The notes beneath the pieces are model-generated. The model was not told the DNA's origin. It saw nothing but the letters and a program-made list of their open reading frames with translations, and ran no database searches. From Roseovarius pelagicus (GTDB taxonomy: Bacteria > Pseudomonadota > Alphaproteobacteria > Rhodobacterales > Rhodobacteraceae), in NCBI RefSeq assembly GCF_025639885.1, contig NZ_CP106738.1:2418001-2482000 (forward strand): DNA of 64,000 bases. Reading direction: 5' to 3'. The translations under genes were made by a program, and so were the position numbers. Positions 1 to 64,000 of the stretch are shown here, in pieces (position 1 is the first letter of the stretch; each line of letters begins with the position of its first letter).

Positions 1-101
1 GGGGCAAGATCGACGCGCTGCGCAAGCGCGACGGCTGGGACATGTTCCGCGATCAGATCATGGCAATCAACGCCGCGCCTGAGTTGCAGACTGCTAAGTA
101 A
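1..101 (+). CDS. 3' end of an unidentified gene (partial)
   Basis: An open frame enters from the left edge (first full codon at base 3) and ends at TAA 99-101, giving 32 residues that end in PELQTAK. Its stop directly abuts the ATG of the next gene, so the two are probably co-transcribed. The visible tail is too short to assign a family. Confidence 0.6.
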   Translation, partial: GKIDALRKRDGWDMFRDQIMAINAAPELQTAK

Positions 102-1034
102 ATGGCCAAGGGTCTGCCCAATGTTGTGGTGCATGGTGGTGTGCACAAGACAGCCACCAGCCATATTCAGTCGATCCTGCAGCGCAACGCCGGGCGGCTG
201 AAAAAGCGTGGTGTCTATTACGTGCACCACCGTGACACGCGCAAGGAATACACCTTTCCCACGCAGCTGAACGGTTACGAGAAGCTGGGGTTGAACTACA
301 AAACCAAGGTGCCGGATGATGTGCTGGCACGAAAGGCCAAGAATTTCTTTAAAAAGATCGGCGCTGGCGAAGGCCAGCGTATCGTGATCTCGGATGAGAA
401 TATGCCCGGTCATAGCGGGCATTGTGTGCGGTCTGGCCTGCTCTATAATCGGCGCGAGACGTTGCTGCCGATCTTTGCCAGCAACATTCCCTATCCGGTG
501 ACAGAGGTGCATATTGCGATCCGTCACTATGCGGATTTCTTTGCCTCGACCTTTGTCGAGTTTCTGAGGTCGGCCAAGGGCGACAACGTGATCCCCGAGG
601 CGGCGATGAAACGCGCAGTATTGTCGAACCTGCCCAGTTGGACCGGGTTCATTGATCTGGTGCTCAGTTGTTTTCCGGATGCGACGATGACGATCTGGCG
701 GCACGAGGATTTTCGCGATTTGTCGGATCGGGTGATTGGCAACCTGATTGGCGGTGCCGTGCCGGTAGAGGAATTGGTCACACCCAAGCGCAATCGCGGA
801 CGCCCCTCTGCCAGCCATCGTGCGGTGCAGGAATTGCTGATGGAGATCGAACGTGAGGGCGGTGATGCGGCACTGGCGCGGCGGGTGGAAATTCAGGATG
901 CCTATCCGCGTGGGCCAGACTATCCGGGGTACGATCCTTGGACCGAGGCCGAGCGAGAGCATTTGGGACGCATATATGATAAGGACATTGCAGAGATCGC
1001 GATGCGCAAACGCGTGACATTGCTAGAGGTGTGA
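102..1034 (+). CDS. sulfotransferase-like protein
   Basis: A 310-residue cytoplasmic protein. Its N-terminus has a beta strand followed by HGGVHKTATS (about residues 11-20), which resembles the 5'-phosphosulfate-binding loop (HKTGTT-like) of PAPS-dependent sulfotransferases. A later RHYADFFAST stretch (about 142-151) fits the region where the 3'-phosphate-binding Arg and Ser lie in that fold. The ATG follows the upstream stop without a gap. Glycosyltransferase and methyltransferase genes lie downstream, so sulfation of a surface glycan is a reasonable but unproven role. Overall similarity is weak, so the exact substrate and activity are unknown. Confidence 0.55.
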   Translation: MAKGLPNVVVHGGVHKTATSHIQSILQRNAGRLKKRGVYYVHHRDTRKEYTFPTQLNGYEKLGLNYKTKVPDDVLARKAKNFFKKIGAGEGQRIVISDENMPGHSGHCVRSGLLYNRRETLLPIFASNIPYPVTEVHIAIRHYADFFASTFVEFLRSAKGDNVIPEAAMKRAVLSNLPSWTGFIDLVLSCFPDATMTIWRHEDFRDLSDRVIGNLIGGAVPVEELVTPKRNRGRPSASHRAVQELLMEIEREGGDAALARRVEIQDAYPRGPDYPGYDPWTEAEREHLGRIYDKDIAEIAMRKRVTLLEV

Positions 1035-1239
1035 TCCATGTCGGCTGCGTCAACGCGATGCCGACAGTGCGGCGCGAAACCCCCGCAAACGCGAAGTGCG
1101 ACGGGCCGCAGTGAAGTGATGCAGTCCCAAACCAAGATCATTGCTCGGTCATAAAAAACAGGGTAATGTGCGGGCCATAACAACAACACAGGCGGCTGCC
1201 AATGCGGACTGACCTGAGAGGCACATAGGCGGAGCGCGC

Positions 1240-2097
1240 GTGAGCGGATTATATCATATTGCCATGCTGTGGGTCGAAGGCCCACTGAGTTATGTTGAAC
1301 AACTGTGCGTACAGTCGTTTCTGGACGCCGGACATGAGGTGACATTGTATCACTACGGTCCGGTATCGAATGTACCTGAAGGTGCGAAGCTGGTGCATGG
1401 TGACGCGATCCTGAAGCGTGACAATTTCATCCAGCATGGTCGGACAGGCAGCCTTGCGCTGTTTTCGGACGTATTCCGCTATCATATGCTGACCCAATCC
1501 GAGCGGACCATTTGGGCCGATACCGATGCCTATTGCATGAAGCCGTTTGAGACCGAAACCGGCCATTACTTTGGCTGGGAGAGCGCGCACCATATCAACG
1601 GCGGCGTTCTGGGTTTGCCGCAGGATAGTGACGCTCTTGCCGGGTTGCTGAAAATGAGTGACGATGAATACGGTATTCCGTTCTGGTATAGTGACGCTGC
1701 CAAGGCCAAGCTTGCCGCGCAGGCAGAAGCCGGCAATCCGGTCCACGTAAGTGAACTGCCTTGGGGGATCTGGGGACCGCATGCGGTGACTGCCTGGCTG
1801 CAACGGACCGGCGAAGATAAATACGCCTTCGCGCAAGAGGTTCTCTATCCTGTCCCGTTCGACCTGCGTCGCAAGATGGCAAAGGAAGGTGGGCGCAAGG
1901 CGGCGGATCGGCGGTTGACCGACAAAACCACCTCAATCCACCTTTATGGTCGTCGCATCCGCGAATTTCTGGCCAGTCGTCCGGACGGATTGCCGGACGA
2001 CGGCAGTCTGATTGATGCGCTGCTGAAGAAGCATGGGATTGATCCCACGGCCGCGCCGGTGATCAGCAAAAGAGACAAAGCGGACGCAGCAGAATAA
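1240..2097 (+). CDS. glycosyltransferase with DXD motif (GT32-like)
   Basis: A 285-residue protein starting at GTG 1240, with a purine-rich GGCGGAG just upstream. The N-terminal half contains a sugar-nucleotide-binding pattern, and WADTDAYC (about residues 92-99) carries the DXD motif that coordinates the metal and nucleotide sugar in GT-A fold enzymes. An HHINGGVLG stretch follows, as in capsular polysaccharide and mannosyltransferase-like GT32 proteins. There is no signal peptide or membrane segment, so it probably acts at the inner face of the membrane on a lipid-linked or capsular glycan. Its neighbours, a sulfotransferase-like and a methyltransferase gene, fit glycan decoration. Donor and acceptor are unknown. 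Confidence 0.7.
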   Translation: MSGLYHIAMLWVEGPLSYVEQLCVQSFLDAGHEVTLYHYGPVSNVPEGAKLVHGDAILKRDNFIQHGRTGSLALFSDVFRYHMLTQSERTIWADTDAYCMKPFETETGHYFGWESAHHINGGVLGLPQDSDALAGLLKMSDDEYGIPFWYSDAAKAKLAAQAEAGNPVHVSELPWGIWGPHAVTAWLQRTGEDKYAFAQEVLYPVPFDLRRKMAKEGGRKAADRRLTDKTTSIHLYGRRIREFLASRPDGLPDDGSLIDALLKKHGIDPTAAPVISKRDKADAAE

Positions 2098-2110
2098 AAA
2101 AGGCAGAGCC

Positions 2111-2818
2111 ATGTTAGATGCAGGATCGAACACAATGAAGGCCAAGAACGAGAACCTGACCGATCTGGCGGATCGCTATGGATCGGACAAAGGATCGACC
2201 AAGCATCGGTATACAGAACTCTACCACATGCTGTTTCACCCCTACCGGCAGCGCAAGATCAACTTTCTGGAGATGGGCCTGCTGATCGGCGGGCCCGAGC
2301 ACGGCATCGACAAGGACCGCAAGACGACAGATGTCCCGTCGATCCGCATGTGGCTGGAGTATTTTCCCAAGGCGAATATTCACGGGTTGGATGTGTCGGA
2401 CTTTTCATGGTTCGAACATGAGCGGTTTACCTTTCACCGCTGCGATATGGATGATCGGGCAGAGATCGCGCGCACGATGGACGCCATGGACGCCCCGGAC
2501 ATCGTGATCGACGATGCCAGCCATGCCAGCCACCATCAGCAGAATGCGTTCCTAGAGATATTTCCCAAGCTGAAATCAGGGGGCCTATATATAATAGAGG
2601 ACCTGCGCTGGCAGCCGGACCCATATGAAGTGCCGGGCATCACCAAGACGGCGGCACTGTTGCGTTCCTTTATAGATGAACGGACGTTCAGCCATAGCGA
2701 CCCGGCGATTGCCGAGGGGTTCAATGCGTTGATCCCAGAGATGTCCGCCTGCATCGTGCATCCGGTGCGCTATCAGAAAAAACGCAAGGATCAGGTGGCG
2801 GTGATTCACAAGCGTTAA
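2111..2818 (+). CDS. class I SAM-dependent methyltransferase (MycE-like)
   Basis: A 235-residue protein. The N-terminal part, with GSDKGSTKHRYTELYHMLF, matches the start of MycE-type sugar O-methyltransferases, where this region precedes the SAM fold. FLEMGLLIGG (about 58-67) is the glycine-rich SAM-binding loop and IVIDDASHASHH (about 136-147) holds the acidic and histidine residues typical of metal-assisted O-methyl transfer. It lies 13 bp after the glycosyltransferase, so it probably belongs to the same transcript. The family methylates sugar hydroxyls on glycans or macrolides; a surface glycan is the likely target here by context. ATG 2135 is an alternative start. Confidence 0.7.
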   Translation: MLDAGSNTMKAKNENLTDLADRYGSDKGSTKHRYTELYHMLFHPYRQRKINFLEMGLLIGGPEHGIDKDRKTTDVPSIRMWLEYFPKANIHGLDVSDFSWFEHERFTFHRCDMDDRAEIARTMDAMDAPDIVIDDASHASHHQQNAFLEIFPKLKSGGLYIIEDLRWQPDPYEVPGITKTAALLRSFIDERTFSHSDPAIAEGFNALIPEMSACIVHPVRYQKKRKDQVAVIHKR

Positions 2819-2838
2819 GGCACGAAAGGACCGGCGAC

Positions 2839-3300
2839 ATGATCTGGCTAGAGGCGCTGAGCTATGTCGTAACGATCCTCGGGTTCCCTGCCGCAATTCT
2901 GGTGATCGTCCGCGAAGAGCGTCTGCGCCGCGAGAACGAGGAAAACGAACTGCATCGCGAGCTGTCGGCGGAGTACGATAATTTCCTGCGGTTGGTAATG
3001 GACAATGCCGATCTGCTGTTGATGAGCAAATACAGCCTGCCGGAGCCATTGACCGATGAGCAGCGCGAGCGCACCGATATTATCTTTCGCATTCTGATCT
3101 CGCTCTTCGAGAAGGCCTATATCATTCTGTATGAGGACGGAATGGAGGGGCGCGCGCGTCGTCGCTGGTTGTCTTGGGAGGATGACATGGTGGAATGGTG
3201 CGCGCGGGATGATTTTCGCGCAGCCCTGCCGCACCTGCTGGAAGGCGAGGACGATGCATTCAGCAAGCATATCCTGCGATTGGCAGAGCGGCACACGTAA
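2839..3300 (+). CDS. small membrane-anchored protein, DUF4760-like
   Basis: A 153-residue protein with one N-terminal membrane segment (about residues 5-23, rich in Val, Ile, Leu and Phe). It is followed by a charged heptad-like stretch (EERLRRENEENELHRELSAE) that is probably a coiled coil, and then a soluble helical domain with conserved Trp residues (RRWLSWEDDMVEWC). An AAAGGA-type ribosome site precedes the ATG. The arrangement resembles DUF4760 proteins, whose function is unknown. It follows the methyltransferase by 20 bp and is probably the last gene of that cluster. Confidence 0.55.
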   Translation: MIWLEALSYVVTILGFPAAILVIVREERLRRENEENELHRELSAEYDNFLRLVMDNADLLLMSKYSLPEPLTDEQRERTDIIFRILISLFEKAYIILYEDGMEGRARRRWLSWEDDMVEWCARDDFRAALPHLLEGEDDAFSKHILRLAERHT

Positions 3301-3422
3301 TCCGGTTAGATTGAAGGTTTGGTAAGCCGCCCGGCGGTTTACGCAAACCACGGTGCGCCATTGACGATCTTGCGTTAGGAATGACAGGCGCAAACACAAC
3401 CACCAATCTGGGATCGCATATA

Positions 3423-4916
3423 ATGGACTTTGCACTGCACGTTTTGGAAATACTCGCACTCGTGTTCGTGATGGCGCTGGGCCTGATCATTCTGATGATG
3501 ATGATCATGTTTATCCTCGACCGCGCCCAGACCGGCGATGCGATCCGCCGCAACTATCCTGTAATCGGGCGGTTCCGGCATCTGTTCTCTACGCTTGGTG
3601 AATTCTTTCGGCAGTATTTCTTTGCAATGGACCGTGAGGAAATGCCGTTTAACCGTGCGCAGCGTGATTGGGTCGGCAACGCGACAAAGGGTGGCGGAAA
3701 CACGGTTGCCTTTGGGTCGACGCGCAGTCTGACGCTTCCCGGCACGGCGATCTTTGTCCCCGCGGCATTTCCGCCGCTCGACGATCAGATCGCGGCAACC
3801 GAGCCGATGAAGATCGGCCCCTATGCTGCTATTCCTTATATGGCCAAATCGATCTTTAACATTTCGGGCATGAGCTATGGCGCGATTTCGCGTCCAGCGG
3901 TCGAAGCCCTAAGTCGGGGTGCTGCCAAGGCAGGTATCTGGCTGAACACCGGCGAAGGCGGCCTGTCGCCCTATCATCTGAAGGGTGGTTGCGATGTCGT
4001 CTTTCAGATCGGGACGGCAAAATACGGTGTACGCGACCAGATCGGAAGCCTGAGTAACGAGAGGCTGCGCGCGGTCGCGGAAAACCCACATATCAAGATG
4101 ATCGAGCTGAAATTGGCGCAGGGAGCCAAGCCGGGTAAGGGGGGTATCCTGCCGGGGGCCAAAGTCACGCCAGAGATTGCCGAGATTCGCGGCATTCCGG
4201 CAGGGGAGGATAGCATATCGCCGAACCGCCATCTGGAGGTCGAAGATTTCGGTGATCTGCTGGATCTGATCGGGCACATCCGGCAGGTGACGGGCCGCCC
4301 CGTCGGAATCAAGACGGTGTTGGGGTCGTCGATCGCATGGCAGGAGTTTTTTGAGCTGATTGTTCAGCGCGGCGAAAAATGCGCGCCGGACTTTATCACT
4401 GTGGATGGCGGCGAGGGCGGCACGGGTGCGGCGCCGATGCCATTGATTGATCTGGTCGGCATGTCGATCCGGGATGCGCTGCCACGGATGGTCGATCTGC
4501 GCGACCGACATGGGCTAAAGGACCGCATACGCGTCATCGCCAGTGGCAAGCTGGTCAATCCCAGCGATGTCGCGTGGGCGATCTGCGCAGGGGCCGATAT
4601 CGTTACCTCCGCGCGTGGGTTCATGTTCAGTCTGGGCTGCATTCAGGCGCTGAAGTGTAATCGCAACACCTGCCCAACGGGCATCACCACGCATGACCCG
4701 CGATTGCAGCACGGGCTGGTGGTCGAGGACAAATACCTGAAGGTCGCGCATTACGCCAAATCGGTGATCAAGGAGGTCGAGACGATTGCGCATTCGGTCG
4801 GGGTGGCCGAGCCGCGCCAGATGCGGCGTCGGCATGTGCGGATCGTTCAGGCCGATGGCAGTTCGGTGCCGATGAACCAGATCAGGCCAAGTGTGCAGAC
4901 GGATGTGACTTCCTAA
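3423..4916 (+). CDS. FMN-binding glutamate synthase family protein
   Basis: About 497 residues. An N-terminal membrane helix (LVFVMALGLIILMMMIMFIL) is followed by a domain equivalent to the FMN/3Fe-4S synthase domain of the glutamate synthase large subunit. Visible motifs are FNISGMSYGAIS, NTGEGGLSPYH, the substrate/FMN loop around KTVLGSS, TVDGGEGGTGAAP, and the iron-sulfur cysteines in CIQALKCNRNTCPTG. There is no glutaminase (class II amidotransferase) domain, so it is not a complete GltB. Family members are annotated as glutamate-synthase-like or FMN-dependent oxidoreductases with poorly defined substrates. ATG 3423 has a GGGA upstream; ATG 3381 would add 14 residues but has an AGGA with no spacing. 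Confidence 0.8.
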   Translation: MDFALHVLEILALVFVMALGLIILMMMIMFILDRAQTGDAIRRNYPVIGRFRHLFSTLGEFFRQYFFAMDREEMPFNRAQRDWVGNATKGGGNTVAFGSTRSLTLPGTAIFVPAAFPPLDDQIAATEPMKIGPYAAIPYMAKSIFNISGMSYGAISRPAVEALSRGAAKAGIWLNTGEGGLSPYHLKGGCDVVFQIGTAKYGVRDQIGSLSNERLRAVAENPHIKMIELKLAQGAKPGKGGILPGAKVTPEIAEIRGIPAGEDSISPNRHLEVEDFGDLLDLIGHIRQVTGRPVGIKTVLGSSIAWQEFFELIVQRGEKCAPDFITVDGGEGGTGAAPMPLIDLVGMSIRDALPRMVDLRDRHGLKDRIRVIASGKLVNPSDVAWAICAGADIVTSARGFMFSLGCIQALKCNRNTCPTGITTHDPRLQHGLVVEDKYLKVAHYAKSVIKEVETIAHSVGVAEPRQMRRRHVRIVQADGSSVPMNQIRPSVQTDVTS

Positions 4917-5055
4917 GCGCGCGGGGCAACGGGCCGACGAGGCGATCTGAGATTGTTACAGGATCCGACCGGAATGTGAGCGCGCTTGTTTTGCGTGTGT
5001 AACGAACCGGCTGCTAGGTTTTTCAAAACGAAACCCGGCAACGCGGAGAGATGAC

Positions 5056-5955
5056 ATGGCAATGCGCTGGAAAAACACCCTCAAGGAAAGTGAAGCCACG
5101 CCCGAGAGTGCCTATCTGAATCGGCGGCAGTTAATGGCGGGTGCTGCGGGCATGGGACTGATCGGGTTGCCCGGCATCGCGCGGGCCGAAACGCTGGACC
5201 CGCACCCGTGGGAAGATATCACCGAGTACAATAACTATTACGAGTTCGGCACCCGTAAAGAAGACCCGGCCAAGAATGCACATATGCTGACCACTGCGCA
5301 GTGGAGTGTGAAGATCGACGGGTTAGTTGAGCGACCGGGCAACTATGCGTTTGAGGATATCATGGCCAAAATGACGGTCGAGGACCGTCTCTATCGGTTC
5401 CGTTGTGTCGAAGCGTGGTCGATGGTCATACCATGGAACGGGTTTGAGTTGCGTGATCTGCTGGAATTGGCGGGTGTACAGAGTGCGGCAAAGTATGTGG
5501 CGTTCGAAACGGCATTGCGCTCGGATGAAATGCCGGGTGTCGCCTATCCGGTTCTTGACTGGCCATATGTCGAGGGTTTGCGTCTGGACGAGGCAGTTCA
5601 TCCGCTGACGATCATGGCGACTGGTATATATGGCAAGGATATCCCGAACCAGAACGGCGCGCCTTTGCGGTTGGTGATTCCGTGGAAGTATGGATTTAAA
5701 TCTATCAAGTCTGTGGTTCGGATCAGTCTGACCGATAGAGAACCGCCGACGAGCTGGAACAAGGCGAACGCGCACGAGTATGGCTTCTATAGTAATGTGA
5801 ACCCCGAAGTGGACCATCGCCGATGGAGTCAGGCCAGCGAACGGGTGATTGGTGGCGGGTTGTTCTCTGCCAAACAACCAACGCAGATGTTCAACGGTTA
5901 TGGCGAAGAGGTCGCATCGCTCTATAAGGGGATGGACTTGGCGGTACATTACTGA
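5056..5955 (+). CDS. msrP: protein-methionine-sulfoxide reductase catalytic subunit MsrP
   Basis: A 299-residue periplasmic molybdoenzyme (YedY/MsrP) that reduces methionine sulfoxide in oxidised envelope proteins. A twin-arginine signal (NRRQLMAGAAG, cut after GIARA) occupies the first 45 residues, as required for export of a folded molybdopterin enzyme. RFRCVEAWSMVIPWNGF (about 115-131) contains the Cys that ligates molybdenum. The C-terminal part, with PWKYGFKSIKS and EPPTSWN, is typical of the family. The ATG follows CGGAGAG. The membrane partner msrQ begins 2 bp downstream, which confirms the assignment. Confidence 0.95.
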   Translation: MAMRWKNTLKESEATPESAYLNRRQLMAGAAGMGLIGLPGIARAETLDPHPWEDITEYNNYYEFGTRKEDPAKNAHMLTTAQWSVKIDGLVERPGNYAFEDIMAKMTVEDRLYRFRCVEAWSMVIPWNGFELRDLLELAGVQSAAKYVAFETALRSDEMPGVAYPVLDWPYVEGLRLDEAVHPLTIMATGIYGKDIPNQNGAPLRLVIPWKYGFKSIKSVVRISLTDREPPTSWNKANAHEYGFYSNVNPEVDHRRWSQASERVIGGGLFSAKQPTQMFNGYGEEVASLYKGMDLAVHY

Positions 5956-5957
5956 AC

Positions 5958-6560
5958 GTGGTGACGGAGCTGATTAATCGTGCCACCCGGCGCATCCCGA
6001 CTTGGTCGGTTTATGTGATCGGTCTGCTACCGATCCCCTGGCTCATATATATGGCACAGACCGGGGGGCTGGGGCGTGAACCGATCAAAGGGTTGGAGCA
6101 CGAGCTGGGCGAACTGGCCCTACAGTTGCTGATCGCCGGATTGTGCATTACGCCGCTGCGCCGCTACGCGGGTTTGAACCTGATCCGGTTTCGTCGAACC
6201 TTGGGCGTTTTGGCCTACTCTTATGTATCGCTGCATCTGTTGGTTTGGCTGGTTCTGGATATCGGCGTTCTGAGCCAAATCGGGACGGACATTCTAAAGC
6301 GTCCTTACATAACGATCGGCATGGCGGGATTCGTTGTCTTGACGCCGCTGGCGTTCACATCGAACAATTGGTCGGTGCGCCATCTGGGGCCGAAGTGGCG
6401 CAAACTGCACAAGCTGACATATCTGGCGACTCTATTAGGTGGTTTGCATTACGTGATGCTCGCGAAAGGGCTTCAACTGGAGCCCCTTCTATATATGAGC
6501 GCGATTCTCATGCTGCTGGCGCTGCGAATCCGACGGTCACCGAGGAATCAGGCTGCTTGA
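5958..6560 (+). CDS. msrQ: heme-binding membrane subunit MsrQ
   Basis: A 200-residue integral membrane cytochrome b that feeds electrons from the quinone pool or a cytoplasmic flavin reductase to MsrP. Five or six hydrophobic segments are visible. Conserved histidines lie in EHELGE, YVSLHLLVW, WRKLHKLTYL and LGGLHYVMLAKG and are the expected heme ligands. The likely start is GTG 5958 or 5961, directly after the msrP stop. A GANTC site lies inside its last codons (6545-6549), the first of the dense group that continues downstream. Confidence 0.92.
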   Translation: MVTELINRATRRIPTWSVYVIGLLPIPWLIYMAQTGGLGREPIKGLEHELGELALQLLIAGLCITPLRRYAGLNLIRFRRTLGVLAYSYVSLHLLVWLVLDIGVLSQIGTDILKRPYITIGMAGFVVLTPLAFTSNNWSVRHLGPKWRKLHKLTYLATLLGGLHYVMLAKGLQLEPLLYMSAILMLLALRIRRSPRNQAA

Positions 6561-6577
6561 GCGCCGCTTAGGGTGCC

Positions 6578-6719
6578 GAGTCGGCGAGATTCGAGGGAAT
6601 CGTATGCCCGAATCCAGAAAAACGACTCGTTGAGCGGAAAAATTTCGGGGTGATTTGCCGAGTCGGAGGTGATTCAGGCCGACTCGAACGCGGAGTCGGG
6701 GTCGATTCACGAACGAGTC
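6578..6719. repeat. cluster of GANTC (CcrM) sites upstream of the rRNA operon
   Basis: Eleven GANTC pentamers start at 6578, 6588, 6597, 6610, 6624, 6660, 6671, 6681, 6693, 6704 and 6715, with a twelfth at 6545 inside msrQ. In random DNA about one per 256 bp is expected. GANTC is the target of the cell-cycle methyltransferase CcrM of alphaproteobacteria. The stretch has no credible gene and lies between msrQ and the rRNA promoter. A DnaA-box-like TGGGGATAA (one mismatch to TGTGGATAA) sits immediately to the right, at 6720-6728. Confidence 0.8.
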
Positions 6720-6887
6720 TGGGGATAACTGGGCTGTCGGCCCCAAGATGTAGCATTTGACCTACGGTAAACGTCGCAAGATAGTTGCGCTAAAACGGGA
6801 TCGGCGGAAATAATCAGGCGTAACCCCCTCTTTTTTCTATAAAATCCCGGTTTTTGAAAAAAAGATGACGTTTCTCGAAAAAAGGGG
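6720..6887. other. non-coding region with AT-rich upstream element
   Basis: No credible gene. The right half (about 6828-6883) is rich in A and T tracts, in contrast to the GC-rich surroundings, and sits directly in front of the candidate -35 of the rRNA promoter. That is the place and composition of an UP element contacted by the RNA polymerase alpha C-terminal domain. Inference only. Confidence 0.45.
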
Positions 6888-6916
6888 TTGCGGGTCTGAG
6901 GTCCAAACCGTAAATA
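6888..6916 (+). promoter_or_regulatory. candidate rRNA operon promoter
   Basis: TTGCGG (6888-6893), a 17-nt spacer, then TAAATA (6911-6916) form a plausible sigma-70-type promoter, followed by a CCACCTCACCGG start region. The AT-rich tract directly upstream supports a strong promoter. It is the best-spaced promoter seen in the 760 bp before the 16S gene. Confidence 0.55.
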
Positions 6917-7326
6917 CCACCTCACCGGCGGCGCAGAGATGCACACCGGGACGCCAGACGGCACCACGGAGCGACGCTCCAGACGGTCAGACGGTAAGAA
7001 AATTTGAGGCAGATGAGGCGGGTCGCGCTAGTAAGTTGTAGCGCAGCCGGTTGATTTTGTCTCGGGACTTTCGGGTCCCACGCTCTTTGAAATTGATGAT
7101 ATCTGAAGAGATATGTGGGCGGTTTGGTTCATTCGATGAACAAACAACTGCACATATATCGCGCTGGTAGGGGCAACCCGATGACCAGTGTCAGCTTCAC
7201 TGTTTGGACGGCTTTCGGTTTCTTATGAAACCAGAAGCACAACAAACAGATCGTTCCGGCCTTTGCCGGTCGGAACAAATATGTGCAGAGGTTCGAACGT
7301 CAAGGATAAGCTGGTAACAGCTTTTC
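6917..7326 (+). other. rRNA operon leader with boxA-like antitermination site
   Basis: Transcribed leader with no gene. GCTCTTTGA at 7082-7090 resembles the rrn boxA (TGCTCTTTAACA), where NusB/S10 load to prevent termination. The rest consists of short inverted repeats that would form part of the 16S precursor processing stem. Confidence 0.5.
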
Positions 7327-8804
<1,478 letters not shown>

Positions 8805-8957
8805 GTTTCTAGTATCTTGAGCTTGCTCTTGATCATGAAACACTTAGCAGATCGGCAATCAAAGCCGATCACATCAGTTGGATATGTTTGCATATTCAAT
8901 TTGGGCCGAGCCGTCCTCATATCTCTTCAGTCAATTTTCAGGCCTACCGGCCTGTCT

Positions 8958-9034
<77 letters not shown>

Positions 9035-9184
9035 ACGTCATTTCTCGCACAGCGAAAATGGCGAGGCGGCAGTTGATTGCGCAGCAATCGACGAGAGCCA
9101 CGACTGCCAACAGGCGCGACGCAAATTGCTTCGCAATTCGCTTTCCGCGCTTCGTGCGTTTCGCCTTCGGCGAAGCCACACTTA

Positions 9185-9260
9185 GGGGCCTTAGCTCAGC
9201 TGGGAGAGCGCCTGATTTGCATTCAGGAGGTCAGGAGTTCGATCCTCCTAGGCTCCACCA
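9185..9260 (+). tRNA. tRNA-Ala (TGC)
   Basis: A 76-nt gene with encoded CCA. The acceptor GGGGCCT pairs with AGGCTCC (wobble pairs), the anticodon loop TTTGCAT gives TGC, and the T arm contains GTTCGATCC. The 150 bp separating it from tRNA-Ile holds several short palindromes around TTCGCAAT and GCCTTCGGC and no gene. Confidence 0.97.
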
Positions 9261-9668
9261 TTACTTGATTAGATCGCTAAGCACTGTTCAGTGTTTAGCC
9301 GTCCAATCGGACGACTTTTACATCGTAAAGAGAGATACATAATAACGATACTGTTCGTTTGTCATAAGTACGTGACAAACTCAGTTTGGTTCCACTTCGG
9401 TGGAAGGCATCATGCGAGGCTGCTTCCTCAACCTCCCTGATGTATCCCTGCTGAAAAGAACGGTGTCGTCCAAGTCAAGTACATACACTAACCCGGTTCA
9501 AATCTGCACGGATTTGAGCCGTGTGTGATCCGCAAGGGTCGCACATCAGTCTGGTCGCGCAAGTGGCCAGGCGGGAAACAAAGTATGACTTTTGGTTCAG
9601 GATAAAGAACCCCTTTAGTTACCAGCTGGGGGTTCGCGATAGACGTCAGTCTGTCTTTTTCTGGATCA
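9261..9668 (+). other. internal transcribed spacer between tRNA-Ala and 23S
   Basis: About 400 nt with no gene. The last bases begin a 16-bp processing stem: 9661-9676 (CTGGATCAAATCAAGC) is perfectly complementary to 13104-13119 after the 23S gene. This is the RNase III substrate that closes the 23S precursor. Confidence 0.7.
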
Positions 9669-10231
9669 AATCAAGCGCGAAAAGGGCGTTTGGTGAATGC
9701 CTTGGCAGTAAGAGGCGATGAAGGACGTGATACTCTGCGATAAGTCATGGGGAGCTGAGAATAAGCTTTGATCCATGAATTTCCGAATGGGGCAACCCAC
9801 CTGATACTGTGTTATTACTACTCTTCGGAGTGGCTAATAATGCGGTAAAACAGGTACTTATAGACTGAATACATAGGTTTATAAGAGCAAACCCGGAGAA
9901 CTGAAACATCTAAGTACCCGGAGGAAAGGACATCAATTGATACTCCCCTAGTAGCGGCGAGCGAACGGGGACCAGCCGAGCCATGAATGTGAATAGAACG
10001 TGTTGGGAAGCACGGCCATAGTGGGTGATAGCCCCGTATATGAAGCATGATTGGACGTATTAAGTAGGGCGGAACACGTGAAATTCTGTCTGAAGATCGG
10101 AGGACCACCTTCGAAGGCTAAGTACTCCTTACTGACCGATAGTGAACCAGTACCGTGAGGGAAAGGTGAAAAGCACCCCGACGAGGGGAGTGAAACAGTA
10201 CCTGAAACCGAACGCCTACAATCAGTCGGAG

Positions 10232-10856
10232 CTTGACTGGACTCTAATGACAATCTGTTCCATCTAGTTGTTAACAAGCAATTAGAGGAAGATGAGTATG
10301 TCGGATTTAGCATTCATTACGGACGGAGCAGTCGGTGTACTGTTCCTGGTCGCTGGCCTCATCGATGCCGGCGTTAACCATTGTCCGAATGAAGGTTGTC
10401 TCGCAAAAAATGAAGTTCAAGCCTACAACAGTCTATCTGTTGGTCAGACAACGTTTCAAAAGAACGTTGTCGGCGAAGAGCTTTACTTTCGGCGGGACAC
10501 AGGGGTAGCAAACGGTCCATTTCAATGGATTTGGGGTGCCTCTGCAACAAGCGATGGAGAGCTATGGGCTGGCGTTGGTCAGGCCGTGACATTCTCTACG
10601 CGAAACGATCGGTTCTATACGCAGCTGCACTCAATGCTCGGCCTTTACGAAAAGGGCGATGGGGTGGATCTGGGTGGACCTGTCGAATTCCGATCCGGCA
10701 TAGAATTCGGATATCAGAATAAAATGGGTACTCGCATGGCGATCAGCTTTGATCACCGATCGAACGCGGGCATCTATTCGCTGAACCCCGGACTTGAAAC
10801 TGTACAGTTTCGGGTCTCTATCCCAACCAAGTGATTGTTATCAGTGTCCAGTCTTG
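10232..10856 (+). other. intervening sequence (IVS) in 23S helix 25
   Basis: Relative to E. coli 23S, homology breaks after CAATCAGTCGGAG and resumes at TTGTGACGGCGTACC. The two ends of the insert, 10232-10255 and 10833-10856, are complementary over 24 positions with only about four mismatches and one G-U pair, so they form a long extended helix 25. Such stems are RNase III sites in known 23S intervening sequences. The interior is almost entirely filled by one reading frame whose TGA stop lies inside the right arm. The insert is on the same strand as the rRNA, so its transcription depends on the rRNA promoter. Confidence 0.85.
10298..10834 (+). CDS. PagL-like lipid A deacylase (acyloxyacyl hydrolase) encoded inside 23S rRNA
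   Basis: A 178-residue frame within the helix 25 insert. Near its end, FDHRSNAGIYSLNPGLET has the PagL catalytic arrangement: His 153, Ser 155 (H-x-S-N) and Glu 167. The Ser-to-Glu distance of 12 equals that of the P. aeruginosa PagL triad (His126, Ser128, Glu140). GGPVEFRSGIEFGY fits a beta-barrel strand. The N-terminus is hydrophobic (AVGVLFLVAGLI) and could act as an export signal, although it lacks positive charges. PagL enzymes sit in the outer membrane and remove the 3-O acyl chain of lipid A. GAGGAA (10285-10290) is well placed for ATG 10298 and too close for ATG 10292. No stop or frameshift interrupts the frame. Expression from an excised rRNA fragment is inference. Confidence 0.75.
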   Translation: MSDLAFITDGAVGVLFLVAGLIDAGVNHCPNEGCLAKNEVQAYNSLSVGQTTFQKNVVGEELYFRRDTGVANGPFQWIWGASATSDGELWAGVGQAVTFSTRNDRFYTQLHSMLGLYEKGDGVDLGGPVEFRSGIEFGYQNKMGTRMAISFDHRSNAGIYSLNPGLETVQFRVSIPTK

Positions 10857-11355
10857 TGACGGCGTACCTTTTGTATAATGGGTCATCGACTTGGTCTATC
10901 TAGCAAGCTTAAGCCGTTAGGTGTAGGCGCAGCGAAAGCGAGTCTTAATAGGGCGAATGAGTTAGATGGATCAGACCCGAAACCGAGTGATCTAGGCATG
11001 ACCAGGATGAAGGTAAGGTAACACTTACTGGAGGTCCGAACCCACACCTGTTGAAAAAGGTCGGGATGAGTTGTGCCTAGGGGTGAAAGGCCAATCAAAC
11101 TCGGAGATAGCTGGTTCTCTGCGAAAACTATTTAGGTAGTGCGTCATCCGAATACCCTCGGGGGTAGAGCACTGGATGGGTAATGGGGCCCCACAGGCTT
11201 ACTGATCCTAACCAAACTCCGAATACCGAGAAGTACTAGATGGCAGACAGACTGCGGATGCTAACGTCCGTAGTCGAGAGGGAAACAACCCTGACCTACA
11301 GCTAAGGCCCCTAATTCATGGCTAAGTGGGAAAGCAGGTGGGACGACCAAAACAA

Positions 11356-11386
<31 letters not shown>

Positions 11387-12122
11387 TAAAGATAGCGTAA
11401 CAGCTCACTGGTCTAAATAAGTTGTCCTGCGGCGAAGATGTAACGGGGCTCAAGCCATGAGCCGAAGCTTAGGATGCCGTAAGGCATGGTAGCAGAGCGT
11501 AGTGTGACATAGTTCCATTCCTCCTTAGCTGGTTTCGACCAGCATTGGAGGAGAGGAGCTTTCGATGAAGCGGGCGCGTGAGCGATCCCGTGGAGAGATC
11601 ACTAGTGAGAATGATGACATGAGTAGCGATAAACAGTGTGAGAGACACTGTCGCCGAAAGTCCAAGGGTTCCTGCTTAAAGCTAATCTGAGCAGGGTGAG
11701 CCGACCCCTAAGGCGAGGCCGAAAGGCGTAGTCGATGGGAACCAGGTTAATATTCCTGGGCCAGATGGAAGTGACGGATCGTGAAGGTTGTTCACCCTTA
11801 TTGGATTGGGTGGGCCGCTAATCGGTTCCTGGAAATAGCTCCATCGCTAGATCGTACCCTAAACCAACACAGGTGGACCGGTAGAGAATACCAAGGCGCT
11901 TGAGAGAACCACATTTAAGGAACTCGGCAAAATACCTCCGTAAGTTCGCGAGAAGGAGGCCCGATTGGGACGCAAGTCTTGGTCGGGGGCACAAACCAGG
12001 GGGTGGCGACTGTTTACTAAAAACACAGGGCTCTGCGAAGTCGCAAGACGACGTATAGGGTCTGACGCCTGCCCGGTGCCTGAAGGTTAAAAGGAGGGGT
12101 GAGAGCTCTGAATTGAAGCCCA

Positions 12123-12205
<83 letters not shown>

Positions 12206-12460
12206 CGACTTCCCCGCTGTCTCAAATGTGGACTCAGCGAAATTGAATTGCCTGTCAAGATGCAGGCTTCCCGCGGTTAGACGGAAAGACCCCGTGCACC
12301 TTTACTACAGCTTCGCACTGGCATCAGAATTGAGATGTGCAGGATAGGTGGTAGGCTTTGAAGCATGAACGCTAGTTTGTGTGGAGCCACCCTTGAGATA
12401 CCACTCTTCGCACTTTTGATGTCTAACCGCGGTCCGTTATCCGGATCCGGGACCCTGCGT

Positions 12461-12495
<35 letters not shown>

Positions 12496-12633
12496 GCGTA
12501 ACGGAGGCGCGCGAAGGTTGGCTCAGAGCGGTCGGAAATCGCTCGTTGAGTGCAATGGCAGAAGCCAGCCTGACTGCGAGACTGACAAGTCGAGCAGAGT
12601 CGAAAGACGGCCATAGTGATCCGGTGGTCCCGA

Positions 12634-12687
<54 letters not shown>

Positions 12688-13197
12688 ACTGCCCAAGAGT
12701 CCATATCGACGGCAGTGTTTGGCACCTCGATGTCGGCTCATCTCATCCTGGGGCTGGAGCAGGTCCCAAGGGTACGGCTGTTCGCCGTTTAAAGAGGTAC
12801 GTGAGCTGGGTTTAGAACGTCGTGAGACAGTTCGGTCCCTATCTGCCGTGGGTGTAGGATACTTGAGAGGAGTTGCCCCTAGTACGAGAGGACCGGGGTG
12901 AACGTTCCACTGGTGGACCAGTTGTCGTGCCAACGGCAGTGCTGGGTAGCTATGAACGGACAGGATAACCGCTGAAGGCATCTAAGCGGGAAGCCCCCCT
13001 CAAAACAAGGTATCCCTGAGAGCCGTGGTAGACCACCACGTCGATAGGCTGGAGATGTAAGTGCAGCAATGCATTCAGTTGACCAGTACTAATTGCTCGA
13101 TAGGCTTGATTTGATCCAGTAGAAGTCAGACTTCATACCGGACCAAAGTCATACACACCAACTACATGACTTGACTTGGAACCCGAGGATCTTTCTC

Positions 13198-13315
13198 GGT
13201 TTGGTGGTCATAGCACAAGCGAAACACCCGGTCCCATCCCGAACCCGGCCGTTAAGCGCTGTCGCGCCAATGGTACTGCGTCTTAAGGCGTGGGAGAGTA
13301 GGTCGCTGCCAAACC
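13198..13315 (+). rRNA. rrf: 5S ribosomal RNA
   Basis: A 118-nt gene whose ends pair (GGTTTGG with CCAAACC). The core contains ACCCGGTCCCATCCCGAACCC and the GGTACTGCGTCTTAAGGCGTGGGAGAGTAGG region typical of alphaproteobacterial 5S. It is co-transcribed with 23S. Confidence 0.95.
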
Positions 13316-13371
13316 TAGTAAGATCCTCGAGATATGTATCTCTCTTCGATGTTAGACTAACAATCCATTGG

Positions 13372-13448
<77 letters not shown>

Positions 13449-13476
13449 AATTTACAAATATATACAATACGTTAAC

Positions 13477-13498
13477 AGCCACCCTCGGGTGGCTTTTT
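13477..13498 (+). terminator. rho-independent terminator of the rRNA operon
   Basis: AGCCACC (13477-13483) pairs with GGTGGCT (13488-13494) around a CTCG loop and runs into five T residues. It lies 28 bp after tRNA-fMet. Confidence 0.85.
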
Positions 13499-13822
13499 GC
13501 GTTGGCGTTTTGGCTGGTGCTACGCTGGTGCTACGTTTTGAAGGCGTAGCGATGGTCGGGAGGTAGGAAGGCTGAGTCGGGCGGAAAGCAGAAGTTCGCT
13601 GCACCTAGAATGAATGACTGCTAACGGTGAGATTTCTAAAATGGGGCGTAAGTCACGTCATTGATGCTCTAGCGAATACGAATGAATGAGCAAAAACCCA
13701 ATGCCATCTTCAAAACACTGCATATGGAGTAATATTGAAGAGCGTCTCTTGAAAACATGCCACATCTAGCTCTTGAAAACCGCGCACCGGCCTCACAATT
13801 GTTAACAAACATTTGAAAAACA
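13499..13822. other. non-coding region after the rRNA operon
   Basis: No credible gene. An 11-bp tandem repeat (GCTGGTGCTAC twice, about 13513-13534) and two copies of CTCTTGAAAAC (around 13747 and 13772) are visible. Their role is unknown. Confidence 0.4.
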
Positions 13823-13834
13823 GTGAGGCCCAAT

Positions 13835-14101
13835 ATGTCGGCTCAAAAACTTACATTCTTTTCGTGCGACAACGGAGACGCCTCACTCATTGAGGCTCAC
13901 GGCTGGGTCATCATGACGGACGTAAATTATCGTGCCGACGCGAGTAACGACGACAGCGACACGCTGGATTTTGCGCCTAAAATCAGAAGTGCGTGCAATG
14001 ACGACAAGCTGGACATTTTTGTTCTGACGCATCCTGACGAGGATCACCTCAGTGGCTTTGGCGACATCTTCCATTTGGGCAAACCTGTTGATTGTCACTG
14101 A
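13835..14101 (+). pseudogene. truncated metallo-beta-lactamase-fold hydrolase
   Basis: The N-terminal fragment (about 85 residues) of an MBL-fold protein. VLTHPDEDHLSGFG contains the HxDxDH zinc motif of this fold, as in ComEC-like and related hydrolases. GTG 13823 is an alternative start. The frame ends when it runs into the left inverted repeat of the IS21 element: the last residues (VDCH) and the stop are encoded by the IS end. The rest of the gene is not found on the other side of the IS, so this is a remnant rather than a simple insertion mutant. Confidence 0.7.
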
Positions 14102-14198
14102 GAACTGACCCGGTAGCCCCATAAATTGTCACTGAGAACTGACCCATGTGAACACACTTCCCCGACGGTTTTGGTTGGGGGGATTTGGAGTGATCGAC

Positions 14199-15728
14199 AT
14201 GGGATTTTTGAGTGTCATTCGACGCTGGGCATTGCGTGACAAAATGCCAATCAGGGAGATTGCCCGGCGGACGGGTTTGTCTCGGAACACGATCAAGAAG
14301 TATCTGCGTGAAGGTGCGGTGGAGCCGAGGTTCAAGACGCCCAAGCGTCCAAGCAAGCTGGACCCCTACGCGGATCGGCTGTCAGCCTGGCTTTTAATCC
14401 AGACGCGGAAGTCACGCAAAGAGCGGCGGACAGTGAAGCAAATGCATGCTGATCTGGTGAAGCTGGGATATAATGGTTCCTATGAACGCGTGGCAGCTTT
14501 CGCCCGGGCATGGCGTGAAGATCGGCATCGAGCGGAACAGACGACGGGGCGCGGCACCTATGTGCCTTTGGTGTTCGCGCCCGGCGAAGCCTTCCAATTC
14601 GATTGGAGCGAGGACAGGGCCAACATCGGTGGTGAGCGCGTCAAACTTCAGGTCGCGCATATCAAACTGTCACACAGCCGGGCTTTCTTGGTGCGGGCCT
14701 ACCCGCTGCAAACGCACGAGATGCTGTTTGACGCCCACTGGCATGCATTCCGCGTCTTCGGCGGCGTGCCTGGTCGCGGGATCTATGACAATATGAAGAC
14801 CGCCGTTGATCGTGTGGGCAAAGGCAAGCAGCGGGACGTCAATGCACGCTTCAAGGCTATGGCCAGCCACTACGTGTTTGAGCCCGAGTTCTGCAATCCA
14901 GCCGCAGGTTGGGAGAAAGGCCAGGTTGAGAAGAACGTGCAGGATGCGCGCAACCGCATGTGGCAGGTCATGCCAGTCTTTGCCGATCAGGCAGAGCTGA
15001 ACCAATGGCTTGAAGATCGCTGTATCGCCCTTTGGGCAGAGACACCGCACAAGGCTTTGCCGGGGTCCATCGCTGACGTGTGGGAGGCCGAGAAGCCCAC
15101 GCTGATGGCACTGCCGCCGGCATTCGATGGCTTTATCGAACATAGTAAGCGTGTGTCACCCACATGCCTGATCACGTTCGAACGCAATCGCTACAGCGTT
15201 CCCGCCAGCTTTGCGAACCGACGTGTCAGTTTGCATGTCTATCCCGAACGGCTGGTCATGGTCGCTGAAGGGCAAACGGTTTGCGAGCATGCGCGGATCA
15301 TCGAGCGGTCTCATCGCAAGCCCGGCAAGGTCATCTATGACTGGCGTCACTATCTCGCTGTCATCCAACGCAAACCAGGTGCCTTACGCAATGGTGCGCC
15401 GTTCACGGAGATGCCGGATGCCTTCCGGCAACTTCAGGATCACATGCTGCGTAAAGAAGGCGGTGACCGAGAGATGGTCGACATTCTGTCTCTGGTCCTT
15501 CAGCACAACGAAGATGACGTTTTGTGCGCAGTGGAGCTGGCACTTGAAGCGGGCGTCCCCACCAAGACGCACATCCTGAACCTGTTGCATCGATTGATCG
15601 ACCGCAGACCGACAGATCACCCCGAGGTCGATCCGCCGGACGCACTGGCATTGCAGTCAACGCCAGAGGCCAACGTCGATCGCTATGACGGGTTGCGACA
15701 GACTAAGGAGAAGCGCCATGCGTCATGA
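14199..15728 (+). CDS. istA: IS21-family transposase IstA
   Basis: A 509-residue DDE transposase. The N-terminal helix-turn-helix ([25 protein letters not shown], residues about 14-38) binds the IS ends. The catalytic core shows FQFDWSED (first Asp), [13 protein letters not shown] (second Asp) and [12 protein letters not shown] (Glu). The C-terminal region, with [13 protein letters not shown], is typical of IstA. Start ATG 14199 is chosen because [14 protein letters not shown] matches family N-termini; GTG 14148 is a longer option. It overlaps istB by 11 bp, which indicates translational coupling. Confidence 0.95.
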
Positions 15729-16509
15729 CCCAGCAGGAGCTTCTATCGTGATCATGCTACGCAGTCTCAAGCTGTACGGCATGGCAAATGCGATTGAAGA
15801 CTTGGTCGCCCAGGGCGCGCCAGCGTTCGAAGCTGCCACACCAATGCTGTCACAGCTGCTCAAGGCCGAGATCGCCGAGCGCGAGGTACGGTCTATCGCC
15901 TACCACACGAAGGTCGCCCGCTTCCCCGCATATAAAGACCTCACCGGCTTTGACTTTGCGTCCAGTGAGATCAACGAGGCAACAGTCCGACAGTTGCATC
16001 GGTGCGAGTTCATTGAAGCGACTGAAAATGTCGTGCTGATCGGCGGCCCCGGAACCGGCAAAAGCCATACTGCTACAGCAATTGGTGTGCAGGCGATTGA
16101 GCATCACAGGCGAAAGGTCCGCTTCTTCTCGACCGTGGAATTGGTTAATGCACTGGAGCAAGAGAAAGCGCTTGGAAAGGCTGGGAAACTGGCTGAGATG
16201 CTGACCAAGGTCGATTTGGTTATCTTAGACGAGCTTGGCTACCTGCCGTTCAGTTCATCTGGTGGGGCATTGCTCTTCCACCTACTCAGTAAGCTCTATG
16301 AGCGCACCAGTGTGATCATCACCACCAACCTTAGCTTCTCAGAATGGGCGCAGGTCTTCGGGGATGCAAAGATGACCACCGCTCTCTTGGATCGGCTTAC
16401 CCACCGCTGCCACATCCTCGAAACCGGAAACGACAGCTACCGCTTCAAGGTCAGTTCTGAGGCAGCAAAGAAAACTGCAAAGGAGGCCAAAACATTGACC
16501 GCATCATAG
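15718..16509 (+). CDS. istB: IS21-family helper ATPase IstB
   Basis: A 263-residue DnaA/DnaC-like AAA+ ATPase that selects target DNA and stimulates IstA. The Walker A motif GGPGTGKSH is at about 114-122, Walker [13 protein letters not shown] at about 172-183, and the sensor region [12 protein letters not shown] follows. ATG 15718 has a good AAGGAG upstream and lies within the end of istA. Length and motifs match complete IstB proteins, so the element looks intact. Confidence 0.95.
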
Positions 16510-16575
16510 ACCACGACGCATAACTGAGGGTGGGTCAAATCTCGGTGAAAATACCGGGTCAGTTCTCAGTGACAA

Positions 16576-17706
16576 TCAACAATGCCGCATCTGATTGTTA
16601 GCGCCGCCGACCACCGCCGGCGACATGAAGAACCCTTTGGTTTCACGCTCGATGCATTCGCCGCCACACATGATCTCGGCACCTTCCTTGCGCGCTATAT
16701 CAAGATAGCTTTTGTTTACCCGAAGCTGCTTTTCGTCCACGACCGGGCCGAGATCGCTTTTCTCATCCAGTGCGTGGCCAGCACGTAGGGCGCGTGTGCG
16801 TTCGACCATCGCTGCGAGAAGCTGATCGTGGATGCCGGGGGTTGCAATGATGCGTGTGTTTGAGGTGCAGCGCTGGCCGGTAGAGATAACCGACCCGTTA
16901 ATGGCGCAATCCGTGGCATTTGCGAGGTCGGCGTCATCCAGTACTATCAGGGGACTTTTGCCGCCCATTTCCTGCTGCAGCTTGCCGCCGCGTGCGGTCA
17001 CCGCCTCTCGCACTGACTGGCCGGTGGCGACGGATCCGGTGAAAGAAAGCGCATCCACCTGGTCGGAGGCGCACATCGCCGTTCCCGCCTCGCTGCCCCT
17101 GCCCATTACGAGGTTGAATACGCCATCGGGCAGACCGGACCGAGACAGGATTTCAGTTAATTCCCAAGCCATGGCCGGGGTCAGTTCAGCAGGTTTCATC
17201 ACAACCGTATTGCCATAAGCAAGCGCGGGTGCCGCCTTCCACGCGGGAATGGCCACTGGAAAATTCCAAGGCGTGACAAGCCCAACGACACCCACCGGCT
17301 CGTAACGGACATCGGCGATGACGCCCGGCCTGACGGAGGTCACCAGATCGCCAGCCACGCGCAGAGATTCCTGTGCATAGAACTTGAAGACTTGGCCAGC
17401 GCGGGTCACTTCTCCGATGGCTTCTGACAGGATTTTGCCTTGCTCGCGTGCGAGAAGGCGGCCCAGATCTTCGCGTCTGGCCAGCAGTTCGCTGCCCACG
17501 AAATCCAGCGCATCCGCCCGGGTCTGCGGCGTGGTGGCGCGCCATTCCGGCAGTGCCGCTCGGGCCGCGGCGATGGCGTCTTGCGTCTGTGCCGCATCCG
17601 CGCGGGCATAGACACCGACAATATCGGACAGATCCGAAGGGTTAATGTTTTCAACTTCCGCGACGCCCGGAACCCAAGCGCCGTCGATGTAGTTCAGTCT
17701 GGTCAT
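16576..17706 (-). pseudogene. aldehyde dehydrogenase, 3' end removed at the IS21 junction
   Basis: The first 376 residues of an NAD(P)-dependent aldehyde dehydrogenase (succinate-semialdehyde dehydrogenase-like). The cofactor region VTPWNFPVAIPAWK, the general base Glu in QQEMGGKSPL and the catalytic Cys in STGQRCTSNTR are present. The protein stops right after NNQMR, where the related full-length enzyme at 39530-40969 continues with the EIFGPV segment for roughly another 100 residues. The last codons and TGA come from the IS right end. Loss of the C-terminal oligomerisation and substrate region probably inactivates it. It follows the aminotransferase gene by 18 bp on the same strand. Confidence 0.85.
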
Positions 17707-17724
17707 TGTTTTGCTTTCCCGGCT

Positions 17725-19089
17725 TCAAAGTTCAGCTGCAAGCTGGTCAAGGCTGGCGGTCAGGATGTCGACCATTTCGTCCACTTCAGCGGGGGTGATG
17801 ATCAGCGGCGGGCAGAAGGCCAGCGCGTCGATCATGTTGCGCGAAATCAGTCCCTTTTCGGTCATAATGACATTCATCCGACCACCGAGCGTTCCCGCGC
17901 CAAACTCTGCCTCGCGACCTTGCGGCGCGACCATTTCCACGGCGGCAAGCAGGCCCTTGCCACGGACCTCGCCGACGAGAGCGTGGCCTTTGAGCGTGTT
18001 CAGTTTGTCCATCATGTAGGCCCCGGTTTCTGCGGCGTTCGCGACCAGATCGCGTTCCTCAATGATCTTGATGGTCTCGAGCGCCACCGCCGCGCCAACA
18101 GGGTGTGCCCCGCCGGTAAAGCCATGGCCCAGAACGCCGATCCTGTTGCTTTCGTCGGCAACCGGTTCATAGACGCGATCGTTGATCATAAAGGCGGAGA
18201 AGGGAATATAGGACGAGGTGATTTGCTTGGACATTGTGATGATGTCGGGCTGGATGTCATAGGTTTGCGACCCGAACATCTGGCCGGTCCGGCCAAAGCC
18301 GCAGATCACTTCGTCGGCGATCAGGAGGATGTCGTATCTCGACAGTACCGCTTGGATCTTTTCCCAGTAGGTTGCTGGGGGCACGACGACGCCACCAGCG
18401 CCCATGATCGGTTCCGCAATGAAGGCCGCGACTGTATCGGGGCCTTCCTGTTGGATCATCGTGTCCAGATCCTCGGCGCAGCGTGTGGCGAACTGTTCTT
18501 CGGTTTCGCCGTCCGTTCCGTTCCTCCAAAAGTGCGGGCAGGTCGTGTGTTTGATGCCTTCGAAAGGCAGGTCGAAGGAGCGGTGGTTGTTGGGTAGGCC
18601 GGTCAGAGATGCCGAAAGCGCCGTGACTCCGTGATATCCGCGCAGGCGCGAGATGATCTTCTTTTTTTCCGGTTTGCCCATCGCATTGGAGCGATACCAA
18701 ACCATCTTGATGATGGTGTCATTGGCCTCGGAACCGGAGTTGGTAAAGAACACTTTGCTCATCGGTGCGGGGGCCAGCGAGATCAGCTTCTCTGCCAGAT
18801 CGATGACCGGGCCGTGCGACTTGTGCGAAAAGCTGTGGTAAAATGGCAGCTTGCGCATCTGCGCATAGGCCGCATCCGCCAGCCGGACCTCGTCAAAGCC
18901 CAAGGCAACGCTCCACAGGCCAGCCATGGCCTCGATATAGGATTTGCCTGTATTGTCAAAGACGCGGATACCCTTTCCGCAGTCCATAATCATCGGGCCG
19001 TTTTGTTCATGTTCGCGGGCGTTGGTGTAGCCGTGAAAGTGGAAGGCTGTGTCGCGAGCTTCGGGCGAGTTCAGGAGAATATCGGTCAT
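17725..19089 (-). CDS. class III aminotransferase (omega-amino acid/diamine--pyruvate type)
   Basis: A 454-residue PLP enzyme. FFTNSGSEANDTIIKMVWY binds the cofactor phosphate, LLIADEVICGFGRTG holds the Asp that contacts the PLP pyridine, and ITMSKQITSSYIPFSA carries the Schiff-base Lys. This motif set is characteristic of pyruvate-dependent transaminases acting on GABA, beta-alanine, taurine or putrescine. The aldehyde dehydrogenase downstream would have oxidised the resulting semialdehyde, the usual pairing in amine catabolism. Divergent to a GntR gene with a palindromic operator between them, so substrate-responsive repression is likely. Exact substrate unknown. Confidence 0.85.
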   Translation of the reverse strand: MTDILLNSPEARDTAFHFHGYTNAREHEQNGPMIMDCGKGIRVFDNTGKSYIEAMAGLWSVALGFDEVRLADAAYAQMRKLPFYHSFSHKSHGPVIDLAEKLISLAPAPMSKVFFTNSGSEANDTIIKMVWYRSNAMGKPEKKKIISRLRGYHGVTALSASLTGLPNNHRSFDLPFEGIKHTTCPHFWRNGTDGETEEQFATRCAEDLDTMIQQEGPDTVAAFIAEPIMGAGGVVVPPATYWEKIQAVLSRYDILLIADEVICGFGRTGQMFGSQTYDIQPDIITMSKQITSSYIPFSAFMINDRVYEPVADESNRIGVLGHGFTGGAHPVGAAVALETIKIIEERDLVANAAETGAYMMDKLNTLKGHALVGEVRGKGLLAAVEMVAPQGREAEFGAGTLGGRMNVIMTEKGLISRNMIDALAFCPPLIITPAEVDEMVDILTASLDQLAAEL

Positions 19090-19249
19090 CGTCTGTCCTA
19101 TGGTCTAGGCGGGTTTCGTTGCGTCGGTGTGAAGGGTGTCCAAGTAGCGGATGTTGGCCCGAGGAATGTATTTCATTCAGGGAACTGGACTTTGGCAGCC
19201 TTCGCCAAGTTTCGGGGTTTGATCGCTACGAGGAGCAATCGCGTTATAG

Positions 19250-19295
19250 CTATTGATGTATGATGCGTCAAGTATGATGCATCATACATCAATAG
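19250..19295. promoter_or_regulatory. GntR operator palindrome between divergent genes
   Basis: Two perfect complementary arms (19250-19266 and 19279-19295, 17 bp each) surround a 12-bp centre. Inside, GTATGATGCATCATAC (19272-19287) is itself a perfect palindrome. The half-site GTATGATG therefore occurs at 19258-19265 and 19272-19279, with its complement at 19280-19287. It lies between the aminotransferase and the GntR gene, the expected place for an autoregulatory operator. Confidence 0.75.
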
Positions 19296-19351
19296 TGACA
19301 TGCCCGAACCACGATGATACGGTCCCAATTCTGACCGGTGTGGAGACTGAC

Positions 19352-20023
19352 GTGGACGACAAAAATGAGCTGTTTGCCATTAACCAAGCCTCGCTTGGGG
19401 AAATTGCCTATGAAAAGATTTCCGGCGCCATCATATCCGGGGCCTTCAAATCCGGCGAAAAACTTACAATTCGTGGTCTGGCAGACCTTCTCGAGATAAG
19501 CTCCACCCCGGTGCGCGACGCGGTGAAACGGCTGCTGCTGGAGGGTGCGCTCGAACAGCGCGCGCCACGGGATGTACGCGTTCCGGTCATCACCGCGGAG
19601 CACTACCGTCAGATTGTCGATATTCGGCTGGAACTAGAAGGGCTGGCCGCAGCGCGTGCAGCCGAGCGGCGCTCGGCAGACGATCTCGAATTTTTGCACC
19701 GGAATATCGAAGAGAACGAAGTGGCGCTGCGCAAGCGGGATTGGAAGCGGGGCATGGAGCTGAACAAGCAGTTCCATTTCGCTCTTGGCGAGGCCGCACG
19801 CATGCCAGTGCTTCTGAAACATCTCGGCAGCCTTTGGCTGCAGATCGGCCCACCGGTATCCGCATTCTATGCCCATGGTGGGCGCAAAATGATCGAATGT
19901 CATTACGATGTGGTCAAAGCGATCGAGAAGCGCGACTCGAAAGAGGCGCGCAGGCAGATAGTTCTCGATATTTCTGGCTCGGTCGAGGCGATCATTGCCA
20001 ATCTGGCATCGACCCATCGCTGA
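19352..20023 (+). CDS. GntR family (FCD/FadR-type) transcriptional regulator
   Basis: A 223-residue repressor. The winged helix-turn-helix (EIAYEKISGAIISGAF, then IRGLADLLEISSTPVRDAVKRLL) is followed by an all-helical FCD ligand domain with the usual metal-binding Asp/His pattern (DIRLELEGLAA, NKQFHFALGEAA, ECHYDVVKAI). GTG 19352 is chosen because GGAG lies six bases upstream. Longer in-frame starts, back to TTG 19253, would begin inside the operator palindrome and are unlikely. It probably controls the divergent aminotransferase and dehydrogenase genes and itself. Confidence 0.85.
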   Translation: MDDKNELFAINQASLGEIAYEKISGAIISGAFKSGEKLTIRGLADLLEISSTPVRDAVKRLLLEGALEQRAPRDVRVPVITAEHYRQIVDIRLELEGLAAARAAERRSADDLEFLHRNIEENEVALRKRDWKRGMELNKQFHFALGEAARMPVLLKHLGSLWLQIGPPVSAFYAHGGRKMIECHYDVVKAIEKRDSKEARRQIVLDISGSVEAIIANLASTHR

Positions 20024-20323
20024 GTTGGCTCATCCGGCCAAATACAGGTCAGGTTCCCCTTGGGACTGCGGCTCGATAGGCAGGCATTAGCCTTTTCAGT
20101 GCCACGCTAGGGATTGTCAATTTGCGCGGAAACGCACCTGACAGCGGATATCCTCATGACCAACCCTAGCAATCCTGCGCGATGTCGAGGACCTTCCTGG
20201 ACGTGTCGCGGTTTGATCCCGCTCCTTTGGTTGCATGTGTTGCAGCGAAGTAGACGAGCTATGGGCACGCAACGGGCGGACGAATTCGGCGCTGATTTGC
20301 CAGAGCGCAGGTCGCGGATGTAG
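20024..20323. other. non-coding gap between two converging GntR genes
   Basis: About 300 bp with no credible gene and no strong terminator hairpin visible. Short frames here have no recognisable motifs. Confidence 0.4.
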
Positions 20324-21004
20324 TCAGATGTTGGGCTTGGCGTGGCGCAACAGAGCCTCTCCGCCGTATCTGATGTCATGGCATATGGCGGTGCGCACCA
20401 TGACGGGATCACGGGCGCGCAAGCCATCGATGACGGTAAGGTGCGGATGAACATCACGAAATGGATTGCCGCGGTCATAAAGGTGCGACAATAGCGGTCC
20501 GCAGCGTACCCATAGGTTTTCGACGATCTCTAACACAATCGGCATCTTCCCGGCACGGCACAGCGTCAGATGAAATTGCGTGTTTAGATTGATAGCTTCG
20601 GCGTGATCGCCTCCCTCGAAGGCGCTCGAAAGACGCGTGTGGATATCCTCCAGCGTGTCAACTTCCGAGTCAGAAGCGGAGGTGGCGGCGTTCGCGGCCG
20701 CGCGCCCTTCTAAATCCAGACGAATATCGCGTATCTCGATCAGTTCGTCCAGCGTTAGCTCTGGAACCATGACTGTGCCGCGCGCGTCGAGTGCCAGTGC
20801 GTCCAGCGATACCAGCCGCAAAAACGCCTCACGCATCGGCGTCGCGCTGATTCCGAATCGCTTCGACATCGGGCGCAGATGTAGCTTTTCACCCGGTTTC
20901 AACTGCCCACCCATCAATGCAGTACGCAACGCGAAATAGGCCCTATCCCCCAGATTTTCCTTGGCTATCGGGTGAACCCAGGAATGGGTGTCGGTGCTTT
21001 TCAT
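20324..21004 (-). CDS. GntR family (FCD-type) transcriptional regulator
   Basis: A 226-residue regulator with an N-terminal winged helix (GDRAYFALRTALMGGQLKPGEKL, then MSKRFGISATPMREAFLRLV) and a C-terminal FCD domain (EIRDIRLDLEGRAAANAA, NTQFHLTLCRAGKMP). The start at 21004 has GAGG eight bases upstream; a longer frame to 21076 has no ribosome site. Divergent from the quinone oxidoreductase/Liv operon, which is its probable target. TGTTATAACA (21059-21068), a perfect palindrome in the gap, is a candidate operator. Confidence 0.85.
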   Translation of the reverse strand: MKSTDTHSWVHPIAKENLGDRAYFALRTALMGGQLKPGEKLHLRPMSKRFGISATPMREAFLRLVSLDALALDARGTVMVPELTLDELIEIRDIRLDLEGRAAANAATSASDSEVDTLEDIHTRLSSAFEGGDHAEAINLNTQFHLTLCRAGKMPIVLEIVENLWVRCGPLLSHLYDRGNPFRDVHPHLTVIDGLRARDPVMVRTAICHDIRYGGEALLRHAKPNI

Positions 21005-21058
21005 AGATCGAACCTCATTGTGTGCGTTGACAAATGCCAGCCTCCTCGCTCTATATAC

Positions 21059-21068
21059 TGTTATAACA
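21059..21068. promoter_or_regulatory. candidate operator palindrome TGTTATAACA
   Basis: A perfect 10-bp palindrome, with an additional TAACA half-site just right of it (21070-21075), lies between the divergent GntR gene and the quinone oxidoreductase operon. Size and position suit a dimeric GntR repressor. Confidence 0.45.
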
Positions 21069-21221
21069 AATAACACATTACAGCTTGAAACGTGAAAAGC
21101 TTATATGTGTAACCGCCCGCCATTGCGAGATTGGAGAGAAGTAAAACGAAGGCCGCTTACCTGTTTCAGGGAGGAAACCGGAAAGCAAAACCCAGACGGA
21201 ATTTTGAGTGGAGGACACTGG

Positions 21222-22226
21222 ATGAACGATACTATGCAGGCCGTAACGGCCCGCGCCGCAGGCGGCCCCGAGGTACTGGACGTTGTTCAGCTTTCGCGCC
21301 CGCTCCCGGGCGACGGCGAGATCCTTGTGCGCGTTCACGCTGCAGGGGTAAATCGCCCGGACGTTATGCAGCGAGAGGGCAATTATCCGCCGCCTCCCGG
21401 CGCGACTGACATTCTCGGCCTGGAGTTGGCCGGAGTAGTCGAGGCGGTGGGCACGGGCATCACCCGTTTTGTCAAAGGCGCGCGCGTCATGGCGCTGGTG
21501 CCCAGCGGTGCCTATGCAGAATGGGCCGTCGTGCACGAGACCAACGCGTTGCCGGTTCCCGATGGCGTTAGCATGGTTGAGGCGGGAGCGATTCCAGAGA
21601 CTTTCTTCACCGTCTGGTCCAACGTGTTTCAACGCGCCGGCCTGACGCCGGGCGAGACGATCTTGATCCACGGCGGCACCTCAGGCATCGGTACGACGGC
21701 TATCCAGCTGGCAAAGGCGCTGGGGTCCAGAGTTCTGGTCACTGCCGGCAGCGATGAGAAATGCGCTGCGGCCAAACAGATGGGCGCGGACATCGCGATC
21801 AATTACAAGACCTCCGACTTTGTTGAGGAGGCAAAGAAAGCGACCGCTGGTATCGGCCCCGAAGTCATCCTTGACATGGTTGGTGGTGACTACATGCAGC
21901 GCAACATCGAGGCGGTGGCCATCGACGGACGCATCGCGCAGATCGCTTTTCAAAAGCCCAGCCACGCCGATCTGAATATGTTGCAACTGCTGACGAAGCG
22001 CCTGACATGGACCGGCTCGACATTGCGCGCCCGGCCCGTCGCAATGAAGGCAAAGCTGGCCGACGCGCTTGAAGCGAATGTTCTGCCTTTGCTGGCCAGC
22101 GGCCAAGTACGCCCGGTGATCGATTCCACCTATCCACTTAGCGACGTGCGGAAAGCGCACGCGCGAATGGATGGCGGCCAGCATGTCGGCAAGATCGTTT
22201 TAACTATGGCCGAAGAAGGCGAGTGA
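21222..22226 (+). CDS. NAD(P)H:quinone oxidoreductase, zeta-crystallin type (MDR family)
   Basis: A 334-residue medium-chain reductase without the structural-zinc cysteines of alcohol dehydrogenases. N-terminal GroES-like domain (AAGVNRPDVMQREGNYPPPPG) and Rossmann domain (LIHGGTSGIGTTAIQLAKALG, residues about 143-163). These enzymes reduce quinones or alpha,beta-unsaturated carbonyls with NADPH. ATG 21222 has GGAGG eight bases upstream. First gene of the long operon that continues with the Liv transporter 53 bp downstream; its role there may be reduction of an enone intermediate. Confidence 0.85.
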   Translation: MNDTMQAVTARAAGGPEVLDVVQLSRPLPGDGEILVRVHAAGVNRPDVMQREGNYPPPPGATDILGLELAGVVEAVGTGITRFVKGARVMALVPSGAYAEWAVVHETNALPVPDGVSMVEAGAIPETFFTVWSNVFQRAGLTPGETILIHGGTSGIGTTAIQLAKALGSRVLVTAGSDEKCAAAKQMGADIAINYKTSDFVEEAKKATAGIGPEVILDMVGGDYMQRNIEAVAIDGRIAQIAFQKPSHADLNMLQLLTKRLTWTGSTLRARPVAMKAKLADALEANVLPLLASGQVRPVIDSTYPLSDVRKAHARMDGGQHVGKIVLTMAEEGE

Positions 22227-22279
22227 CTAAGGCGCATTAGCGCTCGGTCGATGATGAAAATCACAGGAGGAGAGAGACT

Positions 22280-23485
22280 ATGAGACTTGATGTAATGTTA
22301 CGGACGACGGTTGCGGCTTGTGCGATTTTGGGCGCGCCTGGAGCGTTTGCGGATGTGACTTTTGGCGCGCTTTATCCGTTCAGCGGTCAGTTGGCACTGC
22401 TTGGTGAGGAGAGTGCGCGGGGGCTTGAGCTTGCGGTTGACGAGATGAACGCGGCGGGCGGTGTCCAGGGCGAGCAGATCGTGCTGGAGCGTGGCGATGC
22501 TGTGGACAACAACCAGGCGATTGGCGAGGCGCGGCGGTTGATCTCGCGCGAAGAGGTCAAGGCGATTTTCGGCAGCTATTCGTCGTCGCGGTCGATCGCG
22601 GCGAGCCAGGTGGCCGAACTGAACGGGATCCCCTATTTTGAGCTTGGCGCGGTTGCCGACGAGGTGACGGGGCGCGGCCTTGAGTATCTGTTCCGTGTCA
22701 ATCCGACGGCCGAGAACATGGGCGAGACGATTATCAACATGGTCGTCGACAAGGTGGCTCCGGGGGCGGGCGTCGCGGCTGGTGACCTGAAGATCGCGAT
22801 CATCCACGAGGACAGCAGCTATGGCACGTCGGTGGCCGGTCACCAGAAGCGTTTTGCCGAGGAGAAGGGCCTGAACATCGTCGTCGAGCAGTCCTATCCG
22901 GCGTCGACGGTCGATATGTCGTCGATCGTTCTGGACCTCAAGCAGCGCGGCGTGGACGTGGTTCTGCAATGTTCGTATCAGAACGATTCGGTGCTGTTTT
23001 TGCAGCAGGCGCACGAGGCGGATTTCAAGCCACTGGCGATCATCGGGGGCGGGGGCGGCTATTCGATGCAGCCGACGGCCGAGGCGGTTGGCCATGACGT
23101 GATCGACGGTGTTCTGAACACCGACTTCACTCAGTATATCGTGAACAAGGAGTTCACGCCGGGGATCGACGATTTTCTGGCGGCATATCAGGAGAAATAC
23201 GGCACCGCCCCGCGTTCGGGTCACTCGCTGACGAACTATGTGGGTGCGATGGCGGTGCTTCAGGCGCTGAACGAGGCGGACGGGTTCGAGGCCGATACGA
23301 TTCTTGAGACGGTTCGCGGGATTGACATTGCGGAGGGGTCGACCGCTGCGGGTTATGGTGTGAAGTTCGGTGAGAACAACCAGAACGTGCGTGCGCGGAT
23401 GATGGGCCTGCAATGGCAGGACGGCAAGCTGGTGACGGTCTATCCGGATGATGCTGCGGCAGCAGAGTTTCGGATGAACAAGTAA
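22280..23485 (+). CDS. branched-chain amino acid-type ABC transporter substrate-binding protein (copy 1)
   Basis: A 401-residue periplasmic binding protein of the LivJ/AmiC fold. A Sec signal peptide (MRLDVMLRTTVAACAILGAP, cut after AFA) is followed by VTFGALYPFSGQLALLGEES, the start of lobe I, with the ligand-contacting IFGSYSSSRSIAASQVAE segment. Family members bind branched amino acids, amides or small carboxylates; the ligand here is unknown. The start has an ideal AGGAGGAG. The catabolic genes around it suggest the ligand is the pathway substrate. Confidence 0.9.
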   Translation: MRLDVMLRTTVAACAILGAPGAFADVTFGALYPFSGQLALLGEESARGLELAVDEMNAAGGVQGEQIVLERGDAVDNNQAIGEARRLISREEVKAIFGSYSSSRSIAASQVAELNGIPYFELGAVADEVTGRGLEYLFRVNPTAENMGETIINMVVDKVAPGAGVAAGDLKIAIIHEDSSYGTSVAGHQKRFAEEKGLNIVVEQSYPASTVDMSSIVLDLKQRGVDVVLQCSYQNDSVLFLQQAHEADFKPLAIIGGGGGYSMQPTAEAVGHDVIDGVLNTDFTQYIVNKEFTPGIDDFLAAYQEKYGTAPRSGHSLTNYVGAMAVLQALNEADGFEADTILETVRGIDIAEGSTAAGYGVKFGENNQNVRARMMGLQWQDGKLVTVYPDDAAAAEFRMNK

Positions 23486-23503
23486 TCCCTTTCGGGATCA
23501 ATC

Positions 23504-23528
23504 GGGGCGGCCCTGAACGGGCCGCCCC
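23504..23528 (+). terminator. stem-loop between binding-protein and permease genes (copy 1)
   Basis: GGGGCGGCCC (23504-23513) pairs perfectly with GGGCCGCCCC (23519-23528) around a five-base loop, without a T tract. Such hairpins stabilise the binding-protein mRNA or attenuate read-through, giving excess binding protein over permease. Confidence 0.6.
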
Positions 23529-23560
23529 CTGCATCTTACTGGACAGGATGGGACGCGGGG

Positions 23561-24445
23561 ATGGACGTATTTCTTCAAGTTGTGGTGAACGGTCTGATGC
23601 TGGGGGGGCTTTTTGCCATCACCAGCGTGGGGCTGACGCTGATCTTTGGCATCGTCAAAGTTGTGAACTTTGCGCATGGCGAGTTTTTGATGATCGGGAT
23701 GTACGCTGCGTTTCTGGTCACAACGCAGCTGGGGGTGCACCCTTATGCGGCGGTGGTCGCGGTGACGCCGCTGCTGTTTGTGCTGGGGATGATGACGCAG
23801 AAATTCCTGATCGAGCCTTTGATGTCGGCGCGTAATCACGACATTCAGATTTTTGCCACGGTCGGATTGTCGACGGCGCTGATCAATCTGGCGTTGCTGC
23901 TGTTTGGCGCCGATATCGCCTCGACGCCGTCCTACGGGCTGCGCAACTCGATCGAGATCGGGTCGATCCGGCTGCTGACGGGACAGGTCGTGATGTTCAT
24001 CGTTGCGGTGGTTCTGGTGATCGGTCTGCACTTCTTTTTGCAGCACACGCAGGCCGGGCGTGGCATTCGCGCAGTGGCCCAGAACCGGGCCGCCGCGCAG
24101 TTGATGGGGATCAATGTCAGCCGGGTCTACATGATCACCTTCGGGCTCGGCGCGGCCTGTGTCGGGGTTGCGGCGACACTGGTCGCCCCGCTTTATCCGA
24201 CGTCGCCGGGGATCGGCACCTACTTTGTGCTGACGGCCTTTGTGGTTGTGGTTCTGGGGGGTCTCGGTTCGATCGGGGGGGCGTTTCTGGGGGCGATGAT
24301 CATCGGTCTGATCGATAGTCTTTCGGGTTTTTACATCGGGTCCGACATGCGCGAAGTCGCGGTGTTCGGAGTCTTTCTTCTCATTTTGATCCTGCGTCCG
24401 CAGGGCCTGTTCGGAGGGCGGCAGACCTTGTCGCATGTATCATGA
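23561..24445 (+). CDS. livH: Liv-type ABC transporter permease LivH (copy 1)
   Basis: A 294-residue inner-membrane permease with about eight hydrophobic segments and the family's N-terminal pattern (LMLGGLFAITSVGLTLIFGI, VVNFAHGEFLMIGMYAAF). The cytoplasmic loop GRGIRAVAQNRAAAQLMGIN is the ATPase-coupling EAA-like region. Overlaps the next gene by 4 bp (ATGA), indicating coupling. Confidence 0.93.
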   Translation: MDVFLQVVVNGLMLGGLFAITSVGLTLIFGIVKVVNFAHGEFLMIGMYAAFLVTTQLGVHPYAAVVAVTPLLFVLGMMTQKFLIEPLMSARNHDIQIFATVGLSTALINLALLLFGADIASTPSYGLRNSIEIGSIRLLTGQVVMFIVAVVLVIGLHFFLQHTQAGRGIRAVAQNRAAAQLMGINVSRVYMITFGLGAACVGVAATLVAPLYPTSPGIGTYFVLTAFVVVVLGGLGSIGGAFLGAMIIGLIDSLSGFYIGSDMREVAVFGVFLLILILRPQGLFGGRQTLSHVS

Positions 24446-26247
24446 GCGACAGCACGAACATCTCACCTGACACTGCGTCCCGGACCGCCGGTCACACCCG
24501 ATTGGCGGGGCTGGCGTTGCTGGCGCTGCTGGCGGCGATCTTCATCACGCCGGTCGTGGTGGACGACCAGTTCGTCTATCACATCTTCATCACGATCTGC
24601 ATCTTTGCGGGTCTGTCGACGGCCTGGAACATTGTCGGCGGTTTTGCCGGGCAACTCTCGCTGGGTCACGCGATTTTTTACGGGATCGGCGCCTATGTGG
24701 GCGTGATGCTGACGAATATGGGCATCTCTCCGTGGCTGGGCATGTTTGCGGGGGCGGGGATCGCCGCTGCGGTGGCGGTGGTCATCAGCTATCCTTGCTT
24801 CCGCCTGCACGGGCCTTTCTTTGCGTTGTCGACGATTGCGCTGCTGGAGGTGTTCCGGGTTCTGGCGCTGCACTTCCGCGACTTTACCGGTGGGGCGACG
24901 GGGATGATGATCCCGCTGAACATCGGCTGGGAATGGATGGTGTTCCGAGAACGCCTGCCAGCGCTGATCATCGCGTTCGGAATGATGTGCTTTATCCTGG
25001 CGGTTGCCTGGTGGATCCGCTCGCATCGGCTGGGCTTCCAGCTTGTGGCGACGCGCGAGCGCGAGAGCGCGGCGCGCGGGGCAGGGGTCTCGACGGTCAA
25101 GGTACGTCTGATCGCGGTTGCCATCTCGGCGGCGCTGACGGCGATGATGGGCACGTTCCACGGGATGTATCTGACCTTTATAGAGCCTGAATCGGCCTTC
25201 TCGCTGGCGTTTTCGATCCAGATCGCGATGTTTGCGCTGATCGGCGGCATCGGCACGGTGTTCGGGCCGCTGCTGGGGGCGGTCCTGCTGGTGCCGATCA
25301 CCGAATTTGCGCGCGGCGCGCTGGGGGCCGAGGCGATCGGGCTGCACGGTTTTGTCTATGGTGTGGTGCTGGTGCTGGTGGTGATCTTCATTCCGAACGG
25401 CCTGATGGGGCTTGTCGGGCGGTTCTTCGTCGCGCGCCGGGACGCTGGCGGGCAGGCGGCGGCGGTGGCCGAGCCTGCACAGGCGCGTGCGTTTACCCCG
25501 CCCGAGCCGGGCGAAGAGATCGTGCGGGTTCGCAACCTCAACAAGCATTTTGGCGGCCTGCATGTAACCAACGATGTGTCCTTTACCCTGCGCGAGGGTG
25601 AAATCCTGGGCCTGATCGGGCCGAACGGTGCGGGCAAGACGACGCTGTTCAACATGATCTCGGGCTTCATGGATGCCGACAGCGGCACGGTCGAAGTGCG
25701 CGGTCCGGACGGCACCTGGCACAGCCCGACCAATCCGGCGGACTTTGCCACGCTGGGCGTGGGGCGGACCTTCCAGATCGTGCAGCCCTTTGCGGCGATG
25801 ACGGTCGAGGAAAACATCATGGTCGGCGCGTTCCATCGCTATCCGCATGTGAACGACGCGCGCGCGGCGGCGCGCCGCACGGCCGAGAAGATGGGGCTGG
25901 CGCCCTTTCTGGATGCCGAGGCGTCATCGCTGACCATCGGCGGGCTGAAGCGGCTTGAGGTGGCGCGTGTGATGGCGATGGAACCGCGTGTTCTGCTGCT
26001 GGACGAGGTGATGGCAGGCATCAATCAGGCGGACGTGCGCCGGGCGATCGATCTGATGCTGTCGATCCGCGACACGGGTGTGTCGATTATCGCGATCGAG
26101 CATGTGATGCAGGCGGTGATGTCGCTGTCGGATCATGTGATCGTGCTGAGCTCGGGCAAGGTGATCGCCGAGGGCAAGCCGCAGGCGGTGGTCGAGGATC
26201 CACAGGTGATCGAGGCATATCTTGGCAAGGAGTTCACCCATGCTTGA
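24442..26247 (+). CDS. fused Liv-type permease-ATPase (LivM-LivG, copy 1)
   Basis: A 601-residue fusion. Residues about 20-330 form the LivM permease (VGGFAGQLSLGHAIFYGIGAY, then the coupling loop around TRERESAARGAGVSTVK). A linker rich in Ala and Pro follows, then a LivG ATPase (about 355-601) with Walker A GPNGAGKTT near 393, a signature-like LTIGGLKRLE, and Walker B VLLLDEVMAGI. Fusions of LivM and LivG are common in Rhodobacterales. Together with LivH, LivF and the binding protein it completes a full importer. Confidence 0.93.
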   Translation: MSDSTNISPDTASRTAGHTRLAGLALLALLAAIFITPVVVDDQFVYHIFITICIFAGLSTAWNIVGGFAGQLSLGHAIFYGIGAYVGVMLTNMGISPWLGMFAGAGIAAAVAVVISYPCFRLHGPFFALSTIALLEVFRVLALHFRDFTGGATGMMIPLNIGWEWMVFRERLPALIIAFGMMCFILAVAWWIRSHRLGFQLVATRERESAARGAGVSTVKVRLIAVAISAALTAMMGTFHGMYLTFIEPESAFSLAFSIQIAMFALIGGIGTVFGPLLGAVLLVPITEFARGALGAEAIGLHGFVYGVVLVLVVIFIPNGLMGLVGRFFVARRDAGGQAAAVAEPAQARAFTPPEPGEEIVRVRNLNKHFGGLHVTNDVSFTLREGEILGLIGPNGAGKTTLFNMISGFMDADSGTVEVRGPDGTWHSPTNPADFATLGVGRTFQIVQPFAAMTVEENIMVGAFHRYPHVNDARAAARRTAEKMGLAPFLDAEASSLTIGGLKRLEVARVMAMEPRVLLLDEVMAGINQADVRRAIDLMLSIRDTGVSIIAIEHVMQAVMSLSDHVIVLSSGKVIAEGKPQAVVEDPQVIEAYLGKEFTHA

Positions 26248-26944
26248 ACTGACAGGCATCAACGCGGGCTACGGCGCGACGACCATCCTGCATGACGTGT
26301 CACTGAACGTGACCGAGGGCGAGGTCGTCACCATCGTCGGCGCCAATGGCGCGGGCAAGACGACGACGCTGCGCACAATCTCGGGGCTGATCAAGCCGAC
26401 GGCAGGCACGATCCGGTTCGACGGACAGGACATCACCCGGCTCAGTTCGCACGAGGTGGTCGAACTCGGGATCACCATGATCCCCGAGGGACGCCAGTTG
26501 TTCCCGGACATGACGGTTGGTGAAAACCTCAAGATGGGCGCCTATCGCAAGGGCGCGCGCGCCAGCCAGTCACAGCTGATGGACGAGGTTCTGGACCTGT
26601 TCCCGCGCGTTCGCGAACGGCTGGAGCAAAAGGCCAACTCGCTCTCGGGGGGCGAACAGCAGATGGTCGCCATCGCGCGCGGCCTGATGGCCAAACCACG
26701 CCTGCTGATGTTCGACGAGCCGTCCCTGGGCCTCGCTCCGATCATCGTAAGCCAGGTCTTCGACGTGATCGATAGCATCGTGAAAACCGGCGCGACCGTG
26801 CTCATCGTCGAGCAAAACGTCTTCCACACCCTAAAGGCCGCAGACCGCGGATACGTCCTGGAAAACGGAGAAATCGTCCTCACCGACAACGCCGACGCTC
26901 TCCTGCAAAACCCACACGTCAGAAAAGCATACCTGGGAATTTAA
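26240..26944 (+). CDS. livF: Liv-type ABC transporter ATPase LivF (copy 1)
   Basis: A 234-residue ATPase with Walker A VGANGAGKTTT, signature NSLSGGEQQM, Walker B LLMFDEPSLGL and the EQN H-loop region of LivF. ATG 26240 lies inside the end of the preceding gene, with AAGGAG upstream. From about 26,700 onward the third codon positions shift from mostly G to many A and C, unlike the rest of the cassette. The stop TAATG overlaps the ATG of the following SDR gene. Confidence 0.92.
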   Translation: MLELTGINAGYGATTILHDVSLNVTEGEVVTIVGANGAGKTTTLRTISGLIKPTAGTIRFDGQDITRLSSHEVVELGITMIPEGRQLFPDMTVGENLKMGAYRKGARASQSQLMDEVLDLFPRVRERLEQKANSLSGGEQQMVAIARGLMAKPRLLMFDEPSLGLAPIIVSQVFDVIDSIVKTGATVLIVEQNVFHTLKAADRGYVLENGEIVLTDNADALLQNPHVRKAYLGI

Positions 26945-27756
26945 TGATGACCCGTGATGAAATCACTCCGCCAGACATCGACACGCGCCCCAGCCATGCG
27001 GGGCGTCACGTGCTGGTCACCGGTGCCGGTAACGGCATCGGTCGCGCCATCGCGCAGGGATTTGCGCGGCGCGGCGCGGTTGTCGGCGTCGCCGACATGA
27101 ACGCAGATGCGATTGCCGAAACCGAGGCGCTCATCGCTAGGGCAGGCTTTGGTCGCGCGGTCCCGCTGGTGCTCGACGTGGCCGATTGGGATGCGGTCGA
27201 AACGACGATGAGCAAGACGGCTCGGGACATGGGCGCGCCCTTCGATACGGTGATCAACAATGCGGGCATCTCCCCCAAGCATGGCGGCAAACCGCATGGC
27301 GTCTGGGAAATGGACCCTGTGGAATGGCGACGCGTGGTCGACGTGAACCTGACCGGCAGTTTCAACACGATCCGCGCGCTGACGCCGACCATGCGCGAGG
27401 CTGGACGGGGCTGGATCGTCAACATGTCGTCGGTCGCGGGCAAGACCCATTCGCCAATCGTCGCCTGTCATTATGCGGCGACCAAGTCCGCCATCATCGG
27501 TTTCACCACTCATCTCGCGGCAGAGCTGGGGCCGCATGGGATACGCGTCAACGCGCTTGCCCCCGGCCGGATTGAAACACCGATGGTCGCGGGGGCAGGC
27601 GAGGCGGCCAACGCCGAACAGATCCGCCTGACACCGATGGCCCGTCTTGGTGAGCCGGCAGAGGTCGCCGATACCGCCCTTTGGCTGACATCCAGCGAGG
27701 CCAGCTTCGTCACCGGTCAGACAATTGATGTGGCGGGTGGTCTGTACATGACGTGA
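26944..27756 (+). CDS. short-chain dehydrogenase/reductase
   Basis: A 270-residue NAD(P)-dependent classical SDR. The nucleotide-binding motif VTGAGNGIG is at about 25-33, NNAG at about 104-107, and the catalytic YAATK follows the Ser in NMSSVAGK. GGLYMT is the standard C-terminal end. The first two codons (ATG ATG) and two further bases lie in the duplicated cassette. In the operon it would interconvert a hydroxyl and a ketone of the imported substrate; specificity cannot be inferred. Confidence 0.88.
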   Translation: MMTRDEITPPDIDTRPSHAGRHVLVTGAGNGIGRAIAQGFARRGAVVGVADMNADAIAETEALIARAGFGRAVPLVLDVADWDAVETTMSKTARDMGAPFDTVINNAGISPKHGGKPHGVWEMDPVEWRRVVDVNLTGSFNTIRALTPTMREAGRGWIVNMSSVAGKTHSPIVACHYAATKSAIIGFTTHLAAELGPHGIRVNALAPGRIETPMVAGAGEAANAEQIRLTPMARLGEPAEVADTALWLTSSEASFVTGQTIDVAGGLYMT

Positions 27757-27793
27757 AGCGCGCGCGCCGCGTTAGAATAAAGAAAGTAGAAAC

Positions 27794-28600
27794 ATGAGCT
27801 ACAATATCCACGAAATTACCGGGCGCTCCCGTGTCTACGGGATCCTCGCCGATCCGATCCATCATGTGAAAACGCCACAGGTGATGAACCGCCTTTTTGC
27901 CGAGATCGAGCATGACGGTATTCTGGTGCCGCTGCATGTGGGTGCCGAAAATCTAGCAGAGGTGGTCAAGGGACTGCGCCATGTCCAGAGCCTCGCCGGG
28001 CTGATCGTGACCGTGCCGCACAAGACCGTCATTCCTGATCTTTGTGATGATCTGACAGACCAGGCCCGCATGGTCGGCGCAGTCAACTGCATCCGGCGCA
28101 ACGCCGACGGCACGCTGACGGGGGCGATCCTCGATGGAATCGGCTTTGTTGAAGGGCTGCGCGCGGGCGGTATTGAGCCGCGCGGGATGAAGGTCATTCT
28201 TGCCGGCGCAGGCGGTGCGGCTAGTGCTATTGCGTTTGCTCTGGCGGACGCAGGTGTCGCCGCGATGACCATAGCCAACCGGACCGAGGCGCGCGCGCGC
28301 GATCTGGCTGATCGCGTTGCCGCTGCATATCCCGATGTTACGCTGTCTACCGATGGCAGTGCTGTCGCCGCCGCGGAATTGGTCGTGAACGCAACGTCTT
28401 TGGGGATGCGAGAAGACGATCCGCTCCCGTTGGACGGGGCATTTTTGCACAATGGCCAGATCGTCGCGGAGGCGATCATGGAGCCGGCTATCACGCCGCT
28501 GCTGGCTGCTGCCACACGGGCGGGCGCGCGCACCCATCCCGGACTGCCGATGCTCAAAAGTCAGGCGCGGCTGATGGCCGAGCATATGGGCGCCGCCTGA
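27794..28600 (+). CDS. shikimate/quinate dehydrogenase-like oxidoreductase
   Basis: A 268-residue AroE-family protein. The substrate loop reads DPIHHVKTP where canonical AroE has NPIxHSxSP. The catalytic Lys is in VTVPHK, the substrate Asp in DGIGF, and the NADP domain begins VILAGAGGAASAIAFALADAG with NRT downstream. The altered loop, and the location in a catabolic operon rather than with aromatic biosynthesis genes, suggest a catabolic dehydrogenase (quinate or another polyol acid) rather than the biosynthetic AroE. Its stop overlaps the next start (TGATG). Confidence 0.8.
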   Translation: MSYNIHEITGRSRVYGILADPIHHVKTPQVMNRLFAEIEHDGILVPLHVGAENLAEVVKGLRHVQSLAGLIVTVPHKTVIPDLCDDLTDQARMVGAVNCIRRNADGTLTGAILDGIGFVEGLRAGGIEPRGMKVILAGAGGAASAIAFALADAGVAAMTIANRTEARARDLADRVAAAYPDVTLSTDGSAVAAAELVVNATSLGMREDDPLPLDGAFLHNGQIVAEAIMEPAITPLLAAATRAGARTHPGLPMLKSQARLMAEHMGAA

Positions 28601-30009
28601 TGCAGGATCGGGGCGAAATCCTGCTGCACAGATTGCGCGGCATTGTCGGCGACGCCGGAGTGTTGAGCGATACAGCGGAAATGGCCGCTTATGGGACTGA
28701 TTGGCGTGATATGTTTCATGGCCGCCCTCTGTGCGTGGTGTGTCCCGCCACGACCGGCGAGGTGGCACAGGCCGTTGCAGCATGCGCTACCTTGGGCGAA
28801 GGTATTGTGCCGCAAGGTGGCAATACCGGTCTTGCCGGTGGAGCGACGCCAGATGACAGTGGAACGCAGGTGATCATTTCACTGGACCGGATGAACGCCA
28901 TCCGGCGGATTGACCCCATCGGTATGACGGTCGAAGTCGAAGCGGGCGCCATCCTGCAAACGGTCAAAGACGCCGTTGCCGACAAAAACCGCCTTTTGCC
29001 GATCAGCCTCGCCGCTGAAGGGTCTGCGCAGATCGGCGGGCTGATCGCCACCAACGCGGGCGGCGTCGATGTCTTGCGCTATGGAATGACCCGCGCATTG
29101 GTACTGGGGCTGGAAGTGGTTTTGCCGGACGGACAGATCCTCAGGCACCTGCGCCACCTGCGCAAGGACAACGCGGGTTACGATTTGAAACAGCTTTTCA
29201 TCGGCAGCGAAGGCAGCCTTGGCATCGTGACCGCTGCGGTGCTGCGTCTGGTTCCGCAAGTGCGTCACCGCGCCACCGCGATGATCGCTGTGCCGAACAT
29301 CTCGGCCGCCATACGTCTTTATGAGCGCGCGCAGACTGAAATGGGCGAAGCGCTGTCGGCATTTGAGCTGATATCGGGCGCGGGCCTTGATCTGGTGGCT
29401 GAACACATGGGGCGAAGCGCGCCGATCCAGGGCGCGGACTGGTGCCTGCTGATCGAGGCGGGGTCGTCGCTGTCCGGTTTGCGCGAAGCGTGCGAGACTC
29501 TGCTGGAAACCGCATTCAACGAGGGCTGGGCCACAGATGGCGTGCTGGCCGAGTCCGAAGCGCAGGCCGATGCGTTATGGGCCCTGCGCGAAAGCCTGAC
29601 GGAGGCCGAAGCCAAGGCGGGTGGCGCGATCAAACATGACATTTCCGTGCCGATCACAGCGATTGATGGGTTTCTTCGGGACGCGGGTGACATGCTGGCC
29701 GATATCGCGCCACAGGCGCGGCTGAACGTCTTTGGCCATCTTGGTGACGGCAATCTGCATTACAATGTGATGAACGTGACCGAGGGCGACGCAGGGCGTG
29801 TCAACGCCGGGGTGCATGATGTGATCACTCGCCATTCAGGCTCGATTTCGGCGGAACACGGGCTGGGCCAATACCGCGTTTCCGAGTGGGCGCGGCTGAC
29901 CGACCCGGTCGAGCGGGCGCTGTCGCGACAGTTGAAGGACACGCTGGATGTCCATGGCGTGATGAACCCGGGCAAAGTGGTGCCGATAATGAGGGAAGCG
30001 CATGACTGA
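28600..30009 (+). CDS. FAD-linked 2-hydroxyacid oxidase/dehydrogenase (GlcD/D2HGDH type)
   Basis: A 469-residue flavoprotein. The FAD-binding type 4 domain shows VPQGGNTGLAGGA and NAGGVDVLRYGMTR. The C-terminal FAD-oxidase domain carries VFGHLGDGNLHYNV (metal/substrate histidines) and SAEHGLGQYR. The family oxidises D-lactate, glycolate or D-2-hydroxyglutarate and passes electrons to quinone or an electron-transfer flavoprotein. It overlaps both neighbours by a few bases, so it is tightly coupled within the operon. Substrate unknown, probably a 2-hydroxyacid made by the upstream dehydrogenases. Confidence 0.87.
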   Translation: MQDRGEILLHRLRGIVGDAGVLSDTAEMAAYGTDWRDMFHGRPLCVVCPATTGEVAQAVAACATLGEGIVPQGGNTGLAGGATPDDSGTQVIISLDRMNAIRRIDPIGMTVEVEAGAILQTVKDAVADKNRLLPISLAAEGSAQIGGLIATNAGGVDVLRYGMTRALVLGLEVVLPDGQILRHLRHLRKDNAGYDLKQLFIGSEGSLGIVTAAVLRLVPQVRHRATAMIAVPNISAAIRLYERAQTEMGEALSAFELISGAGLDLVAEHMGRSAPIQGADWCLLIEAGSSLSGLREACETLLETAFNEGWATDGVLAESEAQADALWALRESLTEAEAKAGGAIKHDISVPITAIDGFLRDAGDMLADIAPQARLNVFGHLGDGNLHYNVMNVTEGDAGRVNAGVHDVITRHSGSISAEHGLGQYRVSEWARLTDPVERALSRQLKDTLDVHGVMNPGKVVPIMREAHD

Positions 30010-31600
30010 CACCTATGATTACATCATCGTCGGTGGTGGCAATGCGGGCTGCGTTCTGGCCAACCGTTTGACCGTTTCCGGCAAACATACCGTCGCGCTG
30101 ATCGAGGCGGGAGAGGAAGGGCAGAGCCATTGGGTCGATGTTCCGGCGGGATTTTCCAAATTGCTTACCAATCCGCGCCACAACTGGCGTCTTGTCAGTG
30201 AGCCAGAGAAAAATACGATGAATCGCCAAATCGCCATCCCGAAAGGCAGAGGGCTGGGCGGGTCGACCCTGATCAACGGGATGATCTATGTGCGCGGACA
30301 GCCCCAGGATTTTGACGGCTGGGCGCAGCGCGGTTGTCGGGGCTGGTCATTTGACGATGTGCTCCCCTATTTCAAGAAAATCGAGGATTACGACGCGGCG
30401 GATGGCCCTTTGCGCGCGCGTGGCGGCCCACTGCCGCTGACCACCGTGAAAGAGCGCCCCGAGATCGGGCAGGCATTTATTGACGCGGCCAAGGCGGCTG
30501 GACACCCGGAGAATGACGACTACAACGGAGAGTCTCAGGACGGCTTTGGCTACTATCAGGTTAACCAACACAGTGGCCGCCGCGTCAGTGCCGCTGCTGC
30601 CTATCTGGATCCGGTGCGCAAACGCGGCAATCTGGCGATCATCACTGGCGCGCAGGTGTCGCGTATCCTTCTGGAGGGCCGCCGTGCCGCTGGGATCGAA
30701 CTGCGACAGCATGGCCAGACCCGCCAACTGCACGCGAGGGCCGAAGTGATACTGGCCGCTGGCGCATTCCACTCGCCACAATTACTCGAGCTTTCGGGTA
30801 TAGGCGACGGCGGTGTGCTTCGCGCGGCGGGTATAGAAGTGGCACATGAGGCCGTCGGTGTCGGCGCAAACTATATCGACCATTACTGCACCCGCATGAA
30901 TTGGCGGGTGACGCAACCTGTCACGCTGAACGAACTGACGCGCGGTCTGTCGCTGGTGAAATCAGTCCTGCAATATGCGCTGACCCACAAAGGCATCCTG
31001 ACCTATGGCACTGGCCTCGTGCATGGATTCATGCGCACGCGCCCGGATATCGCGGGACCTGACGTCCAGTTGTTCTTTATGCACGCCAGTTACGCCAACG
31101 CTGCGGAGCGCAAGTTAGACAAGCTGCCCGGCATGACAATCGGGGTTACGCAGCTGCGCCCCGAGTCCCGCGGCACGATCCATATCTCCAAACCGGACGT
31201 GGCGACAGCGCCGACAATACGCCCCAACTTTCTAAGCGCCGCAGAGGATCGCCGGGCAATGGTCGAGGGCATGAAGATGACGCGCGAGGTCGTTGCGCAA
31301 GCGCCGATGAACCGATTTCGCGGGGCCGAACTCAGCCCCGGCGCGGACTGCCAGAGCGACGACGACTGGCTGCAATTCGCCCGCCAGAACGGACAAACGA
31401 TATACCACGCCAGCGGCACCTGCCGGATGGGCACGGACGATGGCGCTGTTGTCGATCCCGCGCTGAAGGTGCGCGGAATAGACGGGCTGCGCGTGGTCGA
31501 CGCGTCGATCATGCCAACGATCGTATCGGGCAACACGCAGGCCGCTGTTTTCATGATCGCGGAAAAGGGCGCGGATCTGATCTTGCAGGACGCACGGTAA
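30002..31600 (+). CDS. GMC family oxidoreductase (choline/alcohol dehydrogenase-like)
   Basis: A 532-residue FAD enzyme. The Rossmann motif is IIVGGGNAGCVLANRL (about 8-23); GRGLGGSTLINGMIYVRGQ is the GMC signature 1; GAFHSPQLLELSGIG is signature 2; the active-site His lies in HASGTCRMG, with the partner Asn in SGNTQAAVFMIAEK. These enzymes oxidise primary alcohols to aldehydes using a membrane acceptor. It overlaps the preceding gene by 8 bp. Probably oxidises an alcohol intermediate of the substrate. Confidence 0.9.
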   Translation: MTDTYDYIIVGGGNAGCVLANRLTVSGKHTVALIEAGEEGQSHWVDVPAGFSKLLTNPRHNWRLVSEPEKNTMNRQIAIPKGRGLGGSTLINGMIYVRGQPQDFDGWAQRGCRGWSFDDVLPYFKKIEDYDAADGPLRARGGPLPLTTVKERPEIGQAFIDAAKAAGHPENDDYNGESQDGFGYYQVNQHSGRRVSAAAAYLDPVRKRGNLAIITGAQVSRILLEGRRAAGIELRQHGQTRQLHARAEVILAAGAFHSPQLLELSGIGDGGVLRAAGIEVAHEAVGVGANYIDHYCTRMNWRVTQPVTLNELTRGLSLVKSVLQYALTHKGILTYGTGLVHGFMRTRPDIAGPDVQLFFMHASYANAAERKLDKLPGMTIGVTQLRPESRGTIHISKPDVATAPTIRPNFLSAAEDRRAMVEGMKMTREVVAQAPMNRFRGAELSPGADCQSDDDWLQFARQNGQTIYHASGTCRMGTDDGAVVDPALKVRGIDGLRVVDASIMPTIVSGNTQAAVFMIAEKGADLILQDAR

Positions 31601-31613
31601 AAAGGACTCGACC

Positions 31614-32408
31614 ATGACACGCAGTTTTGCCCCCGCCACCTATCCCGGCCTAGAGGGTCGCGCCGTTCTGAACACTGGCGGTGCCAAAGGCATCGGCTAT
31701 GCTATGGCCAACGCCTTCGCGCGTCATGGCGCGGATCTGCTGCTGATGGACATGGACGCCGACGCGCTGGCAACGGCTGCCAAAACACTGCGTCGTGACT
31801 TTCCGCATGTTCGGATCGAAACCTACGCTGGCTCTGTCACCGATGAGGCCGCTGTCGAGGCGGCCTGTGCCGCGTGTGAGGAGGCCTTTGGCCGGGTAGA
31901 CATTCTGCTGACCAATGCCGGTATTTCGATGAACAGGCCCAGCACGGAATTGACGCTGAACGAATGGCGCCGTGCCGTAGACGTCAACCTGACCGGTACA
32001 TTCATTTGCGCACAGGCCGCCGCACGGCGCATGATTGCGCAAAAGGATGGCGTGATCCTGAACACAGCGTCTATGTGGGGTCTTGCGTCGTCGCCGGGGC
32101 GTGCGGCCTATTGCGCGTCAAAGGCGGGTGTTATTTCCCTGACTGAAGTATTGGCGGATGAATGGGCCGAGCACGGCATCCGCGTCAACGCCATCTGTCC
32201 CGGCTATATCCGTACCGCCCTGACCGACGAGTTGATCGGCAAAGGAACGCTTGATCTGGCGCGCATCGAAACACGCACGCCACAAGGCCGGATGGGCACC
32301 CCCGAGGAGGTCGCCGAAATGGCGGTCTATCTGGCGTCCGATGCTGCCGTATTCGTCACAGGCCACGCGCACCTGTCCGATGGCGGGTTCCTCGTGCGCA
32401 CATTCTAA
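31614..32408 (+). CDS. short-chain dehydrogenase/reductase
   Basis: A 264-residue classical SDR. The cofactor motif reads NTGGAKGIGYA (an Asn before the usual TG), LTNAGISMNRP is the NNAG equivalent, and the catalytic Tyr/Lys are in YCASK after the Ser of TASMWG. Start ATG 31614 lies 13 bp after the GMC gene, with AAAGGA upstream. One of three SDRs in this operon, implying several stereospecific redox steps. Confidence 0.87.
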   Translation: MTRSFAPATYPGLEGRAVLNTGGAKGIGYAMANAFARHGADLLLMDMDADALATAAKTLRRDFPHVRIETYAGSVTDEAAVEAACAACEEAFGRVDILLTNAGISMNRPSTELTLNEWRRAVDVNLTGTFICAQAAARRMIAQKDGVILNTASMWGLASSPGRAAYCASKAGVISLTEVLADEWAEHGIRVNAICPGYIRTALTDELIGKGTLDLARIETRTPQGRMGTPEEVAEMAVYLASDAAVFVTGHAHLSDGGFLVRTF

Positions 32409-32423
32409 GATCAGGAGCAATCC

Positions 32424-33170
32424 ATGAACGCAAGTTTCGACTTTAAGGACCAGACACTGGTTCTGACCGGTGCAACGGGTGGCATCGGGCGCACCATCGC
32501 GCAGCTGTTTCATCTTTCGGGTGCCAATCTGGTGCTGAGCGATCACGATGCAGATGCGCTATCGGCCTTTGCTGATAGCTTTGGTGAAACAAAGCGTATC
32601 GCCACTAGGGCGGGCGACGCGGCAGATCCGGCCACCGCGGACGCGCTGGTCGATATGGCTGCGAAACGGTTCGGTGGTATTGATTTTCTGATTCCCGGTG
32701 CCGGTATCTATCCGTCAGAGCCTTTTGCAGAGATGAGCGATGATCAATGGCGTCGTACCCTTTCGATCAACCTCGACGGGGTGTTCTATATCTGTCGCCG
32801 CGCCGTGCCGCATCTGCGCGACAGGTCGGCCATCGTACATCTTACATCGCTCGCGGCGCATCGCGGTGCGCAGACCAACGCGCACTACGCCGCCACAAAG
32901 GGCGCGATTGGCGCGTTCAGTCGCAGCCTCGCGCGTGAGCTGGCTCCGAAAACCCGTAGCAACGCCATTGCACCGGGCATTATCGAGACGCCGATGATTG
33001 GTGATTTCATGAAGGTGCGAGCCGATGAAACGCTAAAATCAACGCCTTTGCGCCGCCTTGGCCAGCCCGAAGAGGTGGCCAGCGTCGCCGCGTTCCTGTG
33101 TTCGGACGCCGCCGGGTTTGTTACCGGCGAAACGATACAGGTCAACGGCGGCCTCTACATGGTCGCTTAA
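32424..33170 (+). CDS. short-chain dehydrogenase/reductase
   Basis: A 248-residue classical SDR with TGATGGIG (about 13-20), PGAGIYPSEPF in place of NNAG, catalytic YAATK, and the GGLYMVA C-terminal end. AGGAG precedes ATG 32424. Follows another SDR by 15 bp; the two differ clearly in sequence, so they are not a recent tandem duplication. Confidence 0.87.
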   Translation: MNASFDFKDQTLVLTGATGGIGRTIAQLFHLSGANLVLSDHDADALSAFADSFGETKRIATRAGDAADPATADALVDMAAKRFGGIDFLIPGAGIYPSEPFAEMSDDQWRRTLSINLDGVFYICRRAVPHLRDRSAIVHLTSLAAHRGAQTNAHYAATKGAIGAFSRSLARELAPKTRSNAIAPGIIETPMIGDFMKVRADETLKSTPLRRLGQPEEVASVAAFLCSDAAGFVTGETIQVNGGLYMVA

Positions 33171-33198
33171 GCCGCCGAAAGATCAAAGGACTGAACCC

Positions 33199-35391
33199 AT
33201 GCCCGAATTTCACGATCTGACGCCCAAGTCGTTCTGGCGCAACGTCACCGTCACCGACAACGACCGCAATGCGATCGACCCTGAAACCGGTAGCACCATA
33301 CTTGCGCAGTTGCACCTGATCCGCGCGTTCGAGGAAAAGGTGCTGGATCTGGCCGGCCAGCTTCTGGTGCATGGTCCCGCGCATTCTGCCGTGGGTCAGG
33401 AAGGCGGTGCTGTAGGTTCCGCTATGGCACTCAAGGACGGTGATCAGGTAAACGGATCACATCGCGCGCATCACCAGTTTCTGGCGAAATCCCTGCGCCA
33501 TGTTGCGCCGGACGGGATTTCTGCGACTGATGATTTTTCCGGTGATATCCGCGATCTGTCCAAGCGCACGATGGCCGAGATCATGGGCCTCGCCCAAGGG
33601 TTTTGTCGCGGGCGCGGCGGGTCGATGCACTTGCGCTGGGAAGAGGCCGGCAACCTTGGCACCAACGCGATTGTGGGCGGCGGCGTGCCTATGGCCGCAG
33701 GCGCGGCATGGGCGCATCGCAATGCCGGGACGGACCGTGTCGTTTATAGCTATTTCGGCGATGGGGCGGCCAATATCGGCTCGGTCCTCGAAACGATGAA
33801 CATCGCCGCCGCGTGGAAACTGCCGATCTGTTTTTTCATCGAGAACAACGGCTATGCCGTGTCCACCACGGTGGAGGAATCCACAGCCGAGCCGCGGCTG
33901 TCGTCGCGCGGGCTGGCCTTTGGAATACCGGCGTTCAAGGTCGACGGGATGGATCCGGTCGCCGTCTTTCACGCATCACTGGCCGCGAACGAGATCATGC
34001 GCGCGGGTGACGGCCCGATCGTGATTGAAGCGGATGTCTATCGGTTTTTCCATCAGAACGGCCCGCTGCCGGGTAGCGCCTTTGGGTACCGCGACAAGGC
34101 CGAAGAGGCTGAATGGCGCGCGCGCGATCCGTTAGATGCGATGGCCCGCAACCTGATGGAACGGCAGATTTTGGGTGAGGGCGATATCGCCTCTTTACGT
34201 GAACGCTCGGTCGCGCTGATGGAAGAGGTGGCAAGCGAGCTGACCGAAATGGCGGAGGGCGCACGCCGCATCATTCCGGCGCTCTGGCCCAAGGAGGACT
34301 TCCGCGACGCCGGCCTGCGAGGTGATCTGTCAGAGTTTGACGGCGCGCGCACAACCGAAGAGGCGGTGTTCGATGGCGCTCTGGGCGAGGCGCGCTTTGT
34401 CGACACTGTTGCGAACGTCATGCACCGCCGCATGGACAGGGACAAACGCATCGTCGTGTTGGGTGAGGACGTTCACCGCCTCAAAGGAGGCACGAACGGC
34501 GCGACGCGTGGCTTGTCGGACGCTTTTCCGGATCGCGTTCTGGGGACGCCGATCAGCGAAAACGCCTTTACCGGCCTTGCGGCGGGAATGGCGGCGGACG
34601 GGCGCGTGCGCCCGGTGATCGAATTCATGTATCCCGATTTCATGTGGGTTGCCGCTGATCAGGTATTCAACCAGATTGGCAAGTTCCGCCATATGTTCGG
34701 CGGCGATGCCGATATGCCGCTGGTCTTGCGTACCAAAGTCGCGATCGGAACCGGCTATGGCTCGCAGCATTCAATGGACCCGGCGGGCATTTTCGCCACC
34801 GCGCCCGGCTGGCGCATCGTCGCGCCATCGACGCCGTTTGATTATGTCGGCCTGATGAACTCTGCGTTGCTCTGCCGTGACCCGGTTCTGGTGTTGGAAC
34901 ATGTCGAACTTTATCAATCCAAAGGCACTGCGCCGGTCGATGACATGGATTATTTCATTCCGTTCGGCAAAGCGCGAATGGTGCGGCGGGGTGAAAAGCT
35001 GACGGTTCTGACCTATCTGGCGATGGTTGAAAAAACCCGCGCTGTGGTTGACGATCTGGGCATCGATGCCGAGATCATCGATCTGCGCAGCCTTGATCGC
35101 GCCGGTCTGGATTGGGACATGATCGAGACGTCCATTCGCAAGACGAATAACGTATTGATCGTCGAACAGGGGGCGCAGGGCACCTCCTATGGCGGGTGGC
35201 TGGCGGACGAGTTGCAGCGTCGTGTGTTCGACTGGCTGGATCAGCCCATCGCCCGCGTCACCGGGGCCGAGGCATCGCCGAGCATCTCGAAGGTGCTGGA
35301 GGCGGCTGCCAGTGCCGGCGTGCGCGAAATCGAAGAAGGATTGCGTCGCGTCATGGCCGATCAGGGTCGACCGTTGCCGCTTGATGATTGA
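33199..35391 (+). CDS. fused 2-oxoacid dehydrogenase E1 alpha-beta subunit
   Basis: A 730-residue thiamine-diphosphate enzyme. The N-terminal half is E1 alpha (HRAHHQFLAK, GRGGSMHLRW, ThDP motif from GDGAANIG to FIENNGYA). The C-terminal half, from about residue 400, is E1 beta (VLGEDVHRLKGGTNGATRGL, PISENAFTGLAAGMA, EFMYPDFM). It decarboxylates a 2-oxoacid or acetoin and transfers the acyl group to a lipoyl E2. No E2 or E3 gene is in the window, so it may use subunits encoded elsewhere. ATG 33199 has AAAGGA upstream; an in-frame extension to 33058 would overlap the SDR gene. Confidence 0.88.
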   Translation: MPEFHDLTPKSFWRNVTVTDNDRNAIDPETGSTILAQLHLIRAFEEKVLDLAGQLLVHGPAHSAVGQEGGAVGSAMALKDGDQVNGSHRAHHQFLAKSLRHVAPDGISATDDFSGDIRDLSKRTMAEIMGLAQGFCRGRGGSMHLRWEEAGNLGTNAIVGGGVPMAAGAAWAHRNAGTDRVVYSYFGDGAANIGSVLETMNIAAAWKLPICFFIENNGYAVSTTVEESTAEPRLSSRGLAFGIPAFKVDGMDPVAVFHASLAANEIMRAGDGPIVIEADVYRFFHQNGPLPGSAFGYRDKAEEAEWRARDPLDAMARNLMERQILGEGDIASLRERSVALMEEVASELTEMAEGARRIIPALWPKEDFRDAGLRGDLSEFDGARTTEEAVFDGALGEARFVDTVANVMHRRMDRDKRIVVLGEDVHRLKGGTNGATRGLSDAFPDRVLGTPISENAFTGLAAGMAADGRVRPVIEFMYPDFMWVAADQVFNQIGKFRHMFGGDADMPLVLRTKVAIGTGYGSQHSMDPAGIFATAPGWRIVAPSTPFDYVGLMNSALLCRDPVLVLEHVELYQSKGTAPVDDMDYFIPFGKARMVRRGEKLTVLTYLAMVEKTRAVVDDLGIDAEIIDLRSLDRAGLDWDMIETSIRKTNNVLIVEQGAQGTSYGGWLADELQRRVFDWLDQPIARVTGAEASPSISKVLEAAASAGVREIEEGLRRVMADQGRPLPLDD

Positions 35392-35422
35392 TCCGAAACA
35401 ACCGCCGCTGGTGAACGGTTGT

Positions 35423-36318
35423 TTAATCTTGGGCGTTACGCTCTGCAAGTTCGGAGACAGCATCCAGAACGGCGCTCGCGGCTGCGGAGGGGGGCGATCA
35501 CGGCGGCGCAATACGCCGATGGTTCTGCGAATGTCGATCTCGGCAAGCGGCACCTTGGCTAGGGCATGATGATTCGGCGCGGGACCGGCTGTTTCCGGTA
35601 GCAACGCTACCCCCAGATTTTCCTCGACCTGTCCAAGGACTGTTGAGAGCTGAAAAACCCGAAAAGCGTAGTTCAGGGGTGTTGTGCGGCTTGCACTGAT
35701 ATTCTCGATCAGACGGCCAATTCCGGTCTCTTCAGTCATGCCGATAATATCCGCCTCGCAGAGTTCCTCCCATGTGACCGATTCATAGCTGGCAAAGCGA
35801 TGCTGGCGATTGCAGATCACAGCAAAACGTTCCTCGAAAAGAGGGGTGAAAATGATCTCGCGAGTCGGCTCGTCGTTCGTGCTGATCCCAAAGTCGGCGG
35901 CACCGGTCAGCACCCGCTTAAACACTGTGCTGCTTGTTCCGTCCCGAACAGAGATGTTTACTCCGGGATGTCGTTTCCTACATGTCGTGATGACGTTTGG
36001 CAGCAAGCGGATTGCGATCGTCGACAGCGACGCGATGCTCACGTTGCCCTTTCTGACCCGGACTGTTTCGCCCAATGACGCGAACACTCTGTCGAAATCA
36101 GCCATGATCACCTTGAGGTCAGCCTCCAGCGCCTCGCCCACCGGCGTGAGATAGATCGTCCGGGTGGATCGTGAAAAGACTTTGACTCCGATCTCTTCTT
36201 CAAACTGCCGGATCATCAGGCTGACCGCGGGCTGTGTCACGCCAAGTTCGTCGGACGCGAGCGTGAAGCTCTTGTGCTTGGCGATCAGGAGGAAGGCGCG
36301 AATCTGACGTATATTCAT
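35423..36318 (-). CDS. LysR family regulator with a frameshifted 3' end
   Basis: The N-terminal winged helix (MNIRQIRAFLLIAKHKSFTL, then VTQPAVSLMIRQFEEEIGVKVFSR) and most of the effector domain are intact. After residue about 275 (LRRRDRPP) the frame becomes unlike LysR proteins and runs on, antisense to the E1 gene, to 34771 (515 residues). Adding one G to the six-G run at 35489-35494 restores a normal ending (SAAASAVLDAVSELAERNAQ) and a stop at 35423, for 298 residues, the standard LysR length. A sequencing error or a real frameshift in a homopolymer are both possible. Divergent from the amidohydrolase at 36502, its likely target. Confidence 0.75.
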
Positions 36319-36501
36319 TAGAAAATCTTACTAAGTCAGTTAATAGTCCAATTTGCTTATGCTTTGGGCCGATGTTAATCAAGGCCCATGTTCTGGGGAT
36401 CGCGCCGCACGCGCATGGCAAGCGTCGCGATTACTGCAGAAAACAGTATGCCCAAGGTGCGCATGCGACTTGTCTGATGCTTTTCGAACTGAGGGTTCCA
36501 A

Positions 36502-37741
36502 ATGATAACCATTATCCGTAATGCCGACGTCTATGCGCCGGACAGCCTTGGGGAAAAGGACATTCTTGTATGTTCGGATCGCGTCGCGAAGATCGCCGAA
36601 TGTGGCACGCTGGATTTTAGCGGTGCCGACGTCTCCGAGATTGATGCCGAAGGCCGAGATCGTCTGCCCCGGTTTCGTGGACAACCATGTTCACGTTCTG
36701 GGCGGCGGCGGCGGCCTCGGCTTTGCCAGCCGCGCGCCCGAGCTTCAGACCAGCCAACTTGTTCGGGGGGGTATCACGTCCGTCATCGGAATGCTCGGCT
36801 TTGATGCGACAACCAAAGACATGGCTTCTTTGGTCGCTAAAACCAAGGCATTTGTGCAGGATGGTATCAGTGCCTATTGCATCACCGGCGCTACGCTTGA
36901 GCACCCCATTCCCACACTGACCGGGCGCATCCGTACGGACATCGCCTTTGTCGACGAGATCATCGGCGTTGGCGAAATCTCAATCTCAGAGCTTGGATAT
37001 GGCTATGACAGCTTTGGCGAGGGCGCACAGTATATCGCCAAGGCGGCCGTCGAAGGGTTGTTGGCTGGGCGTCTTGCGGGCAAGTCGGGCTACCTTTGCC
37101 TACAGGTGCCACCCTATCTCTCGGAGGTCCTAAAGCCCATTTTCGAGGTGCTGGACAAAACTGGGATTCCGATCACCCAGTTCCTGCCGTCGCACGTCAA
37201 CCAGACCGATGAATACATGAGCGATGCGATCAACTGGGGCAACCGTAACGGGTATGTCGATATTGGCGCGAACTATTCACCCGAAAACAATTTTTCCCGC
37301 TCTACGCTGCCGTCCAAGGCATACGGCATCCTGCGCGAAGGCGGAGTGCCGGCCAACCGGATCACGATGAGTTCGGACGGGAACGGCGCACCGCCCAAGG
37401 AAGAGGCCGGTGAAAAAAGCCCCGTGGTTGCCAACTACATGCCGGTGCGCTCGCTGCACCGCGTATGGAAGCGCTGGGTGCGCGACGAAGGTGTGAGCAT
37501 TGAAGATGCGCTCGCACCTGTGACAAGCAACCCCGCCGCAATTGCCGGGCTGTCGCGCAAGGGACGCATTGCAGTCGGTGGCGACGCGGATTTGCTTATC
37601 CTGAATGAAGATCTGGAAATTGACACGGTCATTGCCCGTGGTCAGCCTCATTTCCGATCCGGAGCAATGGTGCGCACCGGAATGTTCGATGCGACGATCC
37701 GCGATGAGATGGGCACGGCCCAACATGTCGTCGGAGGCTGA
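36502..37741 (+). pseudogene. IadA-like beta-aspartyl-peptidase/amidohydrolase, split by a frameshift
   Basis: The N-terminal 51 residues (MITIIRNADVYAPDSLGEKD onward) are in one frame. The rest, from EIVCPGFVDNHVHVLGGGG, is in the next frame to the stop at 37741. Removing one base near 36652-36656 (for example one C of GGCCGAG) joins them into a 412-residue protein. It matches isoaspartyl dipeptidase: metal-binding HVH in VDNHVHVLGGGG, RAPELQTSQLVRGGITSVIGMLG, LPSHVNQ and SSDGNGAPP. It would hydrolyse an isoaspartyl peptide or related amide. First gene of the second operon. A sequencing error would make it functional. Confidence 0.75.
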
Positions 37742-37742
37742 G

Positions 37743-39482
37743 ATGGCTGCAATGCAATCATCAGCTACATCGACAATCGAATGCGACTACCTCGTTATCG
37801 GAGGCGGGTCCGCTGGCAGTGTTTTGGCCAACCGGCTCTCGAAAGATCCGAAGAATCGTGTTGTTCTTGTCGAGGCAGGGCGCGATCAGCCGCCCGACAG
37901 GGTCGAGCCGGAGTTGCTAAGCAGCTATCCGCGCGCGGCCTATTTTGATCCCAAGAATACATGGCCCGACCTCAAAGTGACTTGGGTCAGTTCGCCGCAG
38001 AACAAGCCCGATTTCATCAAGAAACAAACCCGCTACGAGCAAGCCCGCGTTATGGGCGGCGGCTCAAGCATCAACGATATGCAGGCGAACCGTGGCTTAC
38101 CGCTCGACTATGATGAATGGGCCGATCTCGGTGCCAAGGGCTGGGCGTGGGATGATGTACTTCCCTACTTCAGGAAGCTCGAAAGGGACATGGATTACGA
38201 TGGTCCCTTGCATGGCAAAGAAGGTCGCATCCCGGTGCGCCGCATCTCGCAGGATGCGTGGCCCGAATTTTCGAATGCAGTAGCAGCGTCTTTCGACGCG
38301 GCCGGTTTCGAGGCGCTCAAGGATCAGAACGCACAATTTGGCGACGGCTACTTTCCTATTTCGATCTCAAATGCCTACGATAGGCGGGTATCGGCTGCGA
38401 CGGCCTATTTGGACACTTCGGCGCGTCGCCGTCCGAACTTAACCATCCTGCCAAACACCACGGTTCTCGGGCTGTTACGCAACGGAACACAGTTTCGCGG
38501 CGCGCAGGCTTTAACACCCGATGGCACCTTGCGCATAAACGCGACCGAAACCGTTATTTCTGCGGGGGCACTGCATTCGCCCGCAATGCTGATGCGCGCG
38601 GGGGTCGGTCCCGCAGATGTGTTGAAGAGTGCAGGCGTCGACGTTGTCGCGGATCGCAACGGTGTGGGGCGAAATCTACAGGAACACCCGGCGCTTTCGG
38701 TGTCGGCATTTATCAATCCCCCTGCGCGCCTGCCTGAGACACTGGCGCGCCATATCCATGTCGCATTGCGCTACAGTTCCGGTGTCCGCGATTGCGGACC
38801 AAGCGACATGTACATGTTCGGCCTGAGCAAATCCGGCTGGCACCCGGTCGGCAAACAACTGGGGTCGTTGGTCGGATTCATCAATAAGCCCCACTCCAGC
38901 GGTCAGGTCACGATTACAGATCCGTCCCCGGAAGTGACGCCCGATGCAGATTTCAACATGCTGTCGGACTACCGTGACACCGAACGACTAAAGCAGATGG
39001 TCAAAATGTCGGCCCGTCTGTTCGAGCATCCTGCGATGCAGGAGGTCAGCCAACATACGTTCCCCTCCAGCTACAGCGAACGGGTTCGGGACCTAAACCG
39101 CGTCACGGTAAAGAACAAGGTTCTGACTCAAATTCTGGCGACCTGCCTCGACGGGCCGTCATGGCTGCGCAAGAACCTGTTGCGCCATCTCGTTCTCGAA
39201 GGGCCGCCGCTCGAGCGGTTGCTCGGGGATGAAGAATTGCTCGACGGGTTCGTGCATCAGTCCGTGCATGGTGTGTGGCATGCCTCATGCACCTGCCGGA
39301 TGGGGTCCGAAACAGACCCGGATGCGGTCGTGGATCCGACGGGCCGTGTCTATGGTGTGACTGGGCTGCGGGTAGCGGATGCATCGATCATGCCAGCTGT
39401 GCCGCGGGCCAATACCAATATCCCAACCATCATGATCGGCGAAAAGATGAGCGATCATATCCTCGCCGACACAAAACCATAA
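37743..39482 (+). CDS. GMC family oxidoreductase
   Basis: A 579-residue FAD enzyme with YLVIGGGSAGSVLANRLS (about 15-32), ARVMGGGSSINDMQANRG (GMC signature 1), SAGALHSPAMLMRAGVG (signature 2), active-site His in VWHASCTCRMG and the partner Asn in PRANTNIPTIMIGEK. It is longer than the GMC enzyme at 30002 and clearly divergent from it. Likely alcohol oxidation, followed by the aldehyde dehydrogenase next door. Start ATG 37743 lies one base after the amidohydrolase stop (TGAGATG), with TCGGAGG upstream. Confidence 0.9.
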   Translation: MAAMQSSATSTIECDYLVIGGGSAGSVLANRLSKDPKNRVVLVEAGRDQPPDRVEPELLSSYPRAAYFDPKNTWPDLKVTWVSSPQNKPDFIKKQTRYEQARVMGGGSSINDMQANRGLPLDYDEWADLGAKGWAWDDVLPYFRKLERDMDYDGPLHGKEGRIPVRRISQDAWPEFSNAVAASFDAAGFEALKDQNAQFGDGYFPISISNAYDRRVSAATAYLDTSARRRPNLTILPNTTVLGLLRNGTQFRGAQALTPDGTLRINATETVISAGALHSPAMLMRAGVGPADVLKSAGVDVVADRNGVGRNLQEHPALSVSAFINPPARLPETLARHIHVALRYSSGVRDCGPSDMYMFGLSKSGWHPVGKQLGSLVGFINKPHSSGQVTITDPSPEVTPDADFNMLSDYRDTERLKQMVKMSARLFEHPAMQEVSQHTFPSSYSERVRDLNRVTVKNKVLTQILATCLDGPSWLRKNLLRHLVLEGPPLERLLGDEELLDGFVHQSVHGVWHASCTCRMGSETDPDAVVDPTGRVYGVTGLRVADASIMPAVPRANTNIPTIMIGEKMSDHILADTKP

Positions 39483-39529
39483 ATCGGGCAGGCATATTCC
39501 AGCCCCTCGTCGCAATTGCACGGACAGAT

Positions 39530-40969
39530 ATGATGACACAAAACATGAACTACATCGGCGGCCAATGGGTCGAAGCGTCCGAGACAAATTCCAACATTAA
39601 TCCATCCGATACGTCGGATTGTGTCGGTCGTTACGCTCACGGTGATGCGCAGAACATGGCCGATGCCATAGACGCGGCCTTTGTCGCCAAAGACAAATGG
39701 CGCTGGTCCAGTATCCAGAGTCGTGCTGACGCGCTGGACAAGGTCGGGACCGAAATTCTGGCGCGCAAGGACGAACTGGGTGAGCTTCTGGCCCGCGAAG
39801 AGGGCAAAGTGCGCAGCGAGGCCACCGGCGAAGTCGTCCGCGCTGGCCAAGTTTTTAAATTCTTCGCCGGAGAGGCTTTGCGCCTTGCCGGGGAGCGGAT
39901 TGCGTCGGTCCGCGAGAACATAGATGTGGAAATACTGCGCGAACCAACCGGTGTGGTCGGGGTGATCACGCCATGGAATTTTCCGATCGCGATCCCGGCT
40001 TGGAAAATCGCCGCGGCGCTGGCCTATGGCAATACGGTCGTGTTCAAACCGGCCGATCTGGTGCCTGCCTCGGCTTGGGCACTAAGCGAAATGCTCAGCC
40101 GTGCAGGTCTGCCCGATGGTGTTTTCAATCTGGTGATGGGACGCGGTTCCGTTGTCGGTGACACGCTCTTGAATTCACCGTTCGTCCACGGTGTTACGTT
40201 CACCGGCTCTGTTTCCACGGGCAGCCATGTGATCTCTACCTGCGCCAGTCGAGGCGCCAAGGTGCAGGCGGAAATGGGGGGCAAAAACCCTCTGGTCGTT
40301 CTCGACGATGCTGATCTCGATGTGGCTGTGTCGGCGGCCCTCAACGGCGCGTTCTATGGCACCGGACAGCGCTGTACGGCCTCCAGCCGCCTGATCGTCA
40401 CCAAGGGGATTCACGATGAATTTGTCGCGGCACTGACCAAAGCGCTGAAGGAAACGAAAGTCGGTCACGCACTGGATGACACGAGCAAGATCGGGCCAGT
40501 GGTGTCGAAATCACAATTGCAGCAGAATCTCGACTATGTCGAAATCGGCAAATCGGAAGGCGCGGAACTGGCTTTTGGCGGCGATCTTCTGCACCGCGAA
40601 ACGCCAGGCTTTTACATGCAGCCGGCATTGTTCTGCGAAACCGAAAACACCATGCGGATTAATCAGGAAGAGATATTCGGTCCTGTCGCATCGGTCATTC
40701 GCGCTGACGATTATGACGAAGCGGTGGCCATAGCGAACGACGTCTCGTTCGGCCTGTCATCGGGGATCTGCACGACATCACTGCGCTGTGCATCGGACTT
40801 CAAACACCGCTCTGCAGCGGGCCTCGTCATGGTCAACCTGCCGACGGCAGGTATCGATTACCATGTGCCATTCGGAGGGCGCAAGGCGTCATCATATGGC
40901 GCGCGCGAGCAGGGGAGCTACGCGCGCGAATTCTACACCACCGTGAAAACTGCCTACGTCAACTACTGA
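39530..40969 (+). CDS. NAD(P)-dependent aldehyde dehydrogenase
   Basis: A 479-residue full-length aldehyde dehydrogenase. TPWNFPIAIPAWK binds the cofactor, the general base Glu lies in QAEMGGKNPL, the catalytic Cys in GTGQRCTASSR, and EIFGPVASV and FGGRKASSYGAREQG complete the C-terminal domain. It is similar along its length to the truncated copy at 16576. It would oxidise the aldehyde from the GMC enzyme 47 bp upstream to the acid. Followed by the second Liv cassette. Confidence 0.93.
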   Translation: MMTQNMNYIGGQWVEASETNSNINPSDTSDCVGRYAHGDAQNMADAIDAAFVAKDKWRWSSIQSRADALDKVGTEILARKDELGELLAREEGKVRSEATGEVVRAGQVFKFFAGEALRLAGERIASVRENIDVEILREPTGVVGVITPWNFPIAIPAWKIAAALAYGNTVVFKPADLVPASAWALSEMLSRAGLPDGVFNLVMGRGSVVGDTLLNSPFVHGVTFTGSVSTGSHVISTCASRGAKVQAEMGGKNPLVVLDDADLDVAVSAALNGAFYGTGQRCTASSRLIVTKGIHDEFVAALTKALKETKVGHALDDTSKIGPVVSKSQLQQNLDYVEIGKSEGAELAFGGDLLHRETPGFYMQPALFCETENTMRINQEEIFGPVASVIRADDYDEAVAIANDVSFGLSSGICTTSLRCASDFKHRSAAGLVMVNLPTAGIDYHVPFGGRKASSYGAREQGSYAREFYTTVKTAYVNY

Positions 40970-41027
40970 AGGATGACGGGGCGGATTTACGAATAATCCG
41001 ATTTTTAAACTGAGGAGGAGAGAGACT

Positions 41028-42233
41028 ATGAGACTTGATGTAATGTTACGGACGACGGTTGCGGCTTGTGCGATTTTGGGCGCGCCTGGAGCGTTTGCGG
41101 ATGTGACTTTTGGCGCGCTTTATCCGTTCAGCGGTCAGTTGGCACTGCTTGGTGAGGAGAGTGCGCGGGGGCTTGAGCTTGCGGTTGACGAGATGAACGC
41201 GGCGGGCGGTGTCCAGGGCGAGCAGATCGTGCTGGAGCGTGGCGATGCTGTGGACAACAACCAGGCGATTGGCGAGGCGCGGCGGTTGATCTCGCGCGAA
41301 GAGGTCAAGGCGATTTTCGGCAGCTATTCGTCGTCGCGGTCGATCGCGGCGAGCCAGGTGGCCGAACTGAACGGGATCCCCTATTTTGAGCTTGGCGCGG
41401 TTGCCGACGAGGTGACGGGGCGCGGCCTTGAGTATCTGTTCCGTGTCAATCCGACGGCCGAGAACATGGGCGAGACGATTATCAACATGGTCGTCGACAA
41501 GGTGGCTCCGGGGGCGGGCGTCGCGGCTGGTGACCTGAAGATCGCGATCATCCACGAGGACAGCAGCTATGGCACGTCGGTGGCCGGTCACCAGAAGCGT
41601 TTTGCCGAGGAGAAGGGCCTGAACATCGTCGTCGAGCAGTCCTATCCGGCGTCGACGGTCGATATGTCGTCGATCGTTCTGGACCTCAAGCAGCGCGGCG
41701 TGGACGTGGTTCTGCAATGTTCGTATCAGAACGATTCGGTGCTGTTTTTGCAGCAGGCGCACGAGGCGGATTTCAAGCCACTGGCGATCATCGGGGGCGG
41801 GGGCGGCTATTCGATGCAGCCGACGGCCGAGGCGGTTGGCCATGACGTGATCGACGGTGTTCTGAACACCGACTTCACTCAGTATATCGTGAACAAGGAG
41901 TTCACGCCGGGGATCGACGATTTTCTGGCGGCATATCAGGAGAAATACGGCACCGCCCCGCGTTCGGGTCACTCGCTGACGAACTATGTGGGTGCGATGG
42001 CGGTGCTTCAGGCGCTGAACGAGGCGGACGGGTTCGAGGCCGATACGATTCTTGAGACGGTTCGCGGGATTGACATTGCGGAGGGGTCGACCGCTGCGGG
42101 TTATGGTGTGAAGTTCGGTGAGAACAACCAGAACGTGCGTGCGCGGATGATGGGCCTGCAATGGCAGGACGGCAAGCTGGTGACGGTCTATCCGGATGAT
42201 GCTGCGGCAGCAGAGTTTCGGATGAACAAGTAA
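41028..42233 (+). CDS. branched-chain amino acid-type ABC transporter substrate-binding protein (copy 2)
   Basis: Same 401-residue sequence as the copy at 22280, with the Sec signal peptide cut after GAFA. Because the protein is identical, ligand specificity is the same; only the promoter context differs. Here it follows an aldehyde dehydrogenase by 58 bp and is probably expressed with the iadA-GMC-ALDH genes. Confidence 0.9.
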   Translation: MRLDVMLRTTVAACAILGAPGAFADVTFGALYPFSGQLALLGEESARGLELAVDEMNAAGGVQGEQIVLERGDAVDNNQAIGEARRLISREEVKAIFGSYSSSRSIAASQVAELNGIPYFELGAVADEVTGRGLEYLFRVNPTAENMGETIINMVVDKVAPGAGVAAGDLKIAIIHEDSSYGTSVAGHQKRFAEEKGLNIVVEQSYPASTVDMSSIVLDLKQRGVDVVLQCSYQNDSVLFLQQAHEADFKPLAIIGGGGGYSMQPTAEAVGHDVIDGVLNTDFTQYIVNKEFTPGIDDFLAAYQEKYGTAPRSGHSLTNYVGAMAVLQALNEADGFEADTILETVRGIDIAEGSTAAGYGVKFGENNQNVRARMMGLQWQDGKLVTVYPDDAAAAEFRMNK

Positions 42234-42251
42234 TCCCTTTCGGGATCAATC

Positions 42252-42276
42252 GGGGCGGCCCTGAACGGGCCGCCCC
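42252..42276 (+). terminator. stem-loop between binding-protein and permease genes (copy 2)
   Basis: Same perfect 10-bp stem (42252-42261 with 42267-42276) as in copy 1; probable mRNA stabiliser or attenuator. Confidence 0.6.
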
Positions 42277-42308
42277 CTGCATCTTACTGGACAGGATGGG
42301 ACGCGGGG

Positions 42309-43193
42309 ATGGACGTATTTCTTCAAGTTGTGGTGAACGGTCTGATGCTGGGGGGGCTTTTTGCCATCACCAGCGTGGGGCTGACGCTGATCTTTGGCAT
42401 CGTCAAAGTTGTGAACTTTGCGCATGGCGAGTTTTTGATGATCGGGATGTACGCTGCGTTTCTGGTCACAACGCAGCTGGGGGTGCACCCTTATGCGGCG
42501 GTGGTCGCGGTGACGCCGCTGCTGTTTGTGCTGGGGATGATGACGCAGAAATTCCTGATCGAGCCTTTGATGTCGGCGCGTAATCACGACATTCAGATTT
42601 TTGCCACGGTCGGATTGTCGACGGCGCTGATCAATCTGGCGTTGCTGCTGTTTGGCGCCGATATCGCCTCGACGCCGTCCTACGGGCTGCGCAACTCGAT
42701 CGAGATCGGGTCGATCCGGCTGCTGACGGGACAGGTCGTGATGTTCATCGTTGCGGTGGTTCTGGTGATCGGTCTGCACTTCTTTTTGCAGCACACGCAG
42801 GCCGGGCGTGGCATTCGCGCAGTGGCCCAGAACCGGGCCGCCGCGCAGTTGATGGGGATCAATGTCAGCCGGGTCTACATGATCACCTTCGGGCTCGGCG
42901 CGGCCTGTGTCGGGGTTGCGGCGACACTGGTCGCCCCGCTTTATCCGACGTCGCCGGGGATCGGCACCTACTTTGTGCTGACGGCCTTTGTGGTTGTGGT
43001 TCTGGGGGGTCTCGGTTCGATCGGGGGGGCGTTTCTGGGGGCGATGATCATCGGTCTGATCGATAGTCTTTCGGGTTTTTACATCGGGTCCGACATGCGC
43101 GAAGTCGCGGTGTTCGGAGTCTTTCTTCTCATTTTGATCCTGCGTCCGCAGGGCCTGTTCGGAGGGCGGCAGACCTTGTCGCATGTATCATGA
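42309..43193 (+). CDS. livH: Liv-type ABC transporter permease LivH (copy 2)
   Basis: A 294-residue permease identical to that at 23561, with the same 4-bp overlap with the next gene. A complete second importer is encoded here, so dosage or differential regulation, rather than new specificity, would explain its retention. Confidence 0.93.
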   Translation: MDVFLQVVVNGLMLGGLFAITSVGLTLIFGIVKVVNFAHGEFLMIGMYAAFLVTTQLGVHPYAAVVAVTPLLFVLGMMTQKFLIEPLMSARNHDIQIFATVGLSTALINLALLLFGADIASTPSYGLRNSIEIGSIRLLTGQVVMFIVAVVLVIGLHFFLQHTQAGRGIRAVAQNRAAAQLMGINVSRVYMITFGLGAACVGVAATLVAPLYPTSPGIGTYFVLTAFVVVVLGGLGSIGGAFLGAMIIGLIDSLSGFYIGSDMREVAVFGVFLLILILRPQGLFGGRQTLSHVS

Positions 43194-44995
43194 GCGACAG
43201 CACGAACATCTCACCTGACACTGCGTCCCGGACCGCCGGTCACACCCGATTGGCGGGGCTGGCGTTGCTGGCGCTGCTGGCGGCGATCTTCATCACGCCG
43301 GTCGTGGTGGACGACCAGTTCGTCTATCACATCTTCATCACGATCTGCATCTTTGCGGGTCTGTCGACGGCCTGGAACATTGTCGGCGGTTTTGCCGGGC
43401 AACTCTCGCTGGGTCACGCGATTTTTTACGGGATCGGCGCCTATGTGGGCGTGATGCTGACGAATATGGGCATCTCTCCGTGGCTGGGCATGTTTGCGGG
43501 GGCGGGGATCGCCGCTGCGGTGGCGGTGGTCATCAGCTATCCTTGCTTCCGCCTGCACGGGCCTTTCTTTGCGTTGTCGACGATTGCGCTGCTGGAGGTG
43601 TTCCGGGTTCTGGCGCTGCACTTCCGCGACTTTACCGGTGGGGCGACGGGGATGATGATCCCGCTGAACATCGGCTGGGAATGGATGGTGTTCCGAGAAC
43701 GCCTGCCAGCGCTGATCATCGCGTTCGGAATGATGTGCTTTATCCTGGCGGTTGCCTGGTGGATCCGCTCGCATCGGCTGGGCTTCCAGCTTGTGGCGAC
43801 GCGCGAGCGCGAGAGCGCGGCGCGCGGGGCAGGGGTCTCGACGGTCAAGGTACGTCTGATCGCGGTTGCCATCTCGGCGGCGCTGACGGCGATGATGGGC
43901 ACGTTCCACGGGATGTATCTGACCTTTATAGAGCCTGAATCGGCCTTCTCGCTGGCGTTTTCGATCCAGATCGCGATGTTTGCGCTGATCGGCGGCATCG
44001 GCACGGTGTTCGGGCCGCTGCTGGGGGCGGTCCTGCTGGTGCCGATCACCGAATTTGCGCGCGGCGCGCTGGGGGCCGAGGCGATCGGGCTGCACGGTTT
44101 TGTCTATGGTGTGGTGCTGGTGCTGGTGGTGATCTTCATTCCGAACGGCCTGATGGGGCTTGTCGGGCGGTTCTTCGTCGCGCGCCGGGACGCTGGCGGG
44201 CAGGCGGCGGCGGTGGCCGAGCCTGCACAGGCGCGTGCGTTTACCCCGCCCGAGCCGGGCGAAGAGATCGTGCGGGTTCGCAACCTCAACAAGCATTTTG
44301 GCGGCCTGCATGTAACCAACGATGTGTCCTTTACCCTGCGCGAGGGTGAAATCCTGGGCCTGATCGGGCCGAACGGTGCGGGCAAGACGACGCTGTTCAA
44401 CATGATCTCGGGCTTCATGGATGCCGACAGCGGCACGGTCGAAGTGCGCGGTCCGGACGGCACCTGGCACAGCCCGACCAATCCGGCGGACTTTGCCACG
44501 CTGGGCGTGGGGCGGACCTTCCAGATCGTGCAGCCCTTTGCGGCGATGACGGTCGAGGAAAACATCATGGTCGGCGCGTTCCATCGCTATCCGCATGTGA
44601 ACGACGCGCGCGCGGCGGCGCGCCGCACGGCCGAGAAGATGGGGCTGGCGCCCTTTCTGGATGCCGAGGCGTCATCGCTGACCATCGGCGGGCTGAAGCG
44701 GCTTGAGGTGGCGCGTGTGATGGCGATGGAACCGCGTGTTCTGCTGCTGGACGAGGTGATGGCAGGCATCAATCAGGCGGACGTGCGCCGGGCGATCGAT
44801 CTGATGCTGTCGATCCGCGACACGGGTGTGTCGATTATCGCGATCGAGCATGTGATGCAGGCGGTGATGTCGCTGTCGGATCATGTGATCGTGCTGAGCT
44901 CGGGCAAGGTGATCGCCGAGGGCAAGCCGCAGGCGGTGGTCGAGGATCCACAGGTGATCGAGGCATATCTTGGCAAGGAGTTCACCCATGCTTGA
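43190..44995 (+). CDS. fused Liv-type permease-ATPase (LivM-LivG, copy 2)
   Basis: A 601-residue permease-ATPase fusion identical to that at 24442, with Walker A GPNGAGKTT and Walker B VLLLDEVMAGI intact. No substitution or frameshift separates the copies. Confidence 0.93.
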   Translation: MSDSTNISPDTASRTAGHTRLAGLALLALLAAIFITPVVVDDQFVYHIFITICIFAGLSTAWNIVGGFAGQLSLGHAIFYGIGAYVGVMLTNMGISPWLGMFAGAGIAAAVAVVISYPCFRLHGPFFALSTIALLEVFRVLALHFRDFTGGATGMMIPLNIGWEWMVFRERLPALIIAFGMMCFILAVAWWIRSHRLGFQLVATRERESAARGAGVSTVKVRLIAVAISAALTAMMGTFHGMYLTFIEPESAFSLAFSIQIAMFALIGGIGTVFGPLLGAVLLVPITEFARGALGAEAIGLHGFVYGVVLVLVVIFIPNGLMGLVGRFFVARRDAGGQAAAVAEPAQARAFTPPEPGEEIVRVRNLNKHFGGLHVTNDVSFTLREGEILGLIGPNGAGKTTLFNMISGFMDADSGTVEVRGPDGTWHSPTNPADFATLGVGRTFQIVQPFAAMTVEENIMVGAFHRYPHVNDARAAARRTAEKMGLAPFLDAEASSLTIGGLKRLEVARVMAMEPRVLLLDEVMAGINQADVRRAIDLMLSIRDTGVSIIAIEHVMQAVMSLSDHVIVLSSGKVIAEGKPQAVVEDPQVIEAYLGKEFTHA

Positions 44996-45692
44996 ACTGA
45001 CAGGCATCAACGCGGGCTACGGCGCGACGACCATCCTGCATGACGTGTCACTGAACGTGACCGAGGGCGAGGTCGTCACCATCGTCGGCGCCAATGGCGC
45101 GGGCAAGACGACGACGCTGCGCACAATCTCGGGGCTGATCAAGCCGACGGCAGGCACGATCCGGTTCGACGGACAGGACATCACCCGGCTCAGTTCGCAC
45201 GAGGTGGTCGAACTCGGGATCACCATGATCCCCGAGGGACGCCAGTTGTTCCCGGACATGACGGTTGGTGAAAACCTCAAGATGGGCGCCTATCGCAAGG
45301 GCGCGCGCGCCAGCCAGTCACAGCTGATGGACGAGGTTCTGGACCTGTTCCCGCGCGTTCGCGAACGGCTGGAGCAAAAGGCCAACTCGCTCTCGGGGGG
45401 CGAACAGCAGATGGTCGCCATCGCGCGCGGCCTGATGGCCAAACCACGCCTGCTGATGTTCGACGAGCCGTCCCTGGGCCTCGCTCCGATCATCGTAAGC
45501 CAGGTCTTCGACGTGATCGATAGCATCGTGAAAACCGGCGCGACCGTGCTCATCGTCGAGCAAAACGTCTTCCACACCCTAAAGGCCGCAGACCGCGGAT
45601 ACGTCCTGGAAAACGGAGAAATCGTCCTCACCGACAACGCCGACGCTCTCCTGCAAAACCCACACGTCAGAAAAGCATACCTGGGAATTTAA
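44988..45692 (+). CDS. livF: Liv-type ABC transporter ATPase LivF (copy 2)
   Basis: A 234-residue ATPase identical to that at 26240. The shift in codon composition within its last third is also present, so it predates the duplication. TAATG couples it to the CoA transferase gene. Confidence 0.92.
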   Translation: MLELTGINAGYGATTILHDVSLNVTEGEVVTIVGANGAGKTTTLRTISGLIKPTAGTIRFDGQDITRLSSHEVVELGITMIPEGRQLFPDMTVGENLKMGAYRKGARASQSQLMDEVLDLFPRVRERLEQKANSLSGGEQQMVAIARGLMAKPRLLMFDEPSLGLAPIIVSQVFDVIDSIVKTGATVLIVEQNVFHTLKAADRGYVLENGEIVLTDNADALLQNPHVRKAYLGI

Positions 45693-46921
45693 TGATGACT
45701 GTTGTTTCGCAAAAGGATCATGACGCCGGGTCGGGACAATTTCTGAATGGTTTGAGGATCCTTGACTTCAGCTCGGTTGTTATGGGCCCGTTCGCCACCC
45801 AGCTTCTGGCGGACATGGGCGCGGATGTTATCAAGGTCGAGCCGCCCGGCGGAGATCTGGTCCGGTATTATCGTCCGCAACGGTCACGTGAACAAAGTGG
45901 CCTGTTCATGTCGTTGCACCGCAACAAACGTAGTGTGGTTCTTGACCTCAAGAAGGACGGCGCAGGCGAGGCGCTTAACCACTTGGTCGGTGCGACCGAT
46001 GTGGTTTTGCATAACTTCCGGCCTGCCGTCGCGCGGCGTCTTGGGCTGGAATATGCGGATCTGCGCAAAGCCAACGACAAGATCATTCTGTGCAAGACGT
46101 ATGGTTTCGGAGAGGGCGGACCCCGTCAGGAAGACCCAGCCTATGACGATGTAATTCAGGCGTCTTCCGGACTGTCTGATATGTTTCAGCGCACGACCGG
46201 CAAACCGGCCTATGTGCCCTCGATGATCTCTGACAAGATCGTCGGCCAGATGGCGGCACTGGCGATCGCCTCGGCGGCATTCCGGGTCGCGACCCATGGT
46301 GTCGGCTGTGAGGTCGAAGTGCCGATGTATGAAACGATGGTCGCGTTCAATCTGGCGGAAAATTTTTCCGCCGCCGCGTTCGAGCCGCCTCTGTCGGATT
46401 TTGGATGGGCGCGCAGCATCAGCCCCATGCGCAAACCTTTTCCCACCAGCGACGGTTATGTGTGCATCTTGCCCTATACAGATCAGAACTGGCGCGACTT
46501 TCTGACGGTTGGCGGCCAGGCAAGCGTTCTGAAAGACGACAGGTTCCGCACGCTGGCCGACCGGGCGTTGAACATTGATGCCCTCTACAAGGTGGCCGAG
46601 ACGATCACGCCGTTACAAAGCAGCGACGAATGGGTCCGTTTCGCCCGTGATCACAATATCCCGGCGTCCCCAATCACGGCGATGTCCGATCTGATAGACG
46701 AACCGCATCTGGTCGCTGTCAACATGTTCGAAACGGCGCAACATCCGACAGAGGGAGCTTATCGCGTGTGCCGGGGCCCGGTTCGCGATAGCGAGACAGA
46801 TTGGCAGCTGCGCCGCCACGCTCCGGGACTGGGTGAACATACTCGCGAAATCCTTGAAGAAAGCGGATGCCCCGAAGAACGTATCAACCACCTAATCGAA
46901 ACTGCGGTGATCATTGGCTAG
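45692..46921 (+). CDS. family III CoA transferase (CaiB/BaiF)
   Basis: A 409-residue transferase that moves CoA between carboxylates. LRILDFSSVVMGPFATQLLA near the N-terminus binds CoA, and the catalytic Asp that forms the aspartyl-CoA anhydride is in DPAYDDVIQASSGL (about 155). The C-terminal part includes the RRHAPGLGEHTREIL block typical of the family. It would activate the acid made by the aldehyde dehydrogenase. The first two codons (ATG ATG) and two further bases are part of the repeat; the shorter paralogue at 51208 is clearly different. Confidence 0.9.
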   Translation: MMTVVSQKDHDAGSGQFLNGLRILDFSSVVMGPFATQLLADMGADVIKVEPPGGDLVRYYRPQRSREQSGLFMSLHRNKRSVVLDLKKDGAGEALNHLVGATDVVLHNFRPAVARRLGLEYADLRKANDKIILCKTYGFGEGGPRQEDPAYDDVIQASSGLSDMFQRTTGKPAYVPSMISDKIVGQMAALAIASAAFRVATHGVGCEVEVPMYETMVAFNLAENFSAAAFEPPLSDFGWARSISPMRKPFPTSDGYVCILPYTDQNWRDFLTVGGQASVLKDDRFRTLADRALNIDALYKVAETITPLQSSDEWVRFARDHNIPASPITAMSDLIDEPHLVAVNMFETAQHPTEGAYRVCRGPVRDSETDWQLRRHAPGLGEHTREILEESGCPEERINHLIETAVIIG

Positions 46922-46980
46922 ATCAGGATTGCCTGCACAGGGCCAGACGCCGCGGCCCGCATTTCGCGAAAGGACATGAC

Positions 46981-47790
46981 ATGAGAAACGACCTGAGCGT
47001 TCGTACGCATGCAGGGGTGACGATCCTGAAATTCTCGCGTCCCGAGAGCATGAACGCGATGACGCCGGATATGGAAGGCGCACTGCGTGACGCAATAGAG
47101 GCGGCGTCGGTTGACCCGGACGTAAAGGTGATCCTGTTGACCGGAGAGGGCAGGGCGTTTTGTGCCGGAGCCGACCTCAAGGCGGTGAAGGCCGGTGATT
47201 ACTATGAAAAGCAAGGGAAGCTGCTGGCGCGCGCCGATGCGACAGAAGCGCCCTATATCGGGCGGTTCAGCTACTTTGCGCTATGTCCTAAGCCGATCAT
47301 CGCGTTCCTTAACGGCGCGGCGATCGGGGTGGGGATGACGATCGCGCTGCATTGTGACATCCGCCTTGTGAACTCCGACGCAAAACTGTCCTTTGCTTTT
47401 CCGCGTCTCGGGTTGGCGGCGGAAGAGGGGGTTGCCTTTCTGTTGCCCCGTCTTATCGGTGCATCAGCCGCGATGGAGTTGTTGTTAAGCGGCAAGAGGT
47501 TCACCGGGCGCGATGCTGCGAGCTATGGTTTGGCCACGCTGCTAGATGACCCGGAGCCGGATGAGGCGGCCGCACTCGCGCGGGTCGGGGATATGTTCGA
47601 TCTGTGTTCGCCGGATGCGATGCGCCGGATCAAAGCCCAGATATGGGAGAGCTGGCTGGCGGAGTATGAAACTGCGATCCGGACAGCCCGTAAAGAAGTA
47701 ATGGAGAGCCGCAACAGCGCCGATTTTGCCGAAGCGGTGGCAGGGTTCGCAGAAAAGCGGCCGCCGCGGTTTCAGGGTCTGGAATCGTGA
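46981..47790 (+). CDS. enoyl-CoA hydratase/isomerase family protein
   Basis: A 269-residue crotonase. The first oxyanion-hole segment is GEGRAFCAGADLKAVK (about 57-72) and the second is NGAAIGVGMTIALHCDIRL (about 108-126). The catalytic position after PRLGLAAEEG has Glu residues as in hydratases. ATG 46981 has AAAGGA upstream and lies 59 bp after the CoA transferase. It would hydrate the enoyl-CoA produced by acyl-CoA dehydrogenases such as those at 48834-51022. Overlaps the 3' end of the converging LysR gene by 19 bp. Confidence 0.9.
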   Translation: MRNDLSVRTHAGVTILKFSRPESMNAMTPDMEGALRDAIEAASVDPDVKVILLTGEGRAFCAGADLKAVKAGDYYEKQGKLLARADATEAPYIGRFSYFALCPKPIIAFLNGAAIGVGMTIALHCDIRLVNSDAKLSFAFPRLGLAAEEGVAFLLPRLIGASAAMELLLSGKRFTGRDAASYGLATLLDDPEPDEAAALARVGDMFDLCSPDAMRRIKAQIWESWLAEYETAIRTARKEVMESRNSADFAEAVAGFAEKRPPRFQGLES

Positions 47791-48719
47791 TTGTTATTCA
47801 TCGACATCAGTCGCCTGATACGCTTTGCCACCGCCTGACCCGGCCTTGAAAAATGACCGTCCTTGCGCCGGATAAGCGCAATCGTACGCTTGAGAGATGG
47901 CTGTTCAATGGGGAGGGCAATCGTCCCCTCTGAGGGAATGGCCGAGATCACCGATAGCGGCAGTATCGCAGCGCCCAGACCGACCTCGGCCATTGCGACG
48001 AGCGTATGGGCATTCACGCACTGATACTTTGTAGTGTAACTCAGCCCGGCCGCTGCAATATCCTTCAGCACGAGTTGGCCCATACCGGTCGAACGGTCGA
48101 ACAATAGTAACGGAACATCGCAGAGCTCTGTCAGTGTCAGATGCGTTTCGGCGCCTTGCGCCGGGATCAGATCTTTGCGCAGAAGCGCAAAGAGAGGTTC
48201 GTCCTTCAACGGGTCGAATTGCAGGTGATCGACGTGATCCATTGTCTGTCCGACAGCCAGCGCGATCTGGTTGGACGAGATCATTTCCAGCAGTTTCTCC
48301 GAGCTGGCCTCGTAGATATCGACTGAAAGATCGGGCAATCGCGCGGCCAGATCGGTCAGCAGATTCGGAACATACATGGCGGCCAGCGAGGGCAGAAACC
48401 CGATGGAGATCCTGTTATCGCTCAGGCCGCGTTCTCGCCGCACGTTGCGCAGGGTGGTCTCGACCCCGATAAGCGCCAGCCGCGTTGCATCCGCGAGCTT
48501 GCGACCGTCCTCGGTCAACCGGACATGACGGGTTGATCTTTCAAAAAGCGAAAAGCCCAGAACGCTCTCGAGACTCTTGATCTGCATCGAAATCGCCGAG
48601 GGTGTGCGCGACATTGCCGCCGCTGCCTGACTGAAACTTCCGAACTGTGCAACCACGACGAACGAGTGCAGATGCTTTAGCGCGAGGGGCGGTAGGTCGG
48701 GGAAAGGGTCATTGTTCAT
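47772..48719 (-). CDS. LysR family transcriptional regulator
   Basis: A 315-residue regulator with a normal winged helix (LPPLALKHLHSFVVVAQFGS, then RTPSAISMQIKSLESVLGFSLFERS) and an intact effector domain. It is divergent from the acyl-CoA dehydrogenase operon, with 114 bp between them, and converges on the hydratase gene. The usual LysR logic predicts that it activates the acyl-CoA dehydrogenase pair in response to a pathway intermediate. Confidence 0.9.
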   Translation of the reverse strand: MNNDPFPDLPPLALKHLHSFVVVAQFGSFSQAAAAMSRTPSAISMQIKSLESVLGFSLFERSTRHVRLTEDGRKLADATRLALIGVETTLRNVRRERGLSDNRISIGFLPSLAAMYVPNLLTDLAARLPDLSVDIYEASSEKLLEMISSNQIALAVGQTMDHVDHLQFDPLKDEPLFALLRKDLIPAQGAETHLTLTELCDVPLLLFDRSTGMGQLVLKDIAAAGLSYTTKYQCVNAHTLVAMAEVGLGAAILPLSVISAIPSEGTIALPIEQPSLKRTIALIRRKDGHFSRPGQAVAKRIRRLMSMNNNHDSRP

Positions 48720-48833
48720 AGGTCCCGTCTATCAGTTTTTTTGAAAAGTTGTAAGAAAAGCGCGTTTGTCTCGACACTGTCGAAAACGCATGATGATCCT
48801 GTCACAGTTTGAACAAAACGCGTTGAGGATCAG

Positions 48834-49985
48834 ATGCTGACTACCGAATTTGCACCGCTGAATATTGACGATGAGGCCCGTAAGGAGCAGGCGCGGCTGC
48901 GCGCCTTTTTGCGTCGGGAGGTCGCGGCTGGCAGCTTCGATCCGATGATGAGTTCGTGGACCGATTTCGACGCAGATTTCTCGCGCAAACTCGGGCGCGA
49001 AGGCTTTATCGGTGTCAGCCTTTCCAAGGAGCATGGCGGAGGCGGAAAGTCATTTGCAACGCGCCATCTGGTCATGGAAGAATTGCTGGCTTCCGGCGCG
49101 CCATGTGGGGCGCACTGGATGGCGGAACGTCAGAGCGCGATGCAGATCATCCGCTTCGGCAGTGACAAGGTGCAGCGCGAAATTCTGCCAAGGATCGTTG
49201 CCGGAACCTGCTTTTTCGGGATCGGTGTCAGTGAGCCGAATGCGGGATCGGACCTCGCATCCGCGAAAACCTCGGCGCGCAAGGTCGATGGTGGCTGGCT
49301 GATAAACGGTGCCAAGATCTGGACCACCAATGGACATAAAACCGACTACCTGCTGGTGCTGGCACGAACCTCGCCGCAGGGAGATAAACGTCACGAAGGC
49401 TTCACCCAGTTCATCGTCGATATGAAGTCGAGCGGAATCGAGGTACGCCCCATCCGCGATATCAACAACGATGCCGAGTTTGCCGAAGAAGTATTTAGCG
49501 ATTGTTTCGTCCCTGATGACTATGTGCTGGGTGAGGTCGGCAAAGGCTGGGATGTCGTTCTTTCAGAACTGGTATTTGAACGTGCCGGTCCGGATCGTCT
49601 CTTGACAAGTTTTCAGACGCTACAGGCACTTGAGACTAAGTTGGCCAAAAAGGGTGCGAATGAAGGCACCCGCGAAATCGGCCGGTTGGTCGCGCATCTG
49701 AGTACGTTGCGGCAAATGTCGCTCAGCGTATCCAGTCTGATCGAAAACGGGCGGCCCGCCAACCTTCAGGCGTCCCTCGTCAAGGATCTGGGCGCCAAAT
49801 TTGAACGTGAAATCCCTGAACGCGCCCGCGAACTGGTGGATTTTATCCCACGACGAGGCGCCGGTGCCGACGCATTTACACAGTCCCTGACGCAAAGCGT
49901 GATGCGCGCGCCGTCATGGTCGATCAGGGGCGGTGCCCGTGAAATTCTACGCAGCGTTATTGCGAGGGAGCTTGGTCTGAGATGA
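48834..49985 (+). CDS. acyl-CoA dehydrogenase family protein
   Basis: A 383-residue FAD enzyme. The FAD-contact segments are FFGIGVSEPNAGSDLASAKT and WLINGAKIWTTNGHKTDYLLV, and the C-terminal RGGAREILRSVIARELGL is the usual terminal block. It is encoded with a second, more divergent dehydrogenase, with ATGA overlap. Such pairs usually form heteromeric enzymes that desaturate unusual acyl-CoAs (as in steroid or branched acid degradation). Electrons pass to electron-transfer flavoprotein. Confidence 0.9.
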   Translation: MLTTEFAPLNIDDEARKEQARLRAFLRREVAAGSFDPMMSSWTDFDADFSRKLGREGFIGVSLSKEHGGGGKSFATRHLVMEELLASGAPCGAHWMAERQSAMQIIRFGSDKVQREILPRIVAGTCFFGIGVSEPNAGSDLASAKTSARKVDGGWLINGAKIWTTNGHKTDYLLVLARTSPQGDKRHEGFTQFIVDMKSSGIEVRPIRDINNDAEFAEEVFSDCFVPDDYVLGEVGKGWDVVLSELVFERAGPDRLLTSFQTLQALETKLAKKGANEGTREIGRLVAHLSTLRQMSLSVSSLIENGRPANLQASLVKDLGAKFEREIPERARELVDFIPRRGAGADAFTQSLTQSVMRAPSWSIRGGAREILRSVIARELGLR

Positions 49986-51022
49986 GCGATATGCAGCAAA
50001 TGATGAAGGATACGTGCCAGAGGTTTCTGGCTGATGTCTCTATACGGGAAAACTGGGAAAACCAGCCACATGACGACCTGCCAACAGGGGATTGGGCAAA
50101 TCTGAGCGAGCTGGGCCTGCCCCGGGTTGCGATGCCCGAGGAACTGGGCGGTGTCGGCGGCGATTTTCAAGATATGTGCGAAATGGCATATGTCGCCGGA
50201 TACAGCGCATCCCATTTGCCGTTGGTCGAGGCCATGCTGGGAAACTGGTTATGTGGCATGGCAGGGTTTGAAATAGCCGAGGATGCCGTGCCGATGCTGG
50301 CGATGGATTCCCTGATATCGGACGAGCCGGCGCAACCCGCCACCGGCACGGTCCATAATCTGCGCTCTGCACGTTTTGCGACCCATTTCCTGTTGCCCGA
50401 AACCCGGGACGGCGCGCTCTGGGTATCGCTGGTGGATCGCGAGGGTGTCACAGTAGAGAATTCTGCAAATGCCGCGGATGAGCCGAGCGATATGGTTGCG
50501 AACCTTGCATCGGCAGAGGTGATCGCGACTGCGCAACTGTCTTGCAATCCCGTTGATCTGGCGCATGTCAGTGCCTTGCTGCATGCCAGTCAGATGTCAG
50601 GAGCGATGGAACATGCGCTTGAGACGACAGTGCAGTATACGCAGGATCGCAGTCAGTTCGGTCGCCCGCTGGTCAAATTTCAGGCGGTGCAACACATGAT
50701 CGCCGAAGCCACGGCCTATATCGGGGCAAGCCGCCGGATTTCGGCAGCGGCCGCCGACGCATGGGGTACTGACAATTTTGGCTTCCTCGCTGCCGTCGCC
50801 AAAGGCTATACCAGCGAATCCGTCGGCCCTGTTACCGACGCGTGTCATCAATGTTTCGGAGCGATGGGGTTCACACGCGAATGCCTGCTGCACGTCTTTA
50901 CCCGTCGGCTCTGGTGCTGGCGCGAAGAGTTCGGAAGCGAACGTTATTGGTACGGTAAGGTAGGTGAGAAAATCCGAAAAGAAGCGAGCGACGATATATG
51001 GTCGTTCGTGGCGGACATGTAG
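49982..51022 (+). CDS. acyl-CoA dehydrogenase family protein, small partner
   Basis: A 346-residue acyl-CoA dehydrogenase homologue, overlapping the previous gene by 4 bp. The C-terminal domain is recognisable (YTQDRSQFGRPLVKFQAVQH and CFGAMGFTRECLLHVFTRRL). The N-terminal and middle parts are divergent and the usual FAD-binding segment is hard to see, as in non-catalytic partners of heteromeric dehydrogenases. Ends the operon; a strong terminator follows. Confidence 0.85.
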   Translation: MSDMQQMMKDTCQRFLADVSIRENWENQPHDDLPTGDWANLSELGLPRVAMPEELGGVGGDFQDMCEMAYVAGYSASHLPLVEAMLGNWLCGMAGFEIAEDAVPMLAMDSLISDEPAQPATGTVHNLRSARFATHFLLPETRDGALWVSLVDREGVTVENSANAADEPSDMVANLASAEVIATAQLSCNPVDLAHVSALLHASQMSGAMEHALETTVQYTQDRSQFGRPLVKFQAVQHMIAEATAYIGASRRISAAAADAWGTDNFGFLAAVAKGYTSESVGPVTDACHQCFGAMGFTRECLLHVFTRRLWCWREEFGSERYWYGKVGEKIRKEASDDIWSFVADM

Positions 51023-51048
51023 AGAACGAAAACTCTGAACAAAGGTCC

Positions 51049-51085
51049 AAGCCTCGGCGATGTAAATCGCCGAGGCTTTCTTTTA
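51049..51085. terminator. bidirectional rho-independent terminator
   Basis: Arms 51049-51061 and 51066-51078 pair perfectly over 13 bp (core AGCCTCGGCGAT) around a four-base loop and run into TTTCTTTT. It separates the acyl-CoA dehydrogenase operon from the converging CoA transferase gene. Confidence 0.88.
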
Positions 51086-51207
51086 TGCATAACGACGTTA
51101 TCTGCATAAAACATGTTGCCAACTCATCTCGTCGTGACAGTCTCGCTCTGACGCGAAGCTATTTCAAAGCTCTCGTTTCATTTCGCCCGCATCACAGTGC
51201 AGGGCTG

Positions 51208-52407
51208 CTATTTGCGAGATTTTTGTCCGCTCAGCGCGTCGATATCAGCGGCATCGTAGCCCAGACCGCCGAGTACTTCGTGGGTATTTGCTCCCAGCTT
51301 CGGAGCGTCGCGGCGTATGCTTGTGGTCATTCCGCTATAACGTACTGGATGGCGCACGCTTTTGTAGTGACCCTCGGAGGGATGATCGCGCACGGAGAAC
51401 ATGTTGACCTTGTTCAGATGCTCATCCTGCCAGAGATCCTCTAAGCTGATAACCGGCATCGCCGGGATACTGGACTCGTTGCAAAACTCCATCCACTCTG
51501 CATTGGTAAACCGTGCCGCAGAGTTTTCGACGATGAGGTACAATTCATCGACGTTTTGAACTCTTTCAGGCATGGTTTTGAATTTAGGATCGTCTATCAA
51601 TTCTGGCCGCCCAATAAAGCTAAGGAAATCACGCCAGTTCCGGTCGGAATAAGGTAATAGGCAGGCATAGCCATCTTTCGTCTTGAAGGGTTTACGTGCC
51701 GGGCTCAGCACACGCTTCCAGCCCGGTTTGTCGAGTGCGGGTTCAAAGGCATAGGGGCCGATATGCTCGACCAGATTGAACGATACCAGCGCTTCGAACA
51801 TCGGTATTTCTACGGATTGTCCTTTTCCCGTCCGCTCGCGATGCAACAATGCTGCCAAAACCGAATTTGCAACCATTTGCCCCGCTACCTTGTCACATAC
51901 AACACTGGGGACGAACGACGGCACACCGCTTTGACGGCCCATCACAGACGCCAGTCCCGACGCCGCCTGAATGGTGTCGTCATAGGCCGCGCGTGTGGCA
52001 TAGGGGCCATCGGAGCCGAAGCCGACGGCGGCACAATAGATGAGATCGGGCTTGACCGAGACCAGCTTGTCAAAACCCAGCCCCAGTTTAGCGACGGCCT
52101 GTGGACGCATATTATGAACGACGACATCCGCGCGCGCGACGAGCTTCATCAGCGCCTCATGGGCATCGTTGCGTTTCAAATCGAGAACGACGCTTCGCTT
52201 GTTCCGATTGAGGTCCAGAAAGAAGCCGGCCATGTCGGTGCCACGTTGCGGTGTGTGGTAGCGAACTGAATCGCCATCTGGGCTTTCGATCTTGATTACG
52301 TCAGCCCCCAGATCGCCCAGGAGTTGGGTTGCGTATGGTCCCATAATCACTGTTGTCAGGTCGAGAACGGTCATTCCTGACAAAGCGCCTTGTTGCTGAG
52401 GTGTCAT
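51208..52407 (-). CDS. family III CoA transferase (CaiB/BaiF)
   Basis: A 399-residue CoA transferase with MTVLDLTTVIMGPYATQLLG near the N-terminus, LDLKRND, and the catalytic Asp in ATRAAYDDTIQAASGLASV. It resembles the enzyme at 45692 in order of motifs (about half identical by eye) but is on the opposite strand and not part of the repeat. It converges on the acyl-CoA dehydrogenase operon. Probably activates a second carboxylic acid of the same pathway. Confidence 0.9.
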   Translation of the reverse strand: MTPQQQGALSGMTVLDLTTVIMGPYATQLLGDLGADVIKIESPDGDSVRYHTPQRGTDMAGFFLDLNRNKRSVVLDLKRNDAHEALMKLVARADVVVHNMRPQAVAKLGLGFDKLVSVKPDLIYCAAVGFGSDGPYATRAAYDDTIQAASGLASVMGRQSGVPSFVPSVVCDKVAGQMVANSVLAALLHRERTGKGQSVEIPMFEALVSFNLVEHIGPYAFEPALDKPGWKRVLSPARKPFKTKDGYACLLPYSDRNWRDFLSFIGRPELIDDPKFKTMPERVQNVDELYLIVENSAARFTNAEWMEFCNESSIPAMPVISLEDLWQDEHLNKVNMFSVRDHPSEGHYKSVRHPVRYSGMTTSIRRDAPKLGANTHEVLGGLGYDAADIDALSGQKSRK

Positions 52408-53100
52408 GACGTCAGGCCCCTTCTTAGTTGGTGTGGCAGAGTACTAGCTCGCCACGTTTTAGCGTCGGCCAAATCACTCTTCTAGGTCGATTTCTGTTCG
52501 AATTTGAAAGGGTTTCCACAGCCGAATGACGAGTGACGGTCCCGTCTGTTGTAGAAGCCGCTCAATCAAAACTAAATGGTCATTCTGACCCGCCCTAGGG
52601 CTTCCTAGGGCTACTGCCAAATCCGATTAATCTTGATGGTTTTGGCTGCAGCTCAGTAGCGGTGGTTTCTTGTCGCCCATAAACACGTTGAACTCGTGCG
52701 GGCGCAATATCTATTGATAATCGCGCAAGAGATATTCGGTGGCTCCCCCGCGATCGCCGTGACCTCTTTTGCTAGGTTTTTGCACTCGCGGTTTGATGGT
52801 GCGATCCATTCTCTGGAATGAAAGTAAGCGTTTGATTACATCCCGCACCTGAGAACAGGTAAGTTACGGCGGTTGCGTCCACCAGAAATCAAAATATGCT
52901 GCTAAAAAAGCCTAAAACCCGACCCAACCAGTCGGGTCGCGGGTAGATCAATCATAATCTGGTATCATCATTAATTTGTTAATCGTTTACACTACTGCGT
53001 GCGCTGGTGTGTTGATCAACGTAAGCTTTAATGATGCTACGCTGCAGCGTAAATTGGTGCGACGAATGGCTGCGAAGGAGCGCAGCGCGGAGCGGCAAAG
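52408..53100. other. non-coding region
   Basis: About 700 bp with no intact gene. A stem CCCGAC/GTCGGG near 52918-52936 could be a weak terminator. Composition is less GC-rich than the genes to the left. Together with the kinase remnant to its right this looks like a decayed stretch at the border of the integrated element. Confidence 0.4.
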
Positions 53101-53500
53101 CTTCCAGCCGCGCCGCCCCCAGTAGTTTTCGAGGCTGGGCACATCTATTTCGCGCTCTTCGACCCCTGCCCGGTGCGTCACCGGGTCAGAGCAAATGGTT
53201 TCAACGCCAAGAAACCTCGCCTTGGACCGTTTCGCGGAAGCAGCGAATATCTCGCGTGTTATCTCCCAGGATTTACGCAGTCGACAATTGTCGCATGCCC
53301 CAATTCAAGATTCGAGACCGCAAGTGCCGCTGCGATATGGTAACTTTCCGGGGCAATATCCCGGCGAGGGTTTATCGCCCAGATCGCGGCGCGATCTCAT
53401 CAATCCGCAAATATACTGCACCCGCCTTCATCGCGAGTGCGCGTGAGATTGTGCTCTTACCAGTCCCCGGCAAGCCTGCAAATGAAATGAGAGCAACCAA
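53072..53500 (-). pseudogene. degraded P-loop kinase/ATPase gene
   Basis: Reading the minus strand from about 53500, FAGLPGTGKSTISRALAMKA gives a clear Walker A and is followed by AVYLRIDEIAP, then a stop at 53372-53374. Further on, in a different frame, come AALAVSNLELGHATIVDCVNP and, after another shift, EITREIFAASAKRSKARFLG, VETICSD and a HRAGVEER block. These pieces are in the order found in small ATP-binding (AAA/zeta-kinase-like) proteins. At least two frameshifts or stops separate them, so the gene is dead. Confidence 0.65.
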
Positions 53501-53811
53501 AGATTTGCCTGATATGTCTAATCATGACGCGTACTTAGTCCATGGCGAAAAGACAGCATAGTCCCGAACTGCGAACCATGGCATGTTGAACCACGCTGCG
53601 CGATGCTATCGAAGGCCTGTTCGCGGACGCTGCGCCGCAACGTTGACCGGGAGGTCGATAGTCCGCTCAGGGCCGAAAGCTGACCGCAATCGGAGCTAAG
53701 CTGCAAGCGAACTTCTAACAAAGATCAACTAGCAAAGTCTGGGCAGAAGGGTGGACGATCCGCACCGGTCCAGAGCAAGCATACAAGATATAACGATAAT
53801 ATCTGAAATTT
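53501..53811. other. non-coding region left of the attachment site
   Basis: About 300 bp with no recognisable gene. It ends at the CCA of the tRNA-Thr fragment. Confidence 0.35.
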
Positions 53812-53860
53812 TGGTGCCCCCACACGGACTCGAACCGCGGACCTACTGATTACAAATCAC
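53812..53860 (-). other. attachment site: 3' half of tRNA-Thr (TGT)
   Basis: On the minus strand this reads as the anticodon loop TTTGTAA (anticodon TGT), the variable region, a T arm with GGTTCGAGTCC, the acceptor strand TGGGGGCA and CCA. The 5' half is missing; the sequence departs from a tRNA just before the anticodon stem. This is the displaced 3' end left when an element integrates into a tRNA gene. The reconstituted tRNA-Thr should lie at the far (right) end of the element, outside the window. Confidence 0.75.
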
Positions 53861-53927
53861 AAACTCATATTTATACAGTTGGCGCACGTTGGTGCGCTTC
53901 ACCAGCAATTACATGCGGTTATCCTAA

Positions 53928-54012
53928 TTTTGCAACGATAATCAGTCGGTTGACACTGCGCCAGAATGCGCCTTAGTGAAATGGTCTGTTGCAAAAAACG
54001 TTGCAAAAAACG
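53928..54012 (+). promoter_or_regulatory. integrase promoter region with repeated TTGCAAAA sites
   Basis: TTTTGCAACG occurs at 53928-53937, and a tandem pair of the 12-mer TTGCAAAAAACG at 53989-54000 and 54001-54012 directly precedes the integrase. TTGACA (53950-53955), a 17-nt spacer and TTAGTG (53973-53978) are a weak promoter candidate. A related inverted copy of the tandem repeat lies at 57519-57548. Such repeats near attP are typical of integrase arm-type sites. Confidence 0.5.
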
Positions 54013-54023
54013 GAGATGGATAG

Positions 54024-55184
54024 ATGACCGCTGCAATCGACTTCACCAAGAACGCGAAACTCCTGAAAGCCCCACCGGGCATGTATCGTCACGATGGCGA
54101 CCGCTTTCCGGGCTTGTATCTGAACGTTGGGAAGCGGCGTTCGACGTGGTATCTCAAGAAGCGCGTCGGCGGCAAAGTGAAGTCGATCAAGGTCGGCGCG
54201 TTCCCCGACATGGACGCCTCGCAGGCGAGCAAACAGGGCGAGACCAAGACGACACAGGTGCGAACCAGCCCGGACATTACGACCGTGCGTGACGGCTGGG
54301 AGAAGCACTGCGAAACTTCGCAGGCAATGGGGTCAATGTCTGACAAGCACCGCGCCGACATGACGGCCAAGCTGGAACGCCACGCCCCGGACATCCTGAA
54401 ACTGCATGTTGCCGACGTGACCTCCGCCCGCGTGCAGGACGTTGTGAACGGTCTCGCAAAGGACGGCATGAAGGCAACGGCCCGCCATGTGCGCACGGCC
54501 CTCGGCTCAGCCTTCAACTACGCGAACGTTCCGAACCCTGTATCCGGCAAGAAGGTGCGCGCGCCGAGTTCGGGCGAGACGGAAACCAAGTGGACCCTCG
54601 CCTGCAACGCGCACGGCCTCGACGAGGACGACTGGTCGCCCATGTGGGAGGCGATCATGGGCATGGACAACGCCCTGCGTTGCACGGCTTGGGTCTTGAT
54701 GCTGTTCACTGGCATTCGCGCGGGCAACGTCCGTTCACTGCGCTGGGATCAGATTGATCTCCAGATGCGCACGATCCACCTGCCGAAGATGAAGAACAAG
54801 CTGGCCCGCACGCTGCCCGTCTGTGACACGGTGGCTCGCGCTCTGACGGCGATCCGCGCGGGCGACTCCGACTTTGTGTTTCCGGCACATTCCAAGACGG
54901 GGCATATCGACCAGCTCGACGTGCTGTCCACGACCATCGACGGGAAGCAGGTTCCGGTCTTGAGCCAGCACGACACCCGGCGGCACTTCATGCAGGCGGG
55001 CGCGGAGGCGTTCCTGCCCGACTACGTGATCCACTACCTACGCGGCGACGTGTCGGGCGGCAAAGGTAACGACATGCTGATGAAATACATGAAACGGATG
55101 GGTAATCACCGTGCGCCTGCGGAAATCGAAAAGGTCGTCTTGCAGCGGATTAAGGTAGAACCTTCTTTCGACATTGTTTCTTAA
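54024..55184 (+). CDS. tyrosine recombinase (site-specific integrase)
   Basis: A 386-residue integrase. The N-terminal part (FPGLYLNVGKRRSTWYLKKRVGGK) is the arm-binding/DUF4102-like domain, the middle is a SAM-like core-binding domain, and the catalytic domain shows the first Arg in FTGIRAGNVRSLRW, the HxxR in LSQHDTRRHF and the nucleophile Tyr in MLMKYMKRMGNH. It probably integrates the element into the tRNA-Thr 3' end, whose fragment is 160 bp upstream. GGAG precedes ATG 54024. Confidence 0.92.
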   Translation: MTAAIDFTKNAKLLKAPPGMYRHDGDRFPGLYLNVGKRRSTWYLKKRVGGKVKSIKVGAFPDMDASQASKQGETKTTQVRTSPDITTVRDGWEKHCETSQAMGSMSDKHRADMTAKLERHAPDILKLHVADVTSARVQDVVNGLAKDGMKATARHVRTALGSAFNYANVPNPVSGKKVRAPSSGETETKWTLACNAHGLDEDDWSPMWEAIMGMDNALRCTAWVLMLFTGIRAGNVRSLRWDQIDLQMRTIHLPKMKNKLARTLPVCDTVARALTAIRAGDSDFVFPAHSKTGHIDQLDVLSTTIDGKQVPVLSQHDTRRHFMQAGAEAFLPDYVIHYLRGDVSGGKGNDMLMKYMKRMGNHRAPAEIEKVVLQRIKVEPSFDIVS

Positions 55185-55263
55185 CCCTGCCTGCACTAAG
55201 TTGAAGGTGCACCAATGCAACGTCGTGAGACGCCGCGCGCCACAGTGGCGGGTGTCAGCATAT

Positions 55264-55288
55264 TGCTCAGGGGATCGGCGCCTGAGCA
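55264..55288 (+). other. stem-loop after the integrase gene
   Basis: TGCTCAGG (55264-55271) pairs with CCTGAGCA (55281-55288) around a nine-base loop, without a T tract. It may end integrase transcription or act as an operator for the downstream AlpA-like gene. Confidence 0.4.
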
Positions 55289-55371
55289 TGAGGGCTTAGC
55301 CGAAATATCAACGGGCGCGAAGAGCGCAACATGGCCCACCTGTTCACGACCGGACAGCAGGAACCGTTGAT

Positions 55372-55617
55372 ATGTCTCAGGACCAACTGTGCGCAATCGA
55401 GTCGCGCCTTGAAGAACTCGAAACCCGACTAACCCATCCCCGCATGATGACCCCCTTGCAGGTTTGCGACTTCCTGCAAATCTCGGAACGCGCGCTCTAT
55501 GACATGAAGGAGCGCGGCGACGCGCCGCCAGCCATCTACTTCAGCCAAAGGACAGTGCGCTACGACCTGCACGAGGTGATGGCGTGGGCGAAGCAGAAAG
55601 AAGTGGGGCACGGGTGA
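55372..55617 (+). CDS. AlpA/excisionase-like helix-turn-helix protein
   Basis: An 81-residue protein with a short coiled N-terminus (ESRLEELETRL) and a MerR-like winged helix (MMTPLQVCDFLQISERALYDMKERGDAPPAIYF, then VRYDLHEVMAWAKQKE). Small proteins of this type act as excisionases or activators of integrase in tRNA-integrated elements. Its stop overlaps the next ATG (TGATG). Confidence 0.75.
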   Translation: MSQDQLCAIESRLEELETRLTHPRMMTPLQVCDFLQISERALYDMKERGDAPPAIYFSQRTVRYDLHEVMAWAKQKEVGHG

Positions 55618-56816
55618 TGGCGAAAGAGGAAAGAGTCACCGCAAAATTCGGCAAGGGCTATGCCGCCCAGCTGATGGCGTTCAATATCAAGAAGCAGCGC
55701 ATCGTCGATCTGTGCAACGTCGACTTTGAAGAAGACCTGTTCGACGAGGCCAAGGATTACAGTTCTTGGAATCGCGCGCTGAATGGCAAGGAGGTCTGGG
55801 AGGGTATCGTCGATGCACTGCATAGCCTTTGGGGTGCTCAGGTATCCCATCCGAGAAAATACCTTCCTGACGACGGCCCGCCAGACGATGGGCTACAGGA
55901 CTGGATGAAGCAGATCGCAACGGCACCTTGGTGGCTCGACGTGTTGCAGGTGTCTGCGTCGCAGAGCGCCTTCAACGCGTGGTTCTCGGGCCGACCGATG
56001 GGCAAGGCGAAGGTGGCCGAGGTCAAGGCTGCTGTCGATGATTGGTGGGCGCGGCTGATGGCGGCGGTAGAGAGGGCTGAGTATGCGTCACTCGCGGCTG
56101 AATTGATGGATTCCAAGGGCCAGAAAACGGCGCGCAGCATCGACTCTCACATCTACACCAAGGTCGTCGAGCAGGGCATGGAGGTCGAGGATGCGCGCGA
56201 TCTGTTCGTGGACATGAGCATGAAGGCGTATCGTTATCACGCGCGCCCGATTGATCTTGCGGACCCTCAAGACCCGCTGCGAAAGATGGACGACACGCAC
56301 GACGAGATGTACCGCAGTGACTTCGTGAAAGCCTTCGACGACATGCATGAGGCGGGCTATCCGAACGCATTGCCAAGCATCGCTCCCGACTTCGATGCAG
56401 CGCCGTGGTTCGAGGTAAAGCGGTGGGGTGGCCCAGAGAACGAGGAATGCCCGAAGAACATCAATGAGGAGCTTTACGGCCTCTGGTATCGGGTCAAGTA
56501 TCAACGCTACTGGAATGCCGACTTTCGGACGGTAGCGCTCAGCCATGAGATCGTCGAGGTGTCAGAGGACGGCGAGGAATGGCGTTCGCCGAACAAGCGC
56601 GAAACGCGCGGCTGGGATCCAGGAACGGTGCTGTTCATGCGCGGGCTGATCGAAGACGGCGACGGGCGAAGCCAGTATGAGCGCGAGGTCGATGAACTGC
56701 GTTCCAAGATCAAGCGACTGCGGTTCGACACTCAGAGTGCGTTCAAGGCTGAGGACCGTGCCACAGCGCAGATCGAACTGACAGCGGCGGAGAAGCGGCT
56801 CGGCGAATTGCGCTAG
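55617..56816 (+). CDS. hypothetical protein of the integrated element
   Basis: A 399-residue soluble protein without a family I recognise. It is acidic and tryptophan-rich in the middle (APWWLDVLQ, AAVDDWWARLM), with HEIVEVSEDGEEWRSPNKRE near residue 325 and a C-terminal coiled coil (EREVDELRSKIKRLRFDTQS to the end). The start at 55617 is coupled to the AlpA-like gene. Position suggests a replication or regulatory role, but no primase, helicase or nuclease motif is visible. Confidence 0.65.
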   Translation: MAKEERVTAKFGKGYAAQLMAFNIKKQRIVDLCNVDFEEDLFDEAKDYSSWNRALNGKEVWEGIVDALHSLWGAQVSHPRKYLPDDGPPDDGLQDWMKQIATAPWWLDVLQVSASQSAFNAWFSGRPMGKAKVAEVKAAVDDWWARLMAAVERAEYASLAAELMDSKGQKTARSIDSHIYTKVVEQGMEVEDARDLFVDMSMKAYRYHARPIDLADPQDPLRKMDDTHDEMYRSDFVKAFDDMHEAGYPNALPSIAPDFDAAPWFEVKRWGGPENEECPKNINEELYGLWYRVKYQRYWNADFRTVALSHEIVEVSEDGEEWRSPNKRETRGWDPGTVLFMRGLIEDGDGRSQYEREVDELRSKIKRLRFDTQSAFKAEDRATAQIELTAAEKRLGELR

Positions 56817-56956
56817 GCTGCGCAGTCAACGCGACGCGGGAGTGCGGCGAGAATATCGTCGCACTCTTTGCGGGTCGTCTTGGGCATGAGCCAGCGGCGG
56901 ATGGTGTCGAGGTCGATGCCTTCGGCGTAGAGGCGGTGGGCGTGTTCTTTAGCCAT
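56813..56956 (-). CDS. small protein, 47 residues
   Basis: Starts at ATG 56954-56956 on the minus strand, with AAAAGGA about ten bases upstream, and ends at TAG 56813-56815. It reads MAKEHAHRLYAEGIDLDTIR, then RWLMPKTTRKECDDILAALP to a short tail, a probable helical DNA-binding or regulatory peptide. It overlaps the end of the upstream small gene by 8 bp and the opposite-strand 399-residue gene at their 3' ends. Confidence 0.5.
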   Translation of the reverse strand: MAKEHAHRLYAEGIDLDTIRRWLMPKTTRKECDDILAALPRRVDCAA

Positions 56957-57143
56957 TGGTCGGGTCCTTTTGGCAGATGAGGTTTCGGCGTATCAGTTCT
57001 TTGACAACTTCGCGGGCTGCGAAGGAGGTACATCGCAGCACATTGTCAGCGACGCCGAGATTGCTCAGTGCGCTGTCCGTCTGTTGAAGCATATCGACGA
57101 CGCGCTGAGCGTGGGTCACTTCGGGTTTCTTGGGCTTGGGCAT
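56949..57143 (-). CDS. small protein, 64 residues
   Basis: Reads MPKPKKPEVTHAQRVVDMLQ and continues with RREVVKEL-like charged helices (AAREVVKELIRRNLICQKD). ATG 57143 has GGAG upstream; a longer frame reaches 57215. It forms a two-gene minus-strand unit with the 47-residue gene. Function unknown; the layout (divergent from the structural-type genes) is that of a phage regulatory region. Confidence 0.5.
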   Translation of the reverse strand: MPKPKKPEVTHAQRVVDMLQQTDSALSNLGVADNVLRCTSFAAREVVKELIRRNLICQKDPTNG

Positions 57144-57280
57144 CGCTCGCCGTCTCCGTTGTTCGTGTGCGCTGAATATACAGGGGCGGCTGGTGATGCT
57201 GCCACCAACGATCAAGGTTGGAATAACTCAGTTGTAGGTCTTTGGTCAGGAAGGCCTGCGATTATCGTGCGCGTGTATGT

Positions 57281-57351
57281 GTGCATAAAAAAATGATGAT
57301 GAGATTTTGCGAAACAGGTCTTGGAAATCTCATCATCATTTTTTCATGCAC
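57281..57351. repeat. large perfect inverted repeat
   Basis: Arms 57288-57307 and 57325-57344 are perfectly complementary over 20 bp (core ATGATGATGAGATTT) around a 17-nt loop. Beyond one mismatch the pairing continues for six more bases (GTGCAT at 57281-57286 with ATGCAC at 57346-57351). A and T tracts on both sides of the arms make it look like a bidirectional terminator, but it is unusually long. Confidence 0.85.
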
Positions 57352-57829
57352 GCGCATGCGTGTGCGTTGTGAAGGGCGCAGGGTGCTCATTCTTGAACCT
57401 GCCTATCTCCCCTCGAAATCTCCGACCGCTTGTTGCGAGCCGTTCGCAACTGAACAGTGCAAATCAGCCCTTGTGATAAATAATCAGTGGTTCTGCCGTT
57501 ATTGCTCAAGCGGTTAGTCGGTTTTTGCAACGCGCTTTGCAACATAGGCGAAAGACCTACCAAATAGGTCACTTGAATATCCGCAGATCGACCGCGCCAA
57601 CGCACATTCAGCCAACGCTATCGCCCGACAACGTGCCAGAGCCGCGATCTGCTGAGGCACACGCGGTCGTCTTGGTCAATTCCGACACCAGTTATGCCCG
57701 ACGACCGATAACGCGCGTCTCTGGGGCGCTGCTGCGGTGTGATCGTCGAATGCCTTCCAGCATCTAACATTCCCCCGGCAACACCTCGTTCTGTCCGCAT
57801 CCGCCCCGAAGCGAGGTGATACGCATCAT
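57352..57829. other. non-coding control region of the element
   Basis: No credible gene. It holds CGGTTTTTGCAACGCGCTTT and following bases at 57519-57548, an inverted relative of the tandem repeat before the integrase gene (24 of 28 positions agree). It lies between the divergent minus-strand small genes and the plus-strand structural-type genes, so promoters are expected here. Confidence 0.45.
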
Positions 57830-57852
57830 TTGTCGGACCCTGTGATGAAACC

Positions 57853-57898
57853 GCGCGCCCAAGGGAGGTCCGACGCATCCTGCTCCCCTTGGGCGCGC
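57853..57898 (+). other. GC-rich hairpin before the structural-type genes
   Basis: GCGCGCCCAAGGG (57853-57865) pairs perfectly with CCCTTGGGCGCGC (57886-57898) around a 20-nt loop. No T tract follows. It lies in the leader of the next gene, 21 bp before its likely TTG start. Confidence 0.6.
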
Positions 57899-57919
57899 AC
57901 ATCGCAGAAGGACCACACC

Positions 57920-58189
57920 TTGACCTACCAAGCAGCGATCAGCGGCTCGACCGCGAAGATCACCGTCACCACGACGGCCAATTCGACAACCCTGCGCGTC
58001 GCCAACGCGGCCAGCTTGGGCGACCAACTGACAGCCCTTGCGACAGACCCCAGCACGGCCCCTGTCGATCAGACGCCCGACTACATGGTTTATCCCACGG
58101 ACAGCGGCGTGCGCGTCACGTCCGGGCCGGGCCACGTCGATATTCCGTGGCGCTGGGTCATGCCCATCGCAAGCCAGCTTAACGCCTGA
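57920..58189 (+). CDS. hypothetical phage-type protein, about 89 residues
   Basis: From TTG 57920, with AGAAGGA seven bases upstream, the product reads as beta-rich and Thr/Ala-rich (TAKITVTTTANSTTLRVANA) and ends in RWVMPIASQLNA. ATG 57830 would begin upstream of the strong hairpin and adds Cys/Arg-rich sequence unlike the rest, so the shorter form is preferred. Function unknown; it may be a small virion or decoration-type protein. Confidence 0.5.
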   Translation: MTYQAAISGSTAKITVTTTANSTTLRVANAASLGDQLTALATDPSTAPVDQTPDYMVYPTDSGVRVTSGPGHVDIPWRWVMPIASQLNA

Positions 58190-58199
58190 CGCCCCAGCG

Positions 58200-58574
58200 A
58201 TGCTGCCCGACCTCCCCCGCACGCCCGAAGCGGCCTTGGTCACGGCGATCCTCATGCAGGCCTACCGCGACCTGTTCGTGACCGTCCGCACGGAGAGCAA
58301 CGCCTCCTTCACGACGCAGTCGGATCAAGATCAAGCCATCACCTTCCTTACCGACACGGCGGGCGCATACGCGCAGCACCGCAACGCCCTCTGCGCCCTG
58401 ATCGGCTGGGACGGCGATGTGCTGGCCGCGCGCGTTCGTGCGATGATGGACGGCGACGACTTCGCCCCTCCCACGCCCGACGCGACCCCTGCCACCCTCG
58501 AACGGCACGCGGCAGCCGTCGAACGCCTGCGGGAGCGTTGGCACGCCCTCAAGCAACCTCGGCAGGCCGCTTAG
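58200..58574 (+). CDS. hypothetical protein of the integrated element, 124 residues
   Basis: Starts at ATG 58200, 10 bp after the previous gene. It is mainly helical with an Ala-rich C-terminal half (LERHAAAVERLRERWHALKQ). No recognised family. Context (followed by terminase-type genes) suggests a virion-assembly or packaging accessory. Confidence 0.55.
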   Translation: MLPDLPRTPEAALVTAILMQAYRDLFVTVRTESNASFTTQSDQDQAITFLTDTAGAYAQHRNALCALIGWDGDVLAARVRAMMDGDDFAPPTPDATPATLERHAAAVERLRERWHALKQPRQAA

Positions 58575-58686
58575 CGAGACCTGAAATACACGATCAGCAC
58601 CTCGTTCTGGATATCTACAAGCCCTGTCGGCCCCAATAAATTGACCTCACGAGCGCAACGGTGCGTCGCTCCTTCTGTCCAAACCG

Positions 58687-58718
58687 GATTGAGCGCGGCG
58701 TCCCGATGCCGCGCTCAA
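58687..58718 (+). terminator. hairpin before the 214-residue gene
   Basis: ATTGAGCGCGGC (58687-58698) pairs perfectly with GCCGCGCTCAAT (58707-58718) around an eight-base loop, followed by TT only. A terminator or attenuator 25 bp before the next gene. Confidence 0.6.
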
Positions 58719-58743
58719 TTTCGGATGGACATAGGAGCATCAG

Positions 58744-59388
58744 ATGCCTGACGACACGACCGCCGCCCTGCAAGCCCTCATGCAGCAGGTTCAGACCCTC
58801 ACCGAAACTGTCACCGACCAAGCCAAACGCCTCGACGATCTGCACGCCTTCAATAGCCGCGTGCTGGACGAGAAGAAGGACGTGCAGCGCCAACTCGAAG
58901 CGGCCAAGAATGAGCCGCCCAAGAAGACCCTGATCGACGTGGTGAACGAGGAAACCCGCGAGCGGAAGATGCGCGCGGCCAATCTCGAAAAGGACGCCGA
59001 TGGCAACTGGTATCCCAAAGGCGTGCGCCCCGCGCACAGCCTGACCCGCGAGGACGCCCGCGACCCGCGCAAGTATGCAGTGGCGAAGGAGGCAGCGCAG
59101 AAGGCTGGCGCGACGCTGACCGTGATCGACGACGGCGACGATCCGACCATCCGTAACACAGGCCAGGGCGATGTTGTTCAGTCGAAGACGTTCACCTTCG
59201 ACGACACCCACGAGCGCGTCCGCTACATCCGTGCCGACATGGAAACGGGCAAGGGTATCGTCGGTCGCCGGATGCGAGCCGAGCAAGACGGTTACACGAT
59301 CAAGACCTTCCGCACCGCGGACGACCTGCCGCCCCACGCCCGGACCAAGTTCGAGTTGATGGAGAAAGCCGCGAACGCGGAGTCCTGA
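58744..59388 (+). CDS. hypothetical phage-type protein with coiled coil
   Basis: A 214-residue acidic protein with an N-terminal coiled coil (about residues 5-60, LQALMQQVQTLTETVTDQAK onward) and a C-terminal half rich in charged residues (HERVRYIRADMETGKGIVGR). TAGGAGC precedes the ATG. The layout resembles phage scaffold or packaging-accessory proteins that sit before terminase genes, but there is no clear match. Confidence 0.55.
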   Translation: MPDDTTAALQALMQQVQTLTETVTDQAKRLDDLHAFNSRVLDEKKDVQRQLEAAKNEPPKKTLIDVVNEETRERKMRAANLEKDADGNWYPKGVRPAHSLTREDARDPRKYAVAKEAAQKAGATLTVIDDGDDPTIRNTGQGDVVQSKTFTFDDTHERVRYIRADMETGKGIVGRRMRAEQDGYTIKTFRTADDLPPHARTKFELMEKAANAES

Positions 59389-59390
59389 TC

Positions 59391-59969
59391 ATGGCACAAG
59401 GCGGAAACAAGTTCTCCGGGCGTCGAGCCATCATCGACATGCGCTCGGACAAGAACGAGATCATCAAGGACATTGTTCTGGAGCGTCGTCCACTGGCCGA
59501 GATCGCGCGCCGCCTTGGCGTCGATTACTCGACGGTGCAGCGGTATCGGGACGACAAGATCACGGAAGAAATGCGCCGCTCGATCCTCGCGGAATCGCGG
59601 ATCGACACCATCAAGGCCGACACGGAGGTGATCAATCAGGACCGCATGGACGTTGCCATGACCTACGAGTCCTTGGCGAAGCGGGTCGAACGGCTGATCA
59701 CGAAGGCAGAGCAGAACGAAGACGATGCCTTCGCGCTGACGGCGATGGAGGGCCTGCGCAAGGTGTTGCGCGACATTGCGACCATGCAGGGCAAGCTCGC
59801 CACCAACTTGACGGTCAACGTGTCCCTCGCGGAATCGAAAGAATGGGTCACGCTGCGCCGCATCCTGAATGAGGTCGTGGAAGAAGTCCCAGAAGCCCGC
59901 GAACCGCTGCTGCGCCGAATGCGTCACGAAGTCCTGTCCGTGACGCGCGAAGAAGGGGGCGCGCTATGA
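59391..59969 (+). CDS. probable small terminase subunit
   Basis: A 192-residue protein with a helix-turn-helix (LAEIARRLGVDYSTVQRYRDDKI, about residues 36-58) followed by long amphipathic helices (MTYESLAKRVERLITKAEQN). Small terminases combine an N-terminal DNA-binding domain with a helical oligomerisation core and sit directly before the large subunit, as here. It overlaps the next gene by 4 bp. Sequence similarity alone is weak; the call rests on architecture and position. Confidence 0.6.
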   Translation: MAQGGNKFSGRRAIIDMRSDKNEIIKDIVLERRPLAEIARRLGVDYSTVQRYRDDKITEEMRRSILAESRIDTIKADTEVINQDRMDVAMTYESLAKRVERLITKAEQNEDDAFALTAMEGLRKVLRDIATMQGKLATNLTVNVSLAESKEWVTLRRILNEVVEEVPEAREPLLRRMRHEVLSVTREEGGAL

Positions 59970-60208
59970 CCCATCGCACATTCGAAGGCTGGCACTCCTA
60001 CTGGCGTCGTGTCGCTGCTGCGACGAAAGCGGGCAATCGCGACTGGGTGCGCCTGCCGCATTGTCGGAGCGTCATGCTGGCCGAGGGTGGCAAGCTGTTC
60101 TTCACGGGCAAGGCGTGTAAACGCGGACACGTCTCGCCGCGCAACGAGCACGGTGATTGCACCCAATGCCATCTGATGCGCCTTGCCGAGCGTCGCGATG
60201 CCGTTTGA
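59966..60208 (+). CDS. small zinc-finger-type protein
   Basis: An 80-residue protein. GKACKRGHVSPRNEHGDCTQ and CHLMR supply a Cys-x3-His ... Cys-x2-Cys set that could bind zinc in a treble-clef fold, as seen in HNH-associated and phage packaging proteins. It lies between the small and large terminase genes and overlaps both, so a role in packaging-site recognition or cleavage is plausible. No catalytic HNH residues are evident. Confidence 0.55.
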   Translation: MTHRTFEGWHSYWRRVAAATKAGNRDWVRLPHCRSVMLAEGGKLFFTGKACKRGHVSPRNEHGDCTQCHLMRLAERRDAV

Positions 60209-60983
60209 CGCCCTACAGGACTGGTGCAGCCTCGTCGAACGCGACTTGGACCCTGCCGCTGAAATGCTGCACTTCCTGCGGCAGGAAATCCCGGATGCCG
60301 AAAGCGTCGATCCTTGGCAGGTCGAGGCAATCACATCGAACGCGCAGACGGTCGCGCTTCTCGTGTGCCGGCAGGCGGGCAAATCCTGCGTTCTTGCGAC
60401 ACGCGGTATCCGCGAATTGAAGAATGGCGGCACTACCATCTGCGTCGCTCCCGCTGAACGTCAAACCCGCGAGATCACCCGTAAGGTGCAAGCATATCTC
60501 CGTGCGACTGACTTGATCGTCGAACGCGCCACCCAGACCGAGATCGAAACCTCGAACGGTGGCCGCTTCATCGCCGTGCCTGCATCGGGCGCGACGATCA
60601 GGGGCTATACCGCCGACCTGCTTCTGGTGGACGAGATGGCATATCTTTCCGGCGAGAACGGCGGCGAGGATGTCGTCGTCTCGATCCTGCCGATGCTTAA
60701 GGACAACGGAAAGATATTCTACGCATCGACACCCGCAGGGAAGCACAACCTTTTCGCCGAATTGTTCCTCGAACCGAAGGCAAACGTCCACCGCATCAAG
60801 GTGCCCGGCACGTCGATCCCGCGCCTTGCATCCCGCGTTGAACGCTTGCGCGAGCAATTGTCGGCAACGCGCTTCCGACAGGAAGTGCTGTGCGAGTTCC
60901 TGTCAGACGGGCTTTCATACTTTGATCTTTCGGCCATCGAGAACGCCACATCACAGGAGGCCGCGATATGTCCGAGGTTCTGA
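60198..60983 (+). CDS. large terminase, ATPase part
   Basis: A 261-residue protein with the N-terminal motor domain of a large terminase: adenine-binding DPWQVEAI, Walker A-like VCRQAGKS (about 54-61), Walker B LLLVDEMAYL (about 138-147), and the coupling motif IFYASTPAGK. It ends after EVLCEFLSDGLSYFDLSAIE, where a normal large terminase continues into its nuclease domain. That domain is in the next gene. ATG 60198 overlaps the zinc-finger gene. Confidence 0.82.
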   Translation: MPFDALQDWCSLVERDLDPAAEMLHFLRQEIPDAESVDPWQVEAITSNAQTVALLVCRQAGKSCVLATRGIRELKNGGTTICVAPAERQTREITRKVQAYLRATDLIVERATQTEIETSNGGRFIAVPASGATIRGYTADLLLVDEMAYLSGENGGEDVVVSILPMLKDNGKIFYASTPAGKHNLFAELFLEPKANVHRIKVPGTSIPRLASRVERLREQLSATRFRQEVLCEFLSDGLSYFDLSAIENATSQEAAICPRF

Positions 60984-61684
60984 ATCTGGTTCACATGCCC
61001 GATGGGCGCGTGATCAACGAGACCAACATGGACCCGGCCATCGAGAGAGTGACCGGATTTGTCAGATACTTCGTCGGCGCAGACCTTGGGCAAGCCAACG
61101 ACTTCTCGTCGGCGGTGGTCCTGAAAGACCAGCAGTTGCCGATCTATAACGGCACCCGCGTCGTCCTTGGACCACGCGAACGCACCGTCGTCTTTGCCGA
61201 CAAGTTCCGGGGCGTGTCTTATGTCGATGTGGTCGATTACCTGATCCGCCTGCGCAACGCGCCGCCTTTCGGCGGCAAGTCGGAATTGATCATCGACGGA
61301 ACATCCATCGGGCGGGTCGTCTCGGACATGATGTTCGAGCAATCCGTCGATCACACGGCGGTGCAGATGACGGGCGGTCAGGAGTGGCGGCGCTCCGGGC
61401 GCTACGTCAACGCGTCCAAGACCCTGATGATCGAAAACCTCGCCGTGCTGTTCGCGTCGGGCGACCTCAAGTTCGCGCATGACTTGCCCCTGCGGTCGGA
61501 GATCGAAGAAGACCTGGCCTCCTTCACGACGCAGACCACAGCCGCTGGAAATCAGATCATCACGCAGTCCCGCAACGCATCAGGACATAGCGACACCGGG
61601 ATTGCTCTGATCGTCGCGGCCTTCGCATCGCAGTATCTCGTGCCGCAGAATATCCGCGTCTCGACCCTGAAAGGCTGGTTCTAA
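60968..61684 (+). CDS. large terminase, nuclease part
   Basis: A 238-residue protein with the RNase H-like nuclease domain of a large terminase: first Asp in YFVGADLGQANDFSSAVVL, second in SELIIDGTSIGR, and the last in SGHSDTGIALIVAAF. It has its own AGGAGG seven to eight bases before ATG 60968, which overlaps the end of the ATPase gene by 16 bp in another frame. The two products would have to associate to make a working packaging enzyme. Confidence 0.8.
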   Translation: MSEVLNLVHMPDGRVINETNMDPAIERVTGFVRYFVGADLGQANDFSSAVVLKDQQLPIYNGTRVVLGPRERTVVFADKFRGVSYVDVVDYLIRLRNAPPFGGKSELIIDGTSIGRVVSDMMFEQSVDHTAVQMTGGQEWRRSGRYVNASKTLMIENLAVLFASGDLKFAHDLPLRSEIEEDLASFTTQTTAAGNQIITQSRNASGHSDTGIALIVAAFASQYLVPQNIRVSTLKGWF

Positions 61685-61769
61685 CCCGCGCTGTCGTCGC
61701 GCTCGTGCCCGTTGCGCCTGCCGTCGCCCGACGAAGCGCACGAGACGCGGACAAACACCCCCGGAAAAT

Positions 61770-61785
61770 CGCCCGCTGACGGGCG
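61770..61785. terminator. hairpin between converging terminase and reverse transcriptase genes
   Basis: CGCCCG (61770-61775) and CGGGCG (61780-61785) pair around CTGA. On the minus strand the stem is followed by ATTTT, so it best serves the reverse transcriptase transcript. Confidence 0.55.
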
Positions 61786-61871
61786 TCCCGATATTTTGGG
61801 CATCGTTGCGCCTGCCAGCCCGCAACGCGCCTTAGACCCGCGCTGCTCGGCGGCGGATCGAGCCGCATAAG

Positions 61872-63437
61872 TCAGTAATCAAAAGCGTCAAATAGTATAG
61901 AGACATCAAATGAAGAATCGTAACCTGGAGCTTGCACTCCCTCTAGGCCAAACGTGAAGAAGTGCTTTCTGGCGGCACGCCAACCGCGCATCAAACTGGG
62001 GAAAGCGACTTCAACCTCATCCGTCCCATCATCACCAGAACGCCAAGCCGACGACGCAATCCAATTTCCCAAAATCAATTCCTCGTTAGAAGGAGTCGGG
62101 CAGTTGCGGCGGTATTGGGTCCTCAAAATGTGTCGCCGCTGCACGCTAGCACGCCGAACCATATTTACTGTCCAGCCGTCGAGAGCTTTGAGAACGGTTG
62201 GGTCTTCAATAAGGCAATAAAATCCCATTAATCCCCTCATTTTTGAAAGGCGCCTACCATTGTAGAGAAAGTCTTGGATCTCTTGCTCTGTCAGACCTCC
62301 GTAGAATCCTCTGCGAAGCTCGTACACCAAGCCCAACAAGTCCCAGTCATAGCCATACCTTCGATTGGCTCTCCTGCGATTGAACCCGTACTTGAGAGAA
62401 TTAATCAAATATATGTTGATTAAGCGCGATACTTTTTGCTGGAGTTTCTTCTCAGTTTTTCGAGGAAGCGTAAGCCCCTTGTCGCTGAACCCGTACCCTA
62501 AATAGGTGAAGTCACTTATTGTGCGAATTTCATGTTGATGATCCGAGATCACAGCAATACCCGGAGATTTCTTGCGATTTACGATCAGACCACTTTCAGA
62601 ACAATGTCGGTCAAAGCATCGTTCAAGGCGCTGCGCCTCCTCATAGCTACCACAGATCGCTACTACGTCGTCAGCAAATCTAACAAACTTGCCTGACTCC
62701 GCCGACAATTTCCGGTCGAGATCATGATTTGCTAGATTTGCCAAAAAGAGCGATGAGGAAGAACCCTGAGGGGTTCCTTTGATCTTCCGGCGAAAAGTAA
62801 GAGTTCTATGCGCCTCGGCATCGCCTAAGCGATGGTGAAGAAAGGACTCGAAAATGTGACGCTCATGCGGTGTCAAACTGACCGCAGATCGGTCGGAAAT
62901 TTTCCTTTTCAAGTAATTGGCTGGAATATTATCGAAATACTTTTCGAAATCAATCTGAACTGCAAACAGCTTCCCATCTTTATCAAAATCCCTGAGTGCA
63001 AGGATCGCGTCGAACACGTTCTTGTCTGGATGATAAGCGTAAGAATGAGGAGAAAGTCGCTTCTTATTTCGTTCAAGGGTCCGTCGCAGCAACACATTAG
63101 CAAGTGCGGCGTCAGGAATACCGAAAGCTGTAACGTCCCGACTAGTCCCGTCCGGCTTGGGTATTTGGAAAACTAATGCAGGCTCAGGATCATATTCGTA
63201 CCGAAGAACTTTGTGCCAAATAGCGGTCGCAAGAACATTTGCATTGCGTTTGCAATGTCGGGGGTCAAAGTGTCGATGCAACGGCCTAGCTGAACGCACA
63301 GAGGGCAGAGTAGCATCGACATTGGTGCGACGCGTGAACTTTTCTCTGTACTTCTCTTGTTTTTCGAGATGCGCTCGCTCTTTGTCGAAAGCTTTTTTGC
63401 TTAATCGCTTTATTTCCGACCTGAGTTCGTTGCGCAT
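61872..63437 (-). CDS. reverse transcriptase, probably a defence-associated RT
   Basis: A 521-residue protein with RT motifs in order: FQIPKPDGTSRDVTAFGIPD (about 90-109), catalytic Asp in FAVQIDFEKYFDNIP (D163), GTPQGSSSSLFLANL (221-235), catalytic RFADDVVAI (D256, D257), LIVNRKKSPGI and FTYLGYGFS. About 200 residues follow the RT core and lack a maturase or HNH domain, so it is not a group II intron protein. The architecture resembles the unknown-group RTs of the DRT antiviral systems (some, like DRT2 and DRT9, work with an upstream non-coding RNA). The gene is less GC-rich than its neighbours and opposes the terminase operon, as expected of cargo. The exact DRT class cannot be set here. 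Confidence 0.8.
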   Translation of the reverse strand: MRNELRSEIKRLSKKAFDKERAHLEKQEKYREKFTRRTNVDATLPSVRSARPLHRHFDPRHCKRNANVLATAIWHKVLRYEYDPEPALVFQIPKPDGTSRDVTAFGIPDAALANVLLRRTLERNKKRLSPHSYAYHPDKNVFDAILALRDFDKDGKLFAVQIDFEKYFDNIPANYLKRKISDRSAVSLTPHERHIFESFLHHRLGDAEAHRTLTFRRKIKGTPQGSSSSLFLANLANHDLDRKLSAESGKFVRFADDVVAICGSYEEAQRLERCFDRHCSESGLIVNRKKSPGIAVISDHQHEIRTISDFTYLGYGFSDKGLTLPRKTEKKLQQKVSRLINIYLINSLKYGFNRRRANRRYGYDWDLLGLVYELRRGFYGGLTEQEIQDFLYNGRRLSKMRGLMGFYCLIEDPTVLKALDGWTVNMVRRASVQRRHILRTQYRRNCPTPSNEELILGNWIASSAWRSGDDGTDEVEVAFPSLMRGWRAARKHFFTFGLEGVQAPGYDSSFDVSILFDAFDY

Positions 63438-63458
63438 TTTAACCCACTGTAGCTATTC

Positions 63459-63598
63459 GGTGGGGCGCATAGAGTAAGGGGAAACGACAACCTAGATCGC
63501 CGCACCATCCGATAGAACTTTCGAACCATCGTCGCCAATTCAGTTTCCCGAAAAGGACGTCTTCGACCCCATAAGAGCCGGGTAGATCACGCCCCACC
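63459..63598 (-). ncRNA. candidate structured RNA upstream of the reverse transcriptase
   Basis: On the RT strand, 63598-63588 (GGTGGGGCGTG) pairs with 63469-63459 (TGCGCCCCACC) over 11 positions including two G-U pairs. Within that loop, GGGAAAC (63549-63543) pairs with GTTTCCC (63485-63479). These nested long-range helices in a 320-bp gene-free stretch that ends 21 bp before the RT start suggest a folded RNA. This matches the position of the RNAs used as template by DRT2- and DRT9-type systems. No experimental or comparative support is available. Confidence 0.4.
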
Positions 63599-63758
63599 TA
63601 GGCTTCGCGCCATAATTGTAAAAGAGCAAACCCGCCGGGCAGTGTCAATCTGAGACTGAGTTTGACACGCCCAGATACTGAACGGTCAACTCAGGATCAC
63701 GCATCGCATAACCGACCTTTTGCAAGCGGGCTTGATCGACGCACACCCGTCGGACGCA
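63599..63758 (-). other. gene-free stretch between the RT leader and the right-edge gene
   Basis: No gene. GTGTCAA (63642-63648) and TTGACAC (63662-63668) form a 7-bp inverted repeat with a 13-nt centre. On either strand it offers a TTGACA, so it may combine an operator with a -35 element, but no well-spaced -10 is visible. Confidence 0.35.
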
Positions 63759-63989
63759 CTATTTGCAAGCAGCCACGAGAGCGGCGGCGCGGTTCGTGGC
63801 GGCGTCGTGCGCCGGGATGCGCTTCACGCCCTTGGGCATCAGCAGATAGTATTTGCCCGCCTTGCGCTCGACGCCGAGGCCGAGCGCGCCCATGTCGGTG
63901 CGCAAGGCCGACGACACGGTGTCCTTGTTCCAGCCGAGCGTTTCCATCAGTTCCTCGATGGTAGCACCCTTCGCCAGCGCCTCGGCCAT
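63759..63989 (-). CDS. DUF3489-like protein (may extend past the window)
   Basis: 76 residues are visible: a winged-helix-like domain with ATIEELMETLGWNKDTVSSA and LGVERKAGKYYLLMPKG, as in DUF3489 proteins that are frequent on alphaproteobacterial mobile elements. ATG 63989 is only 11 bases from the right edge, so the true start may lie outside. It shares the strand of the reverse transcriptase but is separated by 320 bp. Confidence 0.6.
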   Translation of the reverse strand: MAEALAKGATIEELMETLGWNKDTVSSALRTDMGALGLGVERKAGKYYLLMPKGVKRIPAHDAATNRAAALVAACK

Positions 63990-64000
63990 CAGGTGCCGCT

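Follow-up and report, generated by a model that had tools for sequence, protein, structure and literature searches.

The purpose of rRNA intervening sequences is a long-standing question. Their closing stems are described at helices 9, 25, and 45; RNase III cleaves these stems, and the resulting pieces remain in the ribosome (PMC4990558, PMC6191907). Some of these sequences carry an S23p frame and others do not. In another bacterium, the 23S intervening sequence contains an S23p gene, which was judged by the authors to be unexpressed and decaying (PMC4990558). For rRNA inserts of CPR bacteria, the proteins that were recognised are nearly all homing endonucleases of the LAGLIDADG or GIY-YIG type, plus an S23p-like family, and many of the rRNA-gene insertions are reported as group I introns (PMC11270868).

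The locus described here resembles the 23S intervening sequences of PMC4990558 in its helix 25 site, in the stem that replaces a small hairpin, in its patchy spread, and in its sense-oriented reading frame. It differs from S23p intervening sequences in that the cargo belongs to a known enzyme family and the protein is under strong purifying selection, that the coding RNA is selected for folding, and that the insert is found in every 23S gene of the two multi-copy genomes that were checked. Unlike the four-helix bundle of S23p, the encoded protein matches PagL alone and is modelled as a barrel. With the homing-endonuclease insertions it shares a protein gene inside an rRNA gene (PMC11270868), but neither an intron match nor an endonuclease domain was found. 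A literature search covering titles and the beginnings of abstracts, with most subscription journals outside its range, found no PagL or lipid A deacylase gene in a 23S gene. The intervening sequence as such is known, and an enzyme cargo with dual selection on protein and RNA is, as far as we found, apparently new.

The window, i.e. the whole stretch of 64,000 nucleotides of Roseovarius pelagicus that was analysed, contains an rRNA operon with the order 16S (7326-8796), tRNA-Ile, tRNA-Ala, 23S (9669-13113), 5S (13200-13314), and tRNA-Met. The following features were assigned:

9669..13113, + strand: 23S rRNA gene, interrupted at helix 25 (RF02541 model positions 1-2925, 2591.8 bits)
10235..10255, + strand: first strand of the closing stem (5′ arm), which is presumably a substrate of RNase III (pairs with 10833-10853)
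10256..10297, + strand: predicted leader hairpin over the ribosome site, TGTTCC.../...GGAAG (z of -4.3 for L026, the window's copy; comparison of 23S copies with copies elsewhere)
10285..10291, + strand: Shine-Dalgarno (SD) sequence GAGGAAG (SD-like sequence in 37 of 38 23S copies)
10298..10834, + strand: PagL-family gene, 178 aa (PF09411, E 4.4e-12; alignment A1; dN/dS)
10754..10798, + strand: active-site motif His155-x-Ser157 ... Glu169 (codons at 10754, 10760, and 10796; invariant in A1, aligned with 2erv)
10833..10853, + strand: second strand of the closing stem (3′ arm), which overlaps the stop codon (pairing over 35 loci)

The 23S gene covers the bacterial model RF02541 from end to end and exceeds it in length by 520 nt. 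The original prediction had placed an excess of about 600 bp at helix 25, and this is borne out, because the distance between the helix 25 flanks is 652 nt in the window versus 39-40 nt in empty relatives, i.e. about 612 nt extra. The insert replaces the tip of helix 25, normally an ordinary small hairpin. In the assembly (4.27 Mb, three contigs, 99% complete), one match to 23S and one to the PagL family were found, and both are this locus; as far as the assembly shows, all ribosomes of the cell derive from the interrupted gene. An insert with 98.9% identity (L001) is present in the complete chromosome NZ_CP049037.1, and the same 23S site is filled in further assemblies, which excludes chance or a single misassembly. 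The presence of the insert in complete assemblies also speaks against its being absent from the 23S gene, and the observation of a PagL-type gene inside helix 25 of the 23S gene is confirmed. Between positions 6000 and 16000, only rRNA and tRNA families reached the Rfam gathering score, without an intron match; for the loci L102, L059, and L011 no Rfam match was found at an E-value of 0.01.

The insert is closed by a complementary stem, as had been claimed, but its length is 21 positions, with 19 standard pairs, and not 24. Across 35 loci, the arms pair in 683 of 735 cells, compared with 17-46% when the arms were slid by 1-3 positions. Five of the pairs have changes on both sides among these loci, i.e. 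they covary, and the arms are nearly invariant among the 23S copies. An insertion at a known helix tip and a complementary closing stem, by which an intervening sequence is recognised, are thus both found. A gene for RNase III is present in the genome.

PagL is a lipid A 3-O-deacylase (Pfam PF09411, crystal structure 2erv), and we take His-x-Ser plus Glu to be its catalytic residues. The reading frame in the insert has two possible starts, ATG at 10292 (180 aa) and a second ATG at 10298 (178 aa), which is conserved in the closest relatives; the stop codon TGA (10832-10834) extends into the 3′ stem arm. The protein matches PF09411 with 46.7 bits versus a curated cut-off of 23, and up to an E-value of 10 PagL was the only match in Pfam, with neither an endonuclease domain nor S23p. 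PF09411 was matched by 16 of 16 members at an E-value of 0.001, and no other Pfam family was matched. The NCBIfam search found no family, and phmmer with the single protein found no match among PDB sequences. The structure model predicts an eight-stranded outer-membrane barrel, as expected for PagL, and structure alignments to solved PagL have an identity of only 18-19%. Glu169 follows Ser157 by 12 residues, the motif is invariant in the 16 rows of A1, and H-x-S-x11-E is found in 41 of 43 distinct 23S-borne proteins. The homology of the frame to PagL (profile match, structure alignments, and active-site residues), the spacing of the triad, the undisrupted frame of 178 residues from ATG 10298, which is not degenerate in relatives carrying the insert, and the well-placed ribosome site GAGGAAG all held up, and the original interpretation is supported at the level of its sequence claims. 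The protein is predicted to be an eight-stranded barrel with a PagL active site, and presumably it acts on lipid A or a similar lipid by cleaving off an acyl chain.

The protein shares its predicted fold and its active-site motif with PagL, but the N-terminus is atypical and the gene lies within an rRNA gene. The model has a helix of low confidence at residues 4-29. The first 28 residues contain no Lys or Arg in 34 of 38 23S-borne rows and in 36 of 49 other rows, and Gly12, Cys31, and Cys36 are invariant in A1 (residues 1-36 correspond to 10292-10399 of the window). Such an N-terminus is unusual for a Sec signal, and export to the outer membrane is putative. Together with the low identity to solved PagL, the unusual N-terminus and its two invariant cysteines would fit a PagL fold with another substrate or another site of action, which we regard as unlikely in view of the nearly universal retention of His-x-Ser plus Glu in the 23S-borne proteins and of PagL as the sole Pfam family matched.

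Selection on the protein was estimated for pairs of 23S-borne copies. Ten pairs have dN/dS values of 0.035-0.136, which are rough for the three pairs with dS >2, and the changes are mostly at third codon positions; an eleventh pair, the window gene and L002, is saturated at synonymous sites. For L059 and L060, two copies outside of 23S genes, the value is 0.023. No internal stops are present among the 23S-borne matches listed for the family and genus samples. The purifying selection on the 23S-borne copies implies that the cell very probably makes the protein and benefits from it. A chance frame, a decaying gene, or an assembly artefact is vanishingly improbable, given the low dN/dS with change dominated by third positions, the intact frames among these listed matches, and the insert in complete genomes.

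The distribution of the gene was determined in several samples. The initial scan yielded 22 loci, 17 of which have the gene at the identical 23S junction (for L013, one side was visible); among them are Pseudohalocynthiibacter aestuariivivens, several Roseovarius, three loci of Phaeobacter sp. J2-8, and two of Marinovum algicola. The family sample comprised 394 genomes from 393 genera, at least 103 of which match at an E-value of 1e-5 and at least 62 at 1e-30; 19 of these 62 have the gene in 23S, and 43 show no 23S gene alongside. In the genus sample, 20 of 50 genomes match, 18 in 23S and two elsewhere. Both samples include the window genome, and G278 is common to both. The forecast that relatives could be widespread is therefore upheld: a gene at the same site is present in 19 of the 394 genomes of the family sample and in 18 of the 50 of the genus sample. 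At least 84 of 390 genomes of the order sample match at 1e-30, part of which were placed, adding five genomes with the gene in 23S (G677, G552, G480, G457, and G558), so that at least 40 distinct surveyed genomes have the gene in 23S. These in-23S counts are lower bounds, as 23S is absent or masked in many assemblies; for G349, G025, G402, and G427, placement is based on the downstream 23S junction, as the sequence is masked or the contig ends on the upstream side. In the class sample, at least 34 of 385 genomes match at 1e-20; 32 are outside the family, all distant (best E-value 3.5e-25), and none of 18 loci from these 32 genomes (L183-L200) has a 23S gene beside it. In the large surveys (family, order, and class), the best eight or nine candidates per genome were scored.

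Among 149 family genomes, 53 yielded a 23S segment, and 10 of these 53 have the gene in 23S. The gene is sense to 23S in every classified locus. The multi-copy genomes G316 and G261 have the insert in three of three and two of two 23S segments, respectively. Comparison of helix 25 in 30 family genomes revealed 21 with 39-40 nt, seven, including the window genome, with a PagL-gene insert of 627-766 nt, and two that are masked, one of which has the same 3′ arm. Overall, 78 helix 25 sites are filled and 22 are empty, counting overlapping loci and not independent genomes. For six genomes with a PagL copy elsewhere and one readable helix 25 (G088, G097, G039, G076, G018, and G065), the helix is empty in all cases.

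The tree of 104 rows, which leaves out the window near-copy L001 and the short L114 and L119, has 15 changes between 23S and elsewhere, and at least six of them are forced by well-supported branches (quick method). The same 23S site and orientation throughout, and the nearly invariant arms, fit one entry into 23S, spread partly via recombination of 23S genes, and repeated exits, with the direction of change being inferred. Spread on phages, plasmids, or viral contigs was rejected: there was no phage match, none of 27 candidate stretches of viral contigs was confirmed as a relative, and the only plasmid matches were four distant ones in Sulfitobacter (32-33%).

Flanking regions were inspected for 64 loci with wide flanks; three are repeats (L253, L254, and L240) and L251 is in 23S, leaving 60 copies. 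Eight of these 60, in five genera, follow a 5S gene at a distance of up to about 2.3 kb. The orientation is the same as that of 5S in G371, G420, G438, G624, and G308, and opposite in G373, G097, and G461; the corresponding loci are L040/L205, L059/L253, L060/L254, L180/L246, and L215, and L083, L211, and L259. By a rough estimate based on genome size, this recurrence exceeds chance. Between 5S and the PagL gene of G624, inspection by eye revealed a hairpin with a run of T that resembles a terminator.

A rival reading is that of a mobile or hitchhiking element. The enzyme would be useful, the 23S gene would be a tolerated harbour reached via 23S recombination and devoid of regulatory meaning, and the fold described below would merely limit damage to the ribosome. 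The patchy distribution and the many changes of place on the tree are compatible with such an element, as are the pair L059/L060, which is equally conserved as a protein outside of 23S, and the known tolerance of helices 9, 25, and 45 (described in PMC4990558). However, the recurrence of outside copies at the ends of rRNA operons suggests that the rRNA neighbourhood matters, or that local recombination retains them. Furthermore, the sense strand of the insert has no second frame of more than 65 aa, and thus no transposase or homing gene accompanies PagL. We consider a merely hitchhiking gene a serious possibility, yet one that we lean against.

Selection on the RNA was addressed by folding. 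The whole insert folds much more strongly than dinucleotide shuffles (z of -11.7, 20 shuffles). Each coding sequence was compared with 20 versions of itself, obtained by shuffling synonymous codons between positions with the same amino acid. Identical proteins were kept once, and L023-L025 were passed over as further instances of the window's own gene. The tests of leader and coding regions included 38 of 43 distinct 23S-borne proteins (L013, L086, L095, L113, and L114 are masked or cut) and 49 of 64 distinct other proteins, the rest being partial profile matches, mostly of distant PagL; the 38 copies contain the near-copies L001 and L026, L009 and L010, and L014 and L016. The median z-value is -3.52 for the 23S copies, with 32 of 38 below -2, and -0.50 for copies elsewhere, with 5 of 49 below -2 (Mann-Whitney p of 2.7e-11). 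For comparison, 24 other long frames of the window, picked by length alone irrespective of annotation, have a median of -0.53. In 36 of 38 23S copies, the sense strand gives a stronger signal than the antisense strand (means of -3.72 versus -1.61), indicating that the selection concerns the RNA.

The contrast was also evaluated along the tree. For 13 path-disjoint pairs on the best tree, drawn across weak branches as well, about 90% have the stronger structure in the 23S copy, with a median Wilcoxon p of 0.001 and a worst value of 0.034 among 300 pairings; in one set, two of the 13 pairs are reversed. With well-supported branches only, three pairs are available, of which 2.1 go the expected way versus 0, too few for significance. 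The clearest contrast is that of the window (-8.3) and L027 (-12.0) with their close outside relatives L059 (-0.8) and L060 (-1.8). Exceptions are the 23S copies L047 (-0.1), L112 (-0.4), and L017 (-0.6), which are near zero, and the outside copy L085 (-3.7). The idea that the coding RNA conserves one specific fold was rejected; the consensus of 11 close homologues is weak (-42.9 kcal/mol, two-sided change in 14 of 75 pairs), and therefore selection seems to act on the quantity of structure rather than on a single shape.

The leader shows a similar difference. The median z-value of the region from -45 to +20 is -2.1 in 23S (n=38) and +0.4 elsewhere (n=49, including L078 and L080 without a recognisable start codon), with p of 4e-9, and the hairpin has a z-value below -1 in 26 of 38 23S leaders, as judged with shuffles that keep letter composition only. 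The median accessibility of the ribosome site is 0.25 in 23S (site present in 37 of 38) and 0.54 elsewhere (42 of 49; p of 4e-6). On supported branches, four pairs give about 2.0 versus 1.2, so that independence of the leader contrast from descent is not established. The often buried ribosome site suggests that translation of the 23S copies would be damped and not unrestrained.

Upstream of 17 of 49 outside copies the motif TRGACW is present, at about the position of CTGGACT in the 23S 5′ arm; 3.8 occurrences are expected, the maximum in 1000 letter shuffles, which keep composition only, is 12, and three are found on the other strand. Five outside copies (L039, L043, L059, L060, and L066) have blocks resembling CTGGACT-N9-ATCTG where the 23S copies have their 5′ arm. 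These blocks might be left over from the arm, function in a promoter, or both. As an alternative, the gene might have its own promoter in or next to the 5′ arm and be expressed independently of rRNA, with CTGGACT as an old promoter element; the enriched motif and the five retained block pairs would be explained. However, no sigma-70-like site is present on the sense strand of 9669-10900, and in the 23S copies the motif is part of a nearly invariant stem with covarying pairs. An own promoter thus appears distinctly improbable.

We consider it likely that the locus is a 23S intervening sequence with a working gene for a PagL-type outer-membrane enzyme, which is co-transcribed with rRNA, excised at its stem, tuned in its fold, and damped in its translation. 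It follows from the location that the gene would be transcribed in sense direction within the pre-23S rRNA. The closing stem would be cut, most likely by RNase III, yielding a two-piece 23S rRNA and a free mRNA-like RNA. Selection for folding of the coding RNA is evident from its synonymous codons, and the reason may be a tuning to an rRNA-like compact fold, by which a coding stretch of 540 nt could avoid mispairing with rRNA, attraction of Rho, and overtranslation, and which could protect rRNA assembly, transcription, or RNA stability. The predicted hairpin at the ribosome site might restrain translation against very high transcription, and the released RNA would be translated at a damped rate. 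If release and translation hold, the enzyme supply would follow ribosome synthesis.

A wider reading is quite possible, albeit tentative: Roseobacter-group bacteria may use the 23S gene as an expression site for an envelope enzyme, with a dual-purpose transcript, an rRNA-like coding fold, and a translation brake, so that lipid trimming would be set by ribosome synthesis, and the gene could leave and perhaps re-enter, losing and regaining the fold. A conserved enzyme gene resides in a 23S intervening sequence across many genera of a marine bacterial family, and offers a testable case of a single transcript serving as ribosome and mRNA. The copies inside and outside of 23S represent a natural experiment on the adaptation of a protein-coding RNA to an rRNA setting, and real genes may go unseen where annotation discards those located within rRNA.

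Several further loci differ from the common arrangement. L143 (G047) has another helix 25 insert of about 764 nt, with a masked interior and different arms. A match in G670 (C2:128418-128942) has one internal TGA and surroundings without 23S, and in L122 (G127) a second gene fragment adjoins the intact gene; both are signs of decay or partial duplication. In G266, the sole 23S gene found has an empty helix 25, and L102 (1756-2404) is a PagL gene of a distant branch with an N-terminus that, by eye, resembles a usual signal peptide. Both of its flanks are degenerate helix 25 sequence, upstream over 78 nt (78%) and downstream over about 33 nt, and L102 is perhaps the relic of another PagL that was formerly in such an insert.
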